Shown here in pieces: positions 1-59,801 of a stretch of 59,801 nt of DNA. The stretch is from positions 1-59,801 of IMG/VR virus record IMGVR_UViG_3300046654_000013; one strand, written 5' to 3'. Position numbers and translations under genes: made by a program. How positions within the stretch are numbered: the first letter of the stretch is position 1; each line of letters opens with the position of its first letter. The notes under the pieces were generated by a model, which saw only the letters and a program-made list of their open reading frames with translations, was not told where the DNA came from and did not search any database. The stretch comes from a virus.

Positions 1-134
1 ATGGAAGTACAACATTTCGTGTGCCGGATCTACGCGGAAAGTTTTTACAAGGTGCAGATACAGCGGGGGCGGCAATCGCTGCTGGACTGCCAAATATTAC
101 AGGAGATTTCCCTGTTTCTAATTCATCCGCTTCA
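1..134. repeat. Terminal overlap with 59668-59801 (circular map)
   Basis: The first 134 bases match the last 134 with one difference, T at position 8 against C at 59675. Both fall at the third base of a serine codon (AGT/AGC) in the fibre gene, so the change is silent. This is most simply the overlap of a circular or circularly permuted genome. Confidence 0.9.
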
Positions 135-299
135 CCATCAGGGGCATTTTATATTGAATCATATTTTACGGGTAATGGGCAAGACAGTCAGCAAAATAAA
201 ATGATTGCACTGAATGCTGCTAGATCAAGCGCTGTCTATGGTAATTCTACAACAGTACAGCCACCAGCCATTGCAATGATTCCACAAATCAAGTATTAA
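1..299 (+). CDS. Tail-collar fibre protein, 3' part (starts at 58635)
   Basis: This is the C-terminal end of the fibre gene that begins at 58635. The reading frame is the one whose codons start at position 3 (GGA, AGT, ACA); the ATG at position 1 is out of frame and is not a start. Positions 1-134 duplicate the window end. The protein ends in PPAIAMIPQIKY, a typical collar-fibre ending, with TAA at 297-299. Confidence 0.88.
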   Translation, partial: GSTTFRVPDLRGKFLQGADTAGAAIAAGLPNITGDFPVSNSSASPSGAFYIESYFTGNGQDSQQNKMIALNAARSSAVYGNSTTVQPPAIAMIPQIKY

Positions 300-313
300 A
301 ACGGGGTGAAATA

Positions 314-1171
314 ATGGATAAAACGGAAACAAAAACAGTATATGTCTATGACGCTACAGGTCTGTACACAGGCACGCAAGTGCTTGACTATACAGACCGT
401 AGTCCAATCAACGGAACGTGGCAAATACCGGGGAATAGCACAGAGTTAGACCCGGAAAGTAAAAATGGATACGATGCTTACTTTATATCAGGTGTATGGA
501 CATATGTTGCGCAAATAGTAGACGTTATTTGCTATTACAACTACGGTGTTAACTTTAAAACAGTAAAAAGTAATTACACCGCAGCAACAGGAGAAATATT
601 GTTTTCTGCTACCCCTACTACAGCAGAATTAACGGCAGCTTTTCCATCGATAGCAGGAAACATGGTTCACATGGTTACAAAAATTCCAGTTATCACAGAC
701 ACAATTAAAGTTCAAGACGTTACGTTAACAGCTACAGCAAGCACGATAGATGCGACAAATTTTGCTGTTGGCACAACGATTGCGTTAACCGTGGCTAATA
801 TTGTAACGGCACTAAAAGCAAATGCAACAATAGCGCAATATTGGGATATTACATCATCTGATGCAACATTTACGCTCACCGAAAAAATCGCAGGTAACAG
901 ATCAACGCCAACCGCTATAACGACTACAGGAACAACAATCATTTCTAGTGGCACTCCTATAAATAGCGTGTACGGCTATAAAAACGCTGTGATGTCACAG
1001 CAACTCATTATATTAAACCAAACGTACAGAGATAAGCTATACCCAATTGAGCGTGCGCTTGTGACAGCTTATGCGAGCGGTAATACAGCAATTGTCACAT
1101 CGAACAAAGAGTTACTCACATCAATAAACGCAGAATGGAAAGCGAAAGCAGAGGTGATTACAAATGGCTGA
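314..1171 (+). CDS. Tail fibre assembly-type protein
   Basis: Protein of 285 residues directly behind the collar fibre, preceded by GGGGTGAAATA. The N-terminus (VYDATGLYTG...WQIPGNST) resembles fibre-assembly proteins. The C-terminus (QTYRDKLYPIERAL...INAEWKAKAEVI) fits the DUF4376-like helical tail of such chaperones. Between them, about residues 120-215, is a Thr/Ala-rich beta segment (TLTEKIAGNRST) like inserts found in other phage structural proteins. It probably helps fold or attach the fibre; it could instead be a virion part. Confidence 0.6.
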   Translation: MDKTETKTVYVYDATGLYTGTQVLDYTDRSPINGTWQIPGNSTELDPESKNGYDAYFISGVWTYVAQIVDVICYYNYGVNFKTVKSNYTAATGEILFSATPTTAELTAAFPSIAGNMVHMVTKIPVITDTIKVQDVTLTATASTIDATNFAVGTTIALTVANIVTALKANATIAQYWDITSSDATFTLTEKIAGNRSTPTAITTTGTTIISSGTPINSVYGYKNAVMSQQLIILNQTYRDKLYPIERALVTAYASGNTAIVTSNKELLTSINAEWKAKAEVITNG

Positions 1172-1319
1172 TATAGTAGTTTATATTTGCACGTCATGCG
1201 GGGCTGACATGTCGTCAGTGGCTAAGTCCGACGGAACGATTTATTATTGTCCTGAATGCGGTATGCAATACGGTGGTTTACCGTTAAATTCAGCAGACAA
1301 TACAAACACACAGGGGTGA
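1164..1319 (+). CDS. Small zinc-ribbon protein
   Basis: Protein of 51 residues overlapping the previous stop (ATGGCTGA). Two CxxC pairs (CTSCG near residue 9 and CPECG near residue 29) form a likely zinc ribbon. Its role is unknown. Confidence 0.65.
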   Translation: MADIVVYICTSCGADMSSVAKSDGTIYYCPECGMQYGGLPLNSADNTNTQG

Positions 1320-1323
1320 TTCC

Positions 1324-1497
1324 ATGTATGTAACTAAAAATATGTTATATTTTTATTGGATACTTTTATTTATGTCGTGGTCACTAACATTTTGTTTTAT
1401 GTTTTTAAGAAAAAAGAAAGTTACCATATCGATAAAAGACCCAAAAGATAAAGCGATCGAAAAAGAAAATAGTCACACGGTTGGCTTTACAAAGTAA
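1324..1497 (+). CDS. Small membrane protein
   Basis: Protein of 57 residues with one hydrophobic helix (about residues 7-28), followed by RKKK and a charged cytoplasmic tail. It begins four bases after the zinc-ribbon stop, inside the lysis-region operon. No family is recognised. Confidence 0.55.
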   Translation: MYVTKNMLYFYWILLFMSWSLTFCFMFLRKKKVTISIKDPKDKAIEKENSHTVGFTK

Positions 1498-1522
1498 TCG
1501 TGTGGCTTTACGAGGTGACAGC

Positions 1523-1878
1523 ATGGATGTCGTATCAATTATAAATGTGTTAAAATATGTACCGACAGATAAGATGGTGACATTATTTTGTTTAATATTT
1601 TCATCTGGATTTGCTTATTATGTTTTAAAAATAATACATCTGCGATTAATGGTCTTAATGAAACAATGCAAATAATTACGTCAAATCAAACATTGCACGA
1701 CGAAAGAAACAAATCTGATTTTAAAAGTGTAAAAAGTGACATTTGCAACGTTAGAACTGATGTTTCCAATGTCAGAGTTGATGTGACGCGGGTGGAGCAC
1801 GACGTGGCTACTGTGCAAGAAAATGTAAATGACATATCACGCACGGTATCCATGATTCAAGGACAAATCATAAAGTGA
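1523..1878 (+). CDS. Membrane/coiled-coil protein made by -1 frameshift (holin-accessory-like)
   Basis: The zero frame (1523-1675, 50 residues) encodes an N-terminal membrane segment ending in FAYYVLK, then a basic tail with no clear character. At 1624-1630 the heptamer T TTA AAA stands exactly in phase. A -1 slip joins the helix to a frame open to TGA at 1876-1878. That frame encodes a long heptad-like coiled coil (repeats of VRTDVSNVRVDV type). The product would be about 118 residues with a membrane anchor and coiled coil, as in holin-accessory or spanin-like proteins. The alternative is one lost A in the A5 run at 1627-1631. RBS: GAGGTGACAGC before ATG 1523. Confidence 0.6.
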
Positions 1879-1886
1879 GGTAAAAT

Positions 1887-2198
1887 ATGAGATTAAAAAC
1901 ACACATAAACCATTTCAACGATTTTGTCGCCGAACAGGGAACTAAACTGTTCGGCACGATGTATTGCACATATATTTTAATGTGCTACGGACTGTTACCA
2001 ATATTTTTACCTGCACAGCAAGAAACATTACTGTACTGGTCAAATGTAATTCAACTTATTGCTTTACCATTGCTTATGGTCGGACAAAATTTGCAAAGTA
2101 AGGCGGCAGACCGAAGGTCACTTAAAACTTATGACATGGTTCGCAAGTTATTTAAAGAGCTTGGCCCAGAATATGACGAAAAGAAGAAAAAACGATGA
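1887..2198 (+). CDS. Two-helix membrane protein, candidate holin
   Basis: Protein of 103 residues with two hydrophobic helices (about residues 22-43 and 50-68), a short turn and a very basic C-terminal tail ending in KKKKR. Size, topology and place ahead of the endolysin genes suggest a holin. No family signature settles it, so this is inference from context. RBS GTGAGGTAAAAT before ATG. Confidence 0.5.
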   Translation: MRLKTHINHFNDFVAEQGTKLFGTMYCTYILMCYGLLPIFLPAQQETLLYWSNVIQLIALPLLMVGQNLQSKAADRRSLKTYDMVRKLFKELGPEYDEKKKKR

Positions 2199-2668
2199 TT
2201 CCGGAACACGTAGAACACAAAACTATAACAGAAACCATAATTACACCAGCGCATGGAAAACGTGACGCGTCAGAGTTCCGTAGGAGCGTTAAAAAACTAA
2301 AACAGGACAACTTGTATAGGTGTTTCGTTTGTAACTCACAGGAACGCTTGCAGGTGCATCATATTGCAGAGTTTAGTTTGGCAAACGTAATCAATTACGA
2401 AAAGCTTAAAAAATTCTTATTATGCTTCGATCCATACGGATATTCAGAAAAAATAAAAAATGTACCGCTTGAGTCGGTAGATGATATTCGAAATTTATTA
2501 GTTTTGTGTCAAGAACATCACAACAATGTAAATAAACTTGGCACTGGAACAGGAATTCATAATTTAAGTTTTCCATCATGGACAATCCAATGCGTATGCA
2601 ATGACAATGAAAATCCTATACCGCAGGAAAATGAAAGTATCAATGATGTACTGAATCGAGTTGATTAA
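2195..2668 (+). CDS. HNH-type endonuclease-like protein
   Basis: Protein of 157 residues overlapping the previous stop (ATGA). It has CFVCNSQ (CxxC), a VHHI motif about 13 residues on, and NLLVLCQEHHN near residue 108, the usual zinc-stabilised HNH layout. GTGTGIHN follows, a signature seen in stand-alone phage HNH proteins. It may act in packaging-linked cleavage or as a free homing enzyme. It sits in the lysis region, not beside the terminase. Confidence 0.72.
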   Translation: MIPEHVEHKTITETIITPAHGKRDASEFRRSVKKLKQDNLYRCFVCNSQERLQVHHIAEFSLANVINYEKLKKFLLCFDPYGYSEKIKNVPLESVDDIRNLLVLCQEHHNNVNKLGTGTGIHNLSFPSWTIQCVCNDNENPIPQENESINDVLNRVD

Positions 2669-2671
2669 AAA

Positions 2672-3124
2672 GTGAGACTAACGGTAAACAAACGTAATAT
2701 TTTACAGCAGTCAATTTTAAGCGTTAACGATGGCGTTCTATCAGCAATTAGCGTAATCATGATTATGAGCGGACAAAATTTTATTCGTCCGTGGATCGGT
2801 GTTGTTGCAGGAGGACTGCTTGCAATGGGTAGCGCAAATTATATTTCAGTAAGCGCAATCGCAAATCAGCAAAACAAATATTCGCCAAATCAAACTGTAT
2901 TGTTTTCATCGATCGCATATTTTGTTGGAGCGATTATCCCAGTGATACCACTTATTTTTATAAATAATTTTGTTGCAAGCCTTGTAGTGTCATTTATATT
3001 TTTGCTTGTAATCGGCTACAAAAACAATGGCAAAACAAATAAAATAGTATCTGCAATACGGCAAGGATTTTTAGGGATATTTGTTGCTGTGGTTACTTAT
3101 TATTTAGGTTTGTATTTTGGATAA
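2672..3124 (+). CDS. VIT1/CCC1-like membrane protein
   Basis: Protein of 150 residues with about four to five hydrophobic helices. The N-terminal part resembles the VIT1/CCC1 iron/manganese transporter family: a VNDGVLSAIS motif near residue 18, then GVVAGG and MGSANYISVSA. It is shorter than full family members (about 230 residues) and lacks their long metal-binding loop. The start is probably GTG 2672, with a weak RBS. In a phage lysis region it might serve as a holin-like or metal-handling protein. Confidence 0.55.
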   Translation: MRLTVNKRNILQQSILSVNDGVLSAISVIMIMSGQNFIRPWIGVVAGGLLAMGSANYISVSAIANQQNKYSPNQTVLFSSIAYFVGAIIPVIPLIFINNFVASLVVSFIFLLVIGYKNNGKTNKIVSAIRQGFLGIFVAVVTYYLGLYFG

Positions 3125-3135
3125 GGAGTGATTTT

Positions 3136-3711
3136 ATGACAATCGAAGAATTAGGAAAAGAAATTGCACTAGGTTTAGTTAATACCGGAATCGAAGGTGG
3201 CTTCGGCTCTGTATCATGTTCGACTGCCGGTGATTACCCATCACTGGGCGCCCAGCAGGTTGAAGGCGACAGGGCAGACGAACTGCTCAACAATATTGCT
3301 GGCGGTGACAAGTTCGCCGAACGAAGCTACAGCGATATCGAAAATGCGGGAGAGCTAGACGAATTATCTGCATTGCTTGATTCAGCCGAAGGGCAAGCAG
3401 CACAACTTGAAATTATAGGCCGTGACACGCAGACTTACGCGCAACGCGCAATTGATTGCGGACTGACCGACGCGCGATGCGTAATTTATGCCGGAATGTG
3501 GGGACCAACTTCGACGTATATCGTAGGTAAATTCGTACAAAATAGGATTGATCGCAATATTGCTGCAAACTTGGAAAACTTAAATCAGATATTTTATGAT
3601 GAATATGCAGCAGCGGCAGGGTGCAGCGATTACGCGACTGGATACCAAAACCGTGCCAACAATACGTATAATTACGTGTCTAGCTTAGATTTGTCGGCTT
3701 ACGGGTATTGA
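3136..3711 (+). CDS. Lysozyme-like endolysin
   Basis: Protein of 191 residues with RBS AAGGAGTGATTTT. The N-terminal GIEGGFGSVS places a candidate catalytic Glu at about residue 20. The following block (DYPSLGAQQVEGDRADELL) resembles endolysins of the type with an EGGYGSV N-terminus. No signal peptide is seen, so export would need a holin. The C-terminal 60 residues are acidic and helical and may bind the wall. It is followed by a second wall-type enzyme. Confidence 0.65.
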   Translation: MTIEELGKEIALGLVNTGIEGGFGSVSCSTAGDYPSLGAQQVEGDRADELLNNIAGGDKFAERSYSDIENAGELDELSALLDSAEGQAAQLEIIGRDTQTYAQRAIDCGLTDARCVIYAGMWGPTSTYIVGKFVQNRIDRNIAANLENLNQIFYDEYAAAAGCSDYATGYQNRANNTYNYVSSLDLSAYGY

Positions 3712-3713
3712 CC

Positions 3714-4202
3714 ATGGATAAAATAACATTAATATTTTGCGAAGGTAATGCATGGTACTCAGACATTATAAAATACGTAGAGCATGGCAAATATACGCAC
3801 GTGGCAGGTATTATATTAAACTCTACCTTGGAATCACATGGAGTATGTGACGCTATCGACAGATACCCTGCGACATGGCTACACTCACCAACTAAATACA
3901 TTGACGGCGTAAACTGTAAATTTGTCACCGTTGGCATTGAAAATTTATTTGCAGCCGAAGAAAAAGCACGACGACTTATTGGCTGTCCATATAGTTTTCA
4001 CGGAGATGTTGAAGCCGGCTTAGAAATGATGTTTGATTTACAGCCACCAGTTGACGGTGAATTAACAGTTATGTGTTCCGAAGCGTGGGATATTATTTTA
4101 AAAGCTGGAATTCCCGTTGGCTTTGAATTACCAAATTTTAAGCCGGATTTTGTCGCTCCGCAAAGATTATTTGATGCAGTTATTAAGGGGGAAATCACAT
4201 GA
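3714..4202 (+). CDS. Papain-like (YiiX/NlpC-P60-type) cysteine peptidase
   Basis: Protein of 162 residues from ATG 3714; the upstream TTG at 3708 is less likely. A His lies in KYTHVAGIIL near residue 30, and a Cys in VMCSEAWD near residue 120. This His-before-Cys order fits circularly permuted papain-fold amidases such as YiiX/YebB-like proteins. Its place beside the lysozyme-like gene suggests peptidoglycan cleavage. A host-lipid or host-protein target is possible. Confidence 0.6.
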   Translation: MDKITLIFCEGNAWYSDIIKYVEHGKYTHVAGIILNSTLESHGVCDAIDRYPATWLHSPTKYIDGVNCKFVTVGIENLFAAEEKARRLIGCPYSFHGDVEAGLEMMFDLQPPVDGELTVMCSEAWDIILKAGIPVGFELPNFKPDFVAPQRLFDAVIKGEIT

Positions 4203-4327
4203 TTAGTACACAGCCAATAAAAAAACAATCATGGCTGACTGCTTGCTGGATAAAAATAAGAGACGCAACGTACGCGGCGGCAGCATCAAGTATTGCCACA
4301 AGCATTATAAATAAGGTGAAAAAATGA
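4199..4327 (+). CDS. Short basic hypothetical protein
   Basis: Protein of 42 residues joined by ATGA overlaps to both neighbours. It is Lys/Ala-rich with a possible amphipathic helix (DATYAAAASSIATSI). No family is recognised. Confidence 0.45.
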   Translation: MISTQPIKKQSWLTACWIKIRDATYAAAASSIATSIINKVKK

Positions 4328-4641
4328 TAGACAACGAATTACTACAACAATACGCTAAAGCAGTCCGCGTACGCAAAGTGTTAAATTTATTGCCAACCGG
4401 AGTCCGTGAATGGAGCCTACAATTTGAGCAAGCGGCATTCAGCGATCTGCAAGGACAAGCTGGAAAACCAGTCACGGAAGATGAGCTGTTGGCAATGACG
4501 GACTCGGAGATTAGTGTTATAATAAAAGAGACTTATCCGATTGTTTTAAATGTAGCAGTGGATTTGTTAAAAAAGTACCTCCCGACAGCAGCAGTGACAG
4601 GAATACTGTCGGTTATCGCAACATATCTGTCAATAAAATAA
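4324..4641 (+). CDS. Hypothetical protein with C-terminal hydrophobic helix
   Basis: Protein of 105 residues. The soluble N-terminal two thirds are followed by a hydrophobic segment at about residues 84-104 (TAAVTGILSVIATYLSIK). It could be a membrane-associated lysis factor. No family is recognised. Confidence 0.55.
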   Translation: MIDNELLQQYAKAVRVRKVLNLLPTGVREWSLQFEQAAFSDLQGQAGKPVTEDELLAMTDSEISVIIKETYPIVLNVAVDLLKKYLPTAAVTGILSVIATYLSIK

Positions 4642-4655
4642 ACGGAGGAATTAAT

Positions 4656-5222
4656 ATGGCAAAAGCAATTTTTACAGTAACCAACGCGGCAAGCGTAGCG
4701 GCATCGGGCGCAAGCGTAACGCTAAATTCAGCAACACAGACAACAGACACGACAGGACAGGCAACTTTTGATAGCTTAGTAGTTGGTACAGCGTATCCAT
4801 ATACAATTATTTTGGATGGATATACAACTGTTTCCGGTACGGTTACAGCAGTTGAAGAAACAAATGTAGCAGTAACGCTTGTAGTGGCTTCGGCAACAAT
4901 TACAGCTGCAACAGCAACATCGTATTTTAAATCGTTAAAATCTGATATAACGACAATCATCACAGAAATTCGTACAGCAATTAAATCCGATTTGCTTGCA
5001 AAATGTCAAACATTGTCTACTAAACTCGTAACGACGTATAAGGTAGAACTTACTACAGCTATTGCATGGTATGTGTCTGAACGCAGTAAGCTGAGCAAGG
5101 CGTCTGATTTTTGGAAGTGGGTTTCTTATTCATCCATGATTGCAGTATTGTATACAATCCGTTCCGATTTTGCAACGGTAGTTGATGAAGCACTCGTTTT
5201 TATCGAAAAAAAATTATCATAA
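4656..5222 (+). CDS. Ig-like domain protein
   Basis: Protein of 188 residues with RBS CGGAGGAATTAAT. Residues 1-80 form a carboxypeptidase-regulatory/Ig-like beta domain (ASVTLNSATQTTDTTGQATF, then YPYTIILDGY). Residues 85-188 are helical with a hydrophobic stretch near 150-165. Such Ig-like modules usually decorate virions or bind surface sugars. As last gene before the terminator it may be strongly expressed. Confidence 0.6.
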   Translation: MAKAIFTVTNAASVAASGASVTLNSATQTTDTTGQATFDSLVVGTAYPYTIILDGYTTVSGTVTAVEETNVAVTLVVASATITAATATSYFKSLKSDITTIITEIRTAIKSDLLAKCQTLSTKLVTTYKVELTTAIAWYVSERSKLSKASDFWKWVSYSSMIAVLYTIRSDFATVVDEALVFIEKKLS

Positions 5223-5241
5223 CATTAAAGTTCTATAATAA

Positions 5242-5279
5242 AAGCCCTCAGCTTAATTGCTGGGGGCTTATTTTTATTT
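5242..5279. terminator. Strong bidirectional rho-independent terminator
   Basis: An 11-bp stem (AAGCCCTCAGC with GCTGGGGGCTT, one G-U) with loop TTAATT is followed by ATTTTTATTT. It lies between the end of the plus-strand lysis operon and the end of the convergent minus-strand early operon, so it probably serves both. Confidence 0.9.
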
Positions 5280-5456
5280 AACCGCATATAATTGTTTTAC
5301 TTCCTCCCATCGTCTGCTAACGTCAGCAGAGCTACATACATATTCAAAATTACTGTCATAAAACGTTATCGTGTCCTTACATATTTTACTTACTATGCCC
5401 ATACAGCTATCCCACGTTTCGATGACGTCGCCGATGTCAATATTTTCTATGAGCAT
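5274..5456 (-). CDS. Hypothetical early protein
   Basis: Protein of 60 residues, last gene of the minus-strand operon. The N-terminus (IENIDIGDVIETW, GIVSKICKD) looks like a small beta-barrel (SH3-like). No function is recognised. Confidence 0.6.
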   Translation of the reverse strand: MLIENIDIGDVIETWDSCMGIVSKICKDTITFYDSNFEYVCSSADVSRRWEEVKQLYAVK

Positions 5457-5458
5457 AA

Positions 5459-5842
5459 CTACTTCAACGCCTCCGCATATTTATCAAGTATTTCCTGCCT
5501 GTGTTCCAGTGCTTCGGCTTTGGTGCGAAAGCGGTTGCCCGCGGTTGCACGCAACAAATCAACGCAAACACCATCCCAACAATAAATCATAACACTTCCG
5601 TCGATTTGAATGCTCCGATAACTATCACCAATTTTGTACGGTCGTGGCAGTTTTGTTATTTCGTTAGACCCCCAGATAAATAAATTTAAAACATTATGAT
5701 CAGCTAAAGTCTATTTATTTACTTGGTTGCTAAATGTATTTAATGTTTCGCCATCTATTTTGCATTTAACGCCCAGATATTCAAATTCTTCCCCAACTTC
5801 AACTCCGCGTTCTTGTGCGATTAAAGGCCATAAATTTTTCAT
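5459..5842 (-). CDS. Small early gene interrupted by in-frame TAG
   Basis: On the minus strand, ATG at 5842 behind GTGAGGTAAATT opens a frame of 43 codons (MKNLWPLIAQERGVEVGEEF...) that meets TAG at 5711-5713. The same frame then stays open for 83 more codons to TAG at 5459-5461 and still looks like protein (NEITKLPRPYKIGDSY, then YCWDG). No ATG, GTG or TTG with an RBS lies just after the stop. The layout matches small phage proteins with a LWPLIA/IGEEF start and a KLPxxPKIGD middle, so this looks like one 127-codon gene with an internal amber. Confidence 0.6.
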
Positions 5843-5845
5843 AAT

Positions 5846-6007
5846 TTACCTCACTTTTACGTCAACAATTATATTTTTGTTTGAATGATTTATTTCATAC
5901 GTTTTAGTATAACAATCAAGATATTTAATTGTTTCTTCAACAATCGTTCCTGTTCTAAACTCTCCAAAATTTTTAAAAAATACATCCCTTAATAATTTAA
6001 TTTGCAT
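5846..6007 (-). CDS. Hypothetical early protein
   Basis: Protein of 53 residues with RBS AAAGGTGATAAT before ATG 6007. It is charged, has no Cys cluster and no membrane segment. It ends four bases before the next downstream gene. Confidence 0.55.
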   Translation of the reverse strand: MQIKLLRDVFFKNFGEFRTGTIVEETIKYLDCYTKTYEINHSNKNIIVDVKVR

Positions 6008-6011
6008 ATTA

Positions 6012-6308
6012 TCACCTTTCTATTTTATCTGATAATTTGTTTTTTACCGCGTCAGATATTGCATGCCTGCCTTCGCCATATCGAAAGAAATTTTGAACTT
6101 CCTGCTCGATAGCATTATTTATTTCTTTATCGGCAGTCTGTTGAATTATCCTTGTTATATTTTCTTTAGTACACACATTATCCAGTATATGTTTTATATT
6201 GCCATTCATTTGCAACGTATATGCGTCAAGTGCTTGTACTATTTGTAATTTCATTCCGTCAACTTCTAACTTAATTCTTGGCATCATATCATACATTTTT
6301 ATCATCAT
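6012..6308 (-). CDS. Helical hypothetical protein
   Basis: Protein of 98 residues (or a few fewer, since several ATGs crowd the start). It is largely helical and charged (NNAIEQEVQNFF, SDAVKNKLSDKI). No family is recognised. Confidence 0.55.
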   Translation of the reverse strand: MMIKMYDMMPRIKLEVDGMKLQIVQALDAYTLQMNGNIKHILDNVCTKENITRIIQQTADKEINNAIEQEVQNFFRYGEGRHAISDAVKNKLSDKIER

Positions 6309-6450
6309 TCTCTATTAAACAAAATCCAGCACCAGAATTATCCTCAACCCAATCACGGAATATTTCCTCAAGTTTACCAAAGTCTTTTTCTTTAACTACT
6401 ACTATTTCTTCACAATATGCAGTGTAAAATCTATACTTACGCTTCTTCAC
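6289..6450 (-). CDS. Hypothetical early protein, GTG start
   Basis: GTG at 6450 with AAAGGA eight bases upstream gives 53 residues (VKKRKYRFYTAYCEE...). The longer upstream frame would overlap the preceding gene almost fully, so I prefer GTG. The preceding gene stops just before it, which suggests coupled translation. Confidence 0.5.
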   Translation of the reverse strand: MKKRKYRFYTAYCEEIVVVKEKDFGKLEEIFRDWVEDNSGAGFCLIENDDKNV

Positions 6451-6598
6451 CGGTATCAATCCTTTCCTTGTATTGTTTACACTTATCACGCCTAGCGTTA
6501 CGCCACGACGCAAGCCAACTTTTTGCCTTGCAGCGTACTTGTTTTTCGTCTGCGATTAATTCCATGTTGAACTTGCAAGATGAGCATTTACTCATTTG
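6437..6598 (-). CDS. Small cysteine-rich protein
   Basis: Protein of 53 residues starting MSKCSSCKF, with ATG overlapping the end of the upstream gene. One CxxC and two further Cys suggest a metal site. The function is unknown. Confidence 0.5.
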   Translation of the reverse strand, partial: QMSKCSSCKFNMELIADEKQVRCKAKSWLASWRNARRDKCKQYKERIDTGEEA

Positions 6599-7259
6599 GT
6601 TTACCAGATCGCATATCATCACCAATTTTGTTTATTTGCTCTATCGGTATCACTGCATCCGGTGCAAACATGTTGCCGAATTTACGATTGTAATAATCTA
6701 CTAAAGTAGATCCATCAAACGTTGCTGTACAAACTTCTTTATCTTCTGCTACATATTTATATTGATCACCATAGTTGCACCATATCGGCTTTGCAAACTC
6801 TACGATTTTTTCGATTTTATACTCTCCGCTTAATATTCCACTAAGCATAGGCTGATCATAACGCATAACATCGTCAAACATTAATCCGTTTATATTAAAA
6901 TAATATTTACTATATTTTTCGCCAACTTTAATATAAAATCGTTCGCCAATTTTAGCTCCCAGCATCTTGCAAATTTCCGGTATATAATTCACTTTATCTT
7001 CTCCTTTGTACTGCCATTTGATACAATTTTCATCACATTCTACGCAAGGTACTAGTTTGCCTAAAAACTTGCACGTTTTACAGGACACTTCTGCAACGTC
7101 GCATTTATTAATGCATCTAGCTATTGCTTTTGTGCCTAAATTATTTCCAACTGTATCGTAACCATCAATATAGCGTGATGTTACAACTTCCATAATTTCT
7201 CCAATATGATTTTTGTACCAATATTCTTCACCGCTGCATTTTATAATTTTAATTTTCAT
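6588..7259 (-). CDS. Hypothetical early protein with zinc-ribbon segment
   Basis: ATG at 7259 behind a perfect AGGAGGTTTAAA gives 223 residues. The N-terminal domain has a CKTCKF...CVECDENC zinc-knuckle-like cluster. The middle (YIPEICKMLGAKIGERF) resembles the LWPLIA/IGEEF block of the amber-interrupted gene at 5459-5842, so this may be a two-domain relative. Function unknown. Confidence 0.6.
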   Translation of the reverse strand: MKIKIIKCSGEEYWYKNHIGEIMEVVTSRYIDGYDTVGNNLGTKAIARCINKCDVAEVSCKTCKFLGKLVPCVECDENCIKWQYKGEDKVNYIPEICKMLGAKIGERFYIKVGEKYSKYYFNINGLMFDDVMRYDQPMLSGILSGEYKIEKIVEFAKPIWCNYGDQYKYVAEDKEVCTATFDGSTLVDYYNRKFGNMFAPDAVIPIEQINKIGDDMRSGKPNE

Positions 7260-7340
7260 TTTAAACCTCCTACAATCGTTTCTAAGCAATTTATTTTGCC
7301 AACGCATATACTTTTACGCGTTAGTTATGTTTAACTCGCC

Positions 7341-7559
7341 TTACGTTATTTCTGCGCCAATTAACCGCAACATCTCGCTTGTTCCCATGCATCCGTTATC
7401 GTCGTTGCTTAATTTTATTTCGTAAATAATTTTATCGTTGACCGTTGCGTAAAATAACCCATGCCGATATTGTGCATAAAACACTTCGCCGTTTTCAGTT
7501 TCTCCCTGCCATTGCGCAGGGCACATGCTACAAGTTTTGGATAAGGATTTTAGTTTCAT
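7341..7559 (-). CDS. Hypothetical early protein
   Basis: Protein of 72 residues with RBS AAGGTGGTGTCAAA. It has a CSMCPAQW motif near the N-terminus. No function is recognised. The 80 bases between its end and the next gene hold only that gene's RBS. Confidence 0.55.
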   Translation of the reverse strand: MKLKSLSKTCSMCPAQWQGETENGEVFYAQYRHGLFYATVNDKIIYEIKLSNDDNGCMGTSEMLRLIGAEIT

Positions 7560-7693
7560 TTTGACACCACCTTGATGATTTTATTAAACCACTGGTCGAC
7601 TTGCTGCTTAGTTTGAAATTCCGGCACGTGTGTTGTCCATAAATCATATTTTATACACTGCTCCATAAAATAATTTTTAATTTCGGCTGTCAT
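7556..7693 (-). CDS. Short hypothetical protein
   Basis: Protein of 45 residues (MTAEIKNYFMEQ...). Its stop overlaps the next ATG (ATGA). It is charged and helical. No family is recognised. Confidence 0.5.
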   Translation of the reverse strand: MTAEIKNYFMEQCIKYDLWTTHVPEFQTKQQVDQWFNKIIKVVSK

Positions 7694-7718
7694 CTGTGGA
7701 ACGCTTCCTTCCCCGCAA

Positions 7719-7856
7719 TCAAACTTCCCTCTTATCTTCCATAAATTCAGTGACTAATTTTTCAACAATTGCTTTGATAGACGTTTTGTTTTTAACCGTA
7801 TAAATTTTCAAATCCTCAACAAGCTGTTCCGGCAAATCAATAATGACTCTTTTCAC
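7719..7856 (-). CDS. Ribbon-helix-helix (CopG/Arc-like) regulator
   Basis: GTG at 7856 with GGAGGTGTTATAC gives 45 residues. The N-terminal strand KRVIIDLPEQLVEDLKIY and two following helices fit the ribbon-helix-helix fold. As first gene of the minus operon beside a repeat-rich control region, it is a good candidate for binding operators there. Dimeric RHH proteins often self-regulate. Confidence 0.65.
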   Translation of the reverse strand: MKRVIIDLPEQLVEDLKIYTVKNKTSIKAIVEKLVTEFMEDKREV

Positions 7857-7878
7857 GTATAACACCTCCCGTGTATTT

Positions 7879-7907
7879 ATAATAGCACTTCGGTACTTTG
7901 AATGCAA
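7879..7907 (-). promoter_or_regulatory. Promoter of the minus-strand early operon
   Basis: On the minus strand, TTGCAT (7907-7902), a 17-base spacer and TATTAT (7884-7879) lie just upstream of the RHH gene. No other sigma-70-like candidate fits this operon as well. Confidence 0.6.
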
Positions 7908-7973
7908 CAATTATTTTAAAATCATAAGTGTGACAGTTATGACGGTTATGACGGCATTTTAAACTTCTATTAC

Positions 7974-8020
7974 TATACTCTTCTATATATACTTTATCAT
8001 TTTAACTGTCATACTGTCAT
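7974..8020 (-). repeat. Conserved element A (inverted copy of 33407-33455)
   Basis: Read on the minus strand: ATGACAGTATGACAGT, five bases, TGATAAAG, eight bases, GAAGAGTATA. The same three blocks in the same order and nearly the same spacing occur on the plus strand at 33407-33455. Tandem TGACAGT units make it iteron-like. Confidence 0.75.
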
Positions 8021-8188
8021 AAATAAAACATATATGAATTAATGAAGCTATATGAACCATGGATTATAAGGGTGTGACGGATAGATTTTAAAAAAGCGTC
8101 AGTAGGAACAGTTGCTTAAAGCATTGTTCGTCAGCATGTTTACTTAATAGGTATAGTACGTGTATTTAATATAATTGTTTGTTATAGT

Positions 8189-8202
8189 GTAACAAATGTT
8201 AC
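8189..8202. promoter_or_regulatory. Palindromic operator-like site
   Basis: GTAAC-AAAT-GTTAC is a perfect 5-bp inverted repeat with a 4-base centre, about 30 bases upstream of the rightward -35 box. It may be a binding site for the small HTH or RHH protein nearby. Confidence 0.4.
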
Positions 8203-8228
8203 GCGTAAAATAAAATAATAAAAAAGTA

Positions 8229-8257
8229 TTGCAATGTTGTTTAATGTGGTGTATTGT
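8229..8257 (+). promoter_or_regulatory. Early rightward promoter
   Basis: TTGCAA (8229-8234), a 17-base spacer and TATTGT (8252-8257), followed by AAGGAGGTGGTTAC and ATG 8280. Matches to consensus are moderate. Confidence 0.45.
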
Positions 8258-8279
8258 AAATGTGTAAGGAGGTGGTTAC

Positions 8280-8528
8280 ATGGAAGAAAAATGTATAAAC
8301 ACGACAATGTTTGGCGAAAAAGCATATACAACAAATGATATTTCGCACAATTTAAGTAAAAATATTGAAACAGTTAGGAGATGGATTCGGCTAGGAAAAT
8401 TAAATGCGCATTTATGCGGTGGTTATTACTATGTACTTGAAAGCGATTTGAACAAATTTTTAATGAATAAAACAAAAAGTGGTACGCTATCGCGTGCTTC
8501 TGCTGGGAGAGGGAGAGGAGAAAATTAA
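8280..8528 (+). CDS. HTH (excisionase/MerR-like) DNA-binding protein
   Basis: Protein of 82 residues with a strong RBS. The segment AYTTNDISHNLSKNIETVRRWIRLGKLNAHL is a helix-turn-helix of the excisionase/MerR type, followed by GGYYYVLESDLNKFL, the usual wing. It is first in the rightward early operon and likely regulates it. The C-terminus is basic. Confidence 0.7.
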   Translation: MEEKCINTTMFGEKAYTTNDISHNLSKNIETVRRWIRLGKLNAHLCGGYYYVLESDLNKFLMNKTKSGTLSRASAGRGRGEN

Positions 8529-8837
8529 ATGATTACATCAGTTCCAATAATGATACCAATTATAACATCAGGAGCACAAAGTGGTGGAATAGTTACTGCT
8601 ATGATATCAACCATAGGTTTATTTGCAATAATTACTATGTGTATACTAGCATTTTTAGATAGTACAACAGATAGAAACATGATTGTAGTTCCGGTACTAT
8701 TTGGTCTACTGGGGGGAGTTGTAGTAGCGGTACTGTTTAACTGTATGTTAGCTTATATAATAGCTGTTATCGGTTATGGTATATTGGGTGGACTAGCATA
8801 TATATTTTTATATATATTAGAAAGGTATAATATATGA
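8529..8837 (+). CDS. Membrane protein, three to four helices
   Basis: Protein of 102 residues, almost entirely hydrophobic (GLFAIITMCILAFLD, VPVLFGLLGGVVVAVLF, AYIIAVIGYGILGGLAY). It starts directly after the HTH stop. An early phage membrane protein may act in superinfection exclusion, but nothing here proves that. Confidence 0.55.
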   Translation: MITSVPIMIPIITSGAQSGGIVTAMISTIGLFAIITMCILAFLDSTTDRNMIVVPVLFGLLGGVVVAVLFNCMLAYIIAVIGYGILGGLAYIFLYILERYNI

Positions 8838-8962
8838 AAAAACATTATTATTTTTATATATTTATTTTTATAATGTTATGCAATATTGACATAGAAACGT
8901 TTTTTGGCGGTATATTTATAATTATTTTAACAACAACACTCACTGTGTATTTTAAAAAATAA
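8834..8962 (+). CDS. Small membrane protein
   Basis: Protein of 42 residues with an ATGA overlap to the preceding gene. It has two hydrophobic stretches split by NIDIE. Function unknown. Confidence 0.5.
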   Translation: MKKHYYFYIFIFIMLCNIDIETFFGGIFIIILTTTLTVYFKK

Positions 8963-8977
8963 AAGGAAGGTGATTAA

Positions 8978-9151
8978 GCGAAATGCAAAGATTGTAAAAT
9001 AAATAAAATTTTCGAATACTCTAAATGCGGATACGGCTCAATAGAACCATGTGAATTATGTAAAAATTCGTTGGTTGGTGCAGACGCAAAGCCTTGCGAT
9101 ATGTGTTGCATATTAGGCGAATGTAAATTTAAATTAAAGGAAGGCGATTAA
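8978..9151 (+). CDS. Zinc-ribbon protein lacking a standard start codon
   Basis: GGAAGGTGATTAA is followed, at normal spacing, by GCG AAA TGC rather than ATG. The frame from GCG encodes KCKDCKINK...CGYGSIEPCELCK...PCDMCCILGEC, a clear multi-CxxC protein, to TAA at 9149-9151. A stop lies just upstream and no ATG, GTG or TTG precedes the first CxxC. Either a non-standard start is used, the gene is inactive, or the sequence has an error. Confidence 0.5.
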   Translation, partial: AKCKDCKINKIFEYSKCGYGSIEPCELCKNSLVGADAKPCDMCCILGECKFKLKEGD

Positions 9152-9367
9152 ATGGAAACCATCCCAATCTACTGGTACCTAGACAACACAAAGCAAAATT
9201 CTACGATATCGTTTTACCCTTGCGGGAATGTTTACCATGTGCTAGCCGAGTGTGTTCTGCGTGGCAAATATTGGCTAGACCGCGATATTACACCAAACGA
9301 GTATAGTTATATTAAAAATTACATTACGTTTCACAACGGCGATATGACAAAGTTTGATAAGATGTGA
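9152..9367 (+). CDS. Hypothetical protein
   Basis: Protein of 71 residues, RBS AAAGGAAGGCGATTAA. It has aromatic-rich strands (IYWYLDNTKQNSTISFYPCGNVYHVL) and no recognised family. Confidence 0.6.
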   Translation: METIPIYWYLDNTKQNSTISFYPCGNVYHVLAECVLRGKYWLDRDITPNEYSYIKNYITFHNGDMTKFDKM

Positions 9368-9376
9368 GGAGGATAT

Positions 9377-9571
9377 ATGATGATTGAATATACAAAGAAA
9401 AGATATATTGAAAATGCAATTGTGATTTGCGTATTGCCGATATTGGCATACTTGCCGTCGGGAGATTTCCCGTTGCTGCCAGATAGTATTTTAAAAGTTG
9501 TTTGCTTAACGTGTTTTGTTGTATTTGAAATTGTTAATTTTGTTTGCTATAAGATTGGAGTGAAGTACTAA
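9377..9571 (+). CDS. Two-helix membrane protein
   Basis: Protein of 64 residues with RBS GAGGATATATG. Hydrophobic segments at about 13-30 and 40-58 are separated by a short acidic loop. Function unknown. Confidence 0.55.
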   Translation: MMIEYTKKRYIENAIVICVLPILAYLPSGDFPLLPDSILKVVCLTCFVVFEIVNFVCYKIGVKY

Positions 9572-10068
9572 TGGAAAATAAATATTTAGTTGCCGTGTCG
9601 CCTGATGGAAAGTATTTTGGGTTAAATGAATCGTATGCAACAACGTCTCCATATTCAACGGAAAGTGCTTTTGACGCAGAACTTATTCCCTATAAAGACA
9701 ATTCTGAAATACATTACCCAACATATTATTTTGAGAATTCCAATCGGATGAAGGATTGGCTACGTGGTTATAAGATGAATTTAATAACTATATGCAAAGA
9801 ACGCAACAAACGAACTATAATTGAGTCAGATATATATGGCCCAGTGTGGATTGACAGAGAAAAAGATCTTGCTGATTTAATTTGTAAAAAAGTTGACATT
9901 ATTATAAGTAAAAACCCTGAATACAATTTAGAAGATTGGGAGTATTTGTTCGTAGAAAAAATAAGGCTATCTATAGGAGAAATTGTTGGATTGTTTTTTA
10001 CAAAAGATGTTGAGGACCAAATAGCAATGATTAAGGAAGATATCAAAAAACTCAAACTAGAAAGGTAG
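9571..10068 (+). CDS. Hypothetical early protein ending in tandem TAG TGA
   Basis: Protein of 165 residues, ATG overlapping the previous TAA. The C-terminal third is helical (EDQIAMIKEDIKKLKLER). It ends in TAG followed at once by in-frame TGA, so readthrough of the amber would add one residue only. No family is recognised. Confidence 0.6.
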   Translation: MENKYLVAVSPDGKYFGLNESYATTSPYSTESAFDAELIPYKDNSEIHYPTYYFENSNRMKDWLRGYKMNLITICKERNKRTIIESDIYGPVWIDREKDLADLICKKVDIIISKNPEYNLEDWEYLFVEKIRLSIGEIVGLFFTKDVEDQIAMIKEDIKKLKLER

Positions 10069-10075
10069 TGACAGA

Positions 10076-10312
10076 ATGATATTGTACCGACCGCATCGTG
10101 GATCGTTGGAGGATTCTATGGCACTTATGCGAAGGTTTAAAAACACTGACGACATGATGAAATATGTGAAAAATGATTGGTATGATTTTATCGGAGAATG
10201 TGTTTGTACGATTAATGCTGAAAGTATTGACGACGACCGCATAGGATGGCGCAACACGCACTATGTTTTAATTAATGGTAACTGCGTTGGTATGTGTAAT
10301 TTGGAGGAGTGA
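10076..10312 (+). CDS. Hypothetical protein
   Basis: Protein of 78 residues, RBS GAAAGGTAGTGACAG. The starting block RPHRGSLEDSMALMRRF is a small conserved phage motif I have seen in similar early proteins, with no known role. Confidence 0.6.
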   Translation: MILYRPHRGSLEDSMALMRRFKNTDDMMKYVKNDWYDFIGECVCTINAESIDDDRIGWRNTHYVLINGNCVGMCNLEE

Positions 10313-10316
10313 TGTG

Positions 10317-10481
10317 ATGGATGACCAAACGACATGGAGAATATTTGTTGGGTTTATGGCTTATATATTTGGTATAGCTATGTATGAAACTAGCATGAGT
10401 AAAATGCTAAACGTTACTATAAATTTAATAATTGCAACAGTTGTTTTTGTATCGCTTAAAATAATTTATGGGAGTTGGTAA
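10317..10481 (+). CDS. Small two-helix membrane protein
   Basis: Protein of 54 residues from ATG 10317 behind GGAGGAGTGATGTG. Hydrophobic segments at 8-22 and 33-50. Confidence 0.55.
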   Translation: MDDQTTWRIFVGFMAYIFGIAMYETSMSKMLNVTINLIIATVVFVSLKIIYGSW

Positions 10482-10482
10482 A

Positions 10483-10653
10483 ATGAACGTTAAGCAGTTA
10501 GTCGAAAAGTTAAGAAATTTTCCGCAAGAAATGGAAGTTATGGCACTTAGTGAATTTGATCAAGCTAATGAAATAAATACTGTTGGTTTGTCAAAAGAAT
10601 GTTACTGGAATAATGTAAACGACAAGGATAAGGAAATTGTTAGTTTAAGTTAA
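10483..10653 (+). CDS. Small hypothetical protein
   Basis: Protein of 56 residues. MNVKQLVEKLRNFPQEMEVMAL is a motif common in small phage proteins of unknown role that begin with an amphipathic helix. Confidence 0.6.
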   Translation: MNVKQLVEKLRNFPQEMEVMALSEFDQANEINTVGLSKECYWNNVNDKDKEIVSLS

Positions 10654-10671
10654 ATAATAGGAGGTTATTGT

Positions 10672-11190
10672 ATGAATAGTGATAAAATTAAAATATTTAA
10701 CGACAAAATAAAATTAATGTATAATTATCAAGTTGTAGTAAATATTCCGCACGTTGAAATGTTTACTACTGGAGTTCCCGGGGCAATATTTAAAATTAAT
10801 AGATATGGAAAATTTGAAAACGATGATATGGGATATTGTGATCAAATTATTATAAATTTAAAATATTTAACAGCTAAATATCATTATCGAATTGCTTGCA
10901 TAAGGGAAATACCAGTTAAATGTTTTGATTTATTTCCGTTGTGTATGGAAGCTGTTTGCTATAATGAAGAAGTAAAAAGGATATACAGTTTAGCTGTTAA
11001 GTTTGATCGATTAAGCGAATTGAAAAGTCTGCTAGCTGATCTTATACTTGAAAATTCACATGCAAGACATTTGTCGATAAAATCTGACCGAAATTGCTAT
11101 AAATCATGGTCTGATAAATTATATAAATTTGAGAAATCATTGTATCCAGTAAAACGTAGTTTAAAAAACCTGTGGGGATTATTGTTATAA
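10672..11190 (+). CDS. Hypothetical early protein
   Basis: Protein of 172 residues with strong RBS ATAGGAGGTTATTGT. Mixed alpha/beta with several Cys (CREIP-like and FPLCMEAVC). The C-terminus is basic. No family is recognised. Confidence 0.55.
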   Translation: MNSDKIKIFNDKIKLMYNYQVVVNIPHVEMFTTGVPGAIFKINRYGKFENDDMGYCDQIIINLKYLTAKYHYRIACIREIPVKCFDLFPLCMEAVCYNEEVKRIYSLAVKFDRLSELKSLLADLILENSHARHLSIKSDRNCYKSWSDKLYKFEKSLYPVKRSLKNLWGLLL

Positions 11191-11239
11191 ATAATCGCAA
11201 TTGTATGAAGAAACTTAGGATTTTGAGAGGGGTTAAGCT

Positions 11240-11407
11240 ATGACACGCTTAGACGATTTGAAACAGCGGATTAATAAATGCAAGACGGCAGGTGAAATTA
11301 AGACATTGATGAATAATGAATTTTTGTGTATAAACTGTACGAATACCTGCAATTCATATGATTGCACTACCGGATATGAAGAATATTACGCAAAGGAGAT
11401 TAACTGA
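11240..11407 (+). CDS. Small cysteine-rich protein
   Basis: Protein of 55 residues, RBS GAGAGGGGTTAAGCT. An N-terminal helix precedes CINCTNTCNSYDC, a compact Cys cluster likely to bind zinc. Confidence 0.6.
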   Translation: MTRLDDLKQRINKCKTAGEIKTLMNNEFLCINCTNTCNSYDCTTGYEEYYAKEIN

Positions 11408-11655
11408 TGGAATATGCTATATATAACCATGATCATGATATGAAATTTAATTATAGATGGGCTAAGATTAATAAAACTAAATATACTTTATACAAAGAAA
11501 CAAAATCACCAGCTTTTGTAATACCACCAGAAAGAATATCATTAACAGTGTATGATAATTATAAATGTAATGTATGCGGTAACACTGAAAATAGAGTTAT
11601 TAGTGATGGTATTGTTGACCATATTGAATTTTGTGAAAAAAATAATATTATATAA
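11407..11655 (+). CDS. Small zinc-ribbon protein
   Basis: Protein of 82 residues with an ATGA overlap to the previous gene. A late CNVCGN pair and a terminal HIEFCEKN suggest a zinc site. Function unknown. Confidence 0.55.
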   Translation: MEYAIYNHDHDMKFNYRWAKINKTKYTLYKETKSPAFVIPPERISLTVYDNYKCNVCGNTENRVISDGIVDHIEFCEKNNII

Positions 11656-11669
11656 AAGGAGATTAACCA

Positions 11670-11939
11670 ATGAGCAAACCACAGCTATACGTAAACGGAA
11701 ACAAACTTGAAGAAATAACCCCTGTGTCGATAAAATTTGCATCATCTAGCAACCCCAAAATAATGTTTAACCCATCCAGCGGATCAATAAAAATAAATGG
11801 CAAAATAGCGCCGGAGTTAAACAAGTGGGCACAGCAGATGCGAATACAATATTACATGGAGTACACGAAGCAACGAAATATACGTGTAGGATTTATGCAA
11901 GGCGTTGCTGATTATAGGAATGGGAGAGGTATAAAATGA
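11670..11939 (+). CDS. Hypothetical protein
   Basis: Protein of 89 residues, RBS AAAGGAGATTAACC. Beta-rich first half, basic helical second half. No family is recognised. Confidence 0.55.
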   Translation: MSKPQLYVNGNKLEEITPVSIKFASSSNPKIMFNPSSGSIKINGKIAPELNKWAQQMRIQYYMEYTKQRNIRVGFMQGVADYRNGRGIK

Positions 11940-12160
11940 AACTGTATGAAATAACAAACGGATATTGTGGTAATTCTTACGTGCGGTGTTTGGTTGTCGC
12001 TGAAAACAAAGAAAAGGCTGTTGAACTTGCTACACCAAAGTTTAAAGCTGAGTCTAATAATGAGTATAATTCTTACCCCGACAAATACTGGAACAATTTA
12101 GATGCAGAAGAAATATGTGATTGCGAAAACGAATTTGTTGGCGAAATTGATGATGGGTGA
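11936..12160 (+). CDS. Hypothetical protein
   Basis: Protein of 74 residues overlapping upstream by ATGA. It has the form of a small acidic alpha/beta protein (RCLVVAENKEKAVELA). No family is recognised. Confidence 0.55.
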   Translation: MKLYEITNGYCGNSYVRCLVVAENKEKAVELATPKFKAESNNEYNSYPDKYWNNLDAEEICDCENEFVGEIDDG

Positions 12161-12176
12161 GGGTGAGGTTAATATC

Positions 12177-12479
12177 ATGAAGGTAGTATTTGACGCAGCG
12201 AAGCTGCATGATGAAGTTGTAAGCGCGATAACAGAAGCAACGAAGCGTATAAATTTATTATGCGATAAATATGAAAAATATAAATCATGGAATGATCAAT
12301 TGGTAGCTAGCGGTCTGGCTGAATCGTGTGATCGTGATATTTCACTTATTGAGCAATATCTTGTAATACTTTATCGCATCCGCGACGTAACCGCGATGTC
12401 AAGTATGCGCGACATAACGCTAAGCGAAGAAGAAATTGATATTATTAGAAAATATACGAGGAGCGATACAAAGTGTTAA
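12177..12479 (+). CDS. Helical hypothetical protein
   Basis: ATG 12177 behind GTGAGGTTAATATC gives 100 residues, all helical and charged. An earlier in-frame ATG exists but overlaps the previous gene. Role unknown. Confidence 0.55.
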   Translation: MKVVFDAAKLHDEVVSAITEATKRINLLCDKYEKYKSWNDQLVASGLAESCDRDISLIEQYLVILYRIRDVTAMSSMRDITLSEEEIDIIRKYTRSDTKC

Positions 12480-12658
12480 TTATAGCCTTTATATTTGCAA
12501 TAGTAAGTAGTTGTTGTATGTGTATTTGCCTTAATGAATTGTTTTGCGGACCTATAAATAAAAGTGTGTTTTGGTTTGCATTTACGTTATTTTTTATGTC
12601 AATATTGATAATTTCATTAGCAATCATGCATAAAATATTAATATGGGGAGCGATCTAA
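12473..12658 (+). CDS. Small membrane protein, GTG start
   Basis: Protein of 61 residues from GTG 12473 behind CGAGGAGCGATACAAA. Two hydrophobic helices, with CCMCICLNELFC in the first half. Confidence 0.5.
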   Translation: MLIIAFIFAIVSSCCMCICLNELFCGPINKSVFWFAFTLFFMSILIISLAIMHKILIWGAI

Positions 12659-12659
12659 A

Positions 12660-12782
12660 ATGTTAGAAGTATTACAGTTTATATTTCAAGACGTTACGCA
12701 TTTTACAGGTGCACTGCTGTTAGTTCTTGCGTTTCGGCTGGCTACAGTTAATGTTAATTGGAAGGATGGCGATTATAAATGA
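12660..12782 (+). CDS. Short membrane-associated protein
   Basis: Protein of 40 residues with one hydrophobic stretch (HFTGALLLVLAFRLATV). RBS GGGGAGCGATCTAAA. No family is recognised. Confidence 0.45.
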   Translation: MLEVLQFIFQDVTHFTGALLLVLAFRLATVNVNWKDGDYK

Positions 12783-12943
12783 AACAGTTGCCGGATAATA
12801 TGAAACAATGCGTTAAAATTGTAATAAGCAACGATTGCCCTAGTGAATACGGATTAATAGACCATTGTGACAGTCCCGCAACACCTGACAAGTTTTGTTT
12901 AGTTTGCTGGGAGCAAGCCTTAGACGAAATCGAGGACGAATGA
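12779..12943 (+). CDS. Small cysteine-containing protein
   Basis: Protein of 54 residues, ATGA overlap to the previous gene. Cys residues (CVKIV, DCPSE, HCDSP, CLVCW) suggest a metal-binding mini-domain. Very acidic C-terminus. Confidence 0.5.
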   Translation: MKQLPDNMKQCVKIVISNDCPSEYGLIDHCDSPATPDKFCLVCWEQALDEIEDE

Positions 12944-13078
12944 ATGACAATATTATACTGGAATTGTATCTGTGGTAAGAAAAATACTGTTCACTACGAT
13001 TATATATGTACGCGTTGTGGCAAGCCATGTGGTGTTGGGATACCGCCTGCACCGCCGCCTTCGAAGGGAGGGAGATAA
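12944..13078 (+). CDS. Zinc-ribbon microprotein with proline tail
   Basis: Protein of 44 residues. WNCICGKKN and ICTRCGKPCG form two zinc knuckles, then a PPAPPPS tail. It directly precedes a second protein with the same plan, so the two look like tandem paralogues. Confidence 0.55.
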   Translation: MTILYWNCICGKKNTVHYDYICTRCGKPCGVGIPPAPPPSKGGR

Positions 13079-13079
13079 T

Positions 13080-13253
13080 ATGGTAACAAATTGGCAATGT
13101 GTTTGCGGAAAAATAAACTGGGGTGGTGTTAACGTTTGTCCAGGCTGTGGCAAATTACGGGTTAATCTGTATCGTGGCAGTACTCCACCACCACCGCCGC
13201 CAATGCCATTGGATATTCAACGTAAGTATTGTTGTCAACATTGTGATAAATAA
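13080..13253 (+). CDS. Zinc-ribbon microprotein with proline tail (paralogue)
   Basis: Protein of 57 residues, RBS AGGGAGGGAGATAAT. WQCVCGKINW and VCPGCGKLR give the zinc ribbon, followed by TPPPPPPMP and a final CCQHC. Same layout as the preceding gene. Last gene before a terminator. Confidence 0.6.
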   Translation: MVTNWQCVCGKINWGGVNVCPGCGKLRVNLYRGSTPPPPPPMPLDIQRKYCCQHCDK

Positions 13254-13255
13254 TT

Positions 13256-13290
13256 AATAGTACCGCTGAAATATGCGGTATTATTTTTAT
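13256..13290 (+). terminator. Rho-independent terminator
   Basis: An 11-bp stem (AATAGTACCGC with GCGGTATTATT, one G-U), an 8-base loop and TTTAT. It ends the early operon just before a new promoter. Confidence 0.8.
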
Positions 13291-13299
13291 AAAAACATA

Positions 13300-13328
13300 T
13301 TGACAATATATTTAAACCGATGTAATAT
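13300..13328 (+). promoter_or_regulatory. Strong sigma-70-type promoter
   Basis: Consensus TTGACA (13300-13305), exactly 17 bases, then TAATAT (13323-13328). It lies 35 bases ahead of the next gene and right after a terminator, so it drives the recombination module. Confidence 0.85.
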
Positions 13329-13362
13329 ATAAATATACCAATTAACACAGGAGGTAAAAACA

Positions 13363-13527
13363 ATGAAGTATTATTCAACGTCAGAAGTCGCTGATATGTT
13401 TAAAGTTAAAAAAATTACCGTGCAAGAATGGGTAAGAACTGAAAAAATAACAGCGATTAAAGTCGGTAACAAATACATGTTTACTGACGACGACATCAAA
13501 CATTTTGAGGAGGTTAACAGAAAATGA
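13363..13527 (+). CDS. Excisionase-like HTH regulator
   Basis: Protein of 54 residues, [45 protein letters not shown] is a helix-turn-helix of the DNA-binding excisionase family, followed by [13 protein letters not shown]. No integrase is present, so it likely regulates transcription. Confidence 0.75.
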
Positions 13528-14240
13528 CACAAGGAAAATTGCAAGAAATTATTGAATCACATGGTAAATGGCTGCAAGATATAAAAGACGGAATACGTGC
13601 CGACCTGAGACGTGCCGACCTGGGCGGTGCCGACCTGAGCGGTGCCAACCTGAGCGGTGCCGACCTGAGATATGCCGACCTGAGATATGCCGACCTGAGC
13701 GGTGCCGACCTGAGCGGTGCCTACCTGAGATATGCCGACCTGAGCGGTGCCGACCTGAGCGGTGCCAACCTGAGACATGCCGACCTGAGCGGTGCCGACC
13801 TGAGACGTGCCGACCTGAGCGGTGCCGACCTGAGCGGTGCCTACCTGAGATATGCCGACCTGAGATATGCCGACCTGAGCGGTGCCGACCTGAATGAATG
13901 TACTTGTGGAGTAGAGATTTACTGTCCAGAAGAAGGTTCTTTTGTTGGATATAAAAAAGCGTCTAAGAAAATAATTGTTTTGGAAATTACAGCAGATGCA
14001 AAACGTAGCTCTGCTACAACTAAAAAATGCCGTTGCGACAAAGCAAAAGTTATCCGTATTGAAGAATTAGACGGAACGGTAAGCGATACTATAAGTATTT
14101 GTAGTGATTATAATAGCGATTTTGTTTATACAGTTGGTCAAGAAATATCAGAACCAAATTTTGACAAAAATCGTTGGAATGAATGTTCAAGTGGTATACA
14201 TTTTTTTATCAATAAAGAAATTGCACGTCAATATAATTAA
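13524..14240 (+). CDS. Pentapeptide-repeat protein with C-terminal DUF5758-like domain
   Basis: Protein of 238 residues. Residues 1-25 are a short helix. About residues 25-125 contain 20 pentapeptide units (RADLR, GADLS, YADLR) that should fold as a right-handed four-sided beta-helix. Residues 130-238 form a globular domain ([22 protein letters not shown]) typical of phage pentapeptide proteins with DUF5758. DNA-mimic activity is known for some pentapeptide proteins such as MfpA and Qnr, but here it is only possible. The ATGA overlap links it to the HTH gene. Confidence 0.8.
13596..13893 (+). repeat. Tandem 15-bp repeat array (20 units)
   Basis: Twenty nearly perfect units of the type GTGCCGACCTGAGCG encode the pentapeptide coil. 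Units differ mainly in the two codons before Ala (cgt, ggt, tat, cat). The array is much richer in G and C than its surroundings, a sign of recent unit duplication or of import. Confidence 0.9.
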
Positions 14241-14252
14241 CGGAGGTAAATA

Positions 14253-15536
14253 ATGAAAATAATCAAATTCAAAGCAGAAAATTTTCAAAAACTTAAAGTC
14301 GTTGAAATTTCACCAGATGGTAACGTCGTTCAGATTACAGGAAAATGCGAACAGGGTAAAACAACGATACTAGACGCTATCCACGTTGCGCTAGGTGGCG
14401 GTAAAATGCCAACTGAACCAATTAGGCAGGGTGAGAAGAAAGCGTCCGTAGAAATTGATTTGGGCGATATGATTGTGACGCGCAGCTTTACTCCAGCAGG
14501 CTCTAGCTTGAAAATTGTCAATAAGGATGGTTTTAAAGCTAGTAAACCGCAGGATTTGCTTGATAAACTAGTCGGCAAACTTGCGTTTGATCCGCTGGAA
14601 TTTGCAAGAGCAGACAGCAAAAAGCAAGTTGAAATGCTATTAGGCGTTATCGACTTAAAAATTGATTTGGTGAAGCTGCACGATATTGCAGGAATAGAAT
14701 TTAAAGAATTTGAAAATCCGCTGGATACGTTAAACGAAGCATACAAAGAAGTTGCAGAAAACCGTAAACTTACAAATCGACAGCTTGACAGTGCGAAGAA
14801 AATTATTGCAGATATGCCGGCAGTCGCAAAGGTTGATAAAATTCCACTGGCTGAACTGGTTGAGGAAAAAGAAAAATTAGAAGCAGAAAACAAGCGTAAT
14901 GAAATTGATCGTAACTATCTAGCTGATTTAATTGCTGATGAAAAACGTTTGCAAGATGAAGTTGAAATGCTTGAGAAGGAATTGCAAGACAAAAAAAAAT
15001 CATTACTTGCAAAATCAGAAAACTGCATGAAACAAGAAAAAATTGTGGATAGTCTTGTTGATAACGACTTAACCAACATAAACAATCGTATTGCGACAGT
15101 TGATGAAACCAACAGACAAGCTGACAAGTACGTTCAGCGACAAGCTAAGCAAGCAGAACTGGATAAATTTCAAGCCGAATCAGACGATTACACAGCAAAA
15201 CTTAAGAAAATTATTGATTACAAAAATGACCTTGTTAAAAGCACGAAATTTCCGGTTGAAGGACTTGATTTTGCCAATGGTGGCATAAACTATAACAGCG
15301 TGCCGTTTGCACAGTCCAGCACAGCACAGAAGCTTAAAGTATCTACAGCTATCGGAATGGCGATTAATCCTAAGCTTCGAGTAATGTTAATTGATGGAGC
15401 CGAATCACTGGATAGTACGCAAAAACAGATTGTTGCAGATATGGCCAAAAATAACGATTATCAACTTTGGATTACAGAAGTGAATGAAAATGAAAAAGTT
15501 GGCATTTATATTGAGGACGGGGCGGTGAAGGAATGA
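14253..15536 (+). CDS. SbcC/Rad50-like ATPase
   Basis: Protein of 427 residues, RBS CGGAGGTAAATA. Walker A at residues 30-37 (GKCEQGKTT), a central coiled coil (about 165-310) and a C-terminal Walker B (VMLIDGAESLD) near residue 385 give an SMC/Rad50 plan shorter than host SbcC (about 1,000 residues). Next to RecT and a RecE-like exonuclease, it likely helps DNA end processing or strand exchange. Confidence 0.8.
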   Translation: MKIIKFKAENFQKLKVVEISPDGNVVQITGKCEQGKTTILDAIHVALGGGKMPTEPIRQGEKKASVEIDLGDMIVTRSFTPAGSSLKIVNKDGFKASKPQDLLDKLVGKLAFDPLEFARADSKKQVEMLLGVIDLKIDLVKLHDIAGIEFKEFENPLDTLNEAYKEVAENRKLTNRQLDSAKKIIADMPAVAKVDKIPLAELVEEKEKLEAENKRNEIDRNYLADLIADEKRLQDEVEMLEKELQDKKKSLLAKSENCMKQEKIVDSLVDNDLTNINNRIATVDETNRQADKYVQRQAKQAELDKFQAESDDYTAKLKKIIDYKNDLVKSTKFPVEGLDFANGGINYNSVPFAQSSTAQKLKVSTAIGMAINPKLRVMLIDGAESLDSTQKQIVADMAKNNDYQLWITEVNENEKVGIYIEDGAVKE

Positions 15537-15739
15537 AATTTACGCAAGTCATAGAAAAAAGTAGCAAGATAAAGCGTAAATCATGGCAAGGATTCTGGGA
15601 ACTCGTAGGAGAATATAATACAACAAAAATAATAATACATTGCGCAGATGGCAAGACTTTAGAAATTCGTGAAACAGATGATATTTTGTTTACGCTCATG
15701 AATGTGTGCGCGGATGATTGGGAGGTATTAAATGACTAA
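15533..15739 (+). CDS. Tad2-like (DUF2829) protein
   Basis: Protein of 68 residues. FTQVIEKSSKIKRKSWQGF near the start and CADDWEVLND at the end match the short DUF2829 fold, now known as Tad2-like. Some members bind the cyclic ADP-ribose signal of Thoeris immunity and so protect phages. The match rests on motif and length only. Its ATG overlaps the SbcC-like stop. Confidence 0.6.
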   Translation: MKFTQVIEKSSKIKRKSWQGFWELVGEYNTTKIIIHCADGKTLEIRETDDILFTLMNVCADDWEVLND

Positions 15740-15896
15740 AGAAGAATATGTTAAGTTGCAGGATACAATAGCAGATAAAATAAATAACATGAAATATAGG
15801 AAAAATACTATCAAGTACAACGAAGGGTTTAAGAACGGTTTATTGGTAGCAAAATCAATACTTCATGCGCAGTATAATAACGAGGAGGTAATCTAA
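15732..15896 (+). CDS. Small helical hypothetical protein
   Basis: Protein of 54 residues, overlapping both neighbours by a few bases. KYNEGFKNGLLVAKSIL recalls short phage proteins that sit between recombination genes. Role unknown. Confidence 0.55.
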   Translation: MTKEEYVKLQDTIADKINNMKYRKNTIKYNEGFKNGLLVAKSILHAQYNNEEVI

Positions 15897-16549
15897 TGCC
15901 AGACGAAGAAACAACAGTAGATGATTTTTTCAACACGCCAGCAGTGGCAGAAACAACAACAGAGTTGCCAGCGATTGCAGGTGACATGGGAAACTTGATG
16001 CAGCAGGCTAATTTTCTTGCTCAATCAACAATTATTCCCGAAGCATATAGAAACAAACCTGCAAACTGTTTAATAGCCCTTGAATTTTCTAATCGTATTG
16101 GGTGTAATTTCTTAACAGCGGCACAATCGCTATTTATAATTCAAGGTAGACCATCATGGTCAAGCCAGTTTTTAATTAGTGCGTGGAACACTTGCGGACG
16201 ATATACACCAATTAAGTATAAAATGTTTGGTGAAGAAGAAGACGGTGACGCATTTGGTTGTATAGCGTATTCCAAAGAAATTGAAACAGGCGAACTCGTG
16301 GAAGGTCCAAAGGTTACAGTCGGTATGGCGAATGGTGAAGGGTGGACCAAAAAGAATGGTTCAAAATGGATCCATTTAAAGCCACTTATGATTAGATATC
16401 GTGCTGCAACATTCTTAATCCGCTTATATGCTCCAGAGCTAACATTCGGTTTGCACACTCGTGAAGAAGTTGAAGATATTACGAACGTTACCCCGCAGCG
16501 AGAATCACTGGCAGAGAACGCATGGAAAGAAAAAAATGCCAGCATTTAA
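15896..16549 (+). CDS. recT: RecT-family single-strand annealing protein
   Basis: Protein of 217 residues, RBS CGAGGAGGTAATCTA. LIALEFSNRIGCNFLTAAQSLFIIQGRPSWSSQFLI and MANGEGWTKKNG...KPLMIRYRAATFLIRLYAPE are RecT-type signatures. It binds ssDNA and anneals strands together with the 5' exonuclease two genes on. Its last 14 residues overlap the intruding HNH gene, and it is short for the family, so its original C-terminus may have been replaced. Confidence 0.8.
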   Translation: MPDEETTVDDFFNTPAVAETTTELPAIAGDMGNLMQQANFLAQSTIIPEAYRNKPANCLIALEFSNRIGCNFLTAAQSLFIIQGRPSWSSQFLISAWNTCGRYTPIKYKMFGEEEDGDAFGCIAYSKEIETGELVEGPKVTVGMANGEGWTKKNGSKWIHLKPLMIRYRAATFLIRLYAPELTFGLHTREEVEDITNVTPQRESLAENAWKEKNASI

Positions 16550-17219
16550 AGATTTAACTGGACTTAAATTTGGAAGATTAACCGTAATATGCAGATCTAA
16601 AAATGAAAAAGGAAAACAAACTAGATGGTTATGCAAGTGTGATTGCGGTAAAGAAAAAACAATAATAGGAGTTCATCTAACAAATGGGATGAGCAAAAGT
16701 TGTGGATGTATGCAAAAAGAAATTGTTTCAAAGATAAAAACAATAAATGGATTAAATTCAAAATCAAGATTATATAAAATATTTTGTGGTATGAAACAAC
16801 GATGTTATAATACTAACGAAAAAGCATATCATAATTATGGTGGTCGAGGAATAACTGTATGCGATGAATGGTTAAACAATACTTTATTATTTATTGCATG
16901 GGCAAAAAGTAATGGTTATAAAAATAATTTAACAATTGAAAGAATTAATAACGATAAAGGTTATTCACCAGACAATTGTAAATGGGCGACAAGGAAAGAA
17001 CAAAACAGAAATAGAAGAGACAATGTATTTATAACATTTAAAAAAGAAACTAAAAATCTTATAGACTGGGCTGAATATTTAAACATGAATCATCATACGA
17101 TAATGAATAGAATTAAAAGCGGATGGACCGTTAAGGATGCATTAACAGTAAAACCAGTTGTAGGAAGAAATCAAACAAATAAATATAGAAAGGAAGTAAG
17201 CCATGATTCTGACGAGTGA
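16536..17219 (+). CDS. HNH/AP2-type homing endonuclease-like protein
   Basis: Protein of 227 residues from ATG 16536. The N-terminal FKDLTGLKFGRLTVI...WLCKCDCGK is the zinc motif of phage HNH proteins. ERINNDKGYSPDNCKWAT near residue 145 is the typical HNH finger. The C-terminal NMNHHTIMNRIKSGWTVKDAL looks like a DNA-binding HTH. Its codon use is more AT-rich than its neighbours. It sits between recT and the exonuclease gene, overlapping both, as free-standing homing enzymes do. Confidence 0.8.
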   Translation: MPAFKDLTGLKFGRLTVICRSKNEKGKQTRWLCKCDCGKEKTIIGVHLTNGMSKSCGCMQKEIVSKIKTINGLNSKSRLYKIFCGMKQRCYNTNEKAYHNYGGRGITVCDEWLNNTLLFIAWAKSNGYKNNLTIERINNDKGYSPDNCKWATRKEQNRNRRDNVFITFKKETKNLIDWAEYLNMNHHTIMNRIKSGWTVKDALTVKPVVGRNQTNKYRKEVSHDSDE

Positions 17220-18006
17220 AAACTATTATTCCCGCGAAGCAAACGAAGAATACCTGTCATCGACGCAATATAAATCATTTATGGATTGTGAAGCCCGCTC
17301 GCTTGCAGAATTGCGCGGAGAGTACGAGCCGGAAGAAAAGGAAGCTTACCTTGTGGGAAATTATTTGCATTCATATTTCTCCGGTGACTTAGAAAAATTT
17401 GTTTCAGAACATCCCGAAATTATTTCCTCACGCGGAGCAACGAAAGGAGATTTAAAGGCACCGTTTAAATTAGCACAAGACATGGTAGATGTTTTGGCAG
17501 ACGACCAAAAGGCAATGTTTTATTTGCAGGGGCGTTCAGAAGTACCAATCATTGGCGAAATTTATGGTGTGAGGTGGAAAGGTAAAGCCGATAAAATTAA
17601 TGATGGTTTAAATTATATCCTTGATCTAAAAACTACAAAATCAATCAACGAATTTGCGTGGTCAACAAAATTAGGTAAGCGAGTATCATTTATTGAGCAG
17701 TATGATTATTTTGTGCAAGTAGCAGTGTATAGTGAATTGGAACGGCAGATGCGTGATGGTAAAGAGTGGAAAGACTTTTACATGCTCGCCGTGTCAAAAG
17801 AAAAACATCCCGACCACGCGTTGATTGACTGTACCGATAAAGACCGCGTGGCGGCAGAGCTAGAGCAGATTAAAGCTAATCAAGGCAGAATCGTTAAGAT
17901 TAAAAAAGGTGAGATTGAGCCAGTGCGGTGTAATCACTGCGAATATTGTAGGGCTACGAAACGTATTGATAAGCCGGTTTGGTATGGGGAGTTGAGGGAA
18001 GTATGA
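17203..18006 (+). CDS. RecE-like PD-(D/E)XK exonuclease (DUF3799-like)
   Basis: Protein of 267 residues. EEYLSSTQYKSFMDCEA at the start, then GVRWKGKADKIND and YILDLKTTKS near residue 145 give the PD-(D/E)XK core. CNHCEYCRATK near the C-terminus is the Cys cluster of this exonuclease family. It should resect DNA 5' to 3' to give ssDNA for RecT. Confidence 0.82.
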   Translation: MILTSENYYSREANEEYLSSTQYKSFMDCEARSLAELRGEYEPEEKEAYLVGNYLHSYFSGDLEKFVSEHPEIISSRGATKGDLKAPFKLAQDMVDVLADDQKAMFYLQGRSEVPIIGEIYGVRWKGKADKINDGLNYILDLKTTKSINEFAWSTKLGKRVSFIEQYDYFVQVAVYSELERQMRDGKEWKDFYMLAVSKEKHPDHALIDCTDKDRVAAELEQIKANQGRIVKIKKGEIEPVRCNHCEYCRATKRIDKPVWYGELREV

Positions 18007-18305
18007 CTAAGCAAGAAGCAGATTCGCTGATGTTAAGTAAGAGCGAACAAGGCAAAGACGGAATGACAGTCGTTAAATTGGGATATGTGCGTGATTTACT
18101 TGATAAGCTGTTTAGCGATCAAACTACAGTCATTAGCGTATCGCAAGTTAACCAAAATATATTTGATACAACAATTGAATTTTATGGTAGTAGCGGGATG
18201 CGTTCGTTTGATGGTAATATTAAAACATGTGGTTCCATATCGTCTATATTAGAAGCCAACAAGTTGATATGCAAAATATTTAAAAATGTAAAGGAGATTG
18301 AATGA
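18003..18305 (+). CDS. Hypothetical protein
   Basis: Protein of 100 residues from ATG 18003 (ATGA overlap). Beta-rich second half (TTIEFYGSSGMRSFDGN). Unknown role in the recombination operon. Confidence 0.55.
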   Translation: MTKQEADSLMLSKSEQGKDGMTVVKLGYVRDLLDKLFSDQTTVISVSQVNQNIFDTTIEFYGSSGMRSFDGNIKTCGSISSILEANKLICKIFKNVKEIE

Positions 18306-18306
18306 T

Positions 18307-18492
18307 GTGCCAACCACCTTAGAAACAATAAACGCTTTCCGCTCCCTCATGCGATCGGCATATGGCGAACTGCAAGCTTGCGTTGACGAGCGTAATTTAT
18401 GCGAAGAAGCATTCCATTACATATTACATTTCGCAGCAATGTCAGAGCGAACGCGTGCTAATAAACGCAAAACGCAAACAATGATTAAATAA
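18307..18492 (+). CDS. Small helical protein, GTG start
   Basis: GTG 18307 with AAGGAG ten bases upstream gives 61 residues. The frame from TTG 18298 leaves almost no RBS spacing. Helical and charged. Unknown. Confidence 0.5.
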   Translation: MPTTLETINAFRSLMRSAYGELQACVDERNLCEEAFHYILHFAAMSERTRANKRKTQTMIK

Positions 18493-18513
18493 TGGTCGGC
18501 GAGGAGGTGGAAC

Positions 18514-18702
18514 GCTAAAAACAGAATAAAAGAATTACAATCAATATCGGATTTTGCGGTTAAAAACAAATTTATTTTAAGTGAGTTGGACATTGTGGCA
18601 GGTAAAACAAAGAAACAAGTAGAATTTGTACAAAGTGAAAAACATTATAATCCTAGGGTTATTTTGGACTTGTTTGGAGGCAATAAAAATGACAAACAAT
18701 GA
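18514..18702 (+). CDS. Small protein lacking a standard start codon
   Basis: GAGGAGGTGGAAC is followed at proper spacing by GCT AAA AAC AGA. From GCT the frame stays open for 62 codons (KNRIKELQSISDF..., then ILDLFGGNKNDKQ) to TGA 18700-18702, which overlaps the next gene's ATG. Upstream in frame there is only a TAA and no ATG, GTG or TTG. This is the second gene here with GC-something where ATG is expected. Confidence 0.45.
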   Translation, partial: AKNRIKELQSISDFAVKNKFILSELDIVAGKTKKQVEFVQSEKHYNPRVILDLFGGNKNDKQ

Positions 18703-18886
18703 CGCTGTAATTGCAGCTAACGCATGGAATAAAGTCGGTAATAGTTATAGTAAAAAACATGTCAAATGCGTTAATATTAAAGATGACAAGCAACCCGACA
18801 TAGAGATAACACCAATTATTCCAATAGTACCAATGGTACCAATGGCTACACCGGCGATGGTTGCAGCACTATGGGGATTTATCTAA
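18689..18886 (+). CDS. Hypothetical protein
   Basis: Protein of 65 residues, RBS TTGGAGGCAATAAAA. The second half is a Pro/Ile/Val/Met repeat (TPIIPIVPMVPMATP). No family is recognised. Confidence 0.5.
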   Translation: MTNNDAVIAANAWNKVGNSYSKKHVKCVNIKDDKQPDIEITPIIPIVPMVPMATPAMVAALWGFI

Positions 18887-18946
18887 TAATTAAGCCGAAC
18901 GGTGGCAATAATGGAGACGAATAAAGTGAAAACTAAAAGAGAATAA

Positions 18947-19078
18947 TTGATTGATGGTTTACATGATGTTACACTTGATCTGATGAAGAAAATTACAGAG
19001 GTTGATAACATTGAATTGATTGATCCTGCTGTTGTTGTAGCGGTTAGGGAAAATGTAATATATTTGCTGGGAAAATAA
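18947..19078 (+). CDS. Small acidic protein, TTG start (or broken by TAA)
   Basis: TTG 18947 gives 43 residues (LIDGLHDVTLDLMKK...). A GTG at 18926 with a better RBS (GGAGACGAATAAA) is in the same frame but meets TAA after six codons (KTKRE), exactly before this TTG. Either TTG is the real start or the 5' end carries a nonsense codon. Confidence 0.45.
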   Translation: MIDGLHDVTLDLMKKITEVDNIELIDPAVVVAVRENVIYLLGK

Positions 19079-19103
19079 ACATAAATAAGGGAGACGAATA
19101 AAC

Positions 19104-19613
19104 ATGAATTTTGCAGAAATGTTTGACGGTATTGCTAAAGAGCCAAAGAAAGTATTTGAGAATACGCCATTGCCAGAGGGAGATTACGTAACAGAAGTTT
19201 TGTCTGTGTCGCTGGGGGAAACAAAAGACAAGTTAAAGGCTATGTTTAAATGGGATTTAAAAATCATTGAGGGCGATCGCCGCAATTGTCATATTTTTGT
19301 AAATCGTCCATTTAGTAAAACAGATGACAGCGAACAAAATCAAAAGGCACTTGCAAGGGCATTAAATGATTTTAAGATACTTGATCTGCCGTGCGACAGC
19401 AAAAATCTTGATAAAACAATGAAAAATTTAATCGGCAAACACATTGAAATTAATTTAAAAGATGATGGACGCGGGCCGGACGCAAACAATCGTATAAACC
19501 AGTGGCAAAACTTTCGCCGAATTGTCGAACCAGCACCAACCGAGGCAGTTCCAGAAGTTGCGGCAAGCATGGGAGCCGTTACGAATATGCCGGATGAGCC
19601 GTTGCCGTTTTGA
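19104..19613 (+). CDS. Single-strand DNA-binding-like protein (DUF669-like)
   Basis: Protein of 169 residues. LPEGDYVTEVLSVSLGETKDKLKAMFKWDLKI matches the DUF669 oligonucleotide-binding-type fold. It ends in the acidic, hydrophobic tip MPDEPLPF typical of SSB proteins. It likely coats ssDNA for RecT and replication. Confidence 0.75.
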   Translation: MNFAEMFDGIAKEPKKVFENTPLPEGDYVTEVLSVSLGETKDKLKAMFKWDLKIIEGDRRNCHIFVNRPFSKTDDSEQNQKALARALNDFKILDLPCDSKNLDKTMKNLIGKHIEINLKDDGRGPDANNRINQWQNFRRIVEPAPTEAVPEVAASMGAVTNMPDEPLPF

Positions 19614-19630
19614 TGAAAGGAGTAATTGAC

Positions 19631-19876
19631 ATGAATGTTGTAGACAAATACAAAATTAGTGATAAAGTTAAACAAGTTTTATTAAACGATATTGACTATA
19701 TAACAATTGGTTCTGTAACATTTGCAAAAATAATGGAATCAGATTGTGAATTTGTAAAAGATAAAAAATACGCTGAATGTTTGTTTGCTGGATATGAAGG
19801 AATGTCCGCAAGTGATAATCACGATTGGTCAACTTCAAAACTTAAATATTATTTTACTATAAGACAAAACAAATAA
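19631..19876 (+). CDS. Hypothetical protein
   Basis: Protein of 81 residues from ATG 19631, RBS AAAGGAGTAATTGAC. No family is recognised. Ends just before a terminator. Confidence 0.55.
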   Translation: MNVVDKYKISDKVKQVLLNDIDYITIGSVTFAKIMESDCEFVKDKKYAECLFAGYEGMSASDNHDWSTSKLKYYFTIRQNK

Positions 19877-19878
19877 TT

Positions 19879-19908
19879 AGAGGGCGGGTTTATCCCCGCC
19901 TTATTTTT
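19879..19908 (+). terminator. Rho-independent terminator
   Basis: GC-rich 8-bp stem (AGGGCGGG with CCCGCCTT, one G-U) and a run TTATTTTTT. It separates the recombination operon from the radical SAM pair. Confidence 0.85.
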
Positions 19909-19925
19909 TAAGCAGGAGGTTGAAT

Positions 19926-21005
19926 ATGAAAATAGGTATTATAGACGCAGATTTAATTGGTAAAAAGAATCAACGTTTTCCAAATTTATGTTGCATGAAA
20001 ATATCATCATTTTACAAACAAGCTGGCAATCAAGTTGAACTGTTACAATCATATTCAAATTTACAATTATACGATAAAGTTTTTATTGCAAAGGTTTTTA
20101 CTGATACGCTGGTTCCAAATAATATTATTGACCTAAGCAATGTTATTTACGGAGGAACAGGATTTTATTATGACAAAGCTAAACCATTACCACGCAAAAT
20201 TGAACATTGTATGCCAGACTACACGTTGTATAGCGACTATGTTTCAACTGCAATATTTAACGGTGCATCAAAGTCATCACTTAAATTTTTTACTGATTTT
20301 TCAATTGGGTATTTAACACGTGGCTGTTTCCGTAAATGTCCATTTTGTGTTAACAAAAAATATGATCAAGCGTTTATAGCTTCACCTCTAAGCGAGTTTG
20401 TAGACGATTCACGTAAATACATTTGCTTGTTAGACGATAACTTTTTAAGCCATTTACAATGGGAACAAATGTTAAACAATTTAAATAATAGCGGACACCG
20501 TTTTCATTTTAGACAAGGACTTGATGAAAGATTAATTACGGATAAAATGGCAAAACAACTATCAATAAGTAATTTAGTTCTTGATCTTATATTTGCATTT
20601 GACAATATTAATGATAGCAATTTGATTATTGATAAAATAAAACTGTTGCGTAAATATATGCCAAACAAAACAATGAAATTTTATGTGTTTTGCGGGTTTG
20701 ATAGAAATAATCAATATGACGATAATTTTTATACCCAAGACATTATCGATACATTCGAAAGAATAAAAATACTTATGGAATATAAATGTTTGCCTTACAT
20801 TATGCGCCACGCAAATTATGTAAATAGCCCACACCGAGGAACGTATATAAATTTAGCTAGGTGGTGTAATCAGCCATCATTGTTTAAGAAAAAGTCTTAT
20901 AAACAGTTTTGTGAGCTAAACGGCATTAACTCAGCTTGCTATAAGTATTACAGTAAGCTACCAGATGAGTGTAGTAAATATATTGATATGCGGTGGTCGA
21001 TATGA
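19926..21005 (+). CDS. Radical SAM protein of unknown function
   Basis: Protein of 359 residues from ATG 19926, RBS CAGGAGGTTGAAT. CFRKCPFC (Cys 134, 138, 141) is the CxxxCxxC motif for the 4Fe-4S cluster and S-adenosylmethionine. The N-terminal MKIGIIDADLIG...FPNLCCMKISSFYKQAGNQVEL resembles the cobalamin-binding-like half of such enzymes. RQGLDERLITDKMAKQL fits the barrel. It overlaps a helicase gene by ATGA, so both are made together. Its substrate cannot be told; tRNA, nucleobase or peptide modification are all possible. Confidence 0.8.
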   Translation: MKIGIIDADLIGKKNQRFPNLCCMKISSFYKQAGNQVELLQSYSNLQLYDKVFIAKVFTDTLVPNNIIDLSNVIYGGTGFYYDKAKPLPRKIEHCMPDYTLYSDYVSTAIFNGASKSSLKFFTDFSIGYLTRGCFRKCPFCVNKKYDQAFIASPLSEFVDDSRKYICLLDDNFLSHLQWEQMLNNLNNSGHRFHFRQGLDERLITDKMAKQLSISNLVLDLIFAFDNINDSNLIIDKIKLLRKYMPNKTMKFYVFCGFDRNNQYDDNFYTQDIIDTFERIKILMEYKCLPYIMRHANYVNSPHRGTYINLARWCNQPSLFKKKSYKQFCELNGINSACYKYYSKLPDECSKYIDMRWSI

Positions 21006-22378
21006 ACCTACGCCCTTACCAAACCGATGTCATAAACAAACTTAAACGAAAAATACTATCCGGCAGCAAGTCAATCCTCATCGTCATGCCTACAGGTGCA
21101 GGTAAAACTGTCGTTGCTGCAAGCATTATCCACGACTGCGTAGCCAAGCACAACACAGTAATATTTGCGGTACCGCGCATCGAACTTGCAAGGCAGTCGA
21201 TTGATACGATTGACGTGCCGTGCGGCAAGATTATCGCAGGAGATAAAATGGATCTAACGTTGCCCGCGCAGGTCGCAAATATTCTCACGCTTCGCTCGCG
21301 CCACTTAAAAATACCTGCGCCAACAATATTAATTATTGACGAAGCACATCGATCGTCTTGTAGGACATGGCGAGAAACGATTGATTATTACCGTCAGCAG
21401 GGAACATTGATTTTAGGACTTAGCGCGACACCGATTCGCATGGATAAATCTAGTTTGTCAGATGTGTTTGACGATATGGTTGTCGGCCCATCGATTCGAG
21501 AATTAATTGACCAAGGTTCGCTTAGCGATTACAAATATTTTGCGCCGGACATTGGCATTGACACGAGTAAAATTAAAATACAATGTGGCGATTTTAACGG
21601 CAAAGAATTAGAATTTGTTGTAAACCAAAATAAAATCACAGGTGATGCAATCGAACATTATAAGCGAATGATTCCCGGCAAGAAAGCAATTGTATTTTGC
21701 GTTTCGGTTGAGCATGCAAAGAAGGTTGCTGAACAATTTAGCGCTGCAGGAATACCCGCGGCATTTGTTGAAGGCGGAATGTCTGACGAGTCGCGCAAAG
21801 ACGCTCTAAGAGATTTTAGCGAAGGAAGGCTAAAGATACTATGTAACGTCATGTTATTGACCGAGGGAATCGACGTGTGCAGTGTAGAAGCGGTTATTAT
21901 GCTTAGACCTACGATGAGTTTAAGCCTTGACCTACAGATGATAGGACGCGCCTTGCGAGTTGACAAGGCGAATCCAGACAAGGTCGCTTATATACTTGAC
22001 CACGTCAATAACGTTCGGCGCCACGGGTTGCCAGATCAAGAGCGAGAGTGGACGCTAGAAGGTAAGACTAAAACGCGCAAGAGCGAAGCGTCAACGGTTG
22101 CGATTCGCATGTGTCCGAACTGTTACATGGTAATTAAGCCGGCAGAAAAGTGCCCGTATTGTGATTATGAGTTTAGACTGACAGCGAGGGAACTTGCAAT
22201 CGAAAATGGCGAATTAAAAAAATATGACGCAGAGCAAGAAAGAAAAGTAAAGTTGACGAAGAAAATTGAATTGTGGTCGTGCAAGACGCGTAATGATTTA
22301 GAAACACTAGCGAAAGAGCGCGGGTATAATCCGTACTGGGTAAATCGGCAGATGAGGTTAAGGCATATTAAGGAGTGA
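21002..22378 (+). CDS. Superfamily 2 DEAD/DEAH-box helicase
   Basis: Protein of 458 residues. Q-like LRPYQTDVI, Walker A MPTGAGKT, IIDEAHR (DEAH box), LSATPIR (motif III) and the C-terminal QMIGRALRVDKANPDK (motif VI) are all present. A zinc ribbon (CPNCYMVIKPAEKCPYC) near residue 375 precedes a helical tail. It probably unwinds or remodels DNA in replication or recombination. Close to phage SSL2/UvsW-like helicases. Confidence 0.9.
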   Translation: MNLRPYQTDVINKLKRKILSGSKSILIVMPTGAGKTVVAASIIHDCVAKHNTVIFAVPRIELARQSIDTIDVPCGKIIAGDKMDLTLPAQVANILTLRSRHLKIPAPTILIIDEAHRSSCRTWRETIDYYRQQGTLILGLSATPIRMDKSSLSDVFDDMVVGPSIRELIDQGSLSDYKYFAPDIGIDTSKIKIQCGDFNGKELEFVVNQNKITGDAIEHYKRMIPGKKAIVFCVSVEHAKKVAEQFSAAGIPAAFVEGGMSDESRKDALRDFSEGRLKILCNVMLLTEGIDVCSVEAVIMLRPTMSLSLDLQMIGRALRVDKANPDKVAYILDHVNNVRRHGLPDQEREWTLEGKTKTRKSEASTVAIRMCPNCYMVIKPAEKCPYCDYEFRLTARELAIENGELKKYDAEQERKVKLTKKIELWSCKTRNDLETLAKERGYNPYWVNRQMRLRHIKE

Positions 22379-22382
22379 AACT

Positions 22383-22547
22383 ATGTTAGATATGATATTT
22401 AGCAGCATAAAATTGTACCGTAAACACTGTGGTGGAACGTGGCTGTATTGCGTTAATTTGTCAGATAAGCATAACCTACACGGTTGGTATAGAAGCAATA
22501 AACTACCGATGCAATTGTATGTTGTTGTAAGACGCGAGGTGTATTAA
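22383..22547 (+). CDS. Small hypothetical protein
   Basis: Protein of 54 residues beginning four bases after the helicase stop. Two Cys and many aromatics. Unknown. Confidence 0.5.
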   Translation: MLDMIFSSIKLYRKHCGGTWLYCVNLSDKHNLHGWYRSNKLPMQLYVVVRREVY

Positions 22548-22554
22548 TATGATT

Positions 22555-22600
22555 ATCCCGAAAGCTAAAAATAAAATTAGTTTTCGGGATGTTTTTATTT
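22555..22600 (+). terminator. Long rho-independent terminator
   Basis: A 14-bp stem (ATCCCGAAAGCTAA with its complement, one G-U) with loop AAATAAAA, followed by GTTTTTATTT. Ends the radical SAM/helicase operon. Confidence 0.9.
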
Positions 22601-22609
22601 AAAAACCGC

Positions 22610-22638
22610 TTGACAATAATAATAATAATAAGTATAAT
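22610..22638 (+). promoter_or_regulatory. Perfect sigma-70-type promoter with AAT-repeat spacer
   Basis: TTGACA (22610-22615), exactly 17 bases, TATAAT (22633-22638). The spacer is five ATA units plus AG, a triplet microsatellite. Slippage would change the spacer by 3 bp and should change promoter strength. Confidence 0.9.
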
Positions 22639-22705
22639 AAGAATATAGAAAAGATAAATAAACCGCAGTAATGCGGTAGCAAGATAATATAAAGGAGTGG
22701 TTAAA

Positions 22706-22927
22706 ATGAAAATAGTACAAGAAACGATTAGTTTACAGGATGTAATAGATGCATACAATGATTTTGACGGACAGGCAATCATAACGAAATCGGCTGATAG
22801 CGAAATAATTTGCACGGTAGGACAAAATGAGTGCTTTGTAGACGGATACACAGTGATTGCAACTAAAAACTTAAAAGAAAGCAAAGATTTATATTTGACT
22901 TGTGCCGAGCTAATGGATTTAATTTGA
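22706..22927 (+). CDS. Hypothetical protein
   Basis: Protein of 73 residues from ATG 22706, RBS AAAGGAGTGGTTAAA. First gene behind the perfect promoter, so probably abundant. Acidic. No family is recognised. Confidence 0.6.
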   Translation: MKIVQETISLQDVIDAYNDFDGQAIITKSADSEIICTVGQNECFVDGYTVIATKNLKESKDLYLTCAELMDLI

Positions 22928-22933
22928 CATTGC

Positions 22934-22960
22934 TAGAGCTTATCCGTCGGGTAGGCTCTA
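22934..22960 (+). other. Intergenic 12-bp hairpin
   Basis: TAGAGCTTATCC-GTC-GGGTAGGCTCTA forms a 12-bp stem with two G-U pairs and a 3-base loop, with no U-run behind it. It may be an RNA-processing or attenuation site between the first and later genes of the operon. Confidence 0.55.
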
Positions 22961-22994
22961 TGGAATACCAAATAAATAAAAGGTGGTTTTGAAA

Positions 22995-23078
22995 ATGGAT
23001 TATGGAAATATTTTAATAAGCATAGATGTAGTAAGCATAATTTTATTAATATTTAGTGTTTACAGCTCATTAGCTTAG
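22995..23078 (+). CDS. 27-residue membrane peptide
   Basis: ATG 22995 behind AGGTGGTTTTGAAA encodes one hydrophobic helix (VVSIILLIFSVYSSLA) and ends in TAG. Small but with a good RBS. Confidence 0.4.
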   Translation: MDYGNILISIDVVSIILLIFSVYSSLA

Positions 23079-23104
23079 TAAACCGTGTGAAGGGAGTTTT
23101 CAAC

Positions 23105-23209
23105 ATGGACTTAATATTACCACTATTTTGTTTTACCTGCATGGTGCTTGCACCGTTTGCGGCAATGATGTTACTTTGCGATGATGGGGATGATAAATAT
23201 GACATTTAG
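23105..23209 (+). CDS. 34-residue membrane peptide
   Basis: ATG 23105 behind GAAGGGAGTTTTCAAC. One hydrophobic helix (LPLFCFTCMVLAPFAAMMLL) and an acidic tail DDGDDKYDI; ends in TAG and overlaps the next gene. Confidence 0.45.
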   Translation: MDLILPLFCFTCMVLAPFAAMMLLCDDGDDKYDI

Positions 23210-23372
23210 GCTCACAGTTGGCACAGGCAAAACTTTTATTGTGCAGGAACCAACACTCGCCGAAGCCGAGGACAAATGGTTAGGCGAGTCATTAAATTAT
23301 GGCGACGGTTCTTCGCAGGTTATCGATGTGAAAGAAATTAAACAGCCAGACAGGAGAATATATGGATATTAA
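23199..23372 (+). CDS. Small hypothetical protein
   Basis: Protein of 57 residues from ATG 23199. TFRLTVGTGKTFIVQEPTLAEAED has no true P-loop. Overlaps the XRE gene. Confidence 0.5.
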   Translation: MTFRLTVGTGKTFIVQEPTLAEAEDKWLGESLNYGDGSSQVIDVKEIKQPDRRIYGY

Positions 23373-23541
23373 AAAACTACGCGCAGAACGCAATTTAACG
23401 CAAGTACAGCTTGCACGATTGATTGGAGTATCTTCGCAAGCAGTAAAATTGTGGGAATGGCAAGATGCGACGCCAAACGAAAAAAATATGAAAAAGTTGG
23501 AGGAATTACAGAGTGGACAGCGAATTAAACAAGTGGATTGA
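23362..23541 (+). CDS. XRE-family HTH regulator
   Basis: Protein of 59 residues, RBS CAGGAGAATAT. IKKLRAERNLTQVQLARLIGVSSQAVKLWE is a Cro/CI-type helix-turn-helix. It has no dimer or cleavage domain, so it is Cro-like rather than a CI repressor. Confidence 0.75.
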   Translation: MDIKKLRAERNLTQVQLARLIGVSSQAVKLWEWQDATPNEKNMKKLEELQSGQRIKQVD

Positions 23542-23770
23542 TAGAGCAAATGACTACAAACTAAAGCACGGTGATGAAATGGTCGTGTGCAGAAATAACG
23601 GATTGTTATTTGATTGGCCCGCATCAGTGTTTGATAAGTACCATGAGGACGATCCTGCATACGTTGTTTTGTACAGGACGGATGGAAAGATAGAACCGCA
23701 GGAAGATGTTCATATGATGACAGTTTCGGAGTATGCTGCAAGTGTTTATGAAAGAGAAGGTAAAATATGA
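23513..23770 (+). CDS. Hypothetical protein, GTG start
   Basis: Protein of 85 residues from GTG 23513 behind GGAGGAATTACAGA. Acidic, mixed fold. No family is recognised. Confidence 0.5.
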   Translation: MDSELNKWIDRANDYKLKHGDEMVVCRNNGLLFDWPASVFDKYHEDDPAYVVLYRTDGKIEPQEDVHMMTVSEYAASVYEREGKI

Positions 23771-24066
23771 AAACAAATAAAAAACTTGGAATGGCAAGAG
23801 TTGAAAATAATAATTTAATTATAACAATGCCAGTAAACTTATTAGTAAATGCAGCAAAATATAACCCAGAATATTGGAAAGTTAGAATCAAAGATAAAGA
23901 AGCTTATGCTAAAGCCGTAGCTGAAAAGATTATTGGTTTTAACGAAGATAGTGAAACAGGGATAACACAGTTTCAAATACTATTTGATGATATTCAAAAT
24001 GAGTTGGTGGAAGAAGAAAATCCAACAATTCAAGTAAAATGGCAACCAGAAGATAAATTTGAATAA
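23767..24066 (+). CDS. Hypothetical protein
   Basis: Protein of 99 residues, ATGA overlap. LGMARVENNNLIITMPVNLLVNAAKY is a beta-helix start; the rest is acidic. Unknown. Confidence 0.55.
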   Translation: MKTNKKLGMARVENNNLIITMPVNLLVNAAKYNPEYWKVRIKDKEAYAKAVAEKIIGFNEDSETGITQFQILFDDIQNELVEEENPTIQVKWQPEDKFE

Positions 24067-24080
24067 AGATGGTGTTTAAT

Positions 24081-24242
24081 ATGCGAAACAGGTTTGGAGG
24101 ATATTGTATGAACTGCGGTCAATGGATACCACCAATGAAAGGAAAGACTGTATACAAGGATAAAAAGCTAGGCAAATGGTTAATAGAACATAGACGTGGT
24201 TGTCCACCACATAAACACGAAATAAGGAGAGAATTGCCATGA
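24081..24242 (+). CDS. Small basic zinc-ribbon-like protein
   Basis: Protein of 53 residues. CMNCGQWIPP near residue 9 and RGCPPHKHE near residue 40 give a CxxC...CxxxHxH site. Basic. Confidence 0.5.
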   Translation: MRNRFGGYCMNCGQWIPPMKGKTVYKDKKLGKWLIEHRRGCPPHKHEIRRELP

Positions 24243-24493
24243 ATAACAAACTGCAATATTACAAAACAATACCAGTTAGATTAATATTGCGTAAAAATTA
24301 TAAATATGACAAAGCAAAGCGATTTACACTTAATGAAACAAACCAAAACATATGGATACCAAACAAACATTTGATGCCAGACGGAACAATTATTTATGGT
24401 GAAAATATCGACTATGTTTTTCGTAAGTCTTGGAGACAATGCAATATTGCAGGAATTGATATTAATGCTTTAAATAGGAGAATTTACTTATGA
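24239..24493 (+). CDS. Hypothetical protein
   Basis: Protein of 84 residues, ATGA overlap with both neighbours. Basic and aromatic. FTLNETNQNIWIPNKHL gives a small beta segment. Unknown. Confidence 0.55.
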   Translation: MNNKLQYYKTIPVRLILRKNYKYDKAKRFTLNETNQNIWIPNKHLMPDGTIIYGENIDYVFRKSWRQCNIAGIDINALNRRIYL

Positions 24494-24756
24494 CAATAGT
24501 AACACTTATCGATGGAACAACTTATTATGTAGATACGGATAACAGCAATAGTGTTTATGGTGTCGTTGAATATAAGTTACAAGACAGAAATGATTATCGT
24601 ACGGTAGAAAAAACAGAAGTGTTTGATGGTATTACTATTAGCAAAGACACTAAATATTATAATTCGGATGATAGTTATGACGGCATACCATTGCAGGCAA
24701 AAACTGGGTGGAGCTATAAATGGGGAATTAAAGGAACGCATTTTACAAGAAATTAA
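24490..24756 (+). CDS. Hypothetical protein
   Basis: Protein of 88 residues. Beta-rich and acidic with many Tyr and Asp. No family is recognised. Confidence 0.55.
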   Translation: MTIVTLIDGTTYYVDTDNSNSVYGVVEYKLQDRNDYRTVEKTEVFDGITISKDTKYYNSDDSYDGIPLQAKTGWSYKWGIKGTHFTRN

Positions 24757-24775
24757 TAAAATAGGAGGTCTGACA

Positions 24776-25096
24776 ATGGAAAAGCTTACTGATGACCAGA
24801 TTAGTGATGAAAAAATTGATAATATTATAAAACATATATCAACGTTTTCAGTACTAGCAGATGGAACTCCTGATGAAATAATGATAGATAAATGGGATTT
24901 GCTTGAACTTGCGTACGAAGTAAAGGAACGGCGCGAATCCGATGAAAAGACGCTAGCCATAAAAGATCAGTTGCGTATGGTGCGCGATAAGTGCCCGGAT
25001 ATATGGGATATTATACACAACAACTGGTATAGTATTTTTGGATTTTCATTGTGCCATAAATTTAAGTACGAAATATTTAAGGAAGGTAAAGAATAA
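24776..25096 (+). CDS. Helical hypothetical protein
   Basis: ATG 24776 behind AGGAGGTCTGACA gives 106 residues. Acidic helices in the first half, then CPDIWDIIHNNWYSIFGFSLCHKF. Unknown. Confidence 0.6.
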   Translation: MEKLTDDQISDEKIDNIIKHISTFSVLADGTPDEIMIDKWDLLELAYEVKERRESDEKTLAIKDQLRMVRDKCPDIWDIIHNNWYSIFGFSLCHKFKYEIFKEGKE

Positions 25097-25269
25097 TGAA
25101 TAAAATACATTTGTTCGACTATGAACATTTTGAAAAGTTCCCGGTAAACAATACTAATAGGCGAAACGCAACAAAGTGCGGTTATGTAAGGGATAATATC
25201 ACACATGACAAGAAAAAAGTGAATTGCAAATTGTGTTTAAGAGAAATGAAAAAGGAAGGTGAAGAATGA
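25096..25269 (+). CDS. Small cysteine-containing protein
   Basis: Protein of 57 residues, ATG overlapping previous TAA. NATKCGYVRDN...VNCKLCLREMKK suggests a single zinc site (C...CxxC). Confidence 0.55.
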   Translation: MNKIHLFDYEHFEKFPVNNTNRRNATKCGYVRDNITHDKKKVNCKLCLREMKKEGEE

Positions 25270-25664
25270 TGGCATATGCTTATAGTTTTGATGGTAATGA
25301 TTTTAGTAATAGCGGATATGACAGTATCAAAGAAGCTTTAAAAGACGCAAAGAAAGATGCTGCTTCTCGTGATGACAAACCAACTCATTGTTTTATTGGT
25401 GAACAGATCGAATTTAAACCAGAGATTGATGCTGATATGATTTTTGACCAATTAAAAGACAAAGCGGATGAATTTTCATATGAATATGCAGAAGATTACT
25501 TAGTAGGTGTTTCGGACGAAGAAAAGAAAGACCTCGAAAAATCTATACAAAAAGTATTTGAAGAATGGGAAGAAAGAACAGGAAATAAGGCAACATTTTT
25601 TCAGATTGAAGATTCAAAAAAATATTATATAGAACTAAGGTGCGGACTGGAAGTGTCTGAATGA
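25266..25664 (+). CDS. Hypothetical acidic protein
   Basis: Protein of 132 residues. YDSIKEALKDAKKDA and LKDKADEFSYEYAEDYL are acidic helices around a central FIGEQIEFKPEIDAD strand. Similar proteins are common in phage early regions with no known role. Confidence 0.6.
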   Translation: MMAYAYSFDGNDFSNSGYDSIKEALKDAKKDAASRDDKPTHCFIGEQIEFKPEIDADMIFDQLKDKADEFSYEYAEDYLVGVSDEEKKDLEKSIQKVFEEWEERTGNKATFFQIEDSKKYYIELRCGLEVSE

Positions 25665-25846
25665 ATAGATATCAGCGAACAATAGATGCAATAAAGCAAA
25701 CGCATTCAAAAAGTTGTCATCGATGCCAACATTATAAAATAGCAAAATCGTATGTCCAATGTTCATTAACATACTGCCATGGATTTATTCCGAAATTTAA
25801 GGTTCGCAAATGCATCTTGAGAAGGTGGAAACATGCGCGGAATTAA
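25661..25846 (+). CDS. Cys microprotein with FxxKFxxRKxILRR tail (1 of 3)
   Basis: Protein of 61 residues. CHRCQHYKI and QCSLTYCHG give a zinc site. It ends PKFKVRKCILRRWKHARN. The same ending occurs in the proteins at 28749 and 29085. The bases encoding LRRW also carry a purine-rich GAGAAGGTGG, a possible RBS for the short frame at 25833. Confidence 0.6.
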   Translation: MNRYQRTIDAIKQTHSKSCHRCQHYKIAKSYVQCSLTYCHGFIPKFKVRKCILRRWKHARN

Positions 25847-25960
25847 TGAATATATGCATCATTGGTTTAGAATGTTTTATCGATAACCTGAAACTTCGAT
25901 GCGAGAATATGTAGAACATATCCAATCAAAGAAAAAATATAAGAGAAAGAAGAAAAACAA
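25847..25960 (+). other. Spacer with two very short frames
   Basis: It holds the end of a 17-codon frame (25833-25886) and a 21-codon basic frame (25899-25964, ending KKKYKRKKKNK) that overlaps the next ATG. Either might be translated. Neither shows a family. Confidence 0.3.
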
Positions 25961-26509
25961 ATGACTGAATACACATTTACGAAAGGAACAGTCGAAAAGT
26001 ATGATATCCGGTGGAACCGTGGAGAATGGGCAGTATTTACGATAGACAATGAAACCGGATTAATGCAATGCCATAGTTCATACGGTGATTGGGGTTATGG
26101 ATGGCCTAGCCACGGCAGGAAAACATTTAAGCATTTTATTCTTGAACTAGAAAGAGACAGCGAATATTTGCTTAAAAAAGTATCAAATGAAATTTTTGAC
26201 TTTGAAGGATCTATCAAGCGATGGAAAAGATTAATTATTGATTGGCGGAAAGAAGAATCATGCAAAAAAGAAGAAACTAGAGAAGCGTATGATTTTTTAA
26301 AAAATCTATCTAATGATGATAATCAATCTTATGATTATTGCTTTTCTAAATTGTTGGAAAGCGAAGAAATAAACAATCTTAATGTCTGCGATTTTTGGGA
26401 AGTGTTCGGTCAAGAAAAAAAGTGGGCAGCACAAGATATTGTTTTTGCTAAAACGATATGGCCTATGCTATGCGACATCATCCGGAAAGAAATGAAAGAA
26501 GGAAAATAA
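25961..26509 (+). CDS. Hypothetical protein
   Basis: Protein of 182 residues. A beta-rich first 60 residues (AVFTIDNETGLMQCHSSYGDWGYGW) are followed by long helices. It resembles phage proteins of unknown role with a YGDW-type motif. Confidence 0.6.
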   Translation: MTEYTFTKGTVEKYDIRWNRGEWAVFTIDNETGLMQCHSSYGDWGYGWPSHGRKTFKHFILELERDSEYLLKKVSNEIFDFEGSIKRWKRLIIDWRKEESCKKEETREAYDFLKNLSNDDNQSYDYCFSKLLESEEINNLNVCDFWEVFGQEKKWAAQDIVFAKTIWPMLCDIIRKEMKEGK

Positions 26510-26761
26510 ATGGCGAAATATATAATTTATTTGCCGGAATATAACGGCGATTATGCAGGAAAAGTATATATGAAAGAGCATGAATATTATCCAGTGATTG
26601 CAAGCGAAGATAATAAACAAAAAGCTAAAGTATATAGTTCAGTTAAAAGATCCTTGCTTGCTGCTAAAAGTTTATCGTTAAAATGCCAATACGCAGAAGA
26701 ATATGAAGTGAGAGAAGAAATCAATAAAAACAAAGGAAAGAAAATAAATGAGCAAATTTGA
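26510..26761 (+). CDS. Hypothetical protein
   Basis: Protein of 83 residues starting right after the previous stop, RBS GAAGGAAAATAA. AKYIIYLPEY with basic helices behind. Unknown. Confidence 0.55.
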   Translation: MAKYIIYLPEYNGDYAGKVYMKEHEYYPVIASEDNKQKAKVYSSVKRSLLAAKSLSLKCQYAEEYEVREEINKNKGKKINEQI

Positions 26762-27071
26762 TTATTGTAGTTTTATCGGTGGAGATGATAGCTTTGCAGT
26801 ATCGAAAGAAAAATATTCAAAAGAAGAAGCTATCGATATTGCTAAACAAGAATGCATTTCTTCATACACAAAGGAAAAATATTTAGCAATTAGTGATGCT
26901 TTTGTAAAGCATAGAGCAGGAATAAACGAACAAAATGAACCGTGTGTAGGCTGGTGGATTGAATATGAAGATACAGGCCGTAACTGTCCAGTGTTTATAT
27001 TCCGGCTGGCTAATGATAAACATTTAAAGGGATATGAATATATATTGCTACATGAAGGTGATTATCTGTGA
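26748..27071 (+). CDS. Hypothetical protein
   Basis: Protein of 107 residues, overlapping the previous gene by 14 bases. YSKEEAIDIAKQE and VGWWIEYEDTGRNCPVFIFRL are its visible blocks. Unknown. Confidence 0.55.
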   Translation: MSKFDYCSFIGGDDSFAVSKEKYSKEEAIDIAKQECISSYTKEKYLAISDAFVKHRAGINEQNEPCVGWWIEYEDTGRNCPVFIFRLANDKHLKGYEYILLHEGDYL

Positions 27072-27205
27072 AAAACTGGAAAGGAAACAGAAGAAAAACA
27101 GAGTGTAACTGGGCTTCAGCTCTTTCATGGGAATTGATGCTGCCACCGGAAAGTAGAAATAAAAAGCGGATAGAAAGACTTAGAAAGAGGGTTAAGGGGC
27201 TATGA
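27068..27205 (+). CDS. Short basic protein, GTG start
   Basis: Protein of 45 residues linking two genes by GTGA and ATGA overlaps. Arg/Lys-rich C-terminus (RIERLRKRVKGL) may bind nucleic acid. Confidence 0.5.
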   Translation: MKNWKGNRRKTECNWASALSWELMLPPESRNKKRIERLRKRVKGL

Positions 27206-27672
27206 GAGACATTAAGTTTAGAGGTAAATCAACAAAGAGCGGAAAGTGGTATTATGGAGATTTATCAAACGGAGTCCTAACGAGTGGCCAACGTATAGGA
27301 AAATCAATGTATTCAATTGTTGATTATTGCGAAGTTGTCATGCTTTCAGACAACAGCCTTATGAATGGATCAAGAAACGAAGCTGACGTTGACGGTAAAA
27401 CAATTGGACAGTATACAGGATTTACAGATAGTAAAAGCAACAAAGAAATTTATGTAGGCGATATACTTGAAATAAGCGATGGTGTATCAAAAAGATGTTA
27501 TGCAGTTATAAAATTTGATGAACTATATGGAATGTTAAAAGTACATATTCCTGAGTTCTGCATTGATGATGATTTATATAAATATGCTACTGATTTAGAA
27601 TATAGCCATCCGATTTGCGAAGTTATTGGCAATATCTACGACAATCCTAAGTTGCTGGAGGCTGACAAATGA
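27202..27672 (+). CDS. YopX-family protein
   Basis: Protein of 156 residues. MRDIKFRGKSTKSGKWYYGDL at the start and GQYTGFTDSKSNKEIYVGDILE in the middle are the YopX family signature, common in Bacillota phages. Its role is not known. Confidence 0.85.
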   Translation: MRDIKFRGKSTKSGKWYYGDLSNGVLTSGQRIGKSMYSIVDYCEVVMLSDNSLMNGSRNEADVDGKTIGQYTGFTDSKSNKEIYVGDILEISDGVSKRCYAVIKFDELYGMLKVHIPEFCIDDDLYKYATDLEYSHPICEVIGNIYDNPKLLEADK

Positions 27673-28004
27673 TAATAGATAAAGAGATAACAACACTTTG
27701 CAACAGGGTAATTGAATTAAAGCAGTACCGCGAATCGGCTTTACGTCCGGCAGCTAAGTTTGTTAATCAGCCAATGGAGTTGCAACTTGCAAAGCTTGAC
27801 GAAGAAGTTAAAGAAGTACACGCGGAAATGTTTGGTTCTGGGAGCTATGTTGTAACAAGCCTTGCGCAAGAGCTTGCGGATGTCCAAATGGTTTGTGAGA
27901 CAATACTGGCACATATGGGCTTAAACGAGCAACAACGTATGGATGTACGCAAGCAGGTTATCGAGAAAAATCGTGTACGTGGATATTACGAGGGGGATAA
28001 GTAA
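27669..28004 (+). CDS. MazG-like nucleotide pyrophosphohydrolase
   Basis: Protein of 111 residues. KLDEEVKEVHAE and ELADVQMVCETIL give the metal-binding ExxE and ExxD motifs of the all-alpha MazG/dUTPase fold. It may hydrolyse dNTPs or (p)ppGpp to keep the host growing. Confidence 0.72.
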   Translation: MIIDKEITTLCNRVIELKQYRESALRPAAKFVNQPMELQLAKLDEEVKEVHAEMFGSGSYVVTSLAQELADVQMVCETILAHMGLNEQQRMDVRKQVIEKNRVRGYYEGDK

Positions 28005-28169
28005 ATGGACAATATTAAAGTAACCAAAGCACAAAACGATGAGCAGTGCGATATATGCCATGGTAAAAAGCGCCGTGCAGCTGTAATATGCAAGTTGGGA
28101 AGGGTAGAAGTAAATTTGTGCAACGTGTGCGCAGGTAAGTTAATTGACAAATTGGAGGAAAATATATGA
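28005..28169 (+). CDS. Zinc-ribbon microprotein
   Basis: Protein of 54 residues with CDICHGKK and LCNVCAGKL knuckles 20 residues apart. Plain zinc ribbon; DNA or RNA binding is likely. Confidence 0.6.
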   Translation: MDNIKVTKAQNDEQCDICHGKKRRAAVICKLGRVEVNLCNVCAGKLIDKLEENI

Positions 28170-28381
28170 TCGGCAATAGTGGCAGTAAGTACGACTACCC
28201 AAACGCAAGCGTTGATAATGACGTTAATTCAAGAAACGAAACCATAGATTTGTTTGAAACGCAACTAAAACTTGTGTTGATGAGGGACGTTCGATATTTT
28301 GATAATATTCCAGTATCGCACGAACAAAAAATGCAGTCGTTGATGAATGTGGTAAAATGGTACAAGGACTTGATATTATGA
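28166..28381 (+). CDS. Hypothetical protein
   Basis: Protein of 71 residues, RBS TTGGAGGAAAATAT. Helical second half. Unknown. Confidence 0.5.
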   Translation: MIGNSGSKYDYPNASVDNDVNSRNETIDLFETQLKLVLMRDVRYFDNIPVSHEQKMQSLMNVVKWYKDLIL

Positions 28382-28752
28382 CCGAACACGACATACAAAA
28401 CAACATCCGGCTATCATTAGCTAAATTAAATATCTACACGGAGCGCGTCAATGCCGGACGATTTTACGGGGGCAAGGTTATCGCGCACGATGGGAAACGT
28501 ATGGTTTTAGAAAACCCTACGCAGGTGATGGGTGCGGTGTCGGGAACTAGTGATTTAATTGGCTTTCGCCCCCTGTATATTACTCAAGACATGATCGGTA
28601 AAACAGTCGCGCAGTTTATCGCAATTGAAGTTAAGAAGCCCGGTGAACGACCACGACCGAATCAGATCGCATATCTTGATATGGTTAATAAGCGCGGTGG
28701 TATTGGTATTTGGTCTGACAATGTGGGGAAGGTTGAGGGGAAGTTCAAGTGA
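28378..28752 (+). CDS. VRR-NUC domain nuclease
   Basis: Protein of 124 residues. GTSDLIGFRP near residue 60, then FIAIEVKKPGERPRPNQIAYLDMV is the VRR-NUC core (D...ExK). Stand-alone phage VRR-NUC enzymes act on branched DNA such as Holliday junctions. Confidence 0.85.
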   Translation: MTEHDIQNNIRLSLAKLNIYTERVNAGRFYGGKVIAHDGKRMVLENPTQVMGAVSGTSDLIGFRPLYITQDMIGKTVAQFIAIEVKKPGERPRPNQIAYLDMVNKRGGIGIWSDNVGKVEGKFK

Positions 28753-28940
28753 GATTAAAATACTTAGTTAATCGAAGCTGCCCTGCATGCAAACATTATG
28801 ATATTACTAGCACCAATGGGTGCCGATATTTTCCTAACAAATGCGGATGTGGTAATCAAAAATTTACACCACGATTTAATATTCGTAAATATATTTTAAG
28901 GAGATATGCAAATGAAAATAAAATGCGAGCTAGATATTGA
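28749..28940 (+). CDS. Cys microprotein with FxxxFxxRKxILRR tail (2 of 3)
   Basis: Protein of 63 residues, GTG start. CPACKHYD...CRYFPNKCGCGN gives a zinc site, then TPRFNIRKYILRRYANEN. The bases for ILRR carry the RBS (AAGGAG) of the next gene. Confidence 0.6.
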   Translation: MRLKYLVNRSCPACKHYDITSTNGCRYFPNKCGCGNQKFTPRFNIRKYILRRYANENKMRARY

Positions 28941-29088
28941 TAAGTTAAATGAAATTCTTGATAATGCAACGGCTTGTGATAGTATTTATGAGCGATTTTC
29001 ATGTCCGTTGCTTGATAGTCGCGATTGTGATAGCAATGGTTGTTTAGAATCGCTTCGCAAATATATTGGTATTGTGGTGATAAAATGA
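28912..29088 (+). CDS. Small acidic protein with cysteines
   Basis: ATG 28912 with AAGGAG eight bases upstream gives 58 residues. KCELDIDKLNEIL, then FSCPLLDSRDCDSNGC. Partner genes on both sides overlap it. Confidence 0.55.
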   Translation: MKIKCELDIDKLNEILDNATACDSIYERFSCPLLDSRDCDSNGCLESLRKYIGIVVIK

Positions 29089-29237
29089 AACCATATTTTA
29101 TTCGACAGTATGATGTTGAAACAGTATTAAAACACAAATGTTACGGCTGCAAGAAATATAAGACTTGTTATCGACCATGCGATTTTATAGCAAAGTTTAA
29201 ACTACGAAAAGTAATTTTAAGGAGATGGAATAAATGA
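29085..29237 (+). CDS. Cys microprotein with FxxKFxxRKxILRR tail (3 of 3)
   Basis: Protein of 50 residues. CYGCKKYKTCYRPC, then IAKFKLRKVILRRWNK. As in its two paralogues, the codons for LRRW include the next RBS (AAGGAGATGG). Confidence 0.6.
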   Translation: MKPYFIRQYDVETVLKHKCYGCKKYKTCYRPCDFIAKFKLRKVILRRWNK

Positions 29238-29500
29238 TGAAATATGTTTGCACGAAAAAATGTAATGCTTGCGAACCTGCTTGTTGGAGAGAAGTCGACG
29301 ATGCCGTATGTCCGCTAAATATTTTCCCACAGTGGCAACCCGTAACAATCAACATCGGCGACGTAATAAAAATTAAAAATTATGGTGTTGCGATTGTAAC
29401 TGGTATTGGCGAAGATGTGTATTTTTACGAATCACGTGGTACGATCGGCAAGACTGACCTTGAGCACATATCGGCAGTATACAGGGAGGATTATGTATGA
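29234..29500 (+). CDS. Hypothetical protein with N-terminal Cys cluster
   Basis: Protein of 88 residues. CTKKCNACEPACWRE then an SH3-like beta block (VTINIGDVIKIKNYGVAIVTGI). Unknown. Confidence 0.6.
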   Translation: MMKYVCTKKCNACEPACWREVDDAVCPLNIFPQWQPVTINIGDVIKIKNYGVAIVTGIGEDVYFYESRGTIGKTDLEHISAVYREDYV

Positions 29501-29652
29501 TTAGACTTACGGTAAGCGAGTCAGAGCGTCTTAATATGATGAAATTTTTTATTGCCATATCGGGTCTACGCAAAGTTTGTAAGCCTAACATTGACTTACC
29601 GAAACTACGATCTGCGTATCAAGCGATTAAATTTAGGGTGGTGGTTAGATGA
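29497..29652 (+). CDS. Small basic protein
   Basis: Protein of 51 residues linking its neighbours by ATGA overlaps. Basic helical. Unknown. Confidence 0.5.
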   Translation: MIRLTVSESERLNMMKFFIAISGLRKVCKPNIDLPKLRSAYQAIKFRVVVR

Positions 29653-29933
29653 TAGTATATCTGAGCCACCCATACACTGGTGACACGGAGAAAAACATTA
29701 AACACGCATCAAGTATTGCGTTGAAACTTTCAGAGCGTTACACGGTGTTTTCGCCACTCAATAATTTTGATTTTATTAACGGTGAATTTACGTATGATCG
29801 AATGATGAAAATGTGCTTAGACTTGCTAAGCAAGGCTGACAAGTTGGTTTATTATGGAGACAGTAAAGGTGTAAGAATAGAAATTGAATGGGCTAAGAAG
29901 TGGGGAATACCTGTTGAGGAGTGGAAAGATTGA
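29649..29933 (+). CDS. DUF4406 (nucleoside deoxyribosyltransferase-like) protein
   Basis: Protein of 94 residues. MIVYLSHPYTGDTEKNIKHA and GVRIEIEWAKKWGIPVEEW fit the DUF4406 Rossmann-like fold related to nucleoside 2-deoxyribosyltransferases. A nucleotide-salvage or modification role is possible. Confidence 0.75.
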   Translation: MIVYLSHPYTGDTEKNIKHASSIALKLSERYTVFSPLNNFDFINGEFTYDRMMKMCLDLLSKADKLVYYGDSKGVRIEIEWAKKWGIPVEEWKD

Positions 29934-30645
29934 TTGATTTAAACAAGATTTATAACGAAGATTGTTTAGAAGGAATGAAAAAGATTGATGATAAATCTAT
30001 AAATATGATTTTGTGTGATTTGCCATACGGGACAACCAGAAATAAATGGGATTCTATCATCCCATTAGATAAATTGTGGATACAGTATAAAAGAGTTATA
30101 AAAGACAATGGTGCTATTATATTGACTTCACAAACACCATTCGATAAAATCTTAGGTGTCAGTAATATAAAAATGCTTAAGTATGAATGGATTTGGAAAA
30201 AACAAAAGCAACTGAACATTTAAATGCAAAGAAAATGCCTTTAAAGGAACATGAGAATATATTGGTTTTTTATGATAAACTTCCAACATATAATCCACAG
30301 AATTTAATAAAAATAGAAGTTCCTATACTGCGAAAGGGAAAGGATAATGGTACCAACTATGGTAAATCAGATAAGGATAGCTATAGAAATGTTACTGGAT
30401 ACCCTAGAGATGTTTTAGAGTTTTCAAGCGAAGGTAAAACAATACATCCAACACAAAAACCAGTAGCCTTATTTGAATACCTAATAAAAACATATACAAA
30501 CGAAAATGATTTAGTGCTTGACAATTGTATGGGTAGTGGAACAAGTGCCGTGGCAGCAATTAACACAAGACGCAACTTTATTGGTTTTGAGTTGGACGAA
30601 AATTATTTTAATATTGCGGTGCAGCGGATAAATAATCACAAGTAA
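29930..30645 (+). CDS. Adenine-specific DNA methyltransferase, broken at an A6 run
   Basis: TTG 29930 (or GTG 29921) starts LIDLNKIYNEDCLEGMKKI. The catalytic CDLPYGTTRNKWD motif follows at about residue 27. The frame ends at TAA 30221-30223. A frame one base back continues from KTKATEHLNAKKMPLKEHENILVFY to TAA 30643-30645 and carries the SAM-binding VLDNCMGSGTSAVAA. The two join at AAAAAA (30197-30202), where one more A would restore a full beta-class methylase of about 239 residues. The phase is not that of a classical slippery site. Confidence 0.72.
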
Positions 30646-30666
30646 TTATATAGGGAGCTGATGGCA

Positions 30667-30753
30667 ATGAAATTTTTTATAGGACTTAAATACGCGCTGT
30701 TACCGTCGCTTTTATTATGGGTGGTGATACTATTAATACTTTGGAATTTTTAA
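30667..30753 (+). CDS. 28-residue membrane peptide
   Basis: ATG 30667 behind AGGGAGCTGATGGCA. One hydrophobic helix (LLPSLLLWVVILLILWNF), overlapping the primase start. Confidence 0.4.
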   Translation: MKFFIGLKYALLPSLLLWVVILLILWNF

Positions 30754-33179
30754 CTGAATTATACGGCACGCTAGATAACGACTACTACATGACGCTATGG
30801 TCTAAGACTACCAAGTCTACAACATGGCTGTCGATATCGGATTTACAAGCTATTGCCGATCAGTCTATCGCAATGTCAGCCAGCGAAGATATGTTTTACG
30901 GCATGGGACTTGCGTCCAAACCGTCAGACGGACGCGTAACAGCCGATGAAGTTGTTGTGCTGCCATGCTTATGGGTAGACATAGATTTGCGCGATGAACG
31001 GCATTCTGACGCGCCGGAAACGATTCTTGACGCATTGAAGTTTGTTGATGGTCTACCGTTTGAACCGTCGATTATTGTTAAGTCCGGACGAGGTTTACAC
31101 GTGTATTTGGTGCTCCGCGAACCATTTATTATCGAATCAGCCGAAGATCGCAAGCAGCTCAAAGAAATATCCGCAGGTTTTCAGAAATACGTACGCGACA
31201 GAGCCGGCTTTAAAATCGACGCCACGCACGACATATCGCGCATACTGCGTTTGCCGGGAACAATCAATCACAAATACGATGTACCGGAAACCGTTGAAGT
31301 TATTGCATCTAGTACAGCGCGATATAATTTATCAGACTTTGCAGAATACGCGGTTGAAGTATCGACAAACGAACGCACATCGAAGTTTAAACGCAATAAG
31401 TCGGACAAGCCAGCAGAAGTATGTATTTCACAGTGTAAATTTTTACAAGCAGTGCGTGATTATCCAGAGCAGGTCACGGAGCCGATGTGGGTTACGGCGT
31501 TATCAAATATTGCGCGTTGCTCTGACGGCCCTGCAGCGTGTCATGAAATATCTAAGCCATACCCGAAGTACTCTTACAACGAAACCGAGGCTAAAATACT
31601 ACACGTGCTGAACGATATGTCACCATTAACCTGCGGTTATATCAGCAGTACGCTAGGTTTTAATCAGTGTCCAGAGGGTGGTTGTGGCGTAAAATCGCCG
31701 TGTGGATTTAGCCTTAAGAAGGAGCCATCATCTGCGCCACCCGATGAATCGTCCGATAAACTTTTGGACGAACCAATCCCAAGTGGATTTTTTGAAGGCG
31801 AAGAACTGCCGGGGATTGAAAAATTAACTGATCTGGGCAACGCCGAACGCTTCGCCAAAATGTTTCGCGACAAATTATTATTTTGTAACGACATGGGGAA
31901 ATGGCTTATATGGAACGGCAAGACGTGGAAACCGGATGGCGTGCTTGAAATTTATCAGTACGCGAAAAAATGTATCCGCAGCATGTATGTGCTTGCAGGG
32001 CAAGTGGATGACAACGATGTAAGAAAAGCTATCTCAAAGTTTGCTAATTCGTCCGAGAGCCTTAAAAATATTAAAGCCATGTTATCCCTTGCACAAAGCG
32101 AATTACCCATCACAATGGCGCAGCTGGACGCTGACAAGTGGGCTTTAAATGTCGACAATGGTGTTATCGACTTGCGAACAGGCGAACTTAAACCGCACGA
32201 CCCAACGAGTTACAACTCCAAGATTGCGAGCGAAGAATACAATCCAGACGCCAATGCACCTGTATTTACAGATTTTATAAATTCAGTATTTAATTACGAT
32301 ATTGAATTAATATCATTTATGCAACGATTTTTAGGCTACTGCTTGACTGGCGACACTCGCGAGCAGCAATTTGTTATTGCCACAGGCTCCGGCAGTAACG
32401 GTAAGGGAACCTTGCTCAACTTAATACTTGATATTATGGGCGATTACGCAATCACCACGCCAACTGACACGATCTGCAAAAAAAATACCGAAAAAATATC
32501 GAATGATATCGCTCGCTTATCAGCCGCACGCTTCGTACTAATGTCAGAAACTGAACGCGGCAAACGCTTTGATGAAGCTCTTGTTAAGAAGATGACCGGA
32601 CAGGATCGCATGTCAGCGCGCTTTCTCTATAAGGAGGATTTTGAGTTTACCCCGCAGTTTAAACTGTGCCTCATGACGAACGACAAACCACAGGCTCACG
32701 CCGACGATGCCGCTCTCTGGCGGCGCATACAATTAGTGCCGTTTACCCAGAAATTCGAGGGGGCGAAAGCCGATTACGAACTGTCGGATAAGCTTCGAAC
32801 GAAGGAAGAAAAGGCAGGTATTTTAAACTGGATGGTGAAAGGTTGTTTAGAATGGCAACGCACTCGTTTAAACCCGCCGGAATCTGTAAAACAGGCAACA
32901 AATGATTACCGAAATGAGTCCGATACGTTTCAAGATTGGCTCGATGAATGTTGCCTAATTGAGAATGATGCGGTCGCAACAAGCGCAGAATTGTATCAAA
33001 ATTTTAGAGTTTGGAGCGAAAGTAACGGTATTCGAAGTATCGTTTCGAACAACATTTTTGGCAAGAAACTGAAAGAAAAAGTGGACGTTGAGAGCTATCG
33101 AAGTGGCAAATTGCGTAAGTATAAAGGAATAGGTTTGATAACCGTAAGGCATGATAATTTCCAAGAATCCCCATTTTAG
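30717..33179 (+). CDS. P4-type primase-helicase (SF3)
   Basis: Protein of 820 residues. The N-terminal primase-polymerase-like domain (VLPCLWVDIDLRD, SGRGLHVYLVLREP, HDISRILRLPGTINHK) covers about residues 50-210. A linker with CPEGGCGVKSPC lies near 325. A D5-N-like domain precedes the SF3 helicase: Walker A GSGSNGKGT near 560, VLMSETERG near 605, KLCLMTNDKP near 655, and ALWRRIQLVPF (arginine finger) near 670. It should recognise an origin, unwind it and prime. It ends in TAG. The start has a poor RBS, and TTG 30741 is an alternative. Confidence 0.88.
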   Translation: MGGDTINTLEFLTELYGTLDNDYYMTLWSKTTKSTTWLSISDLQAIADQSIAMSASEDMFYGMGLASKPSDGRVTADEVVVLPCLWVDIDLRDERHSDAPETILDALKFVDGLPFEPSIIVKSGRGLHVYLVLREPFIIESAEDRKQLKEISAGFQKYVRDRAGFKIDATHDISRILRLPGTINHKYDVPETVEVIASSTARYNLSDFAEYAVEVSTNERTSKFKRNKSDKPAEVCISQCKFLQAVRDYPEQVTEPMWVTALSNIARCSDGPAACHEISKPYPKYSYNETEAKILHVLNDMSPLTCGYISSTLGFNQCPEGGCGVKSPCGFSLKKEPSSAPPDESSDKLLDEPIPSGFFEGEELPGIEKLTDLGNAERFAKMFRDKLLFCNDMGKWLIWNGKTWKPDGVLEIYQYAKKCIRSMYVLAGQVDDNDVRKAISKFANSSESLKNIKAMLSLAQSELPITMAQLDADKWALNVDNGVIDLRTGELKPHDPTSYNSKIASEEYNPDANAPVFTDFINSVFNYDIELISFMQRFLGYCLTGDTREQQFVIATGSGSNGKGTLLNLILDIMGDYAITTPTDTICKKNTEKISNDIARLSAARFVLMSETERGKRFDEALVKKMTGQDRMSARFLYKEDFEFTPQFKLCLMTNDKPQAHADDAALWRRIQLVPFTQKFEGAKADYELSDKLRTKEEKAGILNWMVKGCLEWQRTRLNPPESVKQATNDYRNESDTFQDWLDECCLIENDAVATSAELYQNFRVWSESNGIRSIVSNNIFGKKLKEKVDVESYRSGKLRKYKGIGLITVRHDNFQESPF

Positions 33180-33205
33180 GGAATTGGAGGTACGTATGGT
33201 AAAAT

Positions 33206-33301
33206 ATGGAAGAAATACAGCGTAGTGTGTGTACGATACAAAAGTTACAAAAATATTTATTATTTTTTAATTATGACGATTTTACCCCCCCGTTTTTGTA
33301 A
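33206..33301 (+). CDS. Possible 31-residue peptide
   Basis: ATG 33206 opens 31 codons to TAA 33299-33301. A nearer ATG at 33196 with GGAGG gives only nine codons. Weak evidence; it may be leader sequence. Confidence 0.25.
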   Translation: MEEIQRSVCTIQKLQKYLLFFNYDDFTPPFL

Positions 33302-33330
33302 TGTCCACTACCAGTGGAGTGACGGTTAGT

Positions 33331-33500
33331 TTGTAACTGTCATCGTAACTGTCACACACAGTAAGCCTTTATTCTATATACCTTTTTTACTATATTTTTT
33401 GTTTCAATGACAGTATGACAGTAATATTGATAAAGCATTACTAGGGAAGAGTATATAGAGAGATTTAAAACAGCGTCACAACCGACACAACCGACACAAG
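33331..33500 (+). repeat. Origin-like repeat region behind the primase gene
   Basis: The region holds two ACTGTCA units (GTAACTGTCATCGTAACTGTCACAC, shown as two overlapping 7-mers), an AT-rich stretch, element B (33407-33455), and tandem CACAACCGA units before the next RBS. P4-type replicases usually bind iterons near their gene, so this is a candidate origin. Confidence 0.6.
33407..33455 (+). repeat. Conserved element B (inverted copy of 7974-8020)
   Basis: ATGACAGTATGACAGT, five bases, TGATAAAG, ten bases, GAAGAGTATA. The same blocks occur on the minus strand at 7974-8020 with an 8-base second gap. The 16-base and 8-base blocks are identical. Confidence 0.75.
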
Positions 33501-33507
33501 GAGAAAA

Positions 33508-33780
33508 ATGAAAAAACAAGAGAAATTATGGAGCATGTTGATTGGCTATATTTTGACCAATCAGGATTTTGTTGACAGATTAATTTACATGCACGAATCT
33601 GGGAGCAATCTAATTGAGAATGAGAAAGGTAATTTTATTATCGTTCCGGTTGTTGGAGAAAATGGCTGGGAATCACAAAAACAATATGACAAAGAAAAAT
33701 TGTGTTTAATGCTGTACAAAAATAAATTAATTGTCGCACTGAAACGACTTGGGGAGGATTTGAAAAATGAAAATAATTAG
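33508..33780 (+). CDS. Hypothetical protein
   Basis: Protein of 90 residues, RBS AAGGAGAAAA. Mixed alpha/beta. Ends in TAG inside the next gene. Unknown. Confidence 0.55.
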   Translation: MKKQEKLWSMLIGYILTNQDFVDRLIYMHESGSNLIENEKGNFIIVPVVGENGWESQKQYDKEKLCLMLYKNKLIVALKRLGEDLKNENN

Positions 33781-33943
33781 ATCAGCAATTCACGGTCACA
33801 TGCTAACGGCTGAATGCGAATATTGCGGTTGCTTAAAACGATTGTTAAATAAAAAACCGCAGGACGTGCGTTTGAAAAGTTGCCCGATATGTGGTAAAAT
33901 AAGCAAACCGATTGATAAAAAACCGGAATGGGTGGGGTATTGA
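33767..33943 (+). CDS. Zinc-ribbon protein
   Basis: Protein of 58 residues, RBS GGGGAGGATTTGAAAA. CEYCGCLKR and CPICGKISK form a two-knuckle zinc ribbon. Confidence 0.6.
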   Translation: MKIIRSAIHGHMLTAECEYCGCLKRLLNKKPQDVRLKSCPICGKISKPIDKKPEWVGY

Positions 33944-33944
33944 T

Positions 33945-34085
33945 ATGAAATTGCAAACAACGATATTAATTGAAAATATAGCGTTAATTATTTTGGCAGC
34001 ATACGGAATATATTTTACGAATACGTGTTGGCCTTTATTTGCGTTAATTTTTATGTCTTACACTCAAGGGGGCCGTAAGGAATGA
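33945..34085 (+). CDS. Small membrane protein
   Basis: Protein of 46 residues with two hydrophobic segments. Overlaps the next ATG. Unknown. Confidence 0.5.
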   Translation: MKLQTTILIENIALIILAAYGIYFTNTCWPLFALIFMSYTQGGRKE

Positions 34086-34588
34086 CAAGCGAAGAATTAA
34101 TTCAGCAGGTCGTTACAGCCGTTCGCAATTACGACGCGAAGCAGCATGCAATAAATATTAAAAACAAACGCGATACGAGATTACGCAACACGCGACTGCT
34201 GCTACAGAATTATAATTATTTTAAAGTCCATGCCAAGGAAGCAGTTTATTCTGCTGACCAACTGCAGGACATTGACGAAATCGACGATTACAAACCGCAC
34301 ATACTGATACAGTCGATCAAGAAGTCCAGCCATAAGACGTATGTAGTACTCAAGCATATTAATAAAATGCTCGAAATTTACAAGACTTATGCAAATATGG
34401 GTAGCGACAAGTCTAAACGTGAGTATCGCGTGATGGTGAAACATTTCTTAAATGGCGTTAAAATGTCCGATATTGCCAAGACGGAAGAGGTTGACGAGCG
34501 GACAATAAGGCGCGACATTGTAGATTCTGTGCAGCATTTCTCGGGTTTTGTGTTTGGGTTTGATAGTATAAATGAAATGTCAGAATGA
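34082..34588 (+). CDS. ArpU/RinA-like late transcription regulator
   Basis: Protein of 168 residues. The C-terminal VMVKHFLNGVKMSDIAKTEEVDERTIRRDI is a sigma-like helix-turn-helix as in ArpU and RinA proteins that switch on late genes. It lies just before the late promoter and terminase genes, the standard place for this family. Confidence 0.75.
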   Translation: MTSEELIQQVVTAVRNYDAKQHAINIKNKRDTRLRNTRLLLQNYNYFKVHAKEAVYSADQLQDIDEIDDYKPHILIQSIKKSSHKTYVVLKHINKMLEIYKTYANMGSDKSKREYRVMVKHFLNGVKMSDIAKTEEVDERTIRRDIVDSVQHFSGFVFGFDSINEMSE

Positions 34589-34593
34589 TGTCC

Positions 34594-34622
34594 TTGACAC
34601 GTCCTTATGGATGTGATAAAAT
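34594..34622 (+). promoter_or_regulatory. Strong promoter ahead of the tRNA-like and late region
   Basis: TTGACA (34594-34599), 17-base spacer, TAAAAT (34617-34622). The tRNA-like gene starts 26 bases after it. Confidence 0.85.
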
Positions 34623-34648
34623 GTAATTAATCGAAAGTGTGATGGAAA

Positions 34649-34741
34649 CCATATGTGGCTGAGAGGATTATAGCAAGCCGTAAGGCTGGGTTGTAACTGG
34701 TAATGCTGGCATCTCCGTGGGTTCAAATCCCACCGTTTGGT
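34649..34741 (+). tRNA. tRNA-like gene, anticodon unresolved
   Basis: A perfect T-arm (GTGGG-TTCAAAT-CCCAC, 34717-34733) is followed by CGTTTGG, which pairs six of seven with CCATATG at 34649-34655. TGGCTGAGAGG then AGC gives a serine/leucine-type D-arm (GCT/AGC). The centre holds AGCC-GTAA-GGCT, a 4-base GNRA loop, instead of a normal 7-base anticodon loop, then 29 further bases. No CCA is encoded. Flanking bases extend the acceptor helix to 12 positions (GGAAA with TTTTC). It may be an unusual class II tRNA, a decayed tRNA or a tRNA mimic. I see no CTA anticodon. Confidence 0.5.
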
Positions 34742-34759
34742 TTTCGTAATACTTTACAT

Positions 34760-34781
34760 GGGGCGTGCTACGGCATGCTCC
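34760..34781 (+). terminator. Hairpin, weak terminator-like
   Basis: GGGGCGTGC-TACG-GCATGCTCC forms a 9-bp stem (two G-U) followed by TTAATTTAAAA, a poor U-run. It may end or process the tRNA-like transcript. Confidence 0.45.
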
Positions 34782-34807
34782 TTAATTTAAAAACGGAGGG
34801 ATAAGCA

Positions 34808-34921
34808 GTGGAAATTGGAGAAAATATGCTTTGCCTAGGTTTATATATCGTAATTGGCTTGTCTGTTGTTAGCTGGCAGTATTTTAAATATAAGCGCAGG
34901 CAGCTGGAGTTGGGGAAATAA
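34808..34921 (+). CDS. Small membrane protein, GTG start
   Basis: GTG 34808 with CGGAGGGATAAGCA gives 37 residues with one helix (MLCLGLYIVIGLSVVSW) and a basic tail KYKRRQ. Ends GGG AAA TAA. Confidence 0.5.
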   Translation: MEIGENMLCLGLYIVIGLSVVSWQYFKYKRRQLELGK

Positions 34922-35049
34922 TTTTAATATCTGACGTCTTATGGACGTTTGAATATAACACAGCAACGCGGATACTGATTCGAAGCGGAGATACGTTGCC
35001 ATACACGATAACATTCGCGGTTGATTATGACCGCGCAGTGATACCTTAA
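34921..35049 (+). CDS. Open frame without ATG/GTG/TTG start
   Basis: The frame is open from 34894 to TAA 35047-35049 and reads like a protein (LISDVLWTFEYNTATRIL..., PYTITFAVDYDRAVIP), but it has no standard start. ATT at 34921 lies behind GGAGTTGGGG. A -1 shift at GGG AAA at the end of the preceding gene would also enter it. Coding status is uncertain. Confidence 0.3.
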   Translation: MLISDVLWTFEYNTATRILIRSGDTLPYTITFAVDYDRAVIP

Positions 35050-35158
35050 CGGCTTTGGTTAAACCGTGTTCGCAGATTTGCGAAACTATATTAAGCGTGG
35101 CGGGAATACCGCCACCATATGTTAACACAGCCGCTCCAACCATGGGGCGGTTTTTATT
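35046..35158 (+). terminator. Chain of hairpins ending in a terminator
   Basis: In order: TTAAC/GTTAA (35046-35062), TTCGCA/TGCGAA with a 4-base loop (35069-35084), GTGGCGG/CCGCCAC with loop GAATA (35097-35115), and CCGCTCC/GGGGCGG plus TTTTTATT (35131-35158). The last is a good rho-independent terminator. The row of perfect stems suggests a structured leader RNA ahead of the terminase operon. Confidence 0.65.
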
Positions 35159-35183
35159 ATGTCAAACGCGAGGAGGGCGCACG

Positions 35184-35360
35184 ATGATAAATTGTAATAA
35201 CGAAACTTGCAAGTATTGTAACGATGGCAAGTGTAAACAAACGGATATATCGGTAATTGATGATTCGTGCGTCAGTTATCGCAGACAGATATTTACGGAC
35301 TGGTCGAAGCTAGTCCAATTTAATAAAGCAGTGTATGGGGAAGGTGAACAAAATGGGTGA
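35184..35360 (+). CDS. Cysteine-rich small protein upstream of terS
   Basis: Protein of 58 residues, RBS GAGGAGGGCGCACG. INCNNETCKYCNDGKCKQ resembles small phage Cys proteins (four to five Cys in 15 residues). It overlaps the terS start. Confidence 0.6.
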   Translation: MINCNNETCKYCNDGKCKQTDISVIDDSCVSYRRQIFTDWSKLVQFNKAVYGEGEQNG

Positions 35361-35823
35361 ACAAGGGGGTCGACCATCGAAGTACAAACCGGAGTTTGAT
35401 AAGATGGCGTATGGATTTGGTCTGCTGGGAGCAACGGATGTACAGATGGCAGAATCGTTTGGAGTTTGTGAAGCAACAATGAACAATTGGAAAGCAGAAC
35501 ATCCTTCGTTTTTAGAGTCCTTAAGGCAATCTAAGTTAACCGCGGACGCTAAAGTAGCGGAGTCTTTATATAAACGAGCACAAGGATTTGAGTACGATGA
35601 AATTACGGATGATGAAAAAAATGGTAAAAAAACGGTTCGTAAATTTGTACCACCAGACGCAACGTCGATGATCTTCTGGCTTAAGAACCGTCAGCCCGCA
35701 GCGTGGCGCGACAAACAGGAAGTTGCTGTTGATAGCCATAATGTTAATGAGAATATTACGACAATTGCCGACATAATTATGAAGCCAGTACCAAACAGAG
35801 AAATACCCGGCGAAGATGAATAA
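35353..35823 (+). CDS. terS: Terminase small subunit
   Basis: Protein of 156 residues from ATG 35353 (GGAAGGTGAACAAA). GGRPSKYKPEF...YGFGLLGATDVQMAESFGVCEATMNNWKAEHP is the N-terminal HTH typical of TerS; FVPPDATSMIFWLKNRQP is the usual central block. It binds phage DNA and recruits TerL. Confidence 0.88.
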   Translation: MGEQGGRPSKYKPEFDKMAYGFGLLGATDVQMAESFGVCEATMNNWKAEHPSFLESLRQSKLTADAKVAESLYKRAQGFEYDEITDDEKNGKKTVRKFVPPDATSMIFWLKNRQPAAWRDKQEVAVDSHNVNENITTIADIIMKPVPNREIPGEDE

Positions 35824-35858
35824 ATTTAAATGTGCTTAACTGCGCGAAAGGAAGTGAT

Positions 35859-37178
35859 TTGCCGCCTATGGATGCTGTAAAATATGCGCCGTTCAACGAA
35901 AAGACTGTCCAGTATTTTAGAGATTGTATTGATCCTAAAAACTGGCTTCTTTGCGCTGAGGGCGGCAAGTAGCGCGCTGGTAAAAATATTATTAATATTC
36001 TTGCGTGGTGTACGGTACTTGAAACACACCCAGACTACCTGCACCTTGCAGGAGGTGTGTCAAACAGTACTGCAAAACTTAATATAATTCAGTCTAATGG
36101 ATTTGGCGTTGCTAACTACTTTGCAGGGCGTTGCCGCGAAGGTCAGTATCAAGATCGTGACGCTTTGTATATAAATACTAAAGTTGGCGAAAAAGTAATT
36201 ATTATTGGCGGTGGTGCAAACAAAGCATCAAATAAATTGATAAAAGGTTTTACTTTGGGGTCAATTTACGTCAGTGAAGCAAATGAATGTGATGAATCAT
36301 TTATTAAAGAATGTTTTGATAGAACTATATCAAGTAACTTGCGTAAGATATTTTTTGACATTAACCCTAAAAACCCGCAAGATTACTTTTATACTGAAAT
36401 TCTTGATGTTCATGAAGAAAATTCATTAACATATAAGAACTACGGTTATGTCTGGCAACATTTCACGATCGCAGACAACATGTCGATTACTGACGAGCGC
36501 ATGGCTGAGATATTAACCACATATAGGCGAAACTCTATCTGGTGGGAACGTGATATCGCGGGGCTTCGAACGGCGGCAGAAGGTATTGTTTATTCCAACT
36601 TTACAGATAAAAATAAATATGTTGATGGCGACGACCATTCGCCTAATTTTGATTTGTACTACAACAGACATTATGTAATTGACTACGGGACAATTCATCC
36701 ATTTGCTTGTCTGGAAATGATTGAGCAAACAATTGAGGGTGTAACAAATTATTATTGCAATGATGAGTATTATTATGACTCAACAAAAACTCACAAAGAG
36801 CTTGCCCCGTCAGATTACGCTGATGCAGTTGAAAAGTTTATTGATGGTAAACGTACCAAGGCTATTATTGTTGATCCAGCAGCGGCAGATTTTAGGGCAG
36901 AGCTAAGAAAACATAATCAGCGGTCAAAAGAAACTGCCCCGACAATTAATGCAGACAATGAGGTTGTTGCGGGAATACGACTTGTAACAAATCTTTTGCA
37001 AACAAAAAAACTTTGGATAAACAAAAAGTGTGTTAATTTGATTAAAGAGCTTTCTGCATACATCTGGGATGCTAAAGCAGCAGAGCATGGCAAAGAACAA
37101 GTTGTTAAGGTAAACGATGATGCTTGTGACTGCTTGCGCTACTACTGTAAAACCATTGTAAAATCATATAAAATATAA
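35859..37178 (+). CDS. terL: Terminase large subunit with in-frame TAG in the P-loop
   Basis: TTG 35859 (GAAAGGAAGTGAT upstream) or ATG 35868 begins a frame that reads FRDCIDPKNWLLCAEGGK, then TAG at 35970-35972, then RAGKNIINILAWC. EGG-K-x-RAGKN is the Walker A loop, so the amber is inside the ATPase motif. Past it the frame is intact for 402 codons: SIYVSEANEC (Walker B region), then nuclease motifs YVIDYG, IIVDPAA and NDDACDCLRY. The next in-frame start (GTG 36057) would lack the P-loop, so the frame needs readthrough, suppression or correction to work. GxxxxGK is satisfied with or without an extra residue at the TAG. Confidence 0.85.
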
Positions 37179-37196
37179 AAGGAGAATCCGCTGCAC

Positions 37197-38720
37197 ATGA
37201 ATAAAAAACAAAAACGCAGTTCTGCAACCGCGACTGAACCGGTGCAGCGTTCACCGCGCAAGTCAACAAGAGACAGCTTCACAAACTCGCTGGGAAGGCT
37301 AGGAGTAGATCAGCCGGGGATGATGGGTGGGACGGATTATAAATTAACCAGACTTACCAGAAATTATAATTTGTTAAACACTCTCTATCGTAATTCATGG
37401 ATTTGCAAGAAAATCATTGAAACGATCCCTGGTGATATGGTCAAAAATTGGTTTTCAAACACAGCCGATCTTGAACCGGAGATAACAGATCGATACAACA
37501 AGCTTGAACAACGCACTAAGACGAAGGATAAAATCAACGAAGGCTTATGCTGGGGTGATTTGTACGGCGGCGCTGCGGGTATTATGATGATCGACGGTCA
37601 AGAAGATCAGCTTGATATACCGCTTGATATTAACGAGGTTATGCCAAACAGTTACTGCGGTTTGCTCATTGTTGATCGCTGGTCTGGTATTTATCCCGGC
37701 ACTGAATTAATCACTGACATGAAAGACCCAGAGTTCGGGTTGCCCGAATGGTACGAAGTCAGAGACGTAACAAAAGATAACGCAACAGTTCGCGTGCATC
37801 ATTCGCGAGTGTTGCGTTTTTGTGGTCGGCGGCTGCCGTACTGGGAGAACATGGCTGAAATCGGATGGGGGGCGAGTCAGCTTGAGCATGTGTTTGATGA
37901 GCTGGCAAAGCGCGACAATACGTCGTGGAATATAGCAAGCTTGGTATTTCAAGCAAATTTACTCGTCAACAAGGTAACAGACTTTGACCAAATGATGGCT
38001 GCAACTGACCCAGATGTACAGAGAGACTTCTACGCGGTTAAGTCAGCACAGAATCAGATGCGTAACAATAATGGCATGATGATTATAGGCGACAAGGACG
38101 AAGTTTCGTCTATGAACTACACGTTTGCAGGGCTGAATGATATTTACGAATCGCAGATGTTAGATATCGCTGGCGCCGCAGAAATTCCAGTAACAAAACT
38201 GTTCGGTCGTGCTCCCGCTGGCATGAATGCGACTGGGGAAGCCGACGCGCAAAATTACTATGACATGATAGGGCAACGACAGGAATCGCAGTTAAAACCG
38301 ATTTTGGAGAAGCTGCTGCCGATTATGTTTATGAGCGAGTTTGGCAAGGTTCCGCACGATTTGGGAATACGATTTAATGCGGTACAGACTCCGACAGAAG
38401 ATAAAATGGCTGAAATCATATCGAAGAAAACAACGTGCATCTATGAAGGATATAATACTGGGGTACTTACGCATCGCATGGCACTCAAGGAACTGCAAGA
38501 ATTGTCGTATACATCGAATATGTTTAGCAGTGTGACCGATGAAGCAATCGACGCTGCCGACAACGATTTAAGCCCAGATATGGGCGAAGCAATGCCACAA
38601 TTTGGCGGCGGACTTGGTGGAGCAGGAACGACGAACAGAAAGGTGATGCCGGATGACATGGAAACCACAGCGCCGGATAGAACTGGACTACCAGAGACAA
38701 CTGCGCCAACTGTTCGCTAA
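37197..38720 (+). CDS. Portal protein (DUF1073-like)
   Basis: Protein of 507 residues, RBS AAGGAGAATCC. NSWICKKIIETIPGDMVKNW near residue 65 and KLFGRAPAGMNATGEADAQNYYDMI near residue 340 are hallmarks of the DUF1073 portal family. It forms the dodecameric DNA gate in the capsid vertex. Confidence 0.9.
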   Translation: MNKKQKRSSATATEPVQRSPRKSTRDSFTNSLGRLGVDQPGMMGGTDYKLTRLTRNYNLLNTLYRNSWICKKIIETIPGDMVKNWFSNTADLEPEITDRYNKLEQRTKTKDKINEGLCWGDLYGGAAGIMMIDGQEDQLDIPLDINEVMPNSYCGLLIVDRWSGIYPGTELITDMKDPEFGLPEWYEVRDVTKDNATVRVHHSRVLRFCGRRLPYWENMAEIGWGASQLEHVFDELAKRDNTSWNIASLVFQANLLVNKVTDFDQMMAATDPDVQRDFYAVKSAQNQMRNNNGMMIIGDKDEVSSMNYTFAGLNDIYESQMLDIAGAAEIPVTKLFGRAPAGMNATGEADAQNYYDMIGQRQESQLKPILEKLLPIMFMSEFGKVPHDLGIRFNAVQTPTEDKMAEIISKKTTCIYEGYNTGVLTHRMALKELQELSYTSNMFSSVTDEAIDAADNDLSPDMGEAMPQFGGGLGGAGTTNRKVMPDDMETTAPDRTGLPETTAPTVR

Positions 38721-39465
38721 ATTCGGCGAAGCAATAATAACGTCACGTAAACATGATTTAATTATGCGGATGACAAATGAGATTGTAAAGTCGCCTTGGT
38801 TTAAGAATTTCGCACAGTTTGCCGTAGAACACATGATAACGATGTCGCGTAACGACACTGCGAGGTCATGGCGTGAAGCGGCACGTCAGTCATCACAAGG
38901 ACGCAAGATATACGAAGCGTTAAAGCGCGAAACAGATCAAGATAAAATATATCAAAAATTGCTTGCGCGCAACATGTATTATATTACATCAGCGCCACTT
39001 GACATGGCAGAGCGAATGGCAAAGTTAGTTGCGGAAGAACAGTTAAAAGGCAAACGACCTGAATGGATTTCAGAACAGTTAAAAGCGTTGTTTCCCGACA
39101 TGACAAAAGCTAAGGCGACACTGATCGCGAGAACAGAGTCGTCAAAGGCATCATCAGAACTTGTACAAGCACGAGCGCAAAAGTTAGGGTATAACTGGTA
39201 TACGTGGAAAACATCGTCTGACCAGCGCGTTCGTGGGTCACATCGACATATGAGCGACGTTATATGTAATTATAGCAACCCGCCCAGTCCGGAAAAACTG
39301 GATGGCGAGAAGTCGTATGGGGAATACGGCCCAGGCGAAATTTTTAATTGTAGGTGCTATGCAAGTGTAATGTTTGACGTTGACGAAATAAGCTGGCCCC
39401 ACAAAGTATATTATAGCGGCAGTATTCGCATGATGACAAAAAAACAATTTAGGGAGATATTGTAA
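38653..39465 (+). CDS. MuF-like head morphogenesis protein
   Basis: Protein of 270 residues from ATG 38653, overlapping the portal by 68 bases. WKTSSDQRVRGSHRHMSDVICNYSN...IFNCRCYASV is the Mu gpF (PF04233-type) C-terminal domain. The N-terminal half is helical. It is a minor capsid protein, sometimes injected. Confidence 0.85.
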   Translation: MTWKPQRRIELDYQRQLRQLFAKFGEAIITSRKHDLIMRMTNEIVKSPWFKNFAQFAVEHMITMSRNDTARSWREAARQSSQGRKIYEALKRETDQDKIYQKLLARNMYYITSAPLDMAERMAKLVAEEQLKGKRPEWISEQLKALFPDMTKAKATLIARTESSKASSELVQARAQKLGYNWYTWKTSSDQRVRGSHRHMSDVICNYSNPPSPEKLDGEKSYGEYGPGEIFNCRCYASVMFDVDEISWPHKVYYSGSIRMMTKKQFREIL

Positions 39466-39890
39466 TGGTACGGTATACGCAAGCAATTGCTGTTGACAAA
39501 GATTTTATGTACACATTGTTGATTAATCGTAATAATAATCCCGGCAAGGGAAGGCTGTCTGGCGTAGGTGGTCACATTGAAGAAAACGAATCTCCAGAAA
39601 ACTGTATAACCCGTGAATGGTTTGAAGAAGTTGGATCTTCATTACCGGAAGACGCAACAATAACTAAGTTAATGACACAGATATTGCCGGATTGTGAAAA
39701 TCATATATTTGGTATTGTTTTTCCGAAAGCTGATATTTATTTTATGCATGAAGATACTACAGACAACGAAGGAATTATTCGATGGCACCATATTGTGGGC
39801 GAAAATATTATGAATACAAATAATAAAGATGTTGCATGGGACGGTCTTATCCCATTGTGTTTAAATTTATTACGCAGGGAGGTGATGTGA
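39465..39890 (+). CDS. NUDIX hydrolase
   Basis: Protein of 141 residues. [22 protein letters not shown] is a complete Nudix box (shown as 22 residues G-x5-E-x7-REWFEEVG with all catalytic residues). It lies within the head operon, overlapping both neighbours, so it is made late. It may clean nucleotide pools or remove cap-like ends or signal nucleotides. Confidence 0.88.
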
Positions 39891-40054
39891 TGCCGCTCGA
39901 AAAAGGAAGTTCCAACAAAATCGTATCAAAAAATATATCAGGAATGGTTAAATCCGGTCATCCGCAGAAACAAGCAGTTGCTGCTGCTATGAAATTAGCA
40001 GGGAAATCGTGGAACACAGACAAAGCCGTAGACGCGTTTTATACTCCAAAATGA
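39890..40054 (+). CDS. Small conserved phage protein (DUF6496-like)
   Basis: Protein of 54 residues from ATG 39890, [40 protein letters not shown] and [10 protein letters not shown] fit the DUF6496-type small protein often found in head operons. Role unknown. Confidence 0.65.
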
Positions 40055-40116
40055 AGGGAGGTGATCGTATCTAAGGTCGGGCTTAAATCGCCCACCAAAC
40101 CGACAGGGGGGATTGC
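40055..40116 (+). other. Short intergenic segment with second RBS-like site
   Basis: It holds a GGGAGGTGATC site followed by a 19-codon GTG frame (40065-40124) that overlaps the next ATG, plus GGGC/GCCC. It may be a leader peptide; evidence is weak. Confidence 0.25.
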
Positions 40117-41214
40117 ATGATAGACATTAATACTATGGCGCCTGCAAGCGGGCGTATGGTAGCAGAATCGGGTGAAGTTGTGAATTTAGTTGATTTATTA
40201 TCAGGAATTAGTGGTGCAGTAAAACCAACGAATTATATTTACGTTGGTAAAAATGGTAGTGACACGGCTGGCGACGGCAGTGCAAACTTGCCGTATTTAA
40301 CAATTAGTAAGGCTATTACGGTTGCAACAGCAGGCAATACAATATTTATATGGCCCGGGACGTACACAGAAAACTTAACGTTTAAGGTTGGTGTAAATAT
40401 CACATCGCCTGTACCTTACGGGGTTTACATTATTGGTAATCATACTGCAACAGGCACCGGAACAATAATTTGCGATAACATTGTGTTGCAAAATCCAGCT
40501 TCGGCTGCTTCGGGAACAACGCTTGCTGTTAGCGGTTCAACTGTAATAAACTTGCAGTTTTACGGAAGTTATATTAACAGTTTATCGACTTCTGGTGCAG
40601 GTGATGCAATTCAGTGGACAAACACAAATGCGTCAAGTAAATTACAAATTATTGACGGGAACGTTAGTGTTTTGCACTCAAATGCAGCAGCACGCTGTTT
40701 TTATGCAACGACTGGCGCGGCTGGTAGCATTATTGCTAATCGTGTGTCGTTTAAAATTGATGCACCGGATAACGTTGCATTAGCAATTGGCGGTGCAATG
40801 ACATTTACACATACACAAGACGCGGTTACTGGACAGATCGTAGTATCTGGTACAGCATCTTATGTTGGGTCACTTGTTATATTAACGACATCATCTGTTG
40901 CAGTATTTACAACATCATCAAGCAGCATATCAATGCTTTCAAGCGTTCCAATTGTAACAACTGCTTCTCCTGCACTAACGGGTGCTGGCGGGTTAGTATT
41001 TGTCGCTGTTATGTATATGTCGACTGGTGTCGGTGGCGCTTCGACGTTAAATGGCGGCATTGGCGCTTCACCGCTTACAATGGCTCCATTGCGTATTCGC
41101 GCATCTGCATTATTACCTGCGGCGGCGGTCGCCAGCGGAGCGCTAACAGGAGCATTTGAATTTGATGGAACTAATTTTTATAAAACAGTAGGAACAACAC
41201 GAAGTACATTTTAG
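40117..41214 (+). CDS. Beta-helix head fibre or decoration protein
   Basis: Protein of 365 residues. YIYVGKNGSDTAGDGSANLPYLTISKAI...GNTIFIWPGTYTENL is the start of a right-handed parallel beta-helix of pectate-lyase type. Repeated Ser/Thr/Ala-rich strands follow. Between MuF and the capsid genes it probably projects from the head. Ends in TAG overlapped by the next RBS. Confidence 0.65.
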   Translation: MIDINTMAPASGRMVAESGEVVNLVDLLSGISGAVKPTNYIYVGKNGSDTAGDGSANLPYLTISKAITVATAGNTIFIWPGTYTENLTFKVGVNITSPVPYGVYIIGNHTATGTGTIICDNIVLQNPASAASGTTLAVSGSTVINLQFYGSYINSLSTSGAGDAIQWTNTNASSKLQIIDGNVSVLHSNAAARCFYATTGAAGSIIANRVSFKIDAPDNVALAIGGAMTFTHTQDAVTGQIVVSGTASYVGSLVILTTSSVAVFTTSSSSISMLSSVPIVTTASPALTGAGGLVFVAVMYMSTGVGGASTLNGGIGASPLTMAPLRIRASALLPAAAVASGALTGAFEFDGTNFYKTVGTTRSTF

Positions 41215-41227
41215 AGGAGGAATTTAA

Positions 41228-41770
41228 ATGGCAGTAGATTTAAACGTAATAACAGGTGTTGGCAGTAGAGCCAGCACAGAAGGAACCGCTGCAACATTTG
41301 GCGTGTCTGGGGTAGCAAATACACCAGCAGCAACGCCGACCGACGTTGTTATTTTAAACGGATCAGCAACAAAAACAGTTAAGATTAAACGCGTAACAGT
41401 ATCAGGACAGGCAACGACTGCGGGAAGCATGAATGTATCGCTTGTTAAACGTACAGCGGTTAACACGGCAGGTACGTCAACAAGTGTAACAGCGGCACAG
41501 TTTGATAGCACAGACGTTGCAGCAACAGCAGTAGCGAAACTATATACGGTAAGCCCTACTTCTGTTGGCGCAGGCGTGGCATTATCCGCACAAGCACTTA
41601 ATTTTGGTGTAGCTGGCGCAGCAGGAACAGTCGTATTCGATTTTGCAAATCGCAATGACAAAGCAATTTATCTTCGTGGGGCGGCAGAAGGTCTGGCAAT
41701 CAATCTTAACGGAGCAGCAGTTCCGGCGGGCGGCACGTTTGGATTTACAATTGAGTTTGAGGAAATCTAA
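41228..41770 (+). CDS. Virion beta-rich protein
   Basis: Protein of 180 residues, RBS GAGGAGGAATTTAA. Ala/Thr/Val-rich strands (VVILNGSATKTVKIKRVTVSG). It matches the style of head-decoration proteins and pairs with the preceding beta-helix gene. Confidence 0.55.
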   Translation: MAVDLNVITGVGSRASTEGTAATFGVSGVANTPAATPTDVVILNGSATKTVKIKRVTVSGQATTAGSMNVSLVKRTAVNTAGTSTSVTAAQFDSTDVAATAVAKLYTVSPTSVGAGVALSAQALNFGVAGAAGTVVFDFANRNDKAIYLRGAAEGLAINLNGAAVPAGGTFGFTIEFEEI

Positions 41771-43051
41771 ATGTTATACTATGGCGATAAAATATCGCCC
41801 AACATGGTTAAAACTCCCGAAGGATATTTGATTTGCAAAAATGTACCGCTTGGACGCGTTGGCGAAATGCAGTATTTAGGCAGTGAGCTACCGTCTGAAT
41901 TTAAACTATCACCAACCGACATTGTTAAAGTAGATCGTAGCGCGAAGGAATTATTTTCCCCTGCGACTATCGCAAGTTTTGAAGGTAAGCCCACAACAAA
42001 CGACCATCCTACTAGTAATCTTACGGTTGATACCGCGTCAATGATAGGGCGCGGACACGTACAGAACGTCCACGCGGACGGCAAATACTTGGTAGGTGAT
42101 TTATATATTACTGACACAGGTCTAATAAATCAGATTGAAAATGGCGATAAGCGCGAAGTGTCCTGCGGATACGAAGCATCGTACACCATGAACAAGGACG
42201 GAACGATTGACCAGACTAATATTGTTGGCAATCATGTCGCTGTGGTTAATGCTGGTCGTGCAGGGCATTCAGTGGCAATTAAAGACTCAAAGCCAACAAC
42301 AGTTGAAAAGAAAAAAGGAGATAAAAAAATTATGAATATTTTAGATCATATTTTTGGTCTTGGAATCAAAAAATATGCAGAGGATGCGGCGCCGGAAGAA
42401 ATTACAAAAGCGGCAAAAGCAATGGACGAAATGAAAGAACCTATCAAGGAACCCGTCAAAGACGCAGACCCAGTGACGCCGCCAGCTGCAGCAGCACCGG
42501 ACGCAACTGCGGAGTTAACTGCTAAGATCGATAAGCTTGCTACAATCATTCAGACACTTGTTGAATCCGATAAACAGGTACATGAAGAAGCTGGCGCAAA
42601 AGAATCATTTGATGCGCTTGAAGGCGAACTTGGCAAAAAGGAAGATGAAGAAAAACTTTCTGACGAAGAAGAAGAATCACCGGAAACACAGGCTGCTGAA
42701 AAAGAAAAAGGTAAAGAAAAGCATGTATTTGCTGATGGCAACGAAGAACTTGAAGCTATGGCAGAAGACGCAGACCCTATCAAAAAGCTTGTAAAAGATA
42801 TGAAGCCTAAAATTATGGCAATCAAAGATAAACCAACGCGTGACGCAATCGCTAAACAGTTTGTGCAGTCAGTTCGTGATAGTCGCCCAGTTGGAAGAAA
42901 TCAGTATACGCAGATCATTAAAAACGCAAATGCAAGCCGTAAGGTAGCATTTGATTCGGCTCCAATGGCTGGCAGTAACTTGCGTAAAGCACCTGACGCT
43001 GCAGCAGCATGGGCAAACTATGGTAAGACATTATCGAAGGGGGATAAATAA
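41771..43051 (+). CDS. DUF2213 protein: head maturation protease/scaffold-like
   Basis: Protein of 426 residues. The N-terminal 190 residues (TPEGYLICKNVPLGRVGEMQYLGSEL, NDHPTSNLTV, GRAGHSVAIKD) are DUF2213, thought to be a head protease domain. An acidic coiled-coil segment (about 215-310, rich in E and K) resembles a scaffold. A fused protease-scaffold before the capsid gene fits. Confidence 0.82.
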   Translation: MLYYGDKISPNMVKTPEGYLICKNVPLGRVGEMQYLGSELPSEFKLSPTDIVKVDRSAKELFSPATIASFEGKPTTNDHPTSNLTVDTASMIGRGHVQNVHADGKYLVGDLYITDTGLINQIENGDKREVSCGYEASYTMNKDGTIDQTNIVGNHVAVVNAGRAGHSVAIKDSKPTTVEKKKGDKKIMNILDHIFGLGIKKYAEDAAPEEITKAAKAMDEMKEPIKEPVKDADPVTPPAAAAPDATAELTAKIDKLATIIQTLVESDKQVHEEAGAKESFDALEGELGKKEDEEKLSDEEEESPETQAAEKEKGKEKHVFADGNEELEAMAEDADPIKKLVKDMKPKIMAIKDKPTRDAIAKQFVQSVRDSRPVGRNQYTQIIKNANASRKVAFDSAPMAGSNLRKAPDAAAAWANYGKTLSKGDK

Positions 43052-43052
43052 T

Positions 43053-43628
43053 ATGCCAGTATCAGTAATCGGAAGAAATCTAAATCTTGGGTATGCAGGT
43101 AAAGTTTCCCGTAACCCGTACAATAAAATCAATGCTCGTATGGTAAAATCAATTCTCGATGGTAACGGCGCTGAAACGCAGCCAATTATTCCGTTTGGCG
43201 CAGCTGTGCTTACAAATACCGATAATACGTATTCGAAGTTTGGAGCGTCCGGCAGTGGTGTGTCTGCGTCTACGATGGCCAACTTTGCAGGGATTGCAGT
43301 ATCCGAAGTTAAGCAGGGCATGACATACGGTTACGGCTCTAATACTACGACTGGTAGCTATGAAGCTGGTAGACCTTGCGACGTATTGCAAATGGGTACT
43401 ACTACAGTAATTATTCAGTCCGGTACGCCTGTAGCAAACGGTCAGCTTGGCATTGTTACAGTCGCAGGTACCGCGCTTGCTGTTGGTGATTTTACAGCCG
43501 AAGCAGCCGGCACAGCAACAGACGGCGCAACCGTAATTGCGGTAACTGGTGCCAAATTTACAAGCGGCAAAATTGATTCCGCAACAGGGATTGCCGAAGT
43601 TGTACTGTTAACGCAGTTAAATGCATAA
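43053..43628 (+). CDS. Capsid decoration-type protein
   Basis: Protein of 191 residues from ATG 43053. GFGA-like N-terminus (NLGYAGKVSRNPYNKI), then beta-rich Gly/Thr/Ala. The C-terminal part (PVANGQLGIVTVAGTALAVGD) resembles structural decoration proteins. It sits right before the major capsid gene. Confidence 0.7.
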   Translation: MPVSVIGRNLNLGYAGKVSRNPYNKINARMVKSILDGNGAETQPIIPFGAAVLTNTDNTYSKFGASGSGVSASTMANFAGIAVSEVKQGMTYGYGSNTTTGSYEAGRPCDVLQMGTTTVIIQSGTPVANGQLGIVTVAGTALAVGDFTAEAAGTATDGATVIAVTGAKFTSGKIDSATGIAEVVLLTQLNA

Positions 43629-43642
43629 GGAGGATACGATAA

Positions 43643-44704
43643 ATGGGTAAAATTAATAAGTCACAGGTAATGGATGCTGTCGATGCTTTGAAATCACAGG
43701 GCATTGTAGTTCCTTCGTATAACGGTCAGACAATGGATGCCAGCGGCGGCGGTGGAACAGGCATGGCGTTCTTAATCGGCGAACTCGAAAAGCAAGACCC
43801 ACGTTTGCTTGAACCAATGACAAGCATTACAGCACCACGCGATATCGATATGATTCCAGGTGGTGGATGGGTTGATATTACATCGAATGTATTTGTACAC
43901 TATGCAACAACTGGCTCTGATGAAGACGCTATCGGTGCAGGTGAAACAAACAACATCCCGGTTGCAACGGCAAACATTAGTAAAGACGTGTTCAAGGTTC
44001 ATACGTTCATGGAGAACCTTAAAATTCCAATTTACGATGACTTGAAATTGCAGCAGATCGGTAAATCATTAAGTCAGATTCTTGACGATGGTTTGCGCTT
44101 AAACTTTAACAAACTGCTTGATCGTAACGTCTACGTCGGTATTTCTAAGACTGGCACATATGGTCTTGTAAATAACCCGCTTGTAACAGCTACAAACGCA
44201 GCGCTAAACAACGCTGGAACATCTCGCCTGTGGACGGGAAAAACTCCGCTTGAAATCATGGCTGACGTAAATACCGCAATCAACACGACTTGGGCGCAGA
44301 GCGAATACGATTTAGACGGTATGGCAAATCATATTCTTATCGACCCTGCAAACTTCGCGTACATTACAAATACGCCTGTTACAATTGCAGGAACACAGAG
44401 TATCTTGAATTACTTGCTTGAAAATAACATCGCAACTTCGCAGGGACGTAAGCTAGAAATATTCCCGTCAAGATGGTGCGGCGATAGCTCGGGCGCAACT
44501 AAACCGGGCGTTGGTGGTACTAATCGTATGGTAGCATACGTAAAACTTCCAAACCGTGTAGCAATCGATCTTCCTGTACCGCTTAGTCGTGTTATGCAGG
44601 GTCCAAATACTTCACAGGGTAGTTACGAAACATTGTACGCAGGTCAGTTCTCACAGACTAAGATTCTTGCTCCGACAGCTTGCGCGTACTATGATGGAAT
44701 TTAA
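43643..44704 (+). CDS. Major capsid protein (DUF2184-like)
   Basis: Protein of 353 residues, RBS AAGGAGGATACGATAA. FLIGELEKQDPRLLEPMTSITAPRDI and the C-terminal MVAYVKLPNRVAIDLPVPLSRV fit the DUF2184 HK97-fold capsid family. It is the main shell protein. Confidence 0.88.
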   Translation: MGKINKSQVMDAVDALKSQGIVVPSYNGQTMDASGGGGTGMAFLIGELEKQDPRLLEPMTSITAPRDIDMIPGGGWVDITSNVFVHYATTGSDEDAIGAGETNNIPVATANISKDVFKVHTFMENLKIPIYDDLKLQQIGKSLSQILDDGLRLNFNKLLDRNVYVGISKTGTYGLVNNPLVTATNAALNNAGTSRLWTGKTPLEIMADVNTAINTTWAQSEYDLDGMANHILIDPANFAYITNTPVTIAGTQSILNYLLENNIATSQGRKLEIFPSRWCGDSSGATKPGVGGTNRMVAYVKLPNRVAIDLPVPLSRVMQGPNTSQGSYETLYAGQFSQTKILAPTACAYYDGI

Positions 44705-44717
44705 ATAATAATTATAA

Positions 44718-44741
44718 GGGCGGCTTAATTGCCGTCCTGAA
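44718..44741 (+). terminator. Hairpin after the capsid gene
   Basis: GGGCGGC-TTAATT-GCCGTCC forms a 7-bp stem (one G-U) followed by TGAAATTTTAGG. A partial terminator here would give more capsid than downstream products. Confidence 0.55.
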
Positions 44742-44759
44742 ATTTTAGGAGGAAAAATC

Positions 44760-45341
44760 TTGAACGTTAAGAAAGAAAAGCTTATTAAAATAATAGAAGG
44801 ATTGTTTGATGTTGATGATAAATCTGTAAAAAATGCACTTATTTCGGTTGTAAACAGAATGGATAATGTTGTAAGTGTAAATGATTCAGTATATCGATAT
44901 ATAAAAAACAAAAATGCTTTTGGTTGTGAGTTAAGCAACAAAGACAAAATAGTTGAGTTGTGGAATAATTATGGCGACAAAAGAAGCAAAATTGAAATGC
45001 CATTAATGAAAACAAATCCATCTGTTTATAGTGGCTATTTATTAAGTGAATGTCTTGACGAAAAAGATCCTACCTTAAATAATAAAATAATAAAATGGTC
45101 TGACGGTAATTATCCACAATATATTGAGTCAATTAGACTCAATTACAAAAATATTGGAATGGAAATACTCGAAAGAAAAATGAAATTAGATGATGACTGC
45201 TTGCAAAAAGAGAAATCTTATCAAGAATATTTAAGATGTAATTTACTAAGAGACTTAGTCAATTGCAAAGAAAATATTTTAGTATCTTTAAGAACTTACA
45301 ATATGTTAAGCGGTGTATTAAACAAGGAGGAAAATAAATGA
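44760..45341 (+). CDS. Hypothetical protein inserted behind the capsid gene
   Basis: TTG 44760 behind TTAGGAGGAAAAATC gives 193 residues. It is Lys/Asn-rich and more AT-rich than the head genes around it, with no structural-protein look. A hairpin precedes it. It is probably a recently gained gene (moron). Function unknown. Confidence 0.6.
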   Translation: MNVKKEKLIKIIEGLFDVDDKSVKNALISVVNRMDNVVSVNDSVYRYIKNKNAFGCELSNKDKIVELWNNYGDKRSKIEMPLMKTNPSVYSGYLLSECLDEKDPTLNNKIIKWSDGNYPQYIESIRLNYKNIGMEILERKMKLDDDCLQKEKSYQEYLRCNLLRDLVNCKENILVSLRTYNMLSGVLNKEENK

Positions 45342-45652
45342 TTAGTGTTCTTGCAGATAGATGTTTAGCGTTTGATAGAAATGAAAAAAATGCTCATGGT
45401 GTTTTACAGAAAGTACATGTTAGTGTAGGATTTAACGACGTGCCGGATTGGGTAGAAAAAACAGATTATTTTCAGGCAGCATTGAAAGACGGCATTGTTC
45501 ACATTGCAAATAAATATAACGATGAAGAAAAAGTCAAAGCAATGGAAGAAAATCAGAAGCTTAAAAATAGAATTAAAGAACTTGAAGAAGCTGCCGAAAA
45601 AAAGCAGACCGAAAACGAAGTAACGGCGAAAATCAATAAAGCAAGGAAGTGA
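45338..45652 (+). CDS. Small head protein with coiled coil
   Basis: Protein of 104 residues. GFNDVPDWVEKTDYFQAALKDGIVHI then a C-terminal coiled coil (EENQKLKNRIKELEEAAEKKQ). Common after capsid genes; exact role unknown. Confidence 0.6.
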   Translation: MISVLADRCLAFDRNEKNAHGVLQKVHVSVGFNDVPDWVEKTDYFQAALKDGIVHIANKYNDEEKVKAMEENQKLKNRIKELEEAAEKKQTENEVTAKINKARK

Positions 45653-45661
45653 AATTAAGCT

Positions 45662-46417
45662 ATGAATTCATACTATGGTACGACCGACGATGCAATGAAT
45701 CAAAGTATTATCACAACAGCTTCGAATATTATCGACGGAACGAATCCGGCGTATGAATTAGCTGACTTCTACGCATCGTTTCCAGCTTATGCGCCAAGAA
45801 CGGCGAACGGAACGGCTATTATGACAGCCGTAATGGCTTCGGGTGGTACAAACTATAGCGTTGGTGATGTTTTAACCGTGACGGGCGGCACAGGCGGCGT
45901 GATAAGAATTGATACTGTAAACGTCAGCGGAGCAATATTAACTTACGAATTAATCGCTGGTGGTAGCGGATATACTGCAACAACATCTGCAACGACAACC
46001 GTTATTCCCGCAGGGGGCAGCGGAGCGACTTTTACAACGACCGTAAACACAGTAACAACAAATTTAGTTGATCCGCTTGTAATACAAATGTATATTGACT
46101 TAGCGACTGCGTGCGTAAAACAAAATCGTTACCACAAACACTGGAAATTATGTATGGGATGGTTTGTAGCGCATTTCGTGACGATGTATTTACAATCTGT
46201 CACAGACGCAAATAGCACTGCTGCGCAAGTTATTGCAGCAGGTAGAGCAAAGGGCTTACTTGTTAGCAAGAGCGTGGGCCCTGTTTCTGCGGGATATGAT
46301 TATAATTTAATTGGTCAAGACTTAGACGGGTGGGCTCAGTGGAAGCTTACGATATTTGGTCAACAGTTTGCGTCAATGGCTAAATTGGTCGGTAAAGGAG
46401 GAATGTACGTGTGGTAA
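45662..46417 (+). CDS. Head-tail connector (DUF4054-like) with inserted repeat domain
   Basis: Protein of 251 residues. The core (ELADFYASFPAY...VIQMYIDLATACV, HKHWKLCMGWFVAHFVTMYL, GWAQWKLTIFGQQF) is a DUF4054 connector. Residues about 51-133 are an insertion of GG(T/S)xY-type beta repeats (GGTNYSVGDVLTV, GGSGYTATT) like those in the tail sheath. Confidence 0.75.
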   Translation: MNSYYGTTDDAMNQSIITTASNIIDGTNPAYELADFYASFPAYAPRTANGTAIMTAVMASGGTNYSVGDVLTVTGGTGGVIRIDTVNVSGAILTYELIAGGSGYTATTSATTTVIPAGGSGATFTTTVNTVTTNLVDPLVIQMYIDLATACVKQNRYHKHWKLCMGWFVAHFVTMYLQSVTDANSTAAQVIAAGRAKGLLVSKSVGPVSAGYDYNLIGQDLDGWAQWKLTIFGQQFASMAKLVGKGGMYVW

Positions 46418-46890
46418 CATGCACAGCAAGTTATAAAGTCGGCATCGACAACACAAAAGCAATAACAGATCAGCTTAATAAACTAGCGTCACTGCACGTA
46501 TATGTAGGTGTGCCAGAGTCCGAAGCATCAAGACCGGGCGAACCGATTAATAATGCTGAACTTGCATATATACAATCCAATGGTTCACCGTTAAATAATA
46601 TTCCTGCTCGACCAATCTTAGAACCGGTTATCAAAAAAAATGAAAAAATGATTGGTAATAGATTTCAAGCGTTGGCTAAAAAATCATTAAGCGACCCGAC
46701 TGTTAACATTAACGATGAATTATCAAAAATTGGTATGATTGTTCGCGACAAAGTAAAAGATAATTTTACGAACCCAGACAATGGTTGGGCACCAAATGCA
46801 CCCGCAACAATCGCTGCTAAAGGTAGCGATAAGCCACTAATTGACACCGCTTCGCTTCGCAAGTCGATTGAGTATGTGGTGGCGCCATGA
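46411..46890 (+). CDS. Tail-completion/neck protein
   Basis: Protein of 159 residues, GTG start with AAAGGAGGAATG. LHVYVGVPESEASRPGEPINNAELAYIQSNGSPLNNIPARPIL fits the Gp-type neck/tail-completion proteins (Mu gpG/P2 gpS-like). Confidence 0.7.
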   Translation: MVTCTASYKVGIDNTKAITDQLNKLASLHVYVGVPESEASRPGEPINNAELAYIQSNGSPLNNIPARPILEPVIKKNEKMIGNRFQALAKKSLSDPTVNINDELSKIGMIVRDKVKDNFTNPDNGWAPNAPATIAAKGSDKPLIDTASLRKSIEYVVAP

Positions 46891-47276
46891 TTGACGTATC
46901 AGATATTGTAATTGACACAGACTTCGCGCAATCGTACACCGTATATCGCAAAACTGGCGCGTGGGGCGTAGGCGGTAAATTTGTTACGAATGAAGTATCA
47001 TTGCCTTATTACGGCACAGTATACCCGGCAACAAACCACGAAATATTGCAGGTGCCGGAAGGCGATAGAACAAGTATTATGGTATGTTTTCTGTCAATGT
47101 CAAATAGTCCATTTTACTTGAGTCGCGAACTATCAGCGTCGGGGTTGGGTGACGGTAAAAGCGGTATATCAGACCAGATACTTTGGCAAAATGACCGCTA
47201 TAAAATCGTTAAAATATGGCCTTACTTGGACTTCGGATATTGGTTATGTATTGGCAACAGAATGAGTGGTGCTTAA
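46887..47276 (+). CDS. Head-closure/neck protein
   Basis: Protein of 129 residues, ATGA overlap. Beta-rich (YRKTGAWGVGGKFV, YYGTVYPAT, RYKIVKIWPYLDFG). Position suggests a head-closure protein. Confidence 0.6.
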   Translation: MIDVSDIVIDTDFAQSYTVYRKTGAWGVGGKFVTNEVSLPYYGTVYPATNHEILQVPEGDRTSIMVCFLSMSNSPFYLSRELSASGLGDGKSGISDQILWQNDRYKIVKIWPYLDFGYWLCIGNRMSGA

Positions 47277-47277
47277 T

Positions 47278-47829
47278 ATGACGATAGAAGAACTTGAGTC
47301 TGCTTTTTGGACTATAACGATGGGTTTACTTGGCTATGATACTACAGATACCACGTTGTTAGGTAAAGTTCGTACAGATTGGCCTACACAAGGGCAACCG
47401 GGATTTAACGTTGACGAAGATATTGTATTTTTAAAAGTTGTTCCCGTTGATGACGCTTACAATCGCGTGCGAAGTATGACGCAGTTGCCTGTTGATTCAA
47501 CAGGCGTAATATTAAATCAAACGTACACGTATACGCAAGTTGTTAGCGTTGCGTGGATTTGCTATGGGCCAAATTCAAATACAAATGCACAAACAATACG
47601 TAATAAAATGTTTTATAGTACGGCAACGGATTTGCTTGATAGCTACAATTTATATTTAGTTACAGATACCGCAGAGCCACAGCGAATGCCGGAAGCATAC
47701 AATAATCTATGGTGGGAACGAACTGATTTAACCATGAAATTTAATAGTCTTGTTACAGATATTAATACCGTTGCGTCCGTTGCGACAGTACCAATTAATA
47801 TTAATGGCAACGATTATAATATCGAATAG
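47278..47829 (+). CDS. Neck/tail terminator-like protein
   Basis: Protein of 183 residues from ATG 47278. GQPGFNVDEDIVFLKVVP and VSVAWICYGPNSNTNAQTIRNKMF suit a tail-terminator family protein (LIC_12616-type). Ends in TAG with the next RBS overlapping. Confidence 0.6.
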   Translation: MTIEELESAFWTITMGLLGYDTTDTTLLGKVRTDWPTQGQPGFNVDEDIVFLKVVPVDDAYNRVRSMTQLPVDSTGVILNQTYTYTQVVSVAWICYGPNSNTNAQTIRNKMFYSTATDLLDSYNLYLVTDTAEPQRMPEAYNNLWWERTDLTMKFNSLVTDINTVASVATVPININGNDYNIE

Positions 47830-47840
47830 GAGGTAATGTA

Positions 47841-49439
47841 ATGAGTTTAAATTTAGATCAAATTGTTGACGTAATCGTCAAAGTCACATCGACTGGGGCG
47901 ACAACATCAACATTTAATCAAGGTCTTATTATTGGTACATCGTCCATAATTCCGACGTTGGAACGAGCACGCGAATACACCGAAGCCAGTTCAATGCTGA
48001 CGGATGGATTCACCGTAGACAGTCCAGAATATAAAGCGGCGCTGATGTATTTTAACGCAGATTCACAGCCTAATGTATTGTGGGTTGGCAGACAGGATTT
48101 ATCTGCACTTGTAACGCTTGCGATTAATGCAGGTGGTACAGGATATAACGTAAACGACGTTTTAACAATTACACAGTCTGGCGCGTCGGGTGGCACGGCA
48201 ACGGTAACAGCAATCGATAATGGTTCGATTAGTGGGGTAGCGGTTGATGTTGCAGGTACAGGGTACGCGGTTGGTGACGTTCTTACAATTGTTCAGTCTG
48301 GTGCTACAGGCGGCACGCTGACAGTTACAAGCGTAAATGTTGCAACAGGAGTAACAGGCGTAAGCATTACAACAGCAGGTGCCGATTATAATACTGCAAC
48401 AGGACTTGCGACAACAGTATCGCCAACTGGCGCGACCGGATGCACAATTACGATTACAGCGATTGACGATGGTGCAGTTTCGGCTGTTAGTTTAACAACT
48501 GTTGGCACTGGATATACCGTTGGAACAGGTCTTGCAACTACAGTCGCACCGACTGGCGGTAGTTCTTGCACAATCAATGTTACAGCAATCGGCGAAACCG
48601 CGGTTGATGCAGTATCGAAATGTCGAGCGGCAAGTATGGCATGGTACGCATGTTACGTGTGCGGCGCGGCGCTTGCAGATCACGTTGCGATTGCGGCAAC
48701 GGTTGAATCGATGACACCGAACAGTCAGTATATTTACGATACGCACGACGCAGCGGCAGTAGCAGGTACAGCAGCATCGACAAATGTATTTTATGCACTT
48801 AACGCGGCGGCATATAAACGGTCAATGGGTATTTATTCAACGACAAACTACGCAGGTGCAGCGTTACTTGGCGAAGCCATGGGACTTACTACACTGCTTG
48901 AAAATTCCGCGTACACGATGAAGTTTAAAACGCTTACAGGTGTTACGGTTGAACCGATTACGCAAACACAGGTAACAAACATCGAAAAATATTATGGCAA
49001 TGTATACGTAAATTATGCAGCTGAATATAATATTTTTGAGCAAGGTTATGTTTCGAATGGATATTATTTCGATCAGATTTTGTTCCGTGATGTTTTGCAA
49101 AATTATATCCAGATTGAAGTTATGAATTTGCTTGTATCAAACAGCAAGATCGCGCTTACAGACGCAGGTGTTACAGCAATTATGAACGTTGTAAATACAC
49201 AGTGCTCTGCTCTGCAGTCAATTGGCTACATTGCACCTAGTGGAACGTGGGACGGTGTTGCAGTACTGAATCTTAAATACGGTGATACAATGGCAAATGG
49301 ATATTTAACACAGGCTAGAAAAGTTAGTACGCTGACGACTTCGCAAAGAATTGCCAGACAGTCACCACCGATCTACGTTGCACTGGTTGAAGCGTCTGCT
49401 ATTCATAGCGTGACGATTGCCGTATACGTACAATCATGA
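47841..49439 (+). CDS. Tail sheath protein (DUF3383-like) with inserted repeat domain
   Basis: Protein of 532 residues, RBS TAGGAGGTAATGTA. LIIGTSSIIPTLERAREYTEASSMLTDGF and C-terminal GDTMANGYLTQARKVSTLTTSQRIARQSPPI are DUF3383 sheath features. Residues about 90-255 hold four GG(T)GYxVGDVLT-type repeats that split the sheath core and likely form an outer decoration. It is the contractile part of the tail. Confidence 0.85.
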   Translation: MSLNLDQIVDVIVKVTSTGATTSTFNQGLIIGTSSIIPTLERAREYTEASSMLTDGFTVDSPEYKAALMYFNADSQPNVLWVGRQDLSALVTLAINAGGTGYNVNDVLTITQSGASGGTATVTAIDNGSISGVAVDVAGTGYAVGDVLTIVQSGATGGTLTVTSVNVATGVTGVSITTAGADYNTATGLATTVSPTGATGCTITITAIDDGAVSAVSLTTVGTGYTVGTGLATTVAPTGGSSCTINVTAIGETAVDAVSKCRAASMAWYACYVCGAALADHVAIAATVESMTPNSQYIYDTHDAAAVAGTAASTNVFYALNAAAYKRSMGIYSTTNYAGAALLGEAMGLTTLLENSAYTMKFKTLTGVTVEPITQTQVTNIEKYYGNVYVNYAAEYNIFEQGYVSNGYYFDQILFRDVLQNYIQIEVMNLLVSNSKIALTDAGVTAIMNVVNTQCSALQSIGYIAPSGTWDGVAVLNLKYGDTMANGYLTQARKVSTLTTSQRIARQSPPIYVALVEASAIHSVTIAVYVQS

Positions 49440-49969
49440 GTACGGTAATAGATTTTTTAGAAACTGCCATTGCGGGGAAAATAACAAGTTTATTATCCTC
49501 GTCTGGGGCGGCAACTTATTCGTTCAAAAACTTAAACGGTGTGTTTGCTCATACATCAGCAGGAACTTACACGTTCGGCGGTGCTGAAAATCGCGGCATA
49601 AACCAAATAACAGTGTCGTATTTAGCCGAAAATACCGTACAGGATATAAGTGTTGACGGCGGTATATTTGTTCTGCCAACGCCAATTTGGAACGGCATGG
49701 TAACAATTGATGTTATGCAAACATCGTTATTTAATCAGTTTTTGTTAAGTTGGTATAACACGATACGAACCGAAGCGACGCAGTCCACTCCCAGTTGGGA
49801 TAATTGGGCAAATGCATCGATGTTGCTTGTAAAAACAGATTCGTTGCTATCAACAACAACAACACATACAATTACAGGGATTAGCCCGCAAAAACGACCA
49901 GACGAAACATTTGCCGCGCAAGGCGGTAATGTTGTTTGGAACTTAATGGCGGCTAATATCACAAGCTAG
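49436..49969 (+). CDS. Tail tube protein paralogue 1 (DUF3277-like)
   Basis: Protein of 177 residues. ATYSFKNLNGVFAHTSAGTYTFGG and HTITGISPQKRPDETFAAQGGNVVWNL align block by block with the next gene, but with an extra 25-residue N-terminus. A second tube-like protein may cap the tube, or form part of it. Confidence 0.75.
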   Translation: MSTVIDFLETAIAGKITSLLSSSGAATYSFKNLNGVFAHTSAGTYTFGGAENRGINQITVSYLAENTVQDISVDGGIFVLPTPIWNGMVTIDVMQTSLFNQFLLSWYNTIRTEATQSTPSWDNWANASMLLVKTDSLLSTTTTHTITGISPQKRPDETFAAQGGNVVWNLMAANITS

Positions 49970-49980
49970 GAGGTTATATA

Positions 49981-50430
49981 GTGAAAGGAACATACAGTTT
50001 TCGTAACATAACAGGAGCATTTACACATACTCTTGGTGGCGCATACACGTTTGAAGGTCAGCAAGGTATTGGCACAATAACAATCCATATGACAACTGAA
50101 AAATCAGCACAGACAGTTGCGGCAGATGGATTTGTGCAAACATCGTTTGTTGCAGGAGATAACGGGACGCTGACTATTCAGACGCCGCAGACTTCTGATT
50201 TTAACGTATTTTTGCTAAACTGGTTTAATGATGTTAAGACAGCCGCAAAAGCTGGTGACGCATCCGCGTGGGCGACAGGAACTATGCTTATGCGTGACAC
50301 TTTAAACAACGTTACGCATGTAATTACCGGCATAAGCCCACAAAACATGCCAGACAAGCCATATGCGGCTCAAGGCGGCGAAGTAACGTGGGTATTGCAA
50401 GCGGCAGATATACAGAGTGAAAACGTTTAA
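49981..50430 (+). CDS. Tail tube protein paralogue 2 (DUF3277-like)
   Basis: Protein of 149 residues, GTG start behind TAGGAGGTTATATA. TYSFRNITGAFTHTLGGAYTFEG and HVITGISPQNMPDKPYAAQGGEVTWVLQ are DUF3277 features. This copy has the standard length, so it is the probable main tube subunit. Confidence 0.82.
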   Translation: MKGTYSFRNITGAFTHTLGGAYTFEGQQGIGTITIHMTTEKSAQTVAADGFVQTSFVAGDNGTLTIQTPQTSDFNVFLLNWFNDVKTAAKAGDASAWATGTMLMRDTLNNVTHVITGISPQNMPDKPYAAQGGEVTWVLQAADIQSENV

Positions 50431-50448
50431 TAAAAGGAGATCGCAATA

Positions 50449-51083
50449 ATGGACTTAACAAAAGATTTTGAGTTTAGAGGAGCAAAATATCAGATCAGCA
50501 AGTTGCCTTGTGCTGATTCGATGTGGCTTATCATGCAAATTATACAAAAGGCAATGCCGTCGATGATCGAAGATCAAATGAAATTTCCGCTGGCAGAAGC
50601 ACCAATTGTAAAAGAACGCCCAGAAATGACTCGTGATGATATGGCGGAAATTATGAAAACATGTTTTAAAGCTGTAAAGCAGTATAAAGTAACTGGAGAC
50701 CAAGAGGTACCGATGCCGATATTGCTTAAAAATGGAGCATACAATCCGTTTTTTGCAAGCCTTGAATACGATATTATTGCAACAGCGGCATTGGTGGCAA
50801 ACGTGCTAATGTTTAATGTGCAAAGTTTTTTCGAAGAAGGGGCATTACAAGAACTCGTACAGAGTCTATCGGGTTTGTCCCTTGCGAATATATTACCCTC
50901 AACGGATACCTCTGGGCTCCAGTAGCTTGCAAAGAATGGCAACAGCATGAATTACGTGATGGCACGTATACGATTGATGACTTGCAGGATTGGCACGAAA
51001 TGAACGACGTTAGAAATGAAAATCAAGATCGATACAATCAGGCAGTCGCAATTAAGAATGCAGCAAATAAAGGAGGCGCGTAG
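50449..51083 (+). CDS. Tail assembly chaperone with -1 frameshift (short form ends 50925)
   Basis: The zero frame (158 residues) ends in TAG 50923-50925. T TTT TTC at 50826-50832 is in phase. A -1 slip enters a frame open for 84 codons to TAG 51081-51083, giving YITLNGYLWAPVACKEWQQHELRDG... . This is the G/GT arrangement of tail chaperones that guide tape-measure assembly. Position directly before the tape measure confirms it. Confidence 0.85.
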
Positions 51084-51086
51084 CAG

Positions 51087-53051
51087 ATGGATATGAATGT
51101 TATTAAAAGTTATTTAGTCCAGCTTGGCGCAAAAATCGACGATACTAGCTGGAACCAAACGGTTGGAAAAGTAAAAGAACTTGAAAAAACGATTGAAACT
51201 GTTACGTCGTCCATGTCAAAATCGTTTACAACTGCATCGTCTGCCATCACAGGCGCGCTTATTGGCGTAACAACTGCCACTGGTGGACTGCTTGACCATG
51301 TATCGCAACTTGATATGGGTTACCAAAAATTTGCTCTCAGCATGTATATGTCGACGAAGCAAGCCAAAGAATTAAAAATTGTCACAGATGCAATGGGCGA
51401 AAATATTAATGATATTGCATGGATACCAGAACTTCGACAACGGTATATGTCGCTGATGCAAGAAACACAGACACTTGAAGCACAGATACCGGGTGGCGGC
51501 GAAGCAATGATGCGTGGTATTCGCAATATAAGATTTGAATTTACACGGTTAAAGGTCGAAGCAACGTACGCCTTACAATGGATTGCAATGCATATTATAA
51601 ACGACTTAAATGGGCCATTATTTAATTTTAAAGGCGGTATTCACGAGTTAAACGACTGGATTGTAAGTAATATGCCAGTATGGACAAAAAAAGTTGCAGA
51701 TTTTTTTGTTAAGTTTGCGACGGATATATGGAAACTGGTTCCCGACATTGAAAAATTAATTGATTGGTTTAAGAAAATACCAGATATTTTAAAAAAAGTA
51801 AGTGACGGTTTTAAAAATTCCAGTAACGTAATTATAGAATTTGGTGCAATATTTCTTGGAGTTATGCGAGGACTTAGCTTGCCACTATCGCTGTTCGCAG
51901 GATTAATCGCTGGCGTAATAATGCATTTAGGTAAAATACAAGGAACAAATAGCATGTGGCAAGATTTTGTTGACCTTGTAAAAAACGCTACGGATGGCTT
52001 CGACAATTTCACAAACGAAGTTGCAATATCATTAGAAAAAAATGGAGCCATTGACGCAATAATAAAAGCGTTTCATGATTGGGGCAACGCGCTAAGCGAT
52101 ATTAATAAAGGGTTAACTTCGGCGTTAAAAAGTTTAGGATTATTAGGTCAGCGTAAGGGAATCGGTGAAATGATTGCCGATGAATTTTCGCATGCTGCAG
52201 TCCAGATTGCAAAAACAGCAAGTTTTCTTGCACATTTATTTTCCGCACTAGGCAAAGCATTGTCTGGAGATTTGACGGGAGCGGTATCGGAATTAAAGCT
52301 TGCTGGAAAAGATTTTTCTGCGGCTACAAGCCAAAACCCTTGGGGGCGTAAAGACAGTGCTGGTAAATCTAGCGGTGGAGGTGGTGGCGGGTCGTCCTCA
52401 AGTGGAAACGAATCAACTGCATGGAATTTTTTCAAAAGCAAAGGATATTCCAGTGACCAAGTATCTGGCATTATTGGTAACCTTATGACCGAATCAAATT
52501 TAGACCCAAATTCAAAATCTGGTGATGGTAGTTACGGTATTGCTCAATGGCGTGGAGGTCGCTTGCAAGGATTGTACGATTTTGCTAGTAAAAATGGTTC
52601 AGACGCAAGTGACATAAATACTCAATTAGCTTACATTGAATACGAATTAAACAATTCTGAATCAAACGCTAAAGCACAACTACAAAATAGTTCGGGTGCA
52701 AAAGACTCTGCTTATGCGTTTTCTAAATACTATGAACGTCCAGCATGGTCTGAAAATCCACAACGGCAAGATAATGCAGCGGATGTTTACGCAAGAAACG
52801 CATCTTACAACCCTTCTCTCATGGCAAAAGCCTCACTCCTAAGCAACTACAATGTCGGCACAGGCGCAAATGCCGCAAGCAGCATTGACCAGAGCACAAC
52901 TACAGGAAATATTATTATAAATATTACAGAGCCGGGCGCAAATCAAGATCAGATTAAAAGTGCAGTTATGACCGCGATAAAACAGGCAAACAACAAATCA
53001 AATGCGCGAATGATTGATAACTTTGCAGGAGTCGGGGTGACAATGGTATGA
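51087..53051 (+). CDS. Tape measure protein with C-terminal tail lysozyme domain
   Basis: Protein of 654 residues, RBS AAAGGAGGCGCGTAG. The N-terminus is helical; hydrophobic stretches lie near 60, 255 and 275. After a Gly/Ser linker (SGGGGGGSSSS near 430), residues 445-590 form a phage tail lysozyme domain (KGYSSDQVSGIIGNLMTESNLDPN, DGSYGIAQWRGGR). It sets tail length and cuts peptidoglycan during entry. Confidence 0.88.
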   Translation: MDMNVIKSYLVQLGAKIDDTSWNQTVGKVKELEKTIETVTSSMSKSFTTASSAITGALIGVTTATGGLLDHVSQLDMGYQKFALSMYMSTKQAKELKIVTDAMGENINDIAWIPELRQRYMSLMQETQTLEAQIPGGGEAMMRGIRNIRFEFTRLKVEATYALQWIAMHIINDLNGPLFNFKGGIHELNDWIVSNMPVWTKKVADFFVKFATDIWKLVPDIEKLIDWFKKIPDILKKVSDGFKNSSNVIIEFGAIFLGVMRGLSLPLSLFAGLIAGVIMHLGKIQGTNSMWQDFVDLVKNATDGFDNFTNEVAISLEKNGAIDAIIKAFHDWGNALSDINKGLTSALKSLGLLGQRKGIGEMIADEFSHAAVQIAKTASFLAHLFSALGKALSGDLTGAVSELKLAGKDFSAATSQNPWGRKDSAGKSSGGGGGGSSSSGNESTAWNFFKSKGYSSDQVSGIIGNLMTESNLDPNSKSGDGSYGIAQWRGGRLQGLYDFASKNGSDASDINTQLAYIEYELNNSESNAKAQLQNSSGAKDSAYAFSKYYERPAWSENPQRQDNAADVYARNASYNPSLMAKASLLSNYNVGTGANAASSIDQSTTTGNIIINITEPGANQDQIKSAVMTAIKQANNKSNARMIDNFAGVGVTMV

Positions 53052-53698
53052 GTTTAATATCAACGGTTAGCAAGGCATATTCAAGCTATAACTTGTATAA
53101 ACTTCTTACCAATACAACGACTAATAATGTTTCATTGTCGTCCGTGGTAACGCCGTGGCAACCTACACAATGGAAAGGGTTGCCGTCCGATGAAGCAACT
53201 TTAATCGGAGTTAAAACTGGTATTTTTGACAGCAACAACTCAAATTATTATTTTTTTGATGCAGTATTCCATGAAACACATGTTTCAAGTGTTCGCATGA
53301 CAGAACATCCAGTACAGACAGGGGCAAACATCGTTGACCATGCGTATATGATGCCTTTAAAATTATCGCTTGAAATTGGTATGTCGGACGCTATGCAGTC
53401 GCTAGTAAAAACCGAATGGACAGGAAGTTATACTAAGTCGGTATCGGCATATCAAAAATTAAAAGAATTGCAGTCAAATCGACTGCCGTTAACGGTTCAC
53501 ACGCGATTAAATAAATATGAAAATATGGTTATTGATACGATAACCGTAGATGATACGTACAAAACGTATGCTGGACTAAGAGCGACTATAAATATGACGC
53601 AACTATTAGTGGCTGTAATCGCTACAGTCGCCACCAGCACGGACGGACAGACAACAGATAGCACAAACACCGGAACTGTTACGGCGACGGAGGTTTAA
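53048..53698 (+). CDS. Baseplate protein (Dit-like)
   Basis: Protein of 216 residues. FFDAVFHETHVSSVRMTEHPVQTGANIVDHAYMMPLKLSLEIGMSDAM is the signature of Dit-like baseplate proteins in this tail type (DUF6046-like). Confidence 0.7.
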   Translation: MSLISTVSKAYSSYNLYKLLTNTTTNNVSLSSVVTPWQPTQWKGLPSDEATLIGVKTGIFDSNNSNYYFFDAVFHETHVSSVRMTEHPVQTGANIVDHAYMMPLKLSLEIGMSDAMQSLVKTEWTGSYTKSVSAYQKLKELQSNRLPLTVHTRLNKYENMVIDTITVDDTYKTYAGLRATINMTQLLVAVIATVATSTDGQTTDSTNTGTVTATEV

Positions 53699-53700
53699 AC

Positions 53701-54027
53701 ATGTCAAAAACATACACAATACCACTTACAAACGATCCTAACAATACTTTAAAATTTGCAATTACAATTGGCAAAACGTCGTATACGCTAAGCTTGTTTT
53801 TAGCTTATAATACTGTTGCTGGATATTGGACGATGACTGTTAGCGACGCTAAAACATCGACTGTTTTGCTGTCATCGATACCATTATTGACTGGATGCAA
53901 TTTACTTAAACAATACGCATATATGGGCTTGGGTGAAGCATATATCGTAAATATCGATAATAATTCAAACGACTCTCCAAATAACACAAATCTAGGAACC
54001 GCGTTTGTTTTAAGGTGGGTTGGCTAA
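53701..54027 (+). CDS. Baseplate plug protein (Pam3 gp18-like)
   Basis: Protein of 108 residues, all beta. TIPLTNDPNNTLKFAITIGKTSYTLSLFLAYN and GLGEAYIVNID fit the small plug protein between tube and hub described for phage Pam3. Confidence 0.65.
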   Translation: MSKTYTIPLTNDPNNTLKFAITIGKTSYTLSLFLAYNTVAGYWTMTVSDAKTSTVLLSSIPLLTGCNLLKQYAYMGLGEAYIVNIDNNSNDSPNNTNLGTAFVLRWVG

Positions 54028-54974
54028 TGGCTACAATAGATTTAAGCAACGCCTATTATGGGCGCAAATGGCAAATATTAATAGCACTTGCCAATGGGCA
54101 AACGATTGATGTTACCGATAGCGATTTTGGCGACTATGCTTTACGTGCTCAATTTTCGATTGAACGTCAAGGCTATACGGCGATATCATATGCTGACGTA
54201 ATATTGTATAATTTATCGGCTGAATATGATAATTTAATTGGATCACAAACTAGTGGGATGGTCGTTATTAACGCAGGATATGTCAGTGGAGCATACGGAC
54301 AAATATTTGTAGGACAGATATTCCAGATATTACGCGACAGAGAAAATGTTGTTGATTACAGACTTACCCTGCACTGCGTAGACGGACACGGCATATATAA
54401 TAATAATGTGTCTGCGTTTACTGCCGCTGCAGGGCTAACTCAACAGCAACAGATTTATAATGTGTGCGCTAATGCAAAATCGGCAATTACCGTTGGAACA
54501 ATTACGGAAGATTTAGACAGTACGGCGTTACCGCGCGGAAAAGTATTTTTCGGTGAGCCAAAGAAGTATTTAAAGCAGATTGCAGCGCAAAATAATGCAC
54601 AATTTTACGTAGACGCAAGTCAAGTAAACATCACAAAATTTACAGACGCGCCCACGGAAATGATAACGGTATCACCATCAACAGGTTTAATTGGATACCC
54701 ACAGCAAATACCATATGGGGTTAATATGACAATTTTACTAAATCCAAATATTACAATGGTAAATCCAGCGATGAATATAAAACTTGAGCAAGCGACAATT
54801 CGTGAACAACTAAAACAGATCGGCGTTGCGCCAACGTTGCTTGAGCAAGACGGTATCTACAAGGTCGCAAAGCTTACGCACCGTGGCGATACTCGAGGAA
54901 ATGAATGGTACACTGAAATTACAGGTATTATTACGCAAGGTATGATACCGTTTAATATGACGAATCCAAATTAG
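54027..54974 (+). CDS. Baseplate hub protein
   Basis: Protein of 315 residues from ATG 54027 overlapping previous TAA. LRAQFSIERQGYTAISYADVILYNLSAEYDNLI and YVDASQVNITKF are typical of gp27-like hub proteins. Ends in TAG. Confidence 0.75.
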   Translation: MATIDLSNAYYGRKWQILIALANGQTIDVTDSDFGDYALRAQFSIERQGYTAISYADVILYNLSAEYDNLIGSQTSGMVVINAGYVSGAYGQIFVGQIFQILRDRENVVDYRLTLHCVDGHGIYNNNVSAFTAAAGLTQQQQIYNVCANAKSAITVGTITEDLDSTALPRGKVFFGEPKKYLKQIAAQNNAQFYVDASQVNITKFTDAPTEMITVSPSTGLIGYPQQIPYGVNMTILLNPNITMVNPAMNIKLEQATIREQLKQIGVAPTLLEQDGIYKVAKLTHRGDTRGNEWYTEITGIITQGMIPFNMTNPN

Positions 54975-54985
54975 GACGTGATAAT

Positions 54986-55636
54986 ATGGACGCAATACAA
55001 AGTTCGGTCGGGGCAACAATGCCGACACCGGAAGAAGTTTTTCATAAAGCATTAAGCAATTTATCGTTTGAAATGCGTGTTGCAATGCCGGGTATTATCG
55101 AAAGTTGGAACCCGACAACGCAAACCGCAAGCGTAAAATTAACACTACGCGAAAAATTAAATATTAACGGAAATCCATCGTGGACAGAAATACCGATGCT
55201 GGTTGACGTTCCACTCGTTACAATTCGCGGTGGAGGATACTTGATATGCACTGCAATAAATAAAGGTGATGAATGCTGGGTTTGGTTTGCTGACGGGTGC
55301 TTTGATGCAACGTGGCAGTCAAGCGGAGTGCAGAATCAGATTGATAACCGCAGACATGATTTGTCCGATGGATTTTTCATGCCAAGTTTATTTTCTCAGC
55401 CTAAGCGAATATCAAATTATCCAACAACAGGAATACAAATGAGAGACGATGCCGGAAGTACTAAAATAGAAGTTTCCAGCGGATCGATAAATATTACGGC
55501 TGCAACGGGAATAAACATTGCAGGCGGTTCAAATATTGTACTTGGAAGCAACACGACAATTGATGGAAAGAATTTTCTTACGCATCGCCACGGGGGCGTG
55601 CAGAGCGGTGGTAGTTCTACCTCGGGGGTGTTGTAA
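54986..55636 (+). CDS. Baseplate spike protein (Gp138 N-terminal type)
   Basis: Protein of 216 residues. The N-terminal FEMRVAMPGIIESWNPTTQTASVKL is the Gp138 OB-fold. A beta-helix follows, ending in the metal-binding tip FLTHRHGGVQSGGSSTSGVL. It pierces the outer envelope. Confidence 0.85.
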   Translation: MDAIQSSVGATMPTPEEVFHKALSNLSFEMRVAMPGIIESWNPTTQTASVKLTLREKLNINGNPSWTEIPMLVDVPLVTIRGGGYLICTAINKGDECWVWFADGCFDATWQSSGVQNQIDNRRHDLSDGFFMPSLFSQPKRISNYPTTGIQMRDDAGSTKIEVSSGSINITAATGINIAGGSNIVLGSNTTIDGKNFLTHRHGGVQSGGSSTSGVL

Positions 55637-56011
55637 ATGGCAGTAACATCGATAAAATATAGACGACTCGACAGTGACGGCGATTACACATTCGGTCTTG
55701 GCTCACAGGGATTTGTAACAAACACAGAAGCTTGCGCACAAGCAATAAAAACGCGTCTTGAGCTATATGAGGGCGAGTGGTGGGAAGATACTAATACAGG
55801 ATTGCCGTTATGGCAAAAAATACTTGCTTCCCCGGGTTCAAACAAAAATGCAATTGATGTTATTTTGGGCGAGCGAGTATCGGGTACAACAGGCGTCAAG
55901 AAAATAACATCACAATCAGGCGCGTTAAATCGAAAAACACGCGGTTATACATATTCCGCGTACGTCGAAACCGAATGGAGTACTGGCGTTACGATAACAA
56001 CATCAGTATAA
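55637..56011 (+). CDS. Baseplate wedge protein (gp25-like)
   Basis: Protein of 124 residues. FVTNTEACAQAIKTRLELYEGEWWEDTNTGLPLWQKILA is the gp25/DUF2634-type core that anchors the sheath to the baseplate. Confidence 0.75.
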   Translation: MAVTSIKYRRLDSDGDYTFGLGSQGFVTNTEACAQAIKTRLELYEGEWWEDTNTGLPLWQKILASPGSNKNAIDVILGERVSGTTGVKKITSQSGALNRKTRGYTYSAYVETEWSTGVTITTSV

Positions 56012-56026
56012 GAAAGGGGAATAATA

Positions 56027-57202
56027 ATGTCATATACAGCCCCGACAATATCAAGCACAGGCATAACCATACCAACATACACAGATATTATGGATTATTA
56101 TATAACAAATGCAAAAACTATTTTTGGATCAGATATTTATTTAGATACAGACAGCGCCGATTATCAAATGATGTCAATTACAGCATATTTAGCTCACGAC
56201 TGCATGAACGCTGCACAAATGGCATATAACAGTTTTAGAGCTGACTCTGTAGTTGACGTACCGCAAGATAGTTTGTACAAGATAAATGGAATTACACGGC
56301 AAGCACCGTCGTATTCGACATGCACGGTGACCTTAACTGGTACAGCGCAAACCGTTATAACGAATGGCAAAGTAAAAGATAACGCAGGTTATATATGGGA
56401 TTTGCCGACACCAACGACAATTGGAGCAGGTGGAACTGTATCGGTATCGGCAACTTGTGAAACTTTAGGAAATATTTCGGCCACGATTGGCACGATTACA
56501 ATAATTGATACACCAACCGCAGGATGGGCAAGTGTTACAAACAGCGTAGCAGCTTCACCGGGAACTGCACAGGAAACAAATTCTGCATTTAGAACAAGGC
56601 AGACAGAAAGCACGGAGCTACCAGCAGCGGCACTTGTTGCAGGAATATTAAGCGCAATTAACACAATATCGGGCGTCACGAGATCGGCTATTTACGAAAA
56701 CCCTACATCAATAATCGACAGTAACACATTGCCGGCTCATAGTATTGCTTTAGTTGTTGAAGGTGGAACAGACGCAGAAATAGCAACAAATATTTACAAC
56801 AAAAAAACGCCGGGATGCTATACGTACGGAACTACAAGCTATACTTTAGCTGACGTATCAAACAATTCAGTTGTTATAAACTTTTTCAGGCCGACTGCCG
56901 TACCGGCTTATGTTGCGGTTACAATAAAAGAATTATCTGGATACGTTTCTGATATGGCAACAGATATAAAAACTGCAATTGCTGTATATATAAATAATTT
57001 AGGCATCAATGAAGAATTGACAATATCCGGCATGATTGCGTCCGCAATGGCAGTAAATAGTAATTTGTACAAACCATCATTTTCAATAACTGCGCTAACT
57101 GCGGGTATTGTCAGTGGTGAATTGTCTAATGTCGACATAGCATCGGCGTTTAATGAAATGCTTGAAGGTTCGGTTGAAAATATAACCGTAACCGCATCGT
57201 GA
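56027..57202 (+). CDS. Baseplate J-like protein
   Basis: Protein of 391 residues, RBS AAAGGGGAATAATA. ADSVVDVPQDSLYKINGITRQAPSYSTCTVTLTG and APSYS-to-GNISATIGTI regions are features of the baseplate J family. Forms the baseplate wedge ring. Confidence 0.85.
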   Translation: MSYTAPTISSTGITIPTYTDIMDYYITNAKTIFGSDIYLDTDSADYQMMSITAYLAHDCMNAAQMAYNSFRADSVVDVPQDSLYKINGITRQAPSYSTCTVTLTGTAQTVITNGKVKDNAGYIWDLPTPTTIGAGGTVSVSATCETLGNISATIGTITIIDTPTAGWASVTNSVAASPGTAQETNSAFRTRQTESTELPAAALVAGILSAINTISGVTRSAIYENPTSIIDSNTLPAHSIALVVEGGTDAEIATNIYNKKTPGCYTYGTTSYTLADVSNNSVVINFFRPTAVPAYVAVTIKELSGYVSDMATDIKTAIAVYINNLGINEELTISGMIASAMAVNSNLYKPSFSITALTAGIVSGELSNVDIASAFNEMLEGSVENITVTAS

Positions 57203-57211
57203 GGTTGAGCT

Positions 57212-57844
57212 ATGAATAATTTAAGTTATTACACAAACTTGATAACGTCAATGTATAAAACTAAGCCTAAATATATGGCATGGCTTACAGTTTTATTAAC
57301 GCCTTTAAACGATTGCGCTACATTGCTAAACAACATGTACACATATTTTGATATTGACAATGCGACTGGCGTTCAACTAGACTATTTAGGATTGTTAATT
57401 GGACAATCAAGAAAAGTTACAGGATCGGTTACGACAATTGACGAAATTGTAGCCGATATAGATTCTATACAAGACTGGGATACATTAGATACGCCAACTG
57501 GACCTCTGGACGATGATACTTACAGATTTTTGCTAAAAGCAAAAATTATTATGAATACTTGGGATGGTACTATACCATCTTTGCAAAAAAAATGGGAATC
57601 AATTTTTACAGGAACTTTAATAAATATTTATGACAATCAAGACATGTCTATGACAATTACGCTTGGCGGTAATATAACAAATATTAAAAGATGGTTAATT
57701 GTAAATGGCTATATTGTACCACGCCCTGCAGGGGTATTAATAAACTACTACTTCGGCGAATTGCCGATTTTTGGTTATGGACTTGATAACACGATTATTA
57801 GTGGATACAATAAAGGCCACTGGTTTAAGGGAGGTACTAATTAA
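57212..57844 (+). CDS. Baseplate/tail protein (DUF2612-like)
   Basis: Protein of 210 residues. YFDIDNATGVQLDYLGLLIGQSRKV and DDTYRFLLKAKIIMNTWDGT are DUF2612 signatures. It links the wedge to the tail fibres. Confidence 0.82.
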   Translation: MNNLSYYTNLITSMYKTKPKYMAWLTVLLTPLNDCATLLNNMYTYFDIDNATGVQLDYLGLLIGQSRKVTGSVTTIDEIVADIDSIQDWDTLDTPTGPLDDDTYRFLLKAKIIMNTWDGTIPSLQKKWESIFTGTLINIYDNQDMSMTITLGGNITNIKRWLIVNGYIVPRPAGVLINYYFGELPIFGYGLDNTIISGYNKGHWFKGGTN

Positions 57845-58632
57845 TGGCTGGTTCTAGTAATTTTTTAGAATTTGACACAAATCAAACAAATATAATGACA
57901 GATGCAAATTATAATAATAGTTCTGTTCGATCTGGCGGTGTAGTTGAAGGAATAGCAGATCCGCTGTTACACAATAAATTATTTCGTCAATCATCTGTAA
58001 TGACTGCAAGTATCGGTCAATGGCTTGCTTCGCTAGGGTATACCGTAAATGATACAAACGTAAATAATTTAGCGCTAGTTTTAGCTAATATTATTACTTC
58101 TGCAGGTGGCACCATTGGCGGTAATTTAACTGTTGCTGGAACAACAACATTAAATGGCGCGGTAAATTTTGGCAGTACCGCAACGTTAAGCGCAGACCCT
58201 ACAGTAGACTTGCAAGCAGCGACAAAACACTATGTAGATAATCATATATACACATTACCGGAAGCAACAACTAGCGTTTTAGGTGGAGTAAAAGTTGGAA
58301 CAGGATTAAATGTTTCTAGTGGCGTTTTATCTTCACTTGCACCATATATTGTATCGCAATCATTAACCACAAATGGATATCGTAAATGGTCAGATGGGTT
58401 AATTGAACAGTGGGGATATCAAGCATCAACCAACAGTATTTTTTCTTTTCCTATCCCATTTACTTCAGGCTGTTTAAACTTTATGGCATCAAATGCTAAT
58501 CAACAAGGAGCAAATGTTGACAATGCTTTTGGATATCCTATATCAGCTAGCGCTTTTTATTTAGCTACTAAAAGATCAGACGATAATACTGTTTCTGTAT
58601 TTCCTTGCTATTGGACGGCGAAAGGAGTGTAA
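57844..58632 (+). CDS. Tail fibre protein with Gp53-like C-terminal domain
   Basis: Protein of 262 residues. GVVEGIADPLLHNKLFRQSS and LQAATKHYVDNHIYTLPEATTSVLGGVKVGTGL are common fibre-shaft segments. The C-terminus (NGYRKWSDGLIEQWGYQ) fits the Gp53-like receptor-facing domain. Overlaps the DUF2612 stop by one base. Confidence 0.82.
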   Translation: MAGSSNFLEFDTNQTNIMTDANYNNSSVRSGGVVEGIADPLLHNKLFRQSSVMTASIGQWLASLGYTVNDTNVNNLALVLANIITSAGGTIGGNLTVAGTTTLNGAVNFGSTATLSADPTVDLQAATKHYVDNHIYTLPEATTSVLGGVKVGTGLNVSSGVLSSLAPYIVSQSLTTNGYRKWSDGLIEQWGYQASTNSIFSFPIPFTSGCLNFMASNANQQGANVDNAFGYPISASAFYLATKRSDDNTVSVFPCYWTAKGV

Positions 58633-58634
58633 AA

Positions 58635-59801
58635 ATGTCACAAGCAATACAAGAGATACCTAATTCAAGCGGACACGCTTTTAGACAAGCCGTGATTGCT
58701 GTTACAAAAGCATTGGCAAGCATGTACAGCGGTACCGTAGACCCTGCGACACTAACAGGGTTCACATCCGCTAGTCAATTATGGCTTGACACGGCAAATA
58801 ATTTAACAAAGCAATTAAATTCTACAGGAACAACATGGATACCAAAGGGTACTATAGATTCAAATGGTACTATTGTTTGGTACCCAACATTTTTAAACAA
58901 TTCTTTTAGCGGAGATTTTCATTCGCAAACTACACAAGGAACTTTTGTTACGTCCGCAATTGCACAAACAAATGCACCAAACGCAACGGATTTATTTTGG
59001 TTATATGTTATTGTTGACGGAACAAATATATTGCATTTTGCTGTATCGATATCAAGTGGACAAATATACACCGAATATTATAATGGTACTACTTGGAGTT
59101 CAGCATGGAGCTCGCCACTCACGACAGCATCGCTACTTGCTACAAATATTACAAGCACGGCAGAAAATCTTGTAACTGCAACAAATGTTCAAAACGCAAT
59201 TTTACAGCTATCGCAAGCATCTTATATTGCTAGTACGGCTACAGGTAATGTAACTGCGACAAATGTGCAAAGTGCTATTGCGCAATTAGCGGTTATGCCA
59301 TTATGGCATCCTAGCACAGTAGTTGTCGTTGGACAGATCGCTTATTCGTCAAATCTTCCTTCGTGGGCACGCCTTGAATGCGTAACAGCAGGAGTTACAG
59401 CAGCAACGGAGCCAACGTGGGGAACAACGGCAGGAGTGCTCGTAACTGATGGAACGGCTACATGGATTATTGATGATATGAGAGATGGTTTATCAGTAGG
59501 TAGTCTTGATTATTCGCATATTTTAAAAACAGGCAGAATAAAAGCAAATGGGGCATTAATATCACGTGCTGCATATCCGCGCTTATATAAATTTGTAAAT
59601 GACAATGCGCTTGCTACTACGGAAGCATTATGGGCATCTAGTTATTCGGGACTTTTTAGTGTTGGTGATGGAAGCACAACATTTCGTGTGCCGGATCTAC
59701 GCGGAAAGTTTTTACAAGGTGCAGATACAGCGGGGGCGGCAATCGCTGCTGGACTGCCAAATATTACAGGAGATTTCCCTGTTTCTAATTCATCCGCTTC
59801 A
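58635..59801 (+). CDS. Tail-collar fibre protein, 5' part (continues at 1-299)
   Basis: Distal tail fibre protein that probably contacts the host surface. It starts at ATG 58635 behind AAAGGAG. The frame is open to the window end and continues without a break at position 135, ending in TAA at 297-299, for 443 residues in total. Repeated TATNVQ(S/N)AI segments lie in the middle. The C-terminal third has the phage tail-collar signature (ISRAAYPRLY, then DGSTTFRVPDLRGKFLQG). It follows the Gp53-like fibre gene and precedes a fibre-assembly gene, the usual order. Only the linear cut makes it look split. Confidence 0.9.
   Translation, partial: MSQAIQEIPNSSGHAFRQAVIAVTKALASMYSGTVDPATLTGFTSASQLWLDTANNLTKQLNSTGTTWIPKGTIDSNGTIVWYPTFLNNSFSGDFHSQTTQGTFVTSAIAQTNAPNATDLFWLYVIVDGTNILHFAVSISSGQIYTEYYNGTTWSSAWSSPLTTASLLATNITSTAENLVTATNVQNAILQLSQASYIASTATGNVTATNVQSAIAQLAVMPLWHPSTVVVVGQIAYSSNLPSWARLECVTAGVTAATEPTWGTTAGVLVTDGTATWIIDDMRDGLSVGSLDYSHILKTGRIKANGALISRAAYPRLYKFVNDNALATTEALWASSYSGLFSVGDGSTTFRVPDLRGKFLQGADTAGAAIAAGLPNITGDFPVSNSSAS
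59668..59801. repeat. Terminal overlap with 1-134
   Basis: Second copy of the overlap described at 1-134. Removing either copy leaves the fibre gene intact across the join. Confidence 0.9.

What the first reader, a model, noticed from the sequence alone, without database searches (positions are those of the whole stretch)
35859..36060. In-frame amber codon inside the Walker A loop of the terminase large subunit
The terL frame is intact from 35859 to 37178 except for TAG at 35970-35972, exactly inside EGGK-x-RAGKN. Without readthrough the ATPase motor cannot be made, and any downstream start lacks the P-loop. Seen directly: the TAG, the flanking P-loop residues and the open frame beyond. Options: translational readthrough or host suppression that limits packaging motor levels, a population nonsense allele, a 3-base insertion, or sequence error. 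The P-loop spacing GxxxxGK fits either one residue at TAG or none.
Basis: partly seen in the sequence, partly recalled or inferred. Interest (0 to 1): 0.85.

Follow-up and report, generated by a model that had tools for sequence, protein, structure and literature searches.

The report
Stop codon in phage packaging motor gene
The stop codon in the ATP-binding loop of this phage's DNA-packaging motor is real; related phages carry many different small stop-bearing inserts at the same spot, often beside a selfish DNA-cutting gene, so ribosomes probably skip a few bases to make this essential protein.

Summary
The terL frame is open from 35859 to 37178 except for TAG at 35970-35972, between K and R of the Walker A loop EGGK-RAGKN. 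In some 86 relatives no residue stands there, so TAG is a 3-nt insertion, not a substituted codon.

The main discovery lies outside the window. Fifteen relatives carry a small insertion at the same loop; 14 bear a stop (TAA, TAG or TGA) in frame. Lengths are 4, 5, 7 and 11 nt. One is in a bacterial isolate, Megasphaera cerevisiae DSM 20462. The inserts arose or were lost several times, and the codons after them are under strong purifying selection.

Ten of 16 alleles have a homing-endonuclease gene or remnant directly upstream of terL, against 1 of 84 relatives without insertion. Two phages otherwise identical for 4 kb differ in endonuclease family and insert, as if a cassette was exchanged.

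Because lengths fall in all frames and the loop never varies in length, ribosome bypassing explains the set best, as in T4 gene 60/mobA. One class of gaps ends in a Gly codon matching the Gly take-off codon. The window's class lacks this but has an 11-bp leader:P-loop complementarity. Bypassing is inferred, not shown; UAG readthrough remains open for the window.

The parts
35859..35969 (+). terL ORF1: N-terminal 37 codons up to EGGK (TTG start at 35859 after GGAAG, or ATG at 35868)
   Evidence: Translation; conserved N-terminus in relatives
35970..35972 (+). TAG: 3-nt insertion in the Walker A loop, in frame
   Evidence: gap in all close relatives
35973..37178 (+). terL ORF2: RAGKN to TAA; rest of ATPase domain (Walker B-like YVSEANE) and nuclease domain
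   Evidence: PHROG terminase large subunit, Pfam Terminase_3 and Terminase_6N
35857..35867 (+). Leader segment ATTTGCCGCCT, complementary (11 bp with 2 G-U) to 35960-35970 just before and into the TAG
   Evidence: RNAduplex -19.9 kcal/mol, none of 97 other leaders as good; repeated with a larger set
35960..35970 (+). P-loop partner of the leader segment (GGGCGGCAAGT)
35335..35823 (+). terS, directly upstream; no endonuclease gene between terS and terL here, unlike many insertion-bearing relatives
   Evidence: PHROG terminase small subunit; HEG queries find nothing near terL in the window
37197..38720 (+). portal gene, used to find the close relatives
   Evidence: PHROG portal; relatives

Best explanation
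The TAG is one allele of a recurrent, mostly stop-bearing micro-insertion in the Walker A loop of terL. In this phage family such insertions are part of a mobile segment: a free-standing homing-endonuclease gene between terS and terL, the first ~37 codons of terL, and the insertion. Inferred: the endonuclease cuts the conserved P-loop site of uninserted phages, and the insertion spoils that site in its own allele. Inferred: full TerL is made because the ribosome, halted at the stop, bypasses the few inserted bases and resumes at the next P-loop codon, giving the canonical EGGKR(A/G)(G/S)KN. The window carries a short 3-nt form and has lost, or never had, the endonuclease next to it. Shown here: the insertions, their recurrence, the endonuclease association, the cassette exchange between two relatives, and purifying selection. 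Not shown: the bypass, the cleavage and the protection.
For: (1) Sixteen alleles at one loop: window [TAG]; TGACG, TGACT, TAAGC, TGAGC, TAGGT, TAAGGGT, TAACGGA, TAACCACCGGT; and a sense CGGG. One is in an isolate genome. (2) Lengths 3, 4, 5, 7 and 11 fall in all three frames while the P-loop length never varies in uninserted relatives, so only omission of the insert gives a canonical loop in all alleles. (3) Five distinct gaps end in a Gly codon right before the resume codon, matching a Gly take-off codon; about 1e-6 by chance if independent. (4) An endonuclease or remnant lies directly upstream in 10 of 16 alleles: L009, L026, L028, L029, L218, L219, L221 intact or nearly so; L012, L222, L236 remnants. 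Among 84 uninserted relatives only L008 has one. Fisher p 3e-8 on 96 tree rows; the trait needs 8 changes on the tree, at least 6 forced, and the endonuclease never goes the opposite way. (5) L026 and L028 are near-identical from ~130 nt after the P-loop on (98.7% over the 4.3 kb match) but carry GIY-YIG+TAGGT and AP2-HNH+TGACT. (6) Purifying selection after the stop: L218/L221 dS 0.354, dN 0.007; L026/L028 dS 0.146, dN 0.002.
Against: No peptide or reporter evidence exists. The window's class has no matched landing codon: AAG to UAG here, AAR to ACG/ACT and GGT to AGC in relatives. L008 has an endonuclease and no insertion. No endonuclease was found by terL in the window, L132, L223, L161, L254 or L240. 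No strong local RNA fold is specific to insertion-bearing loci. The independent-pair test is all in one direction but too small for significance. Target sites of these endonucleases are unknown.
Confidence: 0.6

Rival explanations
1. The window's UAG is read through and one residue is inserted, giving EGGK-x-RAGKN. The second Gly then starts a GxxxxGK motif, so the ATPase could still work, at limited dose.
For: Only this allele is in frame (3 nt); the spacing from the second Gly fits GxxxxGK.
Against: All uninserted relatives with this loop keep its length. Related alleles with TGA, TAA and TAG in other frames cannot be read through to TerL. No amber suppressor tRNA in the window.
Confidence: 0.2
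2. Programmed -1 frameshifting at the stop gives a P-loop with two extra residues (GG-LS-K, GGK-VT-R) in the 5-nt alleles.
For: All 5-nt gaps and the 11-nt gap are 2 mod 3.
Against: The 7-nt alleles L236 and L254, the 4-nt L240 and the 3-nt window do not fit a -1 shift. It would lengthen a loop of fixed length. P-site re-pairing one base back is poor at GGT.
Confidence: 0.05
3. TerL is made in two pieces, with re-initiation at the stop (ATGA, GTGA, TTGA overlaps), like the split ribonucleotide reductase gene of phage Aeh1.
For: NTG overlaps the stop in the TGA alleles L010, L028, L029 and L012; the mobE split of nrdA in Aeh1 is described in PMC2988022.
Against: TAA and TAG alleles, including the window, have no start codon at the stop; the next start listed for this frame in the window (GTG 36057) lies past the P-loop lysine.
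Confidence: 0.07
4. The window's TAG is an assembly error or a dead allele of a decaying phage.
For: Single uncultivated contig; the window's TerL sits on a long branch (1.01).
Against: The same site is hit in 15 other contigs, one from an isolate. The frame after the TAG is intact for 401 codons with conserved motifs.
Confidence: 0.08

Closest known systems
Phage T4 gene 60 programmed translational bypass with the HNH gene mobA (PMC3014915, PMC5009743, PMC2988022)
   Same: Insertion in the early coding part of an essential gene, stop codon right after a Gly take-off codon, matched Gly landing codon (in one class here), free-standing homing endonuclease upstream, insert thought to protect against the endonuclease.
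   Different: T4 gap is 50 nt with nascent-peptide and stem-loop signals; here 3-11 nt, in terL, in many alleles with three endonuclease kinds. The window itself has no matched landing codon and no adjacent endonuclease.
Putative bypass in terL of Streptomyces phage phiHau3 (mentioned in PMC5009743; sequence read here as L227)
   Same: Also in the terL Walker A region: KGWG (GGC) [UUACUCCGGU] AAG, Gly take-off and Gly landing, short gap; an HNH gene lies 1.4 kb upstream.
   Different: The A-site codon is UUA, rare in Streptomyces, not a stop; distant terminase; the review proposes that it exploits that codon.
Bypassed inserts in Magnusiomyces capitatus mitochondrial genes (PMC5009743)
   Same: Short inserts in coding sequences skipped in translation, some without perfectly matched codons.
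   Different: Mitochondrial, 81 inserts in one genome; here one site in one gene across many phages.
Synthetic stop-hops in E. coli (work reviewed in PMC5009743)
   Same: A stop flanked by matched codons, ribosome resumes past it.
   Different: Designed constructs; the review says no natural in-frame stop hop is known, which is what the window would be if the residue is omitted.

Membership tests
Large terminase (TerL) | Terminase ATPase and nuclease domains, with terS and portal as neighbours | tested here: met
   PHROG and Pfam terminase hits, terS upstream, portal downstream
Large terminase (TerL) | Uninterrupted Walker A loop in the reading frame | tested here: not met
   TAG at 35970-35972
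T4 gene 60-type programmed bypass | Stop codon directly after the take-off codon | tested here: met
   Window AAG TAG; 14 relatives with a stop at the same loop
T4 gene 60-type programmed bypass | Landing codon matches take-off codon | tested here: not met
   Window: AAG against UAG. Met as Gly to Gly in L026, L161, L218, L219, L221, L222, L236, L240, L254
T4 gene 60-type programmed bypass | Gap omitted from the protein | not testable with these tools
   Needs a peptide across the site
T4 gene 60-type programmed bypass | mRNA structure and nascent-peptide stimulators | tested here: inconclusive
   No specific local fold; leader:P-loop pairing in the unmatched class only; peptide signal not tested
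Homing-endonuclease-linked mobile cassette | Endonuclease gene beside the altered target gene | tested here: not met
   Window: none between terS and terL. Family: 10 of 16 alleles
Homing-endonuclease-linked mobile cassette | Endonuclease and altered site co-inherited and exchanged on a shared backbone | tested here: met
   Relatives L026 and L028 only; not for the window
Homing-endonuclease-linked mobile cassette | Endonuclease cuts the uninserted P-loop and not the inserted one | not testable with these tools
   Needs cleavage assays
Amber-suppressing or TAG-recoded phage | CTA tRNA present or TAG avoided as a stop | tested here: not met
   No CTA tRNA; TAG ends 7 of 64 ORFs of 100 aa or more; relatives use all three stops

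The most novel reading that the evidence does not exclude
Free-standing homing endonucleases of three unrelated kinds have repeatedly built or carried stop-bearing 'micro-bypass' cassettes at the terminase P-loop of Firmicutes phages. There are two classes of solution: matched Gly landing codons, or pairing of the terL leader with the take-off codons. The window would be a natural in-frame stop-hop.
Probability: 0.45. Interest if true: 0.9.

Novelty: new variant of a known kind. Interest (0 to 1): 0.78.

Why it matters
Programmed bypassing in bacteria and phages rests almost wholly on one proven case, T4 gene 60. A family of natural micro-gaps at one codon position, with many lengths, all three stops, matched and unmatched landing sites and uninserted sisters, would turn bypassing rules into a comparative problem. 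It also suggests that a selfish gene can persist in an essential motor gene by pairing a lethal-looking insert with translational repair. Gene callers will split or lose terL in such phages.

Tried and rejected
TAG recoding: rejected, since TAG ends 7 of 64 long ORFs and relatives use other stops. Suppressor tRNA: the only tRNA-like element in the window, 34648-34742, is Ser-like by its T arm with an odd 8-nt anticodon loop and no CTA, and no tRNA was found in the insertion-bearing loci scanned. Rfam: nothing significant in the window, so no known intron type at the site. Pattern scan for near copies of the window's P-loop DNA: none. Search of 301 genomes of the class of M. cerevisiae: no second example. 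A pattern hit in another genome (L231) is an unrelated gene. Local RNA folding around the site: no difference between inserted and uninserted loci. Pattern hits L211, L212, L215, L216 and L224 do not encode TerL.

Full report
OBSERVATION. The window is an uncultivated virus record of 59,801 bases. The terL frame starts at TTG 35859 (or ATG 35868) and runs to TAA 37176-37178 with one stop, TAG at 35970-35972, in AEGGK*RAGKN. The part after the TAG is a large terminase; terS lies upstream and portal downstream.

WHAT THE TAG IS. Aligned relatives have no residue at the TAG: EGGK-RGGKN or EGGK-RAGKN. Across 86 non-redundant uninserted relatives with at least 44% identity the loop has the same length. 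The nearest solved terminase, 5OE8, has no gap there. So the TAG is an added codon-sized insertion.

RECURRENCE. Portal and TerL searches brought in relatives whose P-loop also carries an insertion. Written as sequence before, [insertion], sequence after: L132=L010 GGC AAG [TGACG] CGC; L028 GGC AAA [TGACT] CGT; L029 GGC AAG [TGACG] CGG; L009 GGT [TAAGC] AAA; L223 GGT [TAAGC] AAA; L012 GGT [TGAGC] AAA; L026, L218, L219, L221, L222 GGT [TAGGT] AAA; L254 GGT [TAAGGGT] AAA; L236 GGT [TAACGGA] AAA; L161 GGC [TAACCACCGGT] AAG; L240 GGA [CGGG] AAA, which has no stop and could be a one-base assembly error. L132 is from an isolate genome, Megasphaera cerevisiae DSM 20462; L161 is from a Lachnospiraceae MAG. 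On a tree of the ATPase domain after the P-loop the trait needs 8 changes, at least 6 forced by well-supported branches. L028 is absent from that tree, most likely because the stretch used matches that of L026 and identical rows were entered once; the alleles found came later and are not in it either.

THE GENE IS ALIVE. Downstream of the stop, dN is far below dS between insertion-bearing pairs: L218/L221 0.007 against 0.354, L026/L028 0.002 against 0.146. The 28 codons before it are also conserved as protein. Both halves are therefore expressed and useful (inference).

ENDONUCLEASE LINK. Directly between terS and terL stand an AP2-HNH gene (L009, L028, L029), a GIY-YIG gene (L026) or a NUMOD4-HNH gene (L218, L219, L221); remnants remain in L012, L222 and L236. 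Of 84 uninserted relatives with an ORF directly upstream, one (L008) has a GIY-YIG gene there; most of the rest look like terS or helix-turn-helix proteins (the last 7 of 32 families were not listed, but one search finds no other such gene within 300 nt upstream of terL). Fisher p = 3e-8 on the tree rows; in independent pairs the endonuclease goes with the insertion or does not differ, never the other way, but these pairs are too few for significance. L026 and L028 are near-identical beyond ~130 nt after the P-loop (98.7% over a 4.3-kb match), yet differ in endonuclease family, terL 5' end and insertion. That is what exchange of one mobile segment would leave. L012 keeps a partial second copy of the terL 5' end in front of the AP2-HNH remnant.

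HOW TERL IS MADE. Gap lengths 3, 4, 5, 7 and 11 fall in all frames, so no single frameshift, and no suppressor tRNA, serves all alleles. If the ribosome skips the gap, every allele yields the canonical loop. In the TAGGT, TAAGGGT, TAACGGA, TAACCACCGGT and CGGG gaps the last three bases are a Gly codon, as is the codon before the gap; by chance about 1e-6 if the gaps are independent. This is the take-off and landing logic of T4 gene 60 (PMC3014915, PMC11194080). The remaining alleles (TAAGC, TGAGC, TGACK and the window's TAG) have no such match. Instead the leader just before the start codon is complementary to the codons before the stop. In the window 35857-35867 pairs with 35960-35970; own-leader rank against other leaders is 0 to 0.26 for the seven alleles, p = 7e-5 against uninserted loci, and there is no such signal in the matched class. 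In L009, L012 and L223 the variable pair reads G-C, A-T and T-A. I noticed the complementarity by eye before testing it, and split the alleles into classes after seeing them, so its p value is optimistic. Its role is unknown: it may act in bypassing or may limit initiation.

THE WINDOW. Its leader (GGAAGTGATTTGCCGCCTATGG) resembles those of L028, L029 and L132, so it belongs with the TGACK class. A loss of one CG from a CGCGCGC run would turn a 5-nt TAGCG gap into 3-nt TAG; that is a guess. With 3 nt, both in-frame hopping (no residue) and readthrough (one residue) are possible. The review PMC5009743 states that no natural in-frame stop hop is known.

PRECEDENTS. T4 gene 60 with mobA is the mechanistic model. 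PMC5009743 also mentions likely bypassing in terL of Streptomyces phage phiHau3. Its sequence shows the gap in the Walker A region too, GGC [UUACUCCGGU] AAG, and a second out-of-frame gap further on that reads as UCU [UUAACGGUCC] ACG. No paper found in the held library describes the Firmicutes family reported here, but subscription papers are mostly missing.

LIMITS. No reads, peptides or cleavage data were available. Counts rest on retrieved loci; two of the scans used patterns that select the insertion itself and one used a pattern that selects intact loops, so frequencies are not population frequencies, and the endonuclease association could be affected by this sampling.

Noticed in passing
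window 34648-34742: A tRNA-like element with a Ser-type T arm and an 8-nt anticodon loop (ARAGORN 'aagg'), 1.2 kb upstream of terL; no CTA anticodon. Possibly decayed or an odd phage tRNA.
   Followed up: partly
window 16560-16724: The N-terminal part of the AP2-HNH endonuclease of L009 matches here (38% identity, E 1e-6), in or near ORF 16461-17219, far from terL; no HNH domain was called by Pfam for that ORF.
   Followed up: partly
L010 2717-4982; L003: TerL of the M. cerevisiae prophage and of ON840061.1 carries an intein-like insertion near the C-terminus (after NDHC/DHC), a further selfish element in the same gene.
   Followed up: no
L114 1864-3894: terL interrupted after residue ~123 by about 780 nt that encode a NUMOD4-HNH protein (2353-2874): another insertion site in the gene.
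   Followed up: no
L008 3774-3800: P-loop reads RASKN or RAAKN (Gly replaced before the Walker lysine) in L008, L019-L025, L026 and L028; a deviant Walker A in this group.
   Followed up: no
L227 2329-3995: phiHau3 terL has a second disruption before the Walker B region that reads as UCU [UUAACGGUCC] ACG, again with UUA next to the take-off codon and matched Ser codons.
   Followed up: partly
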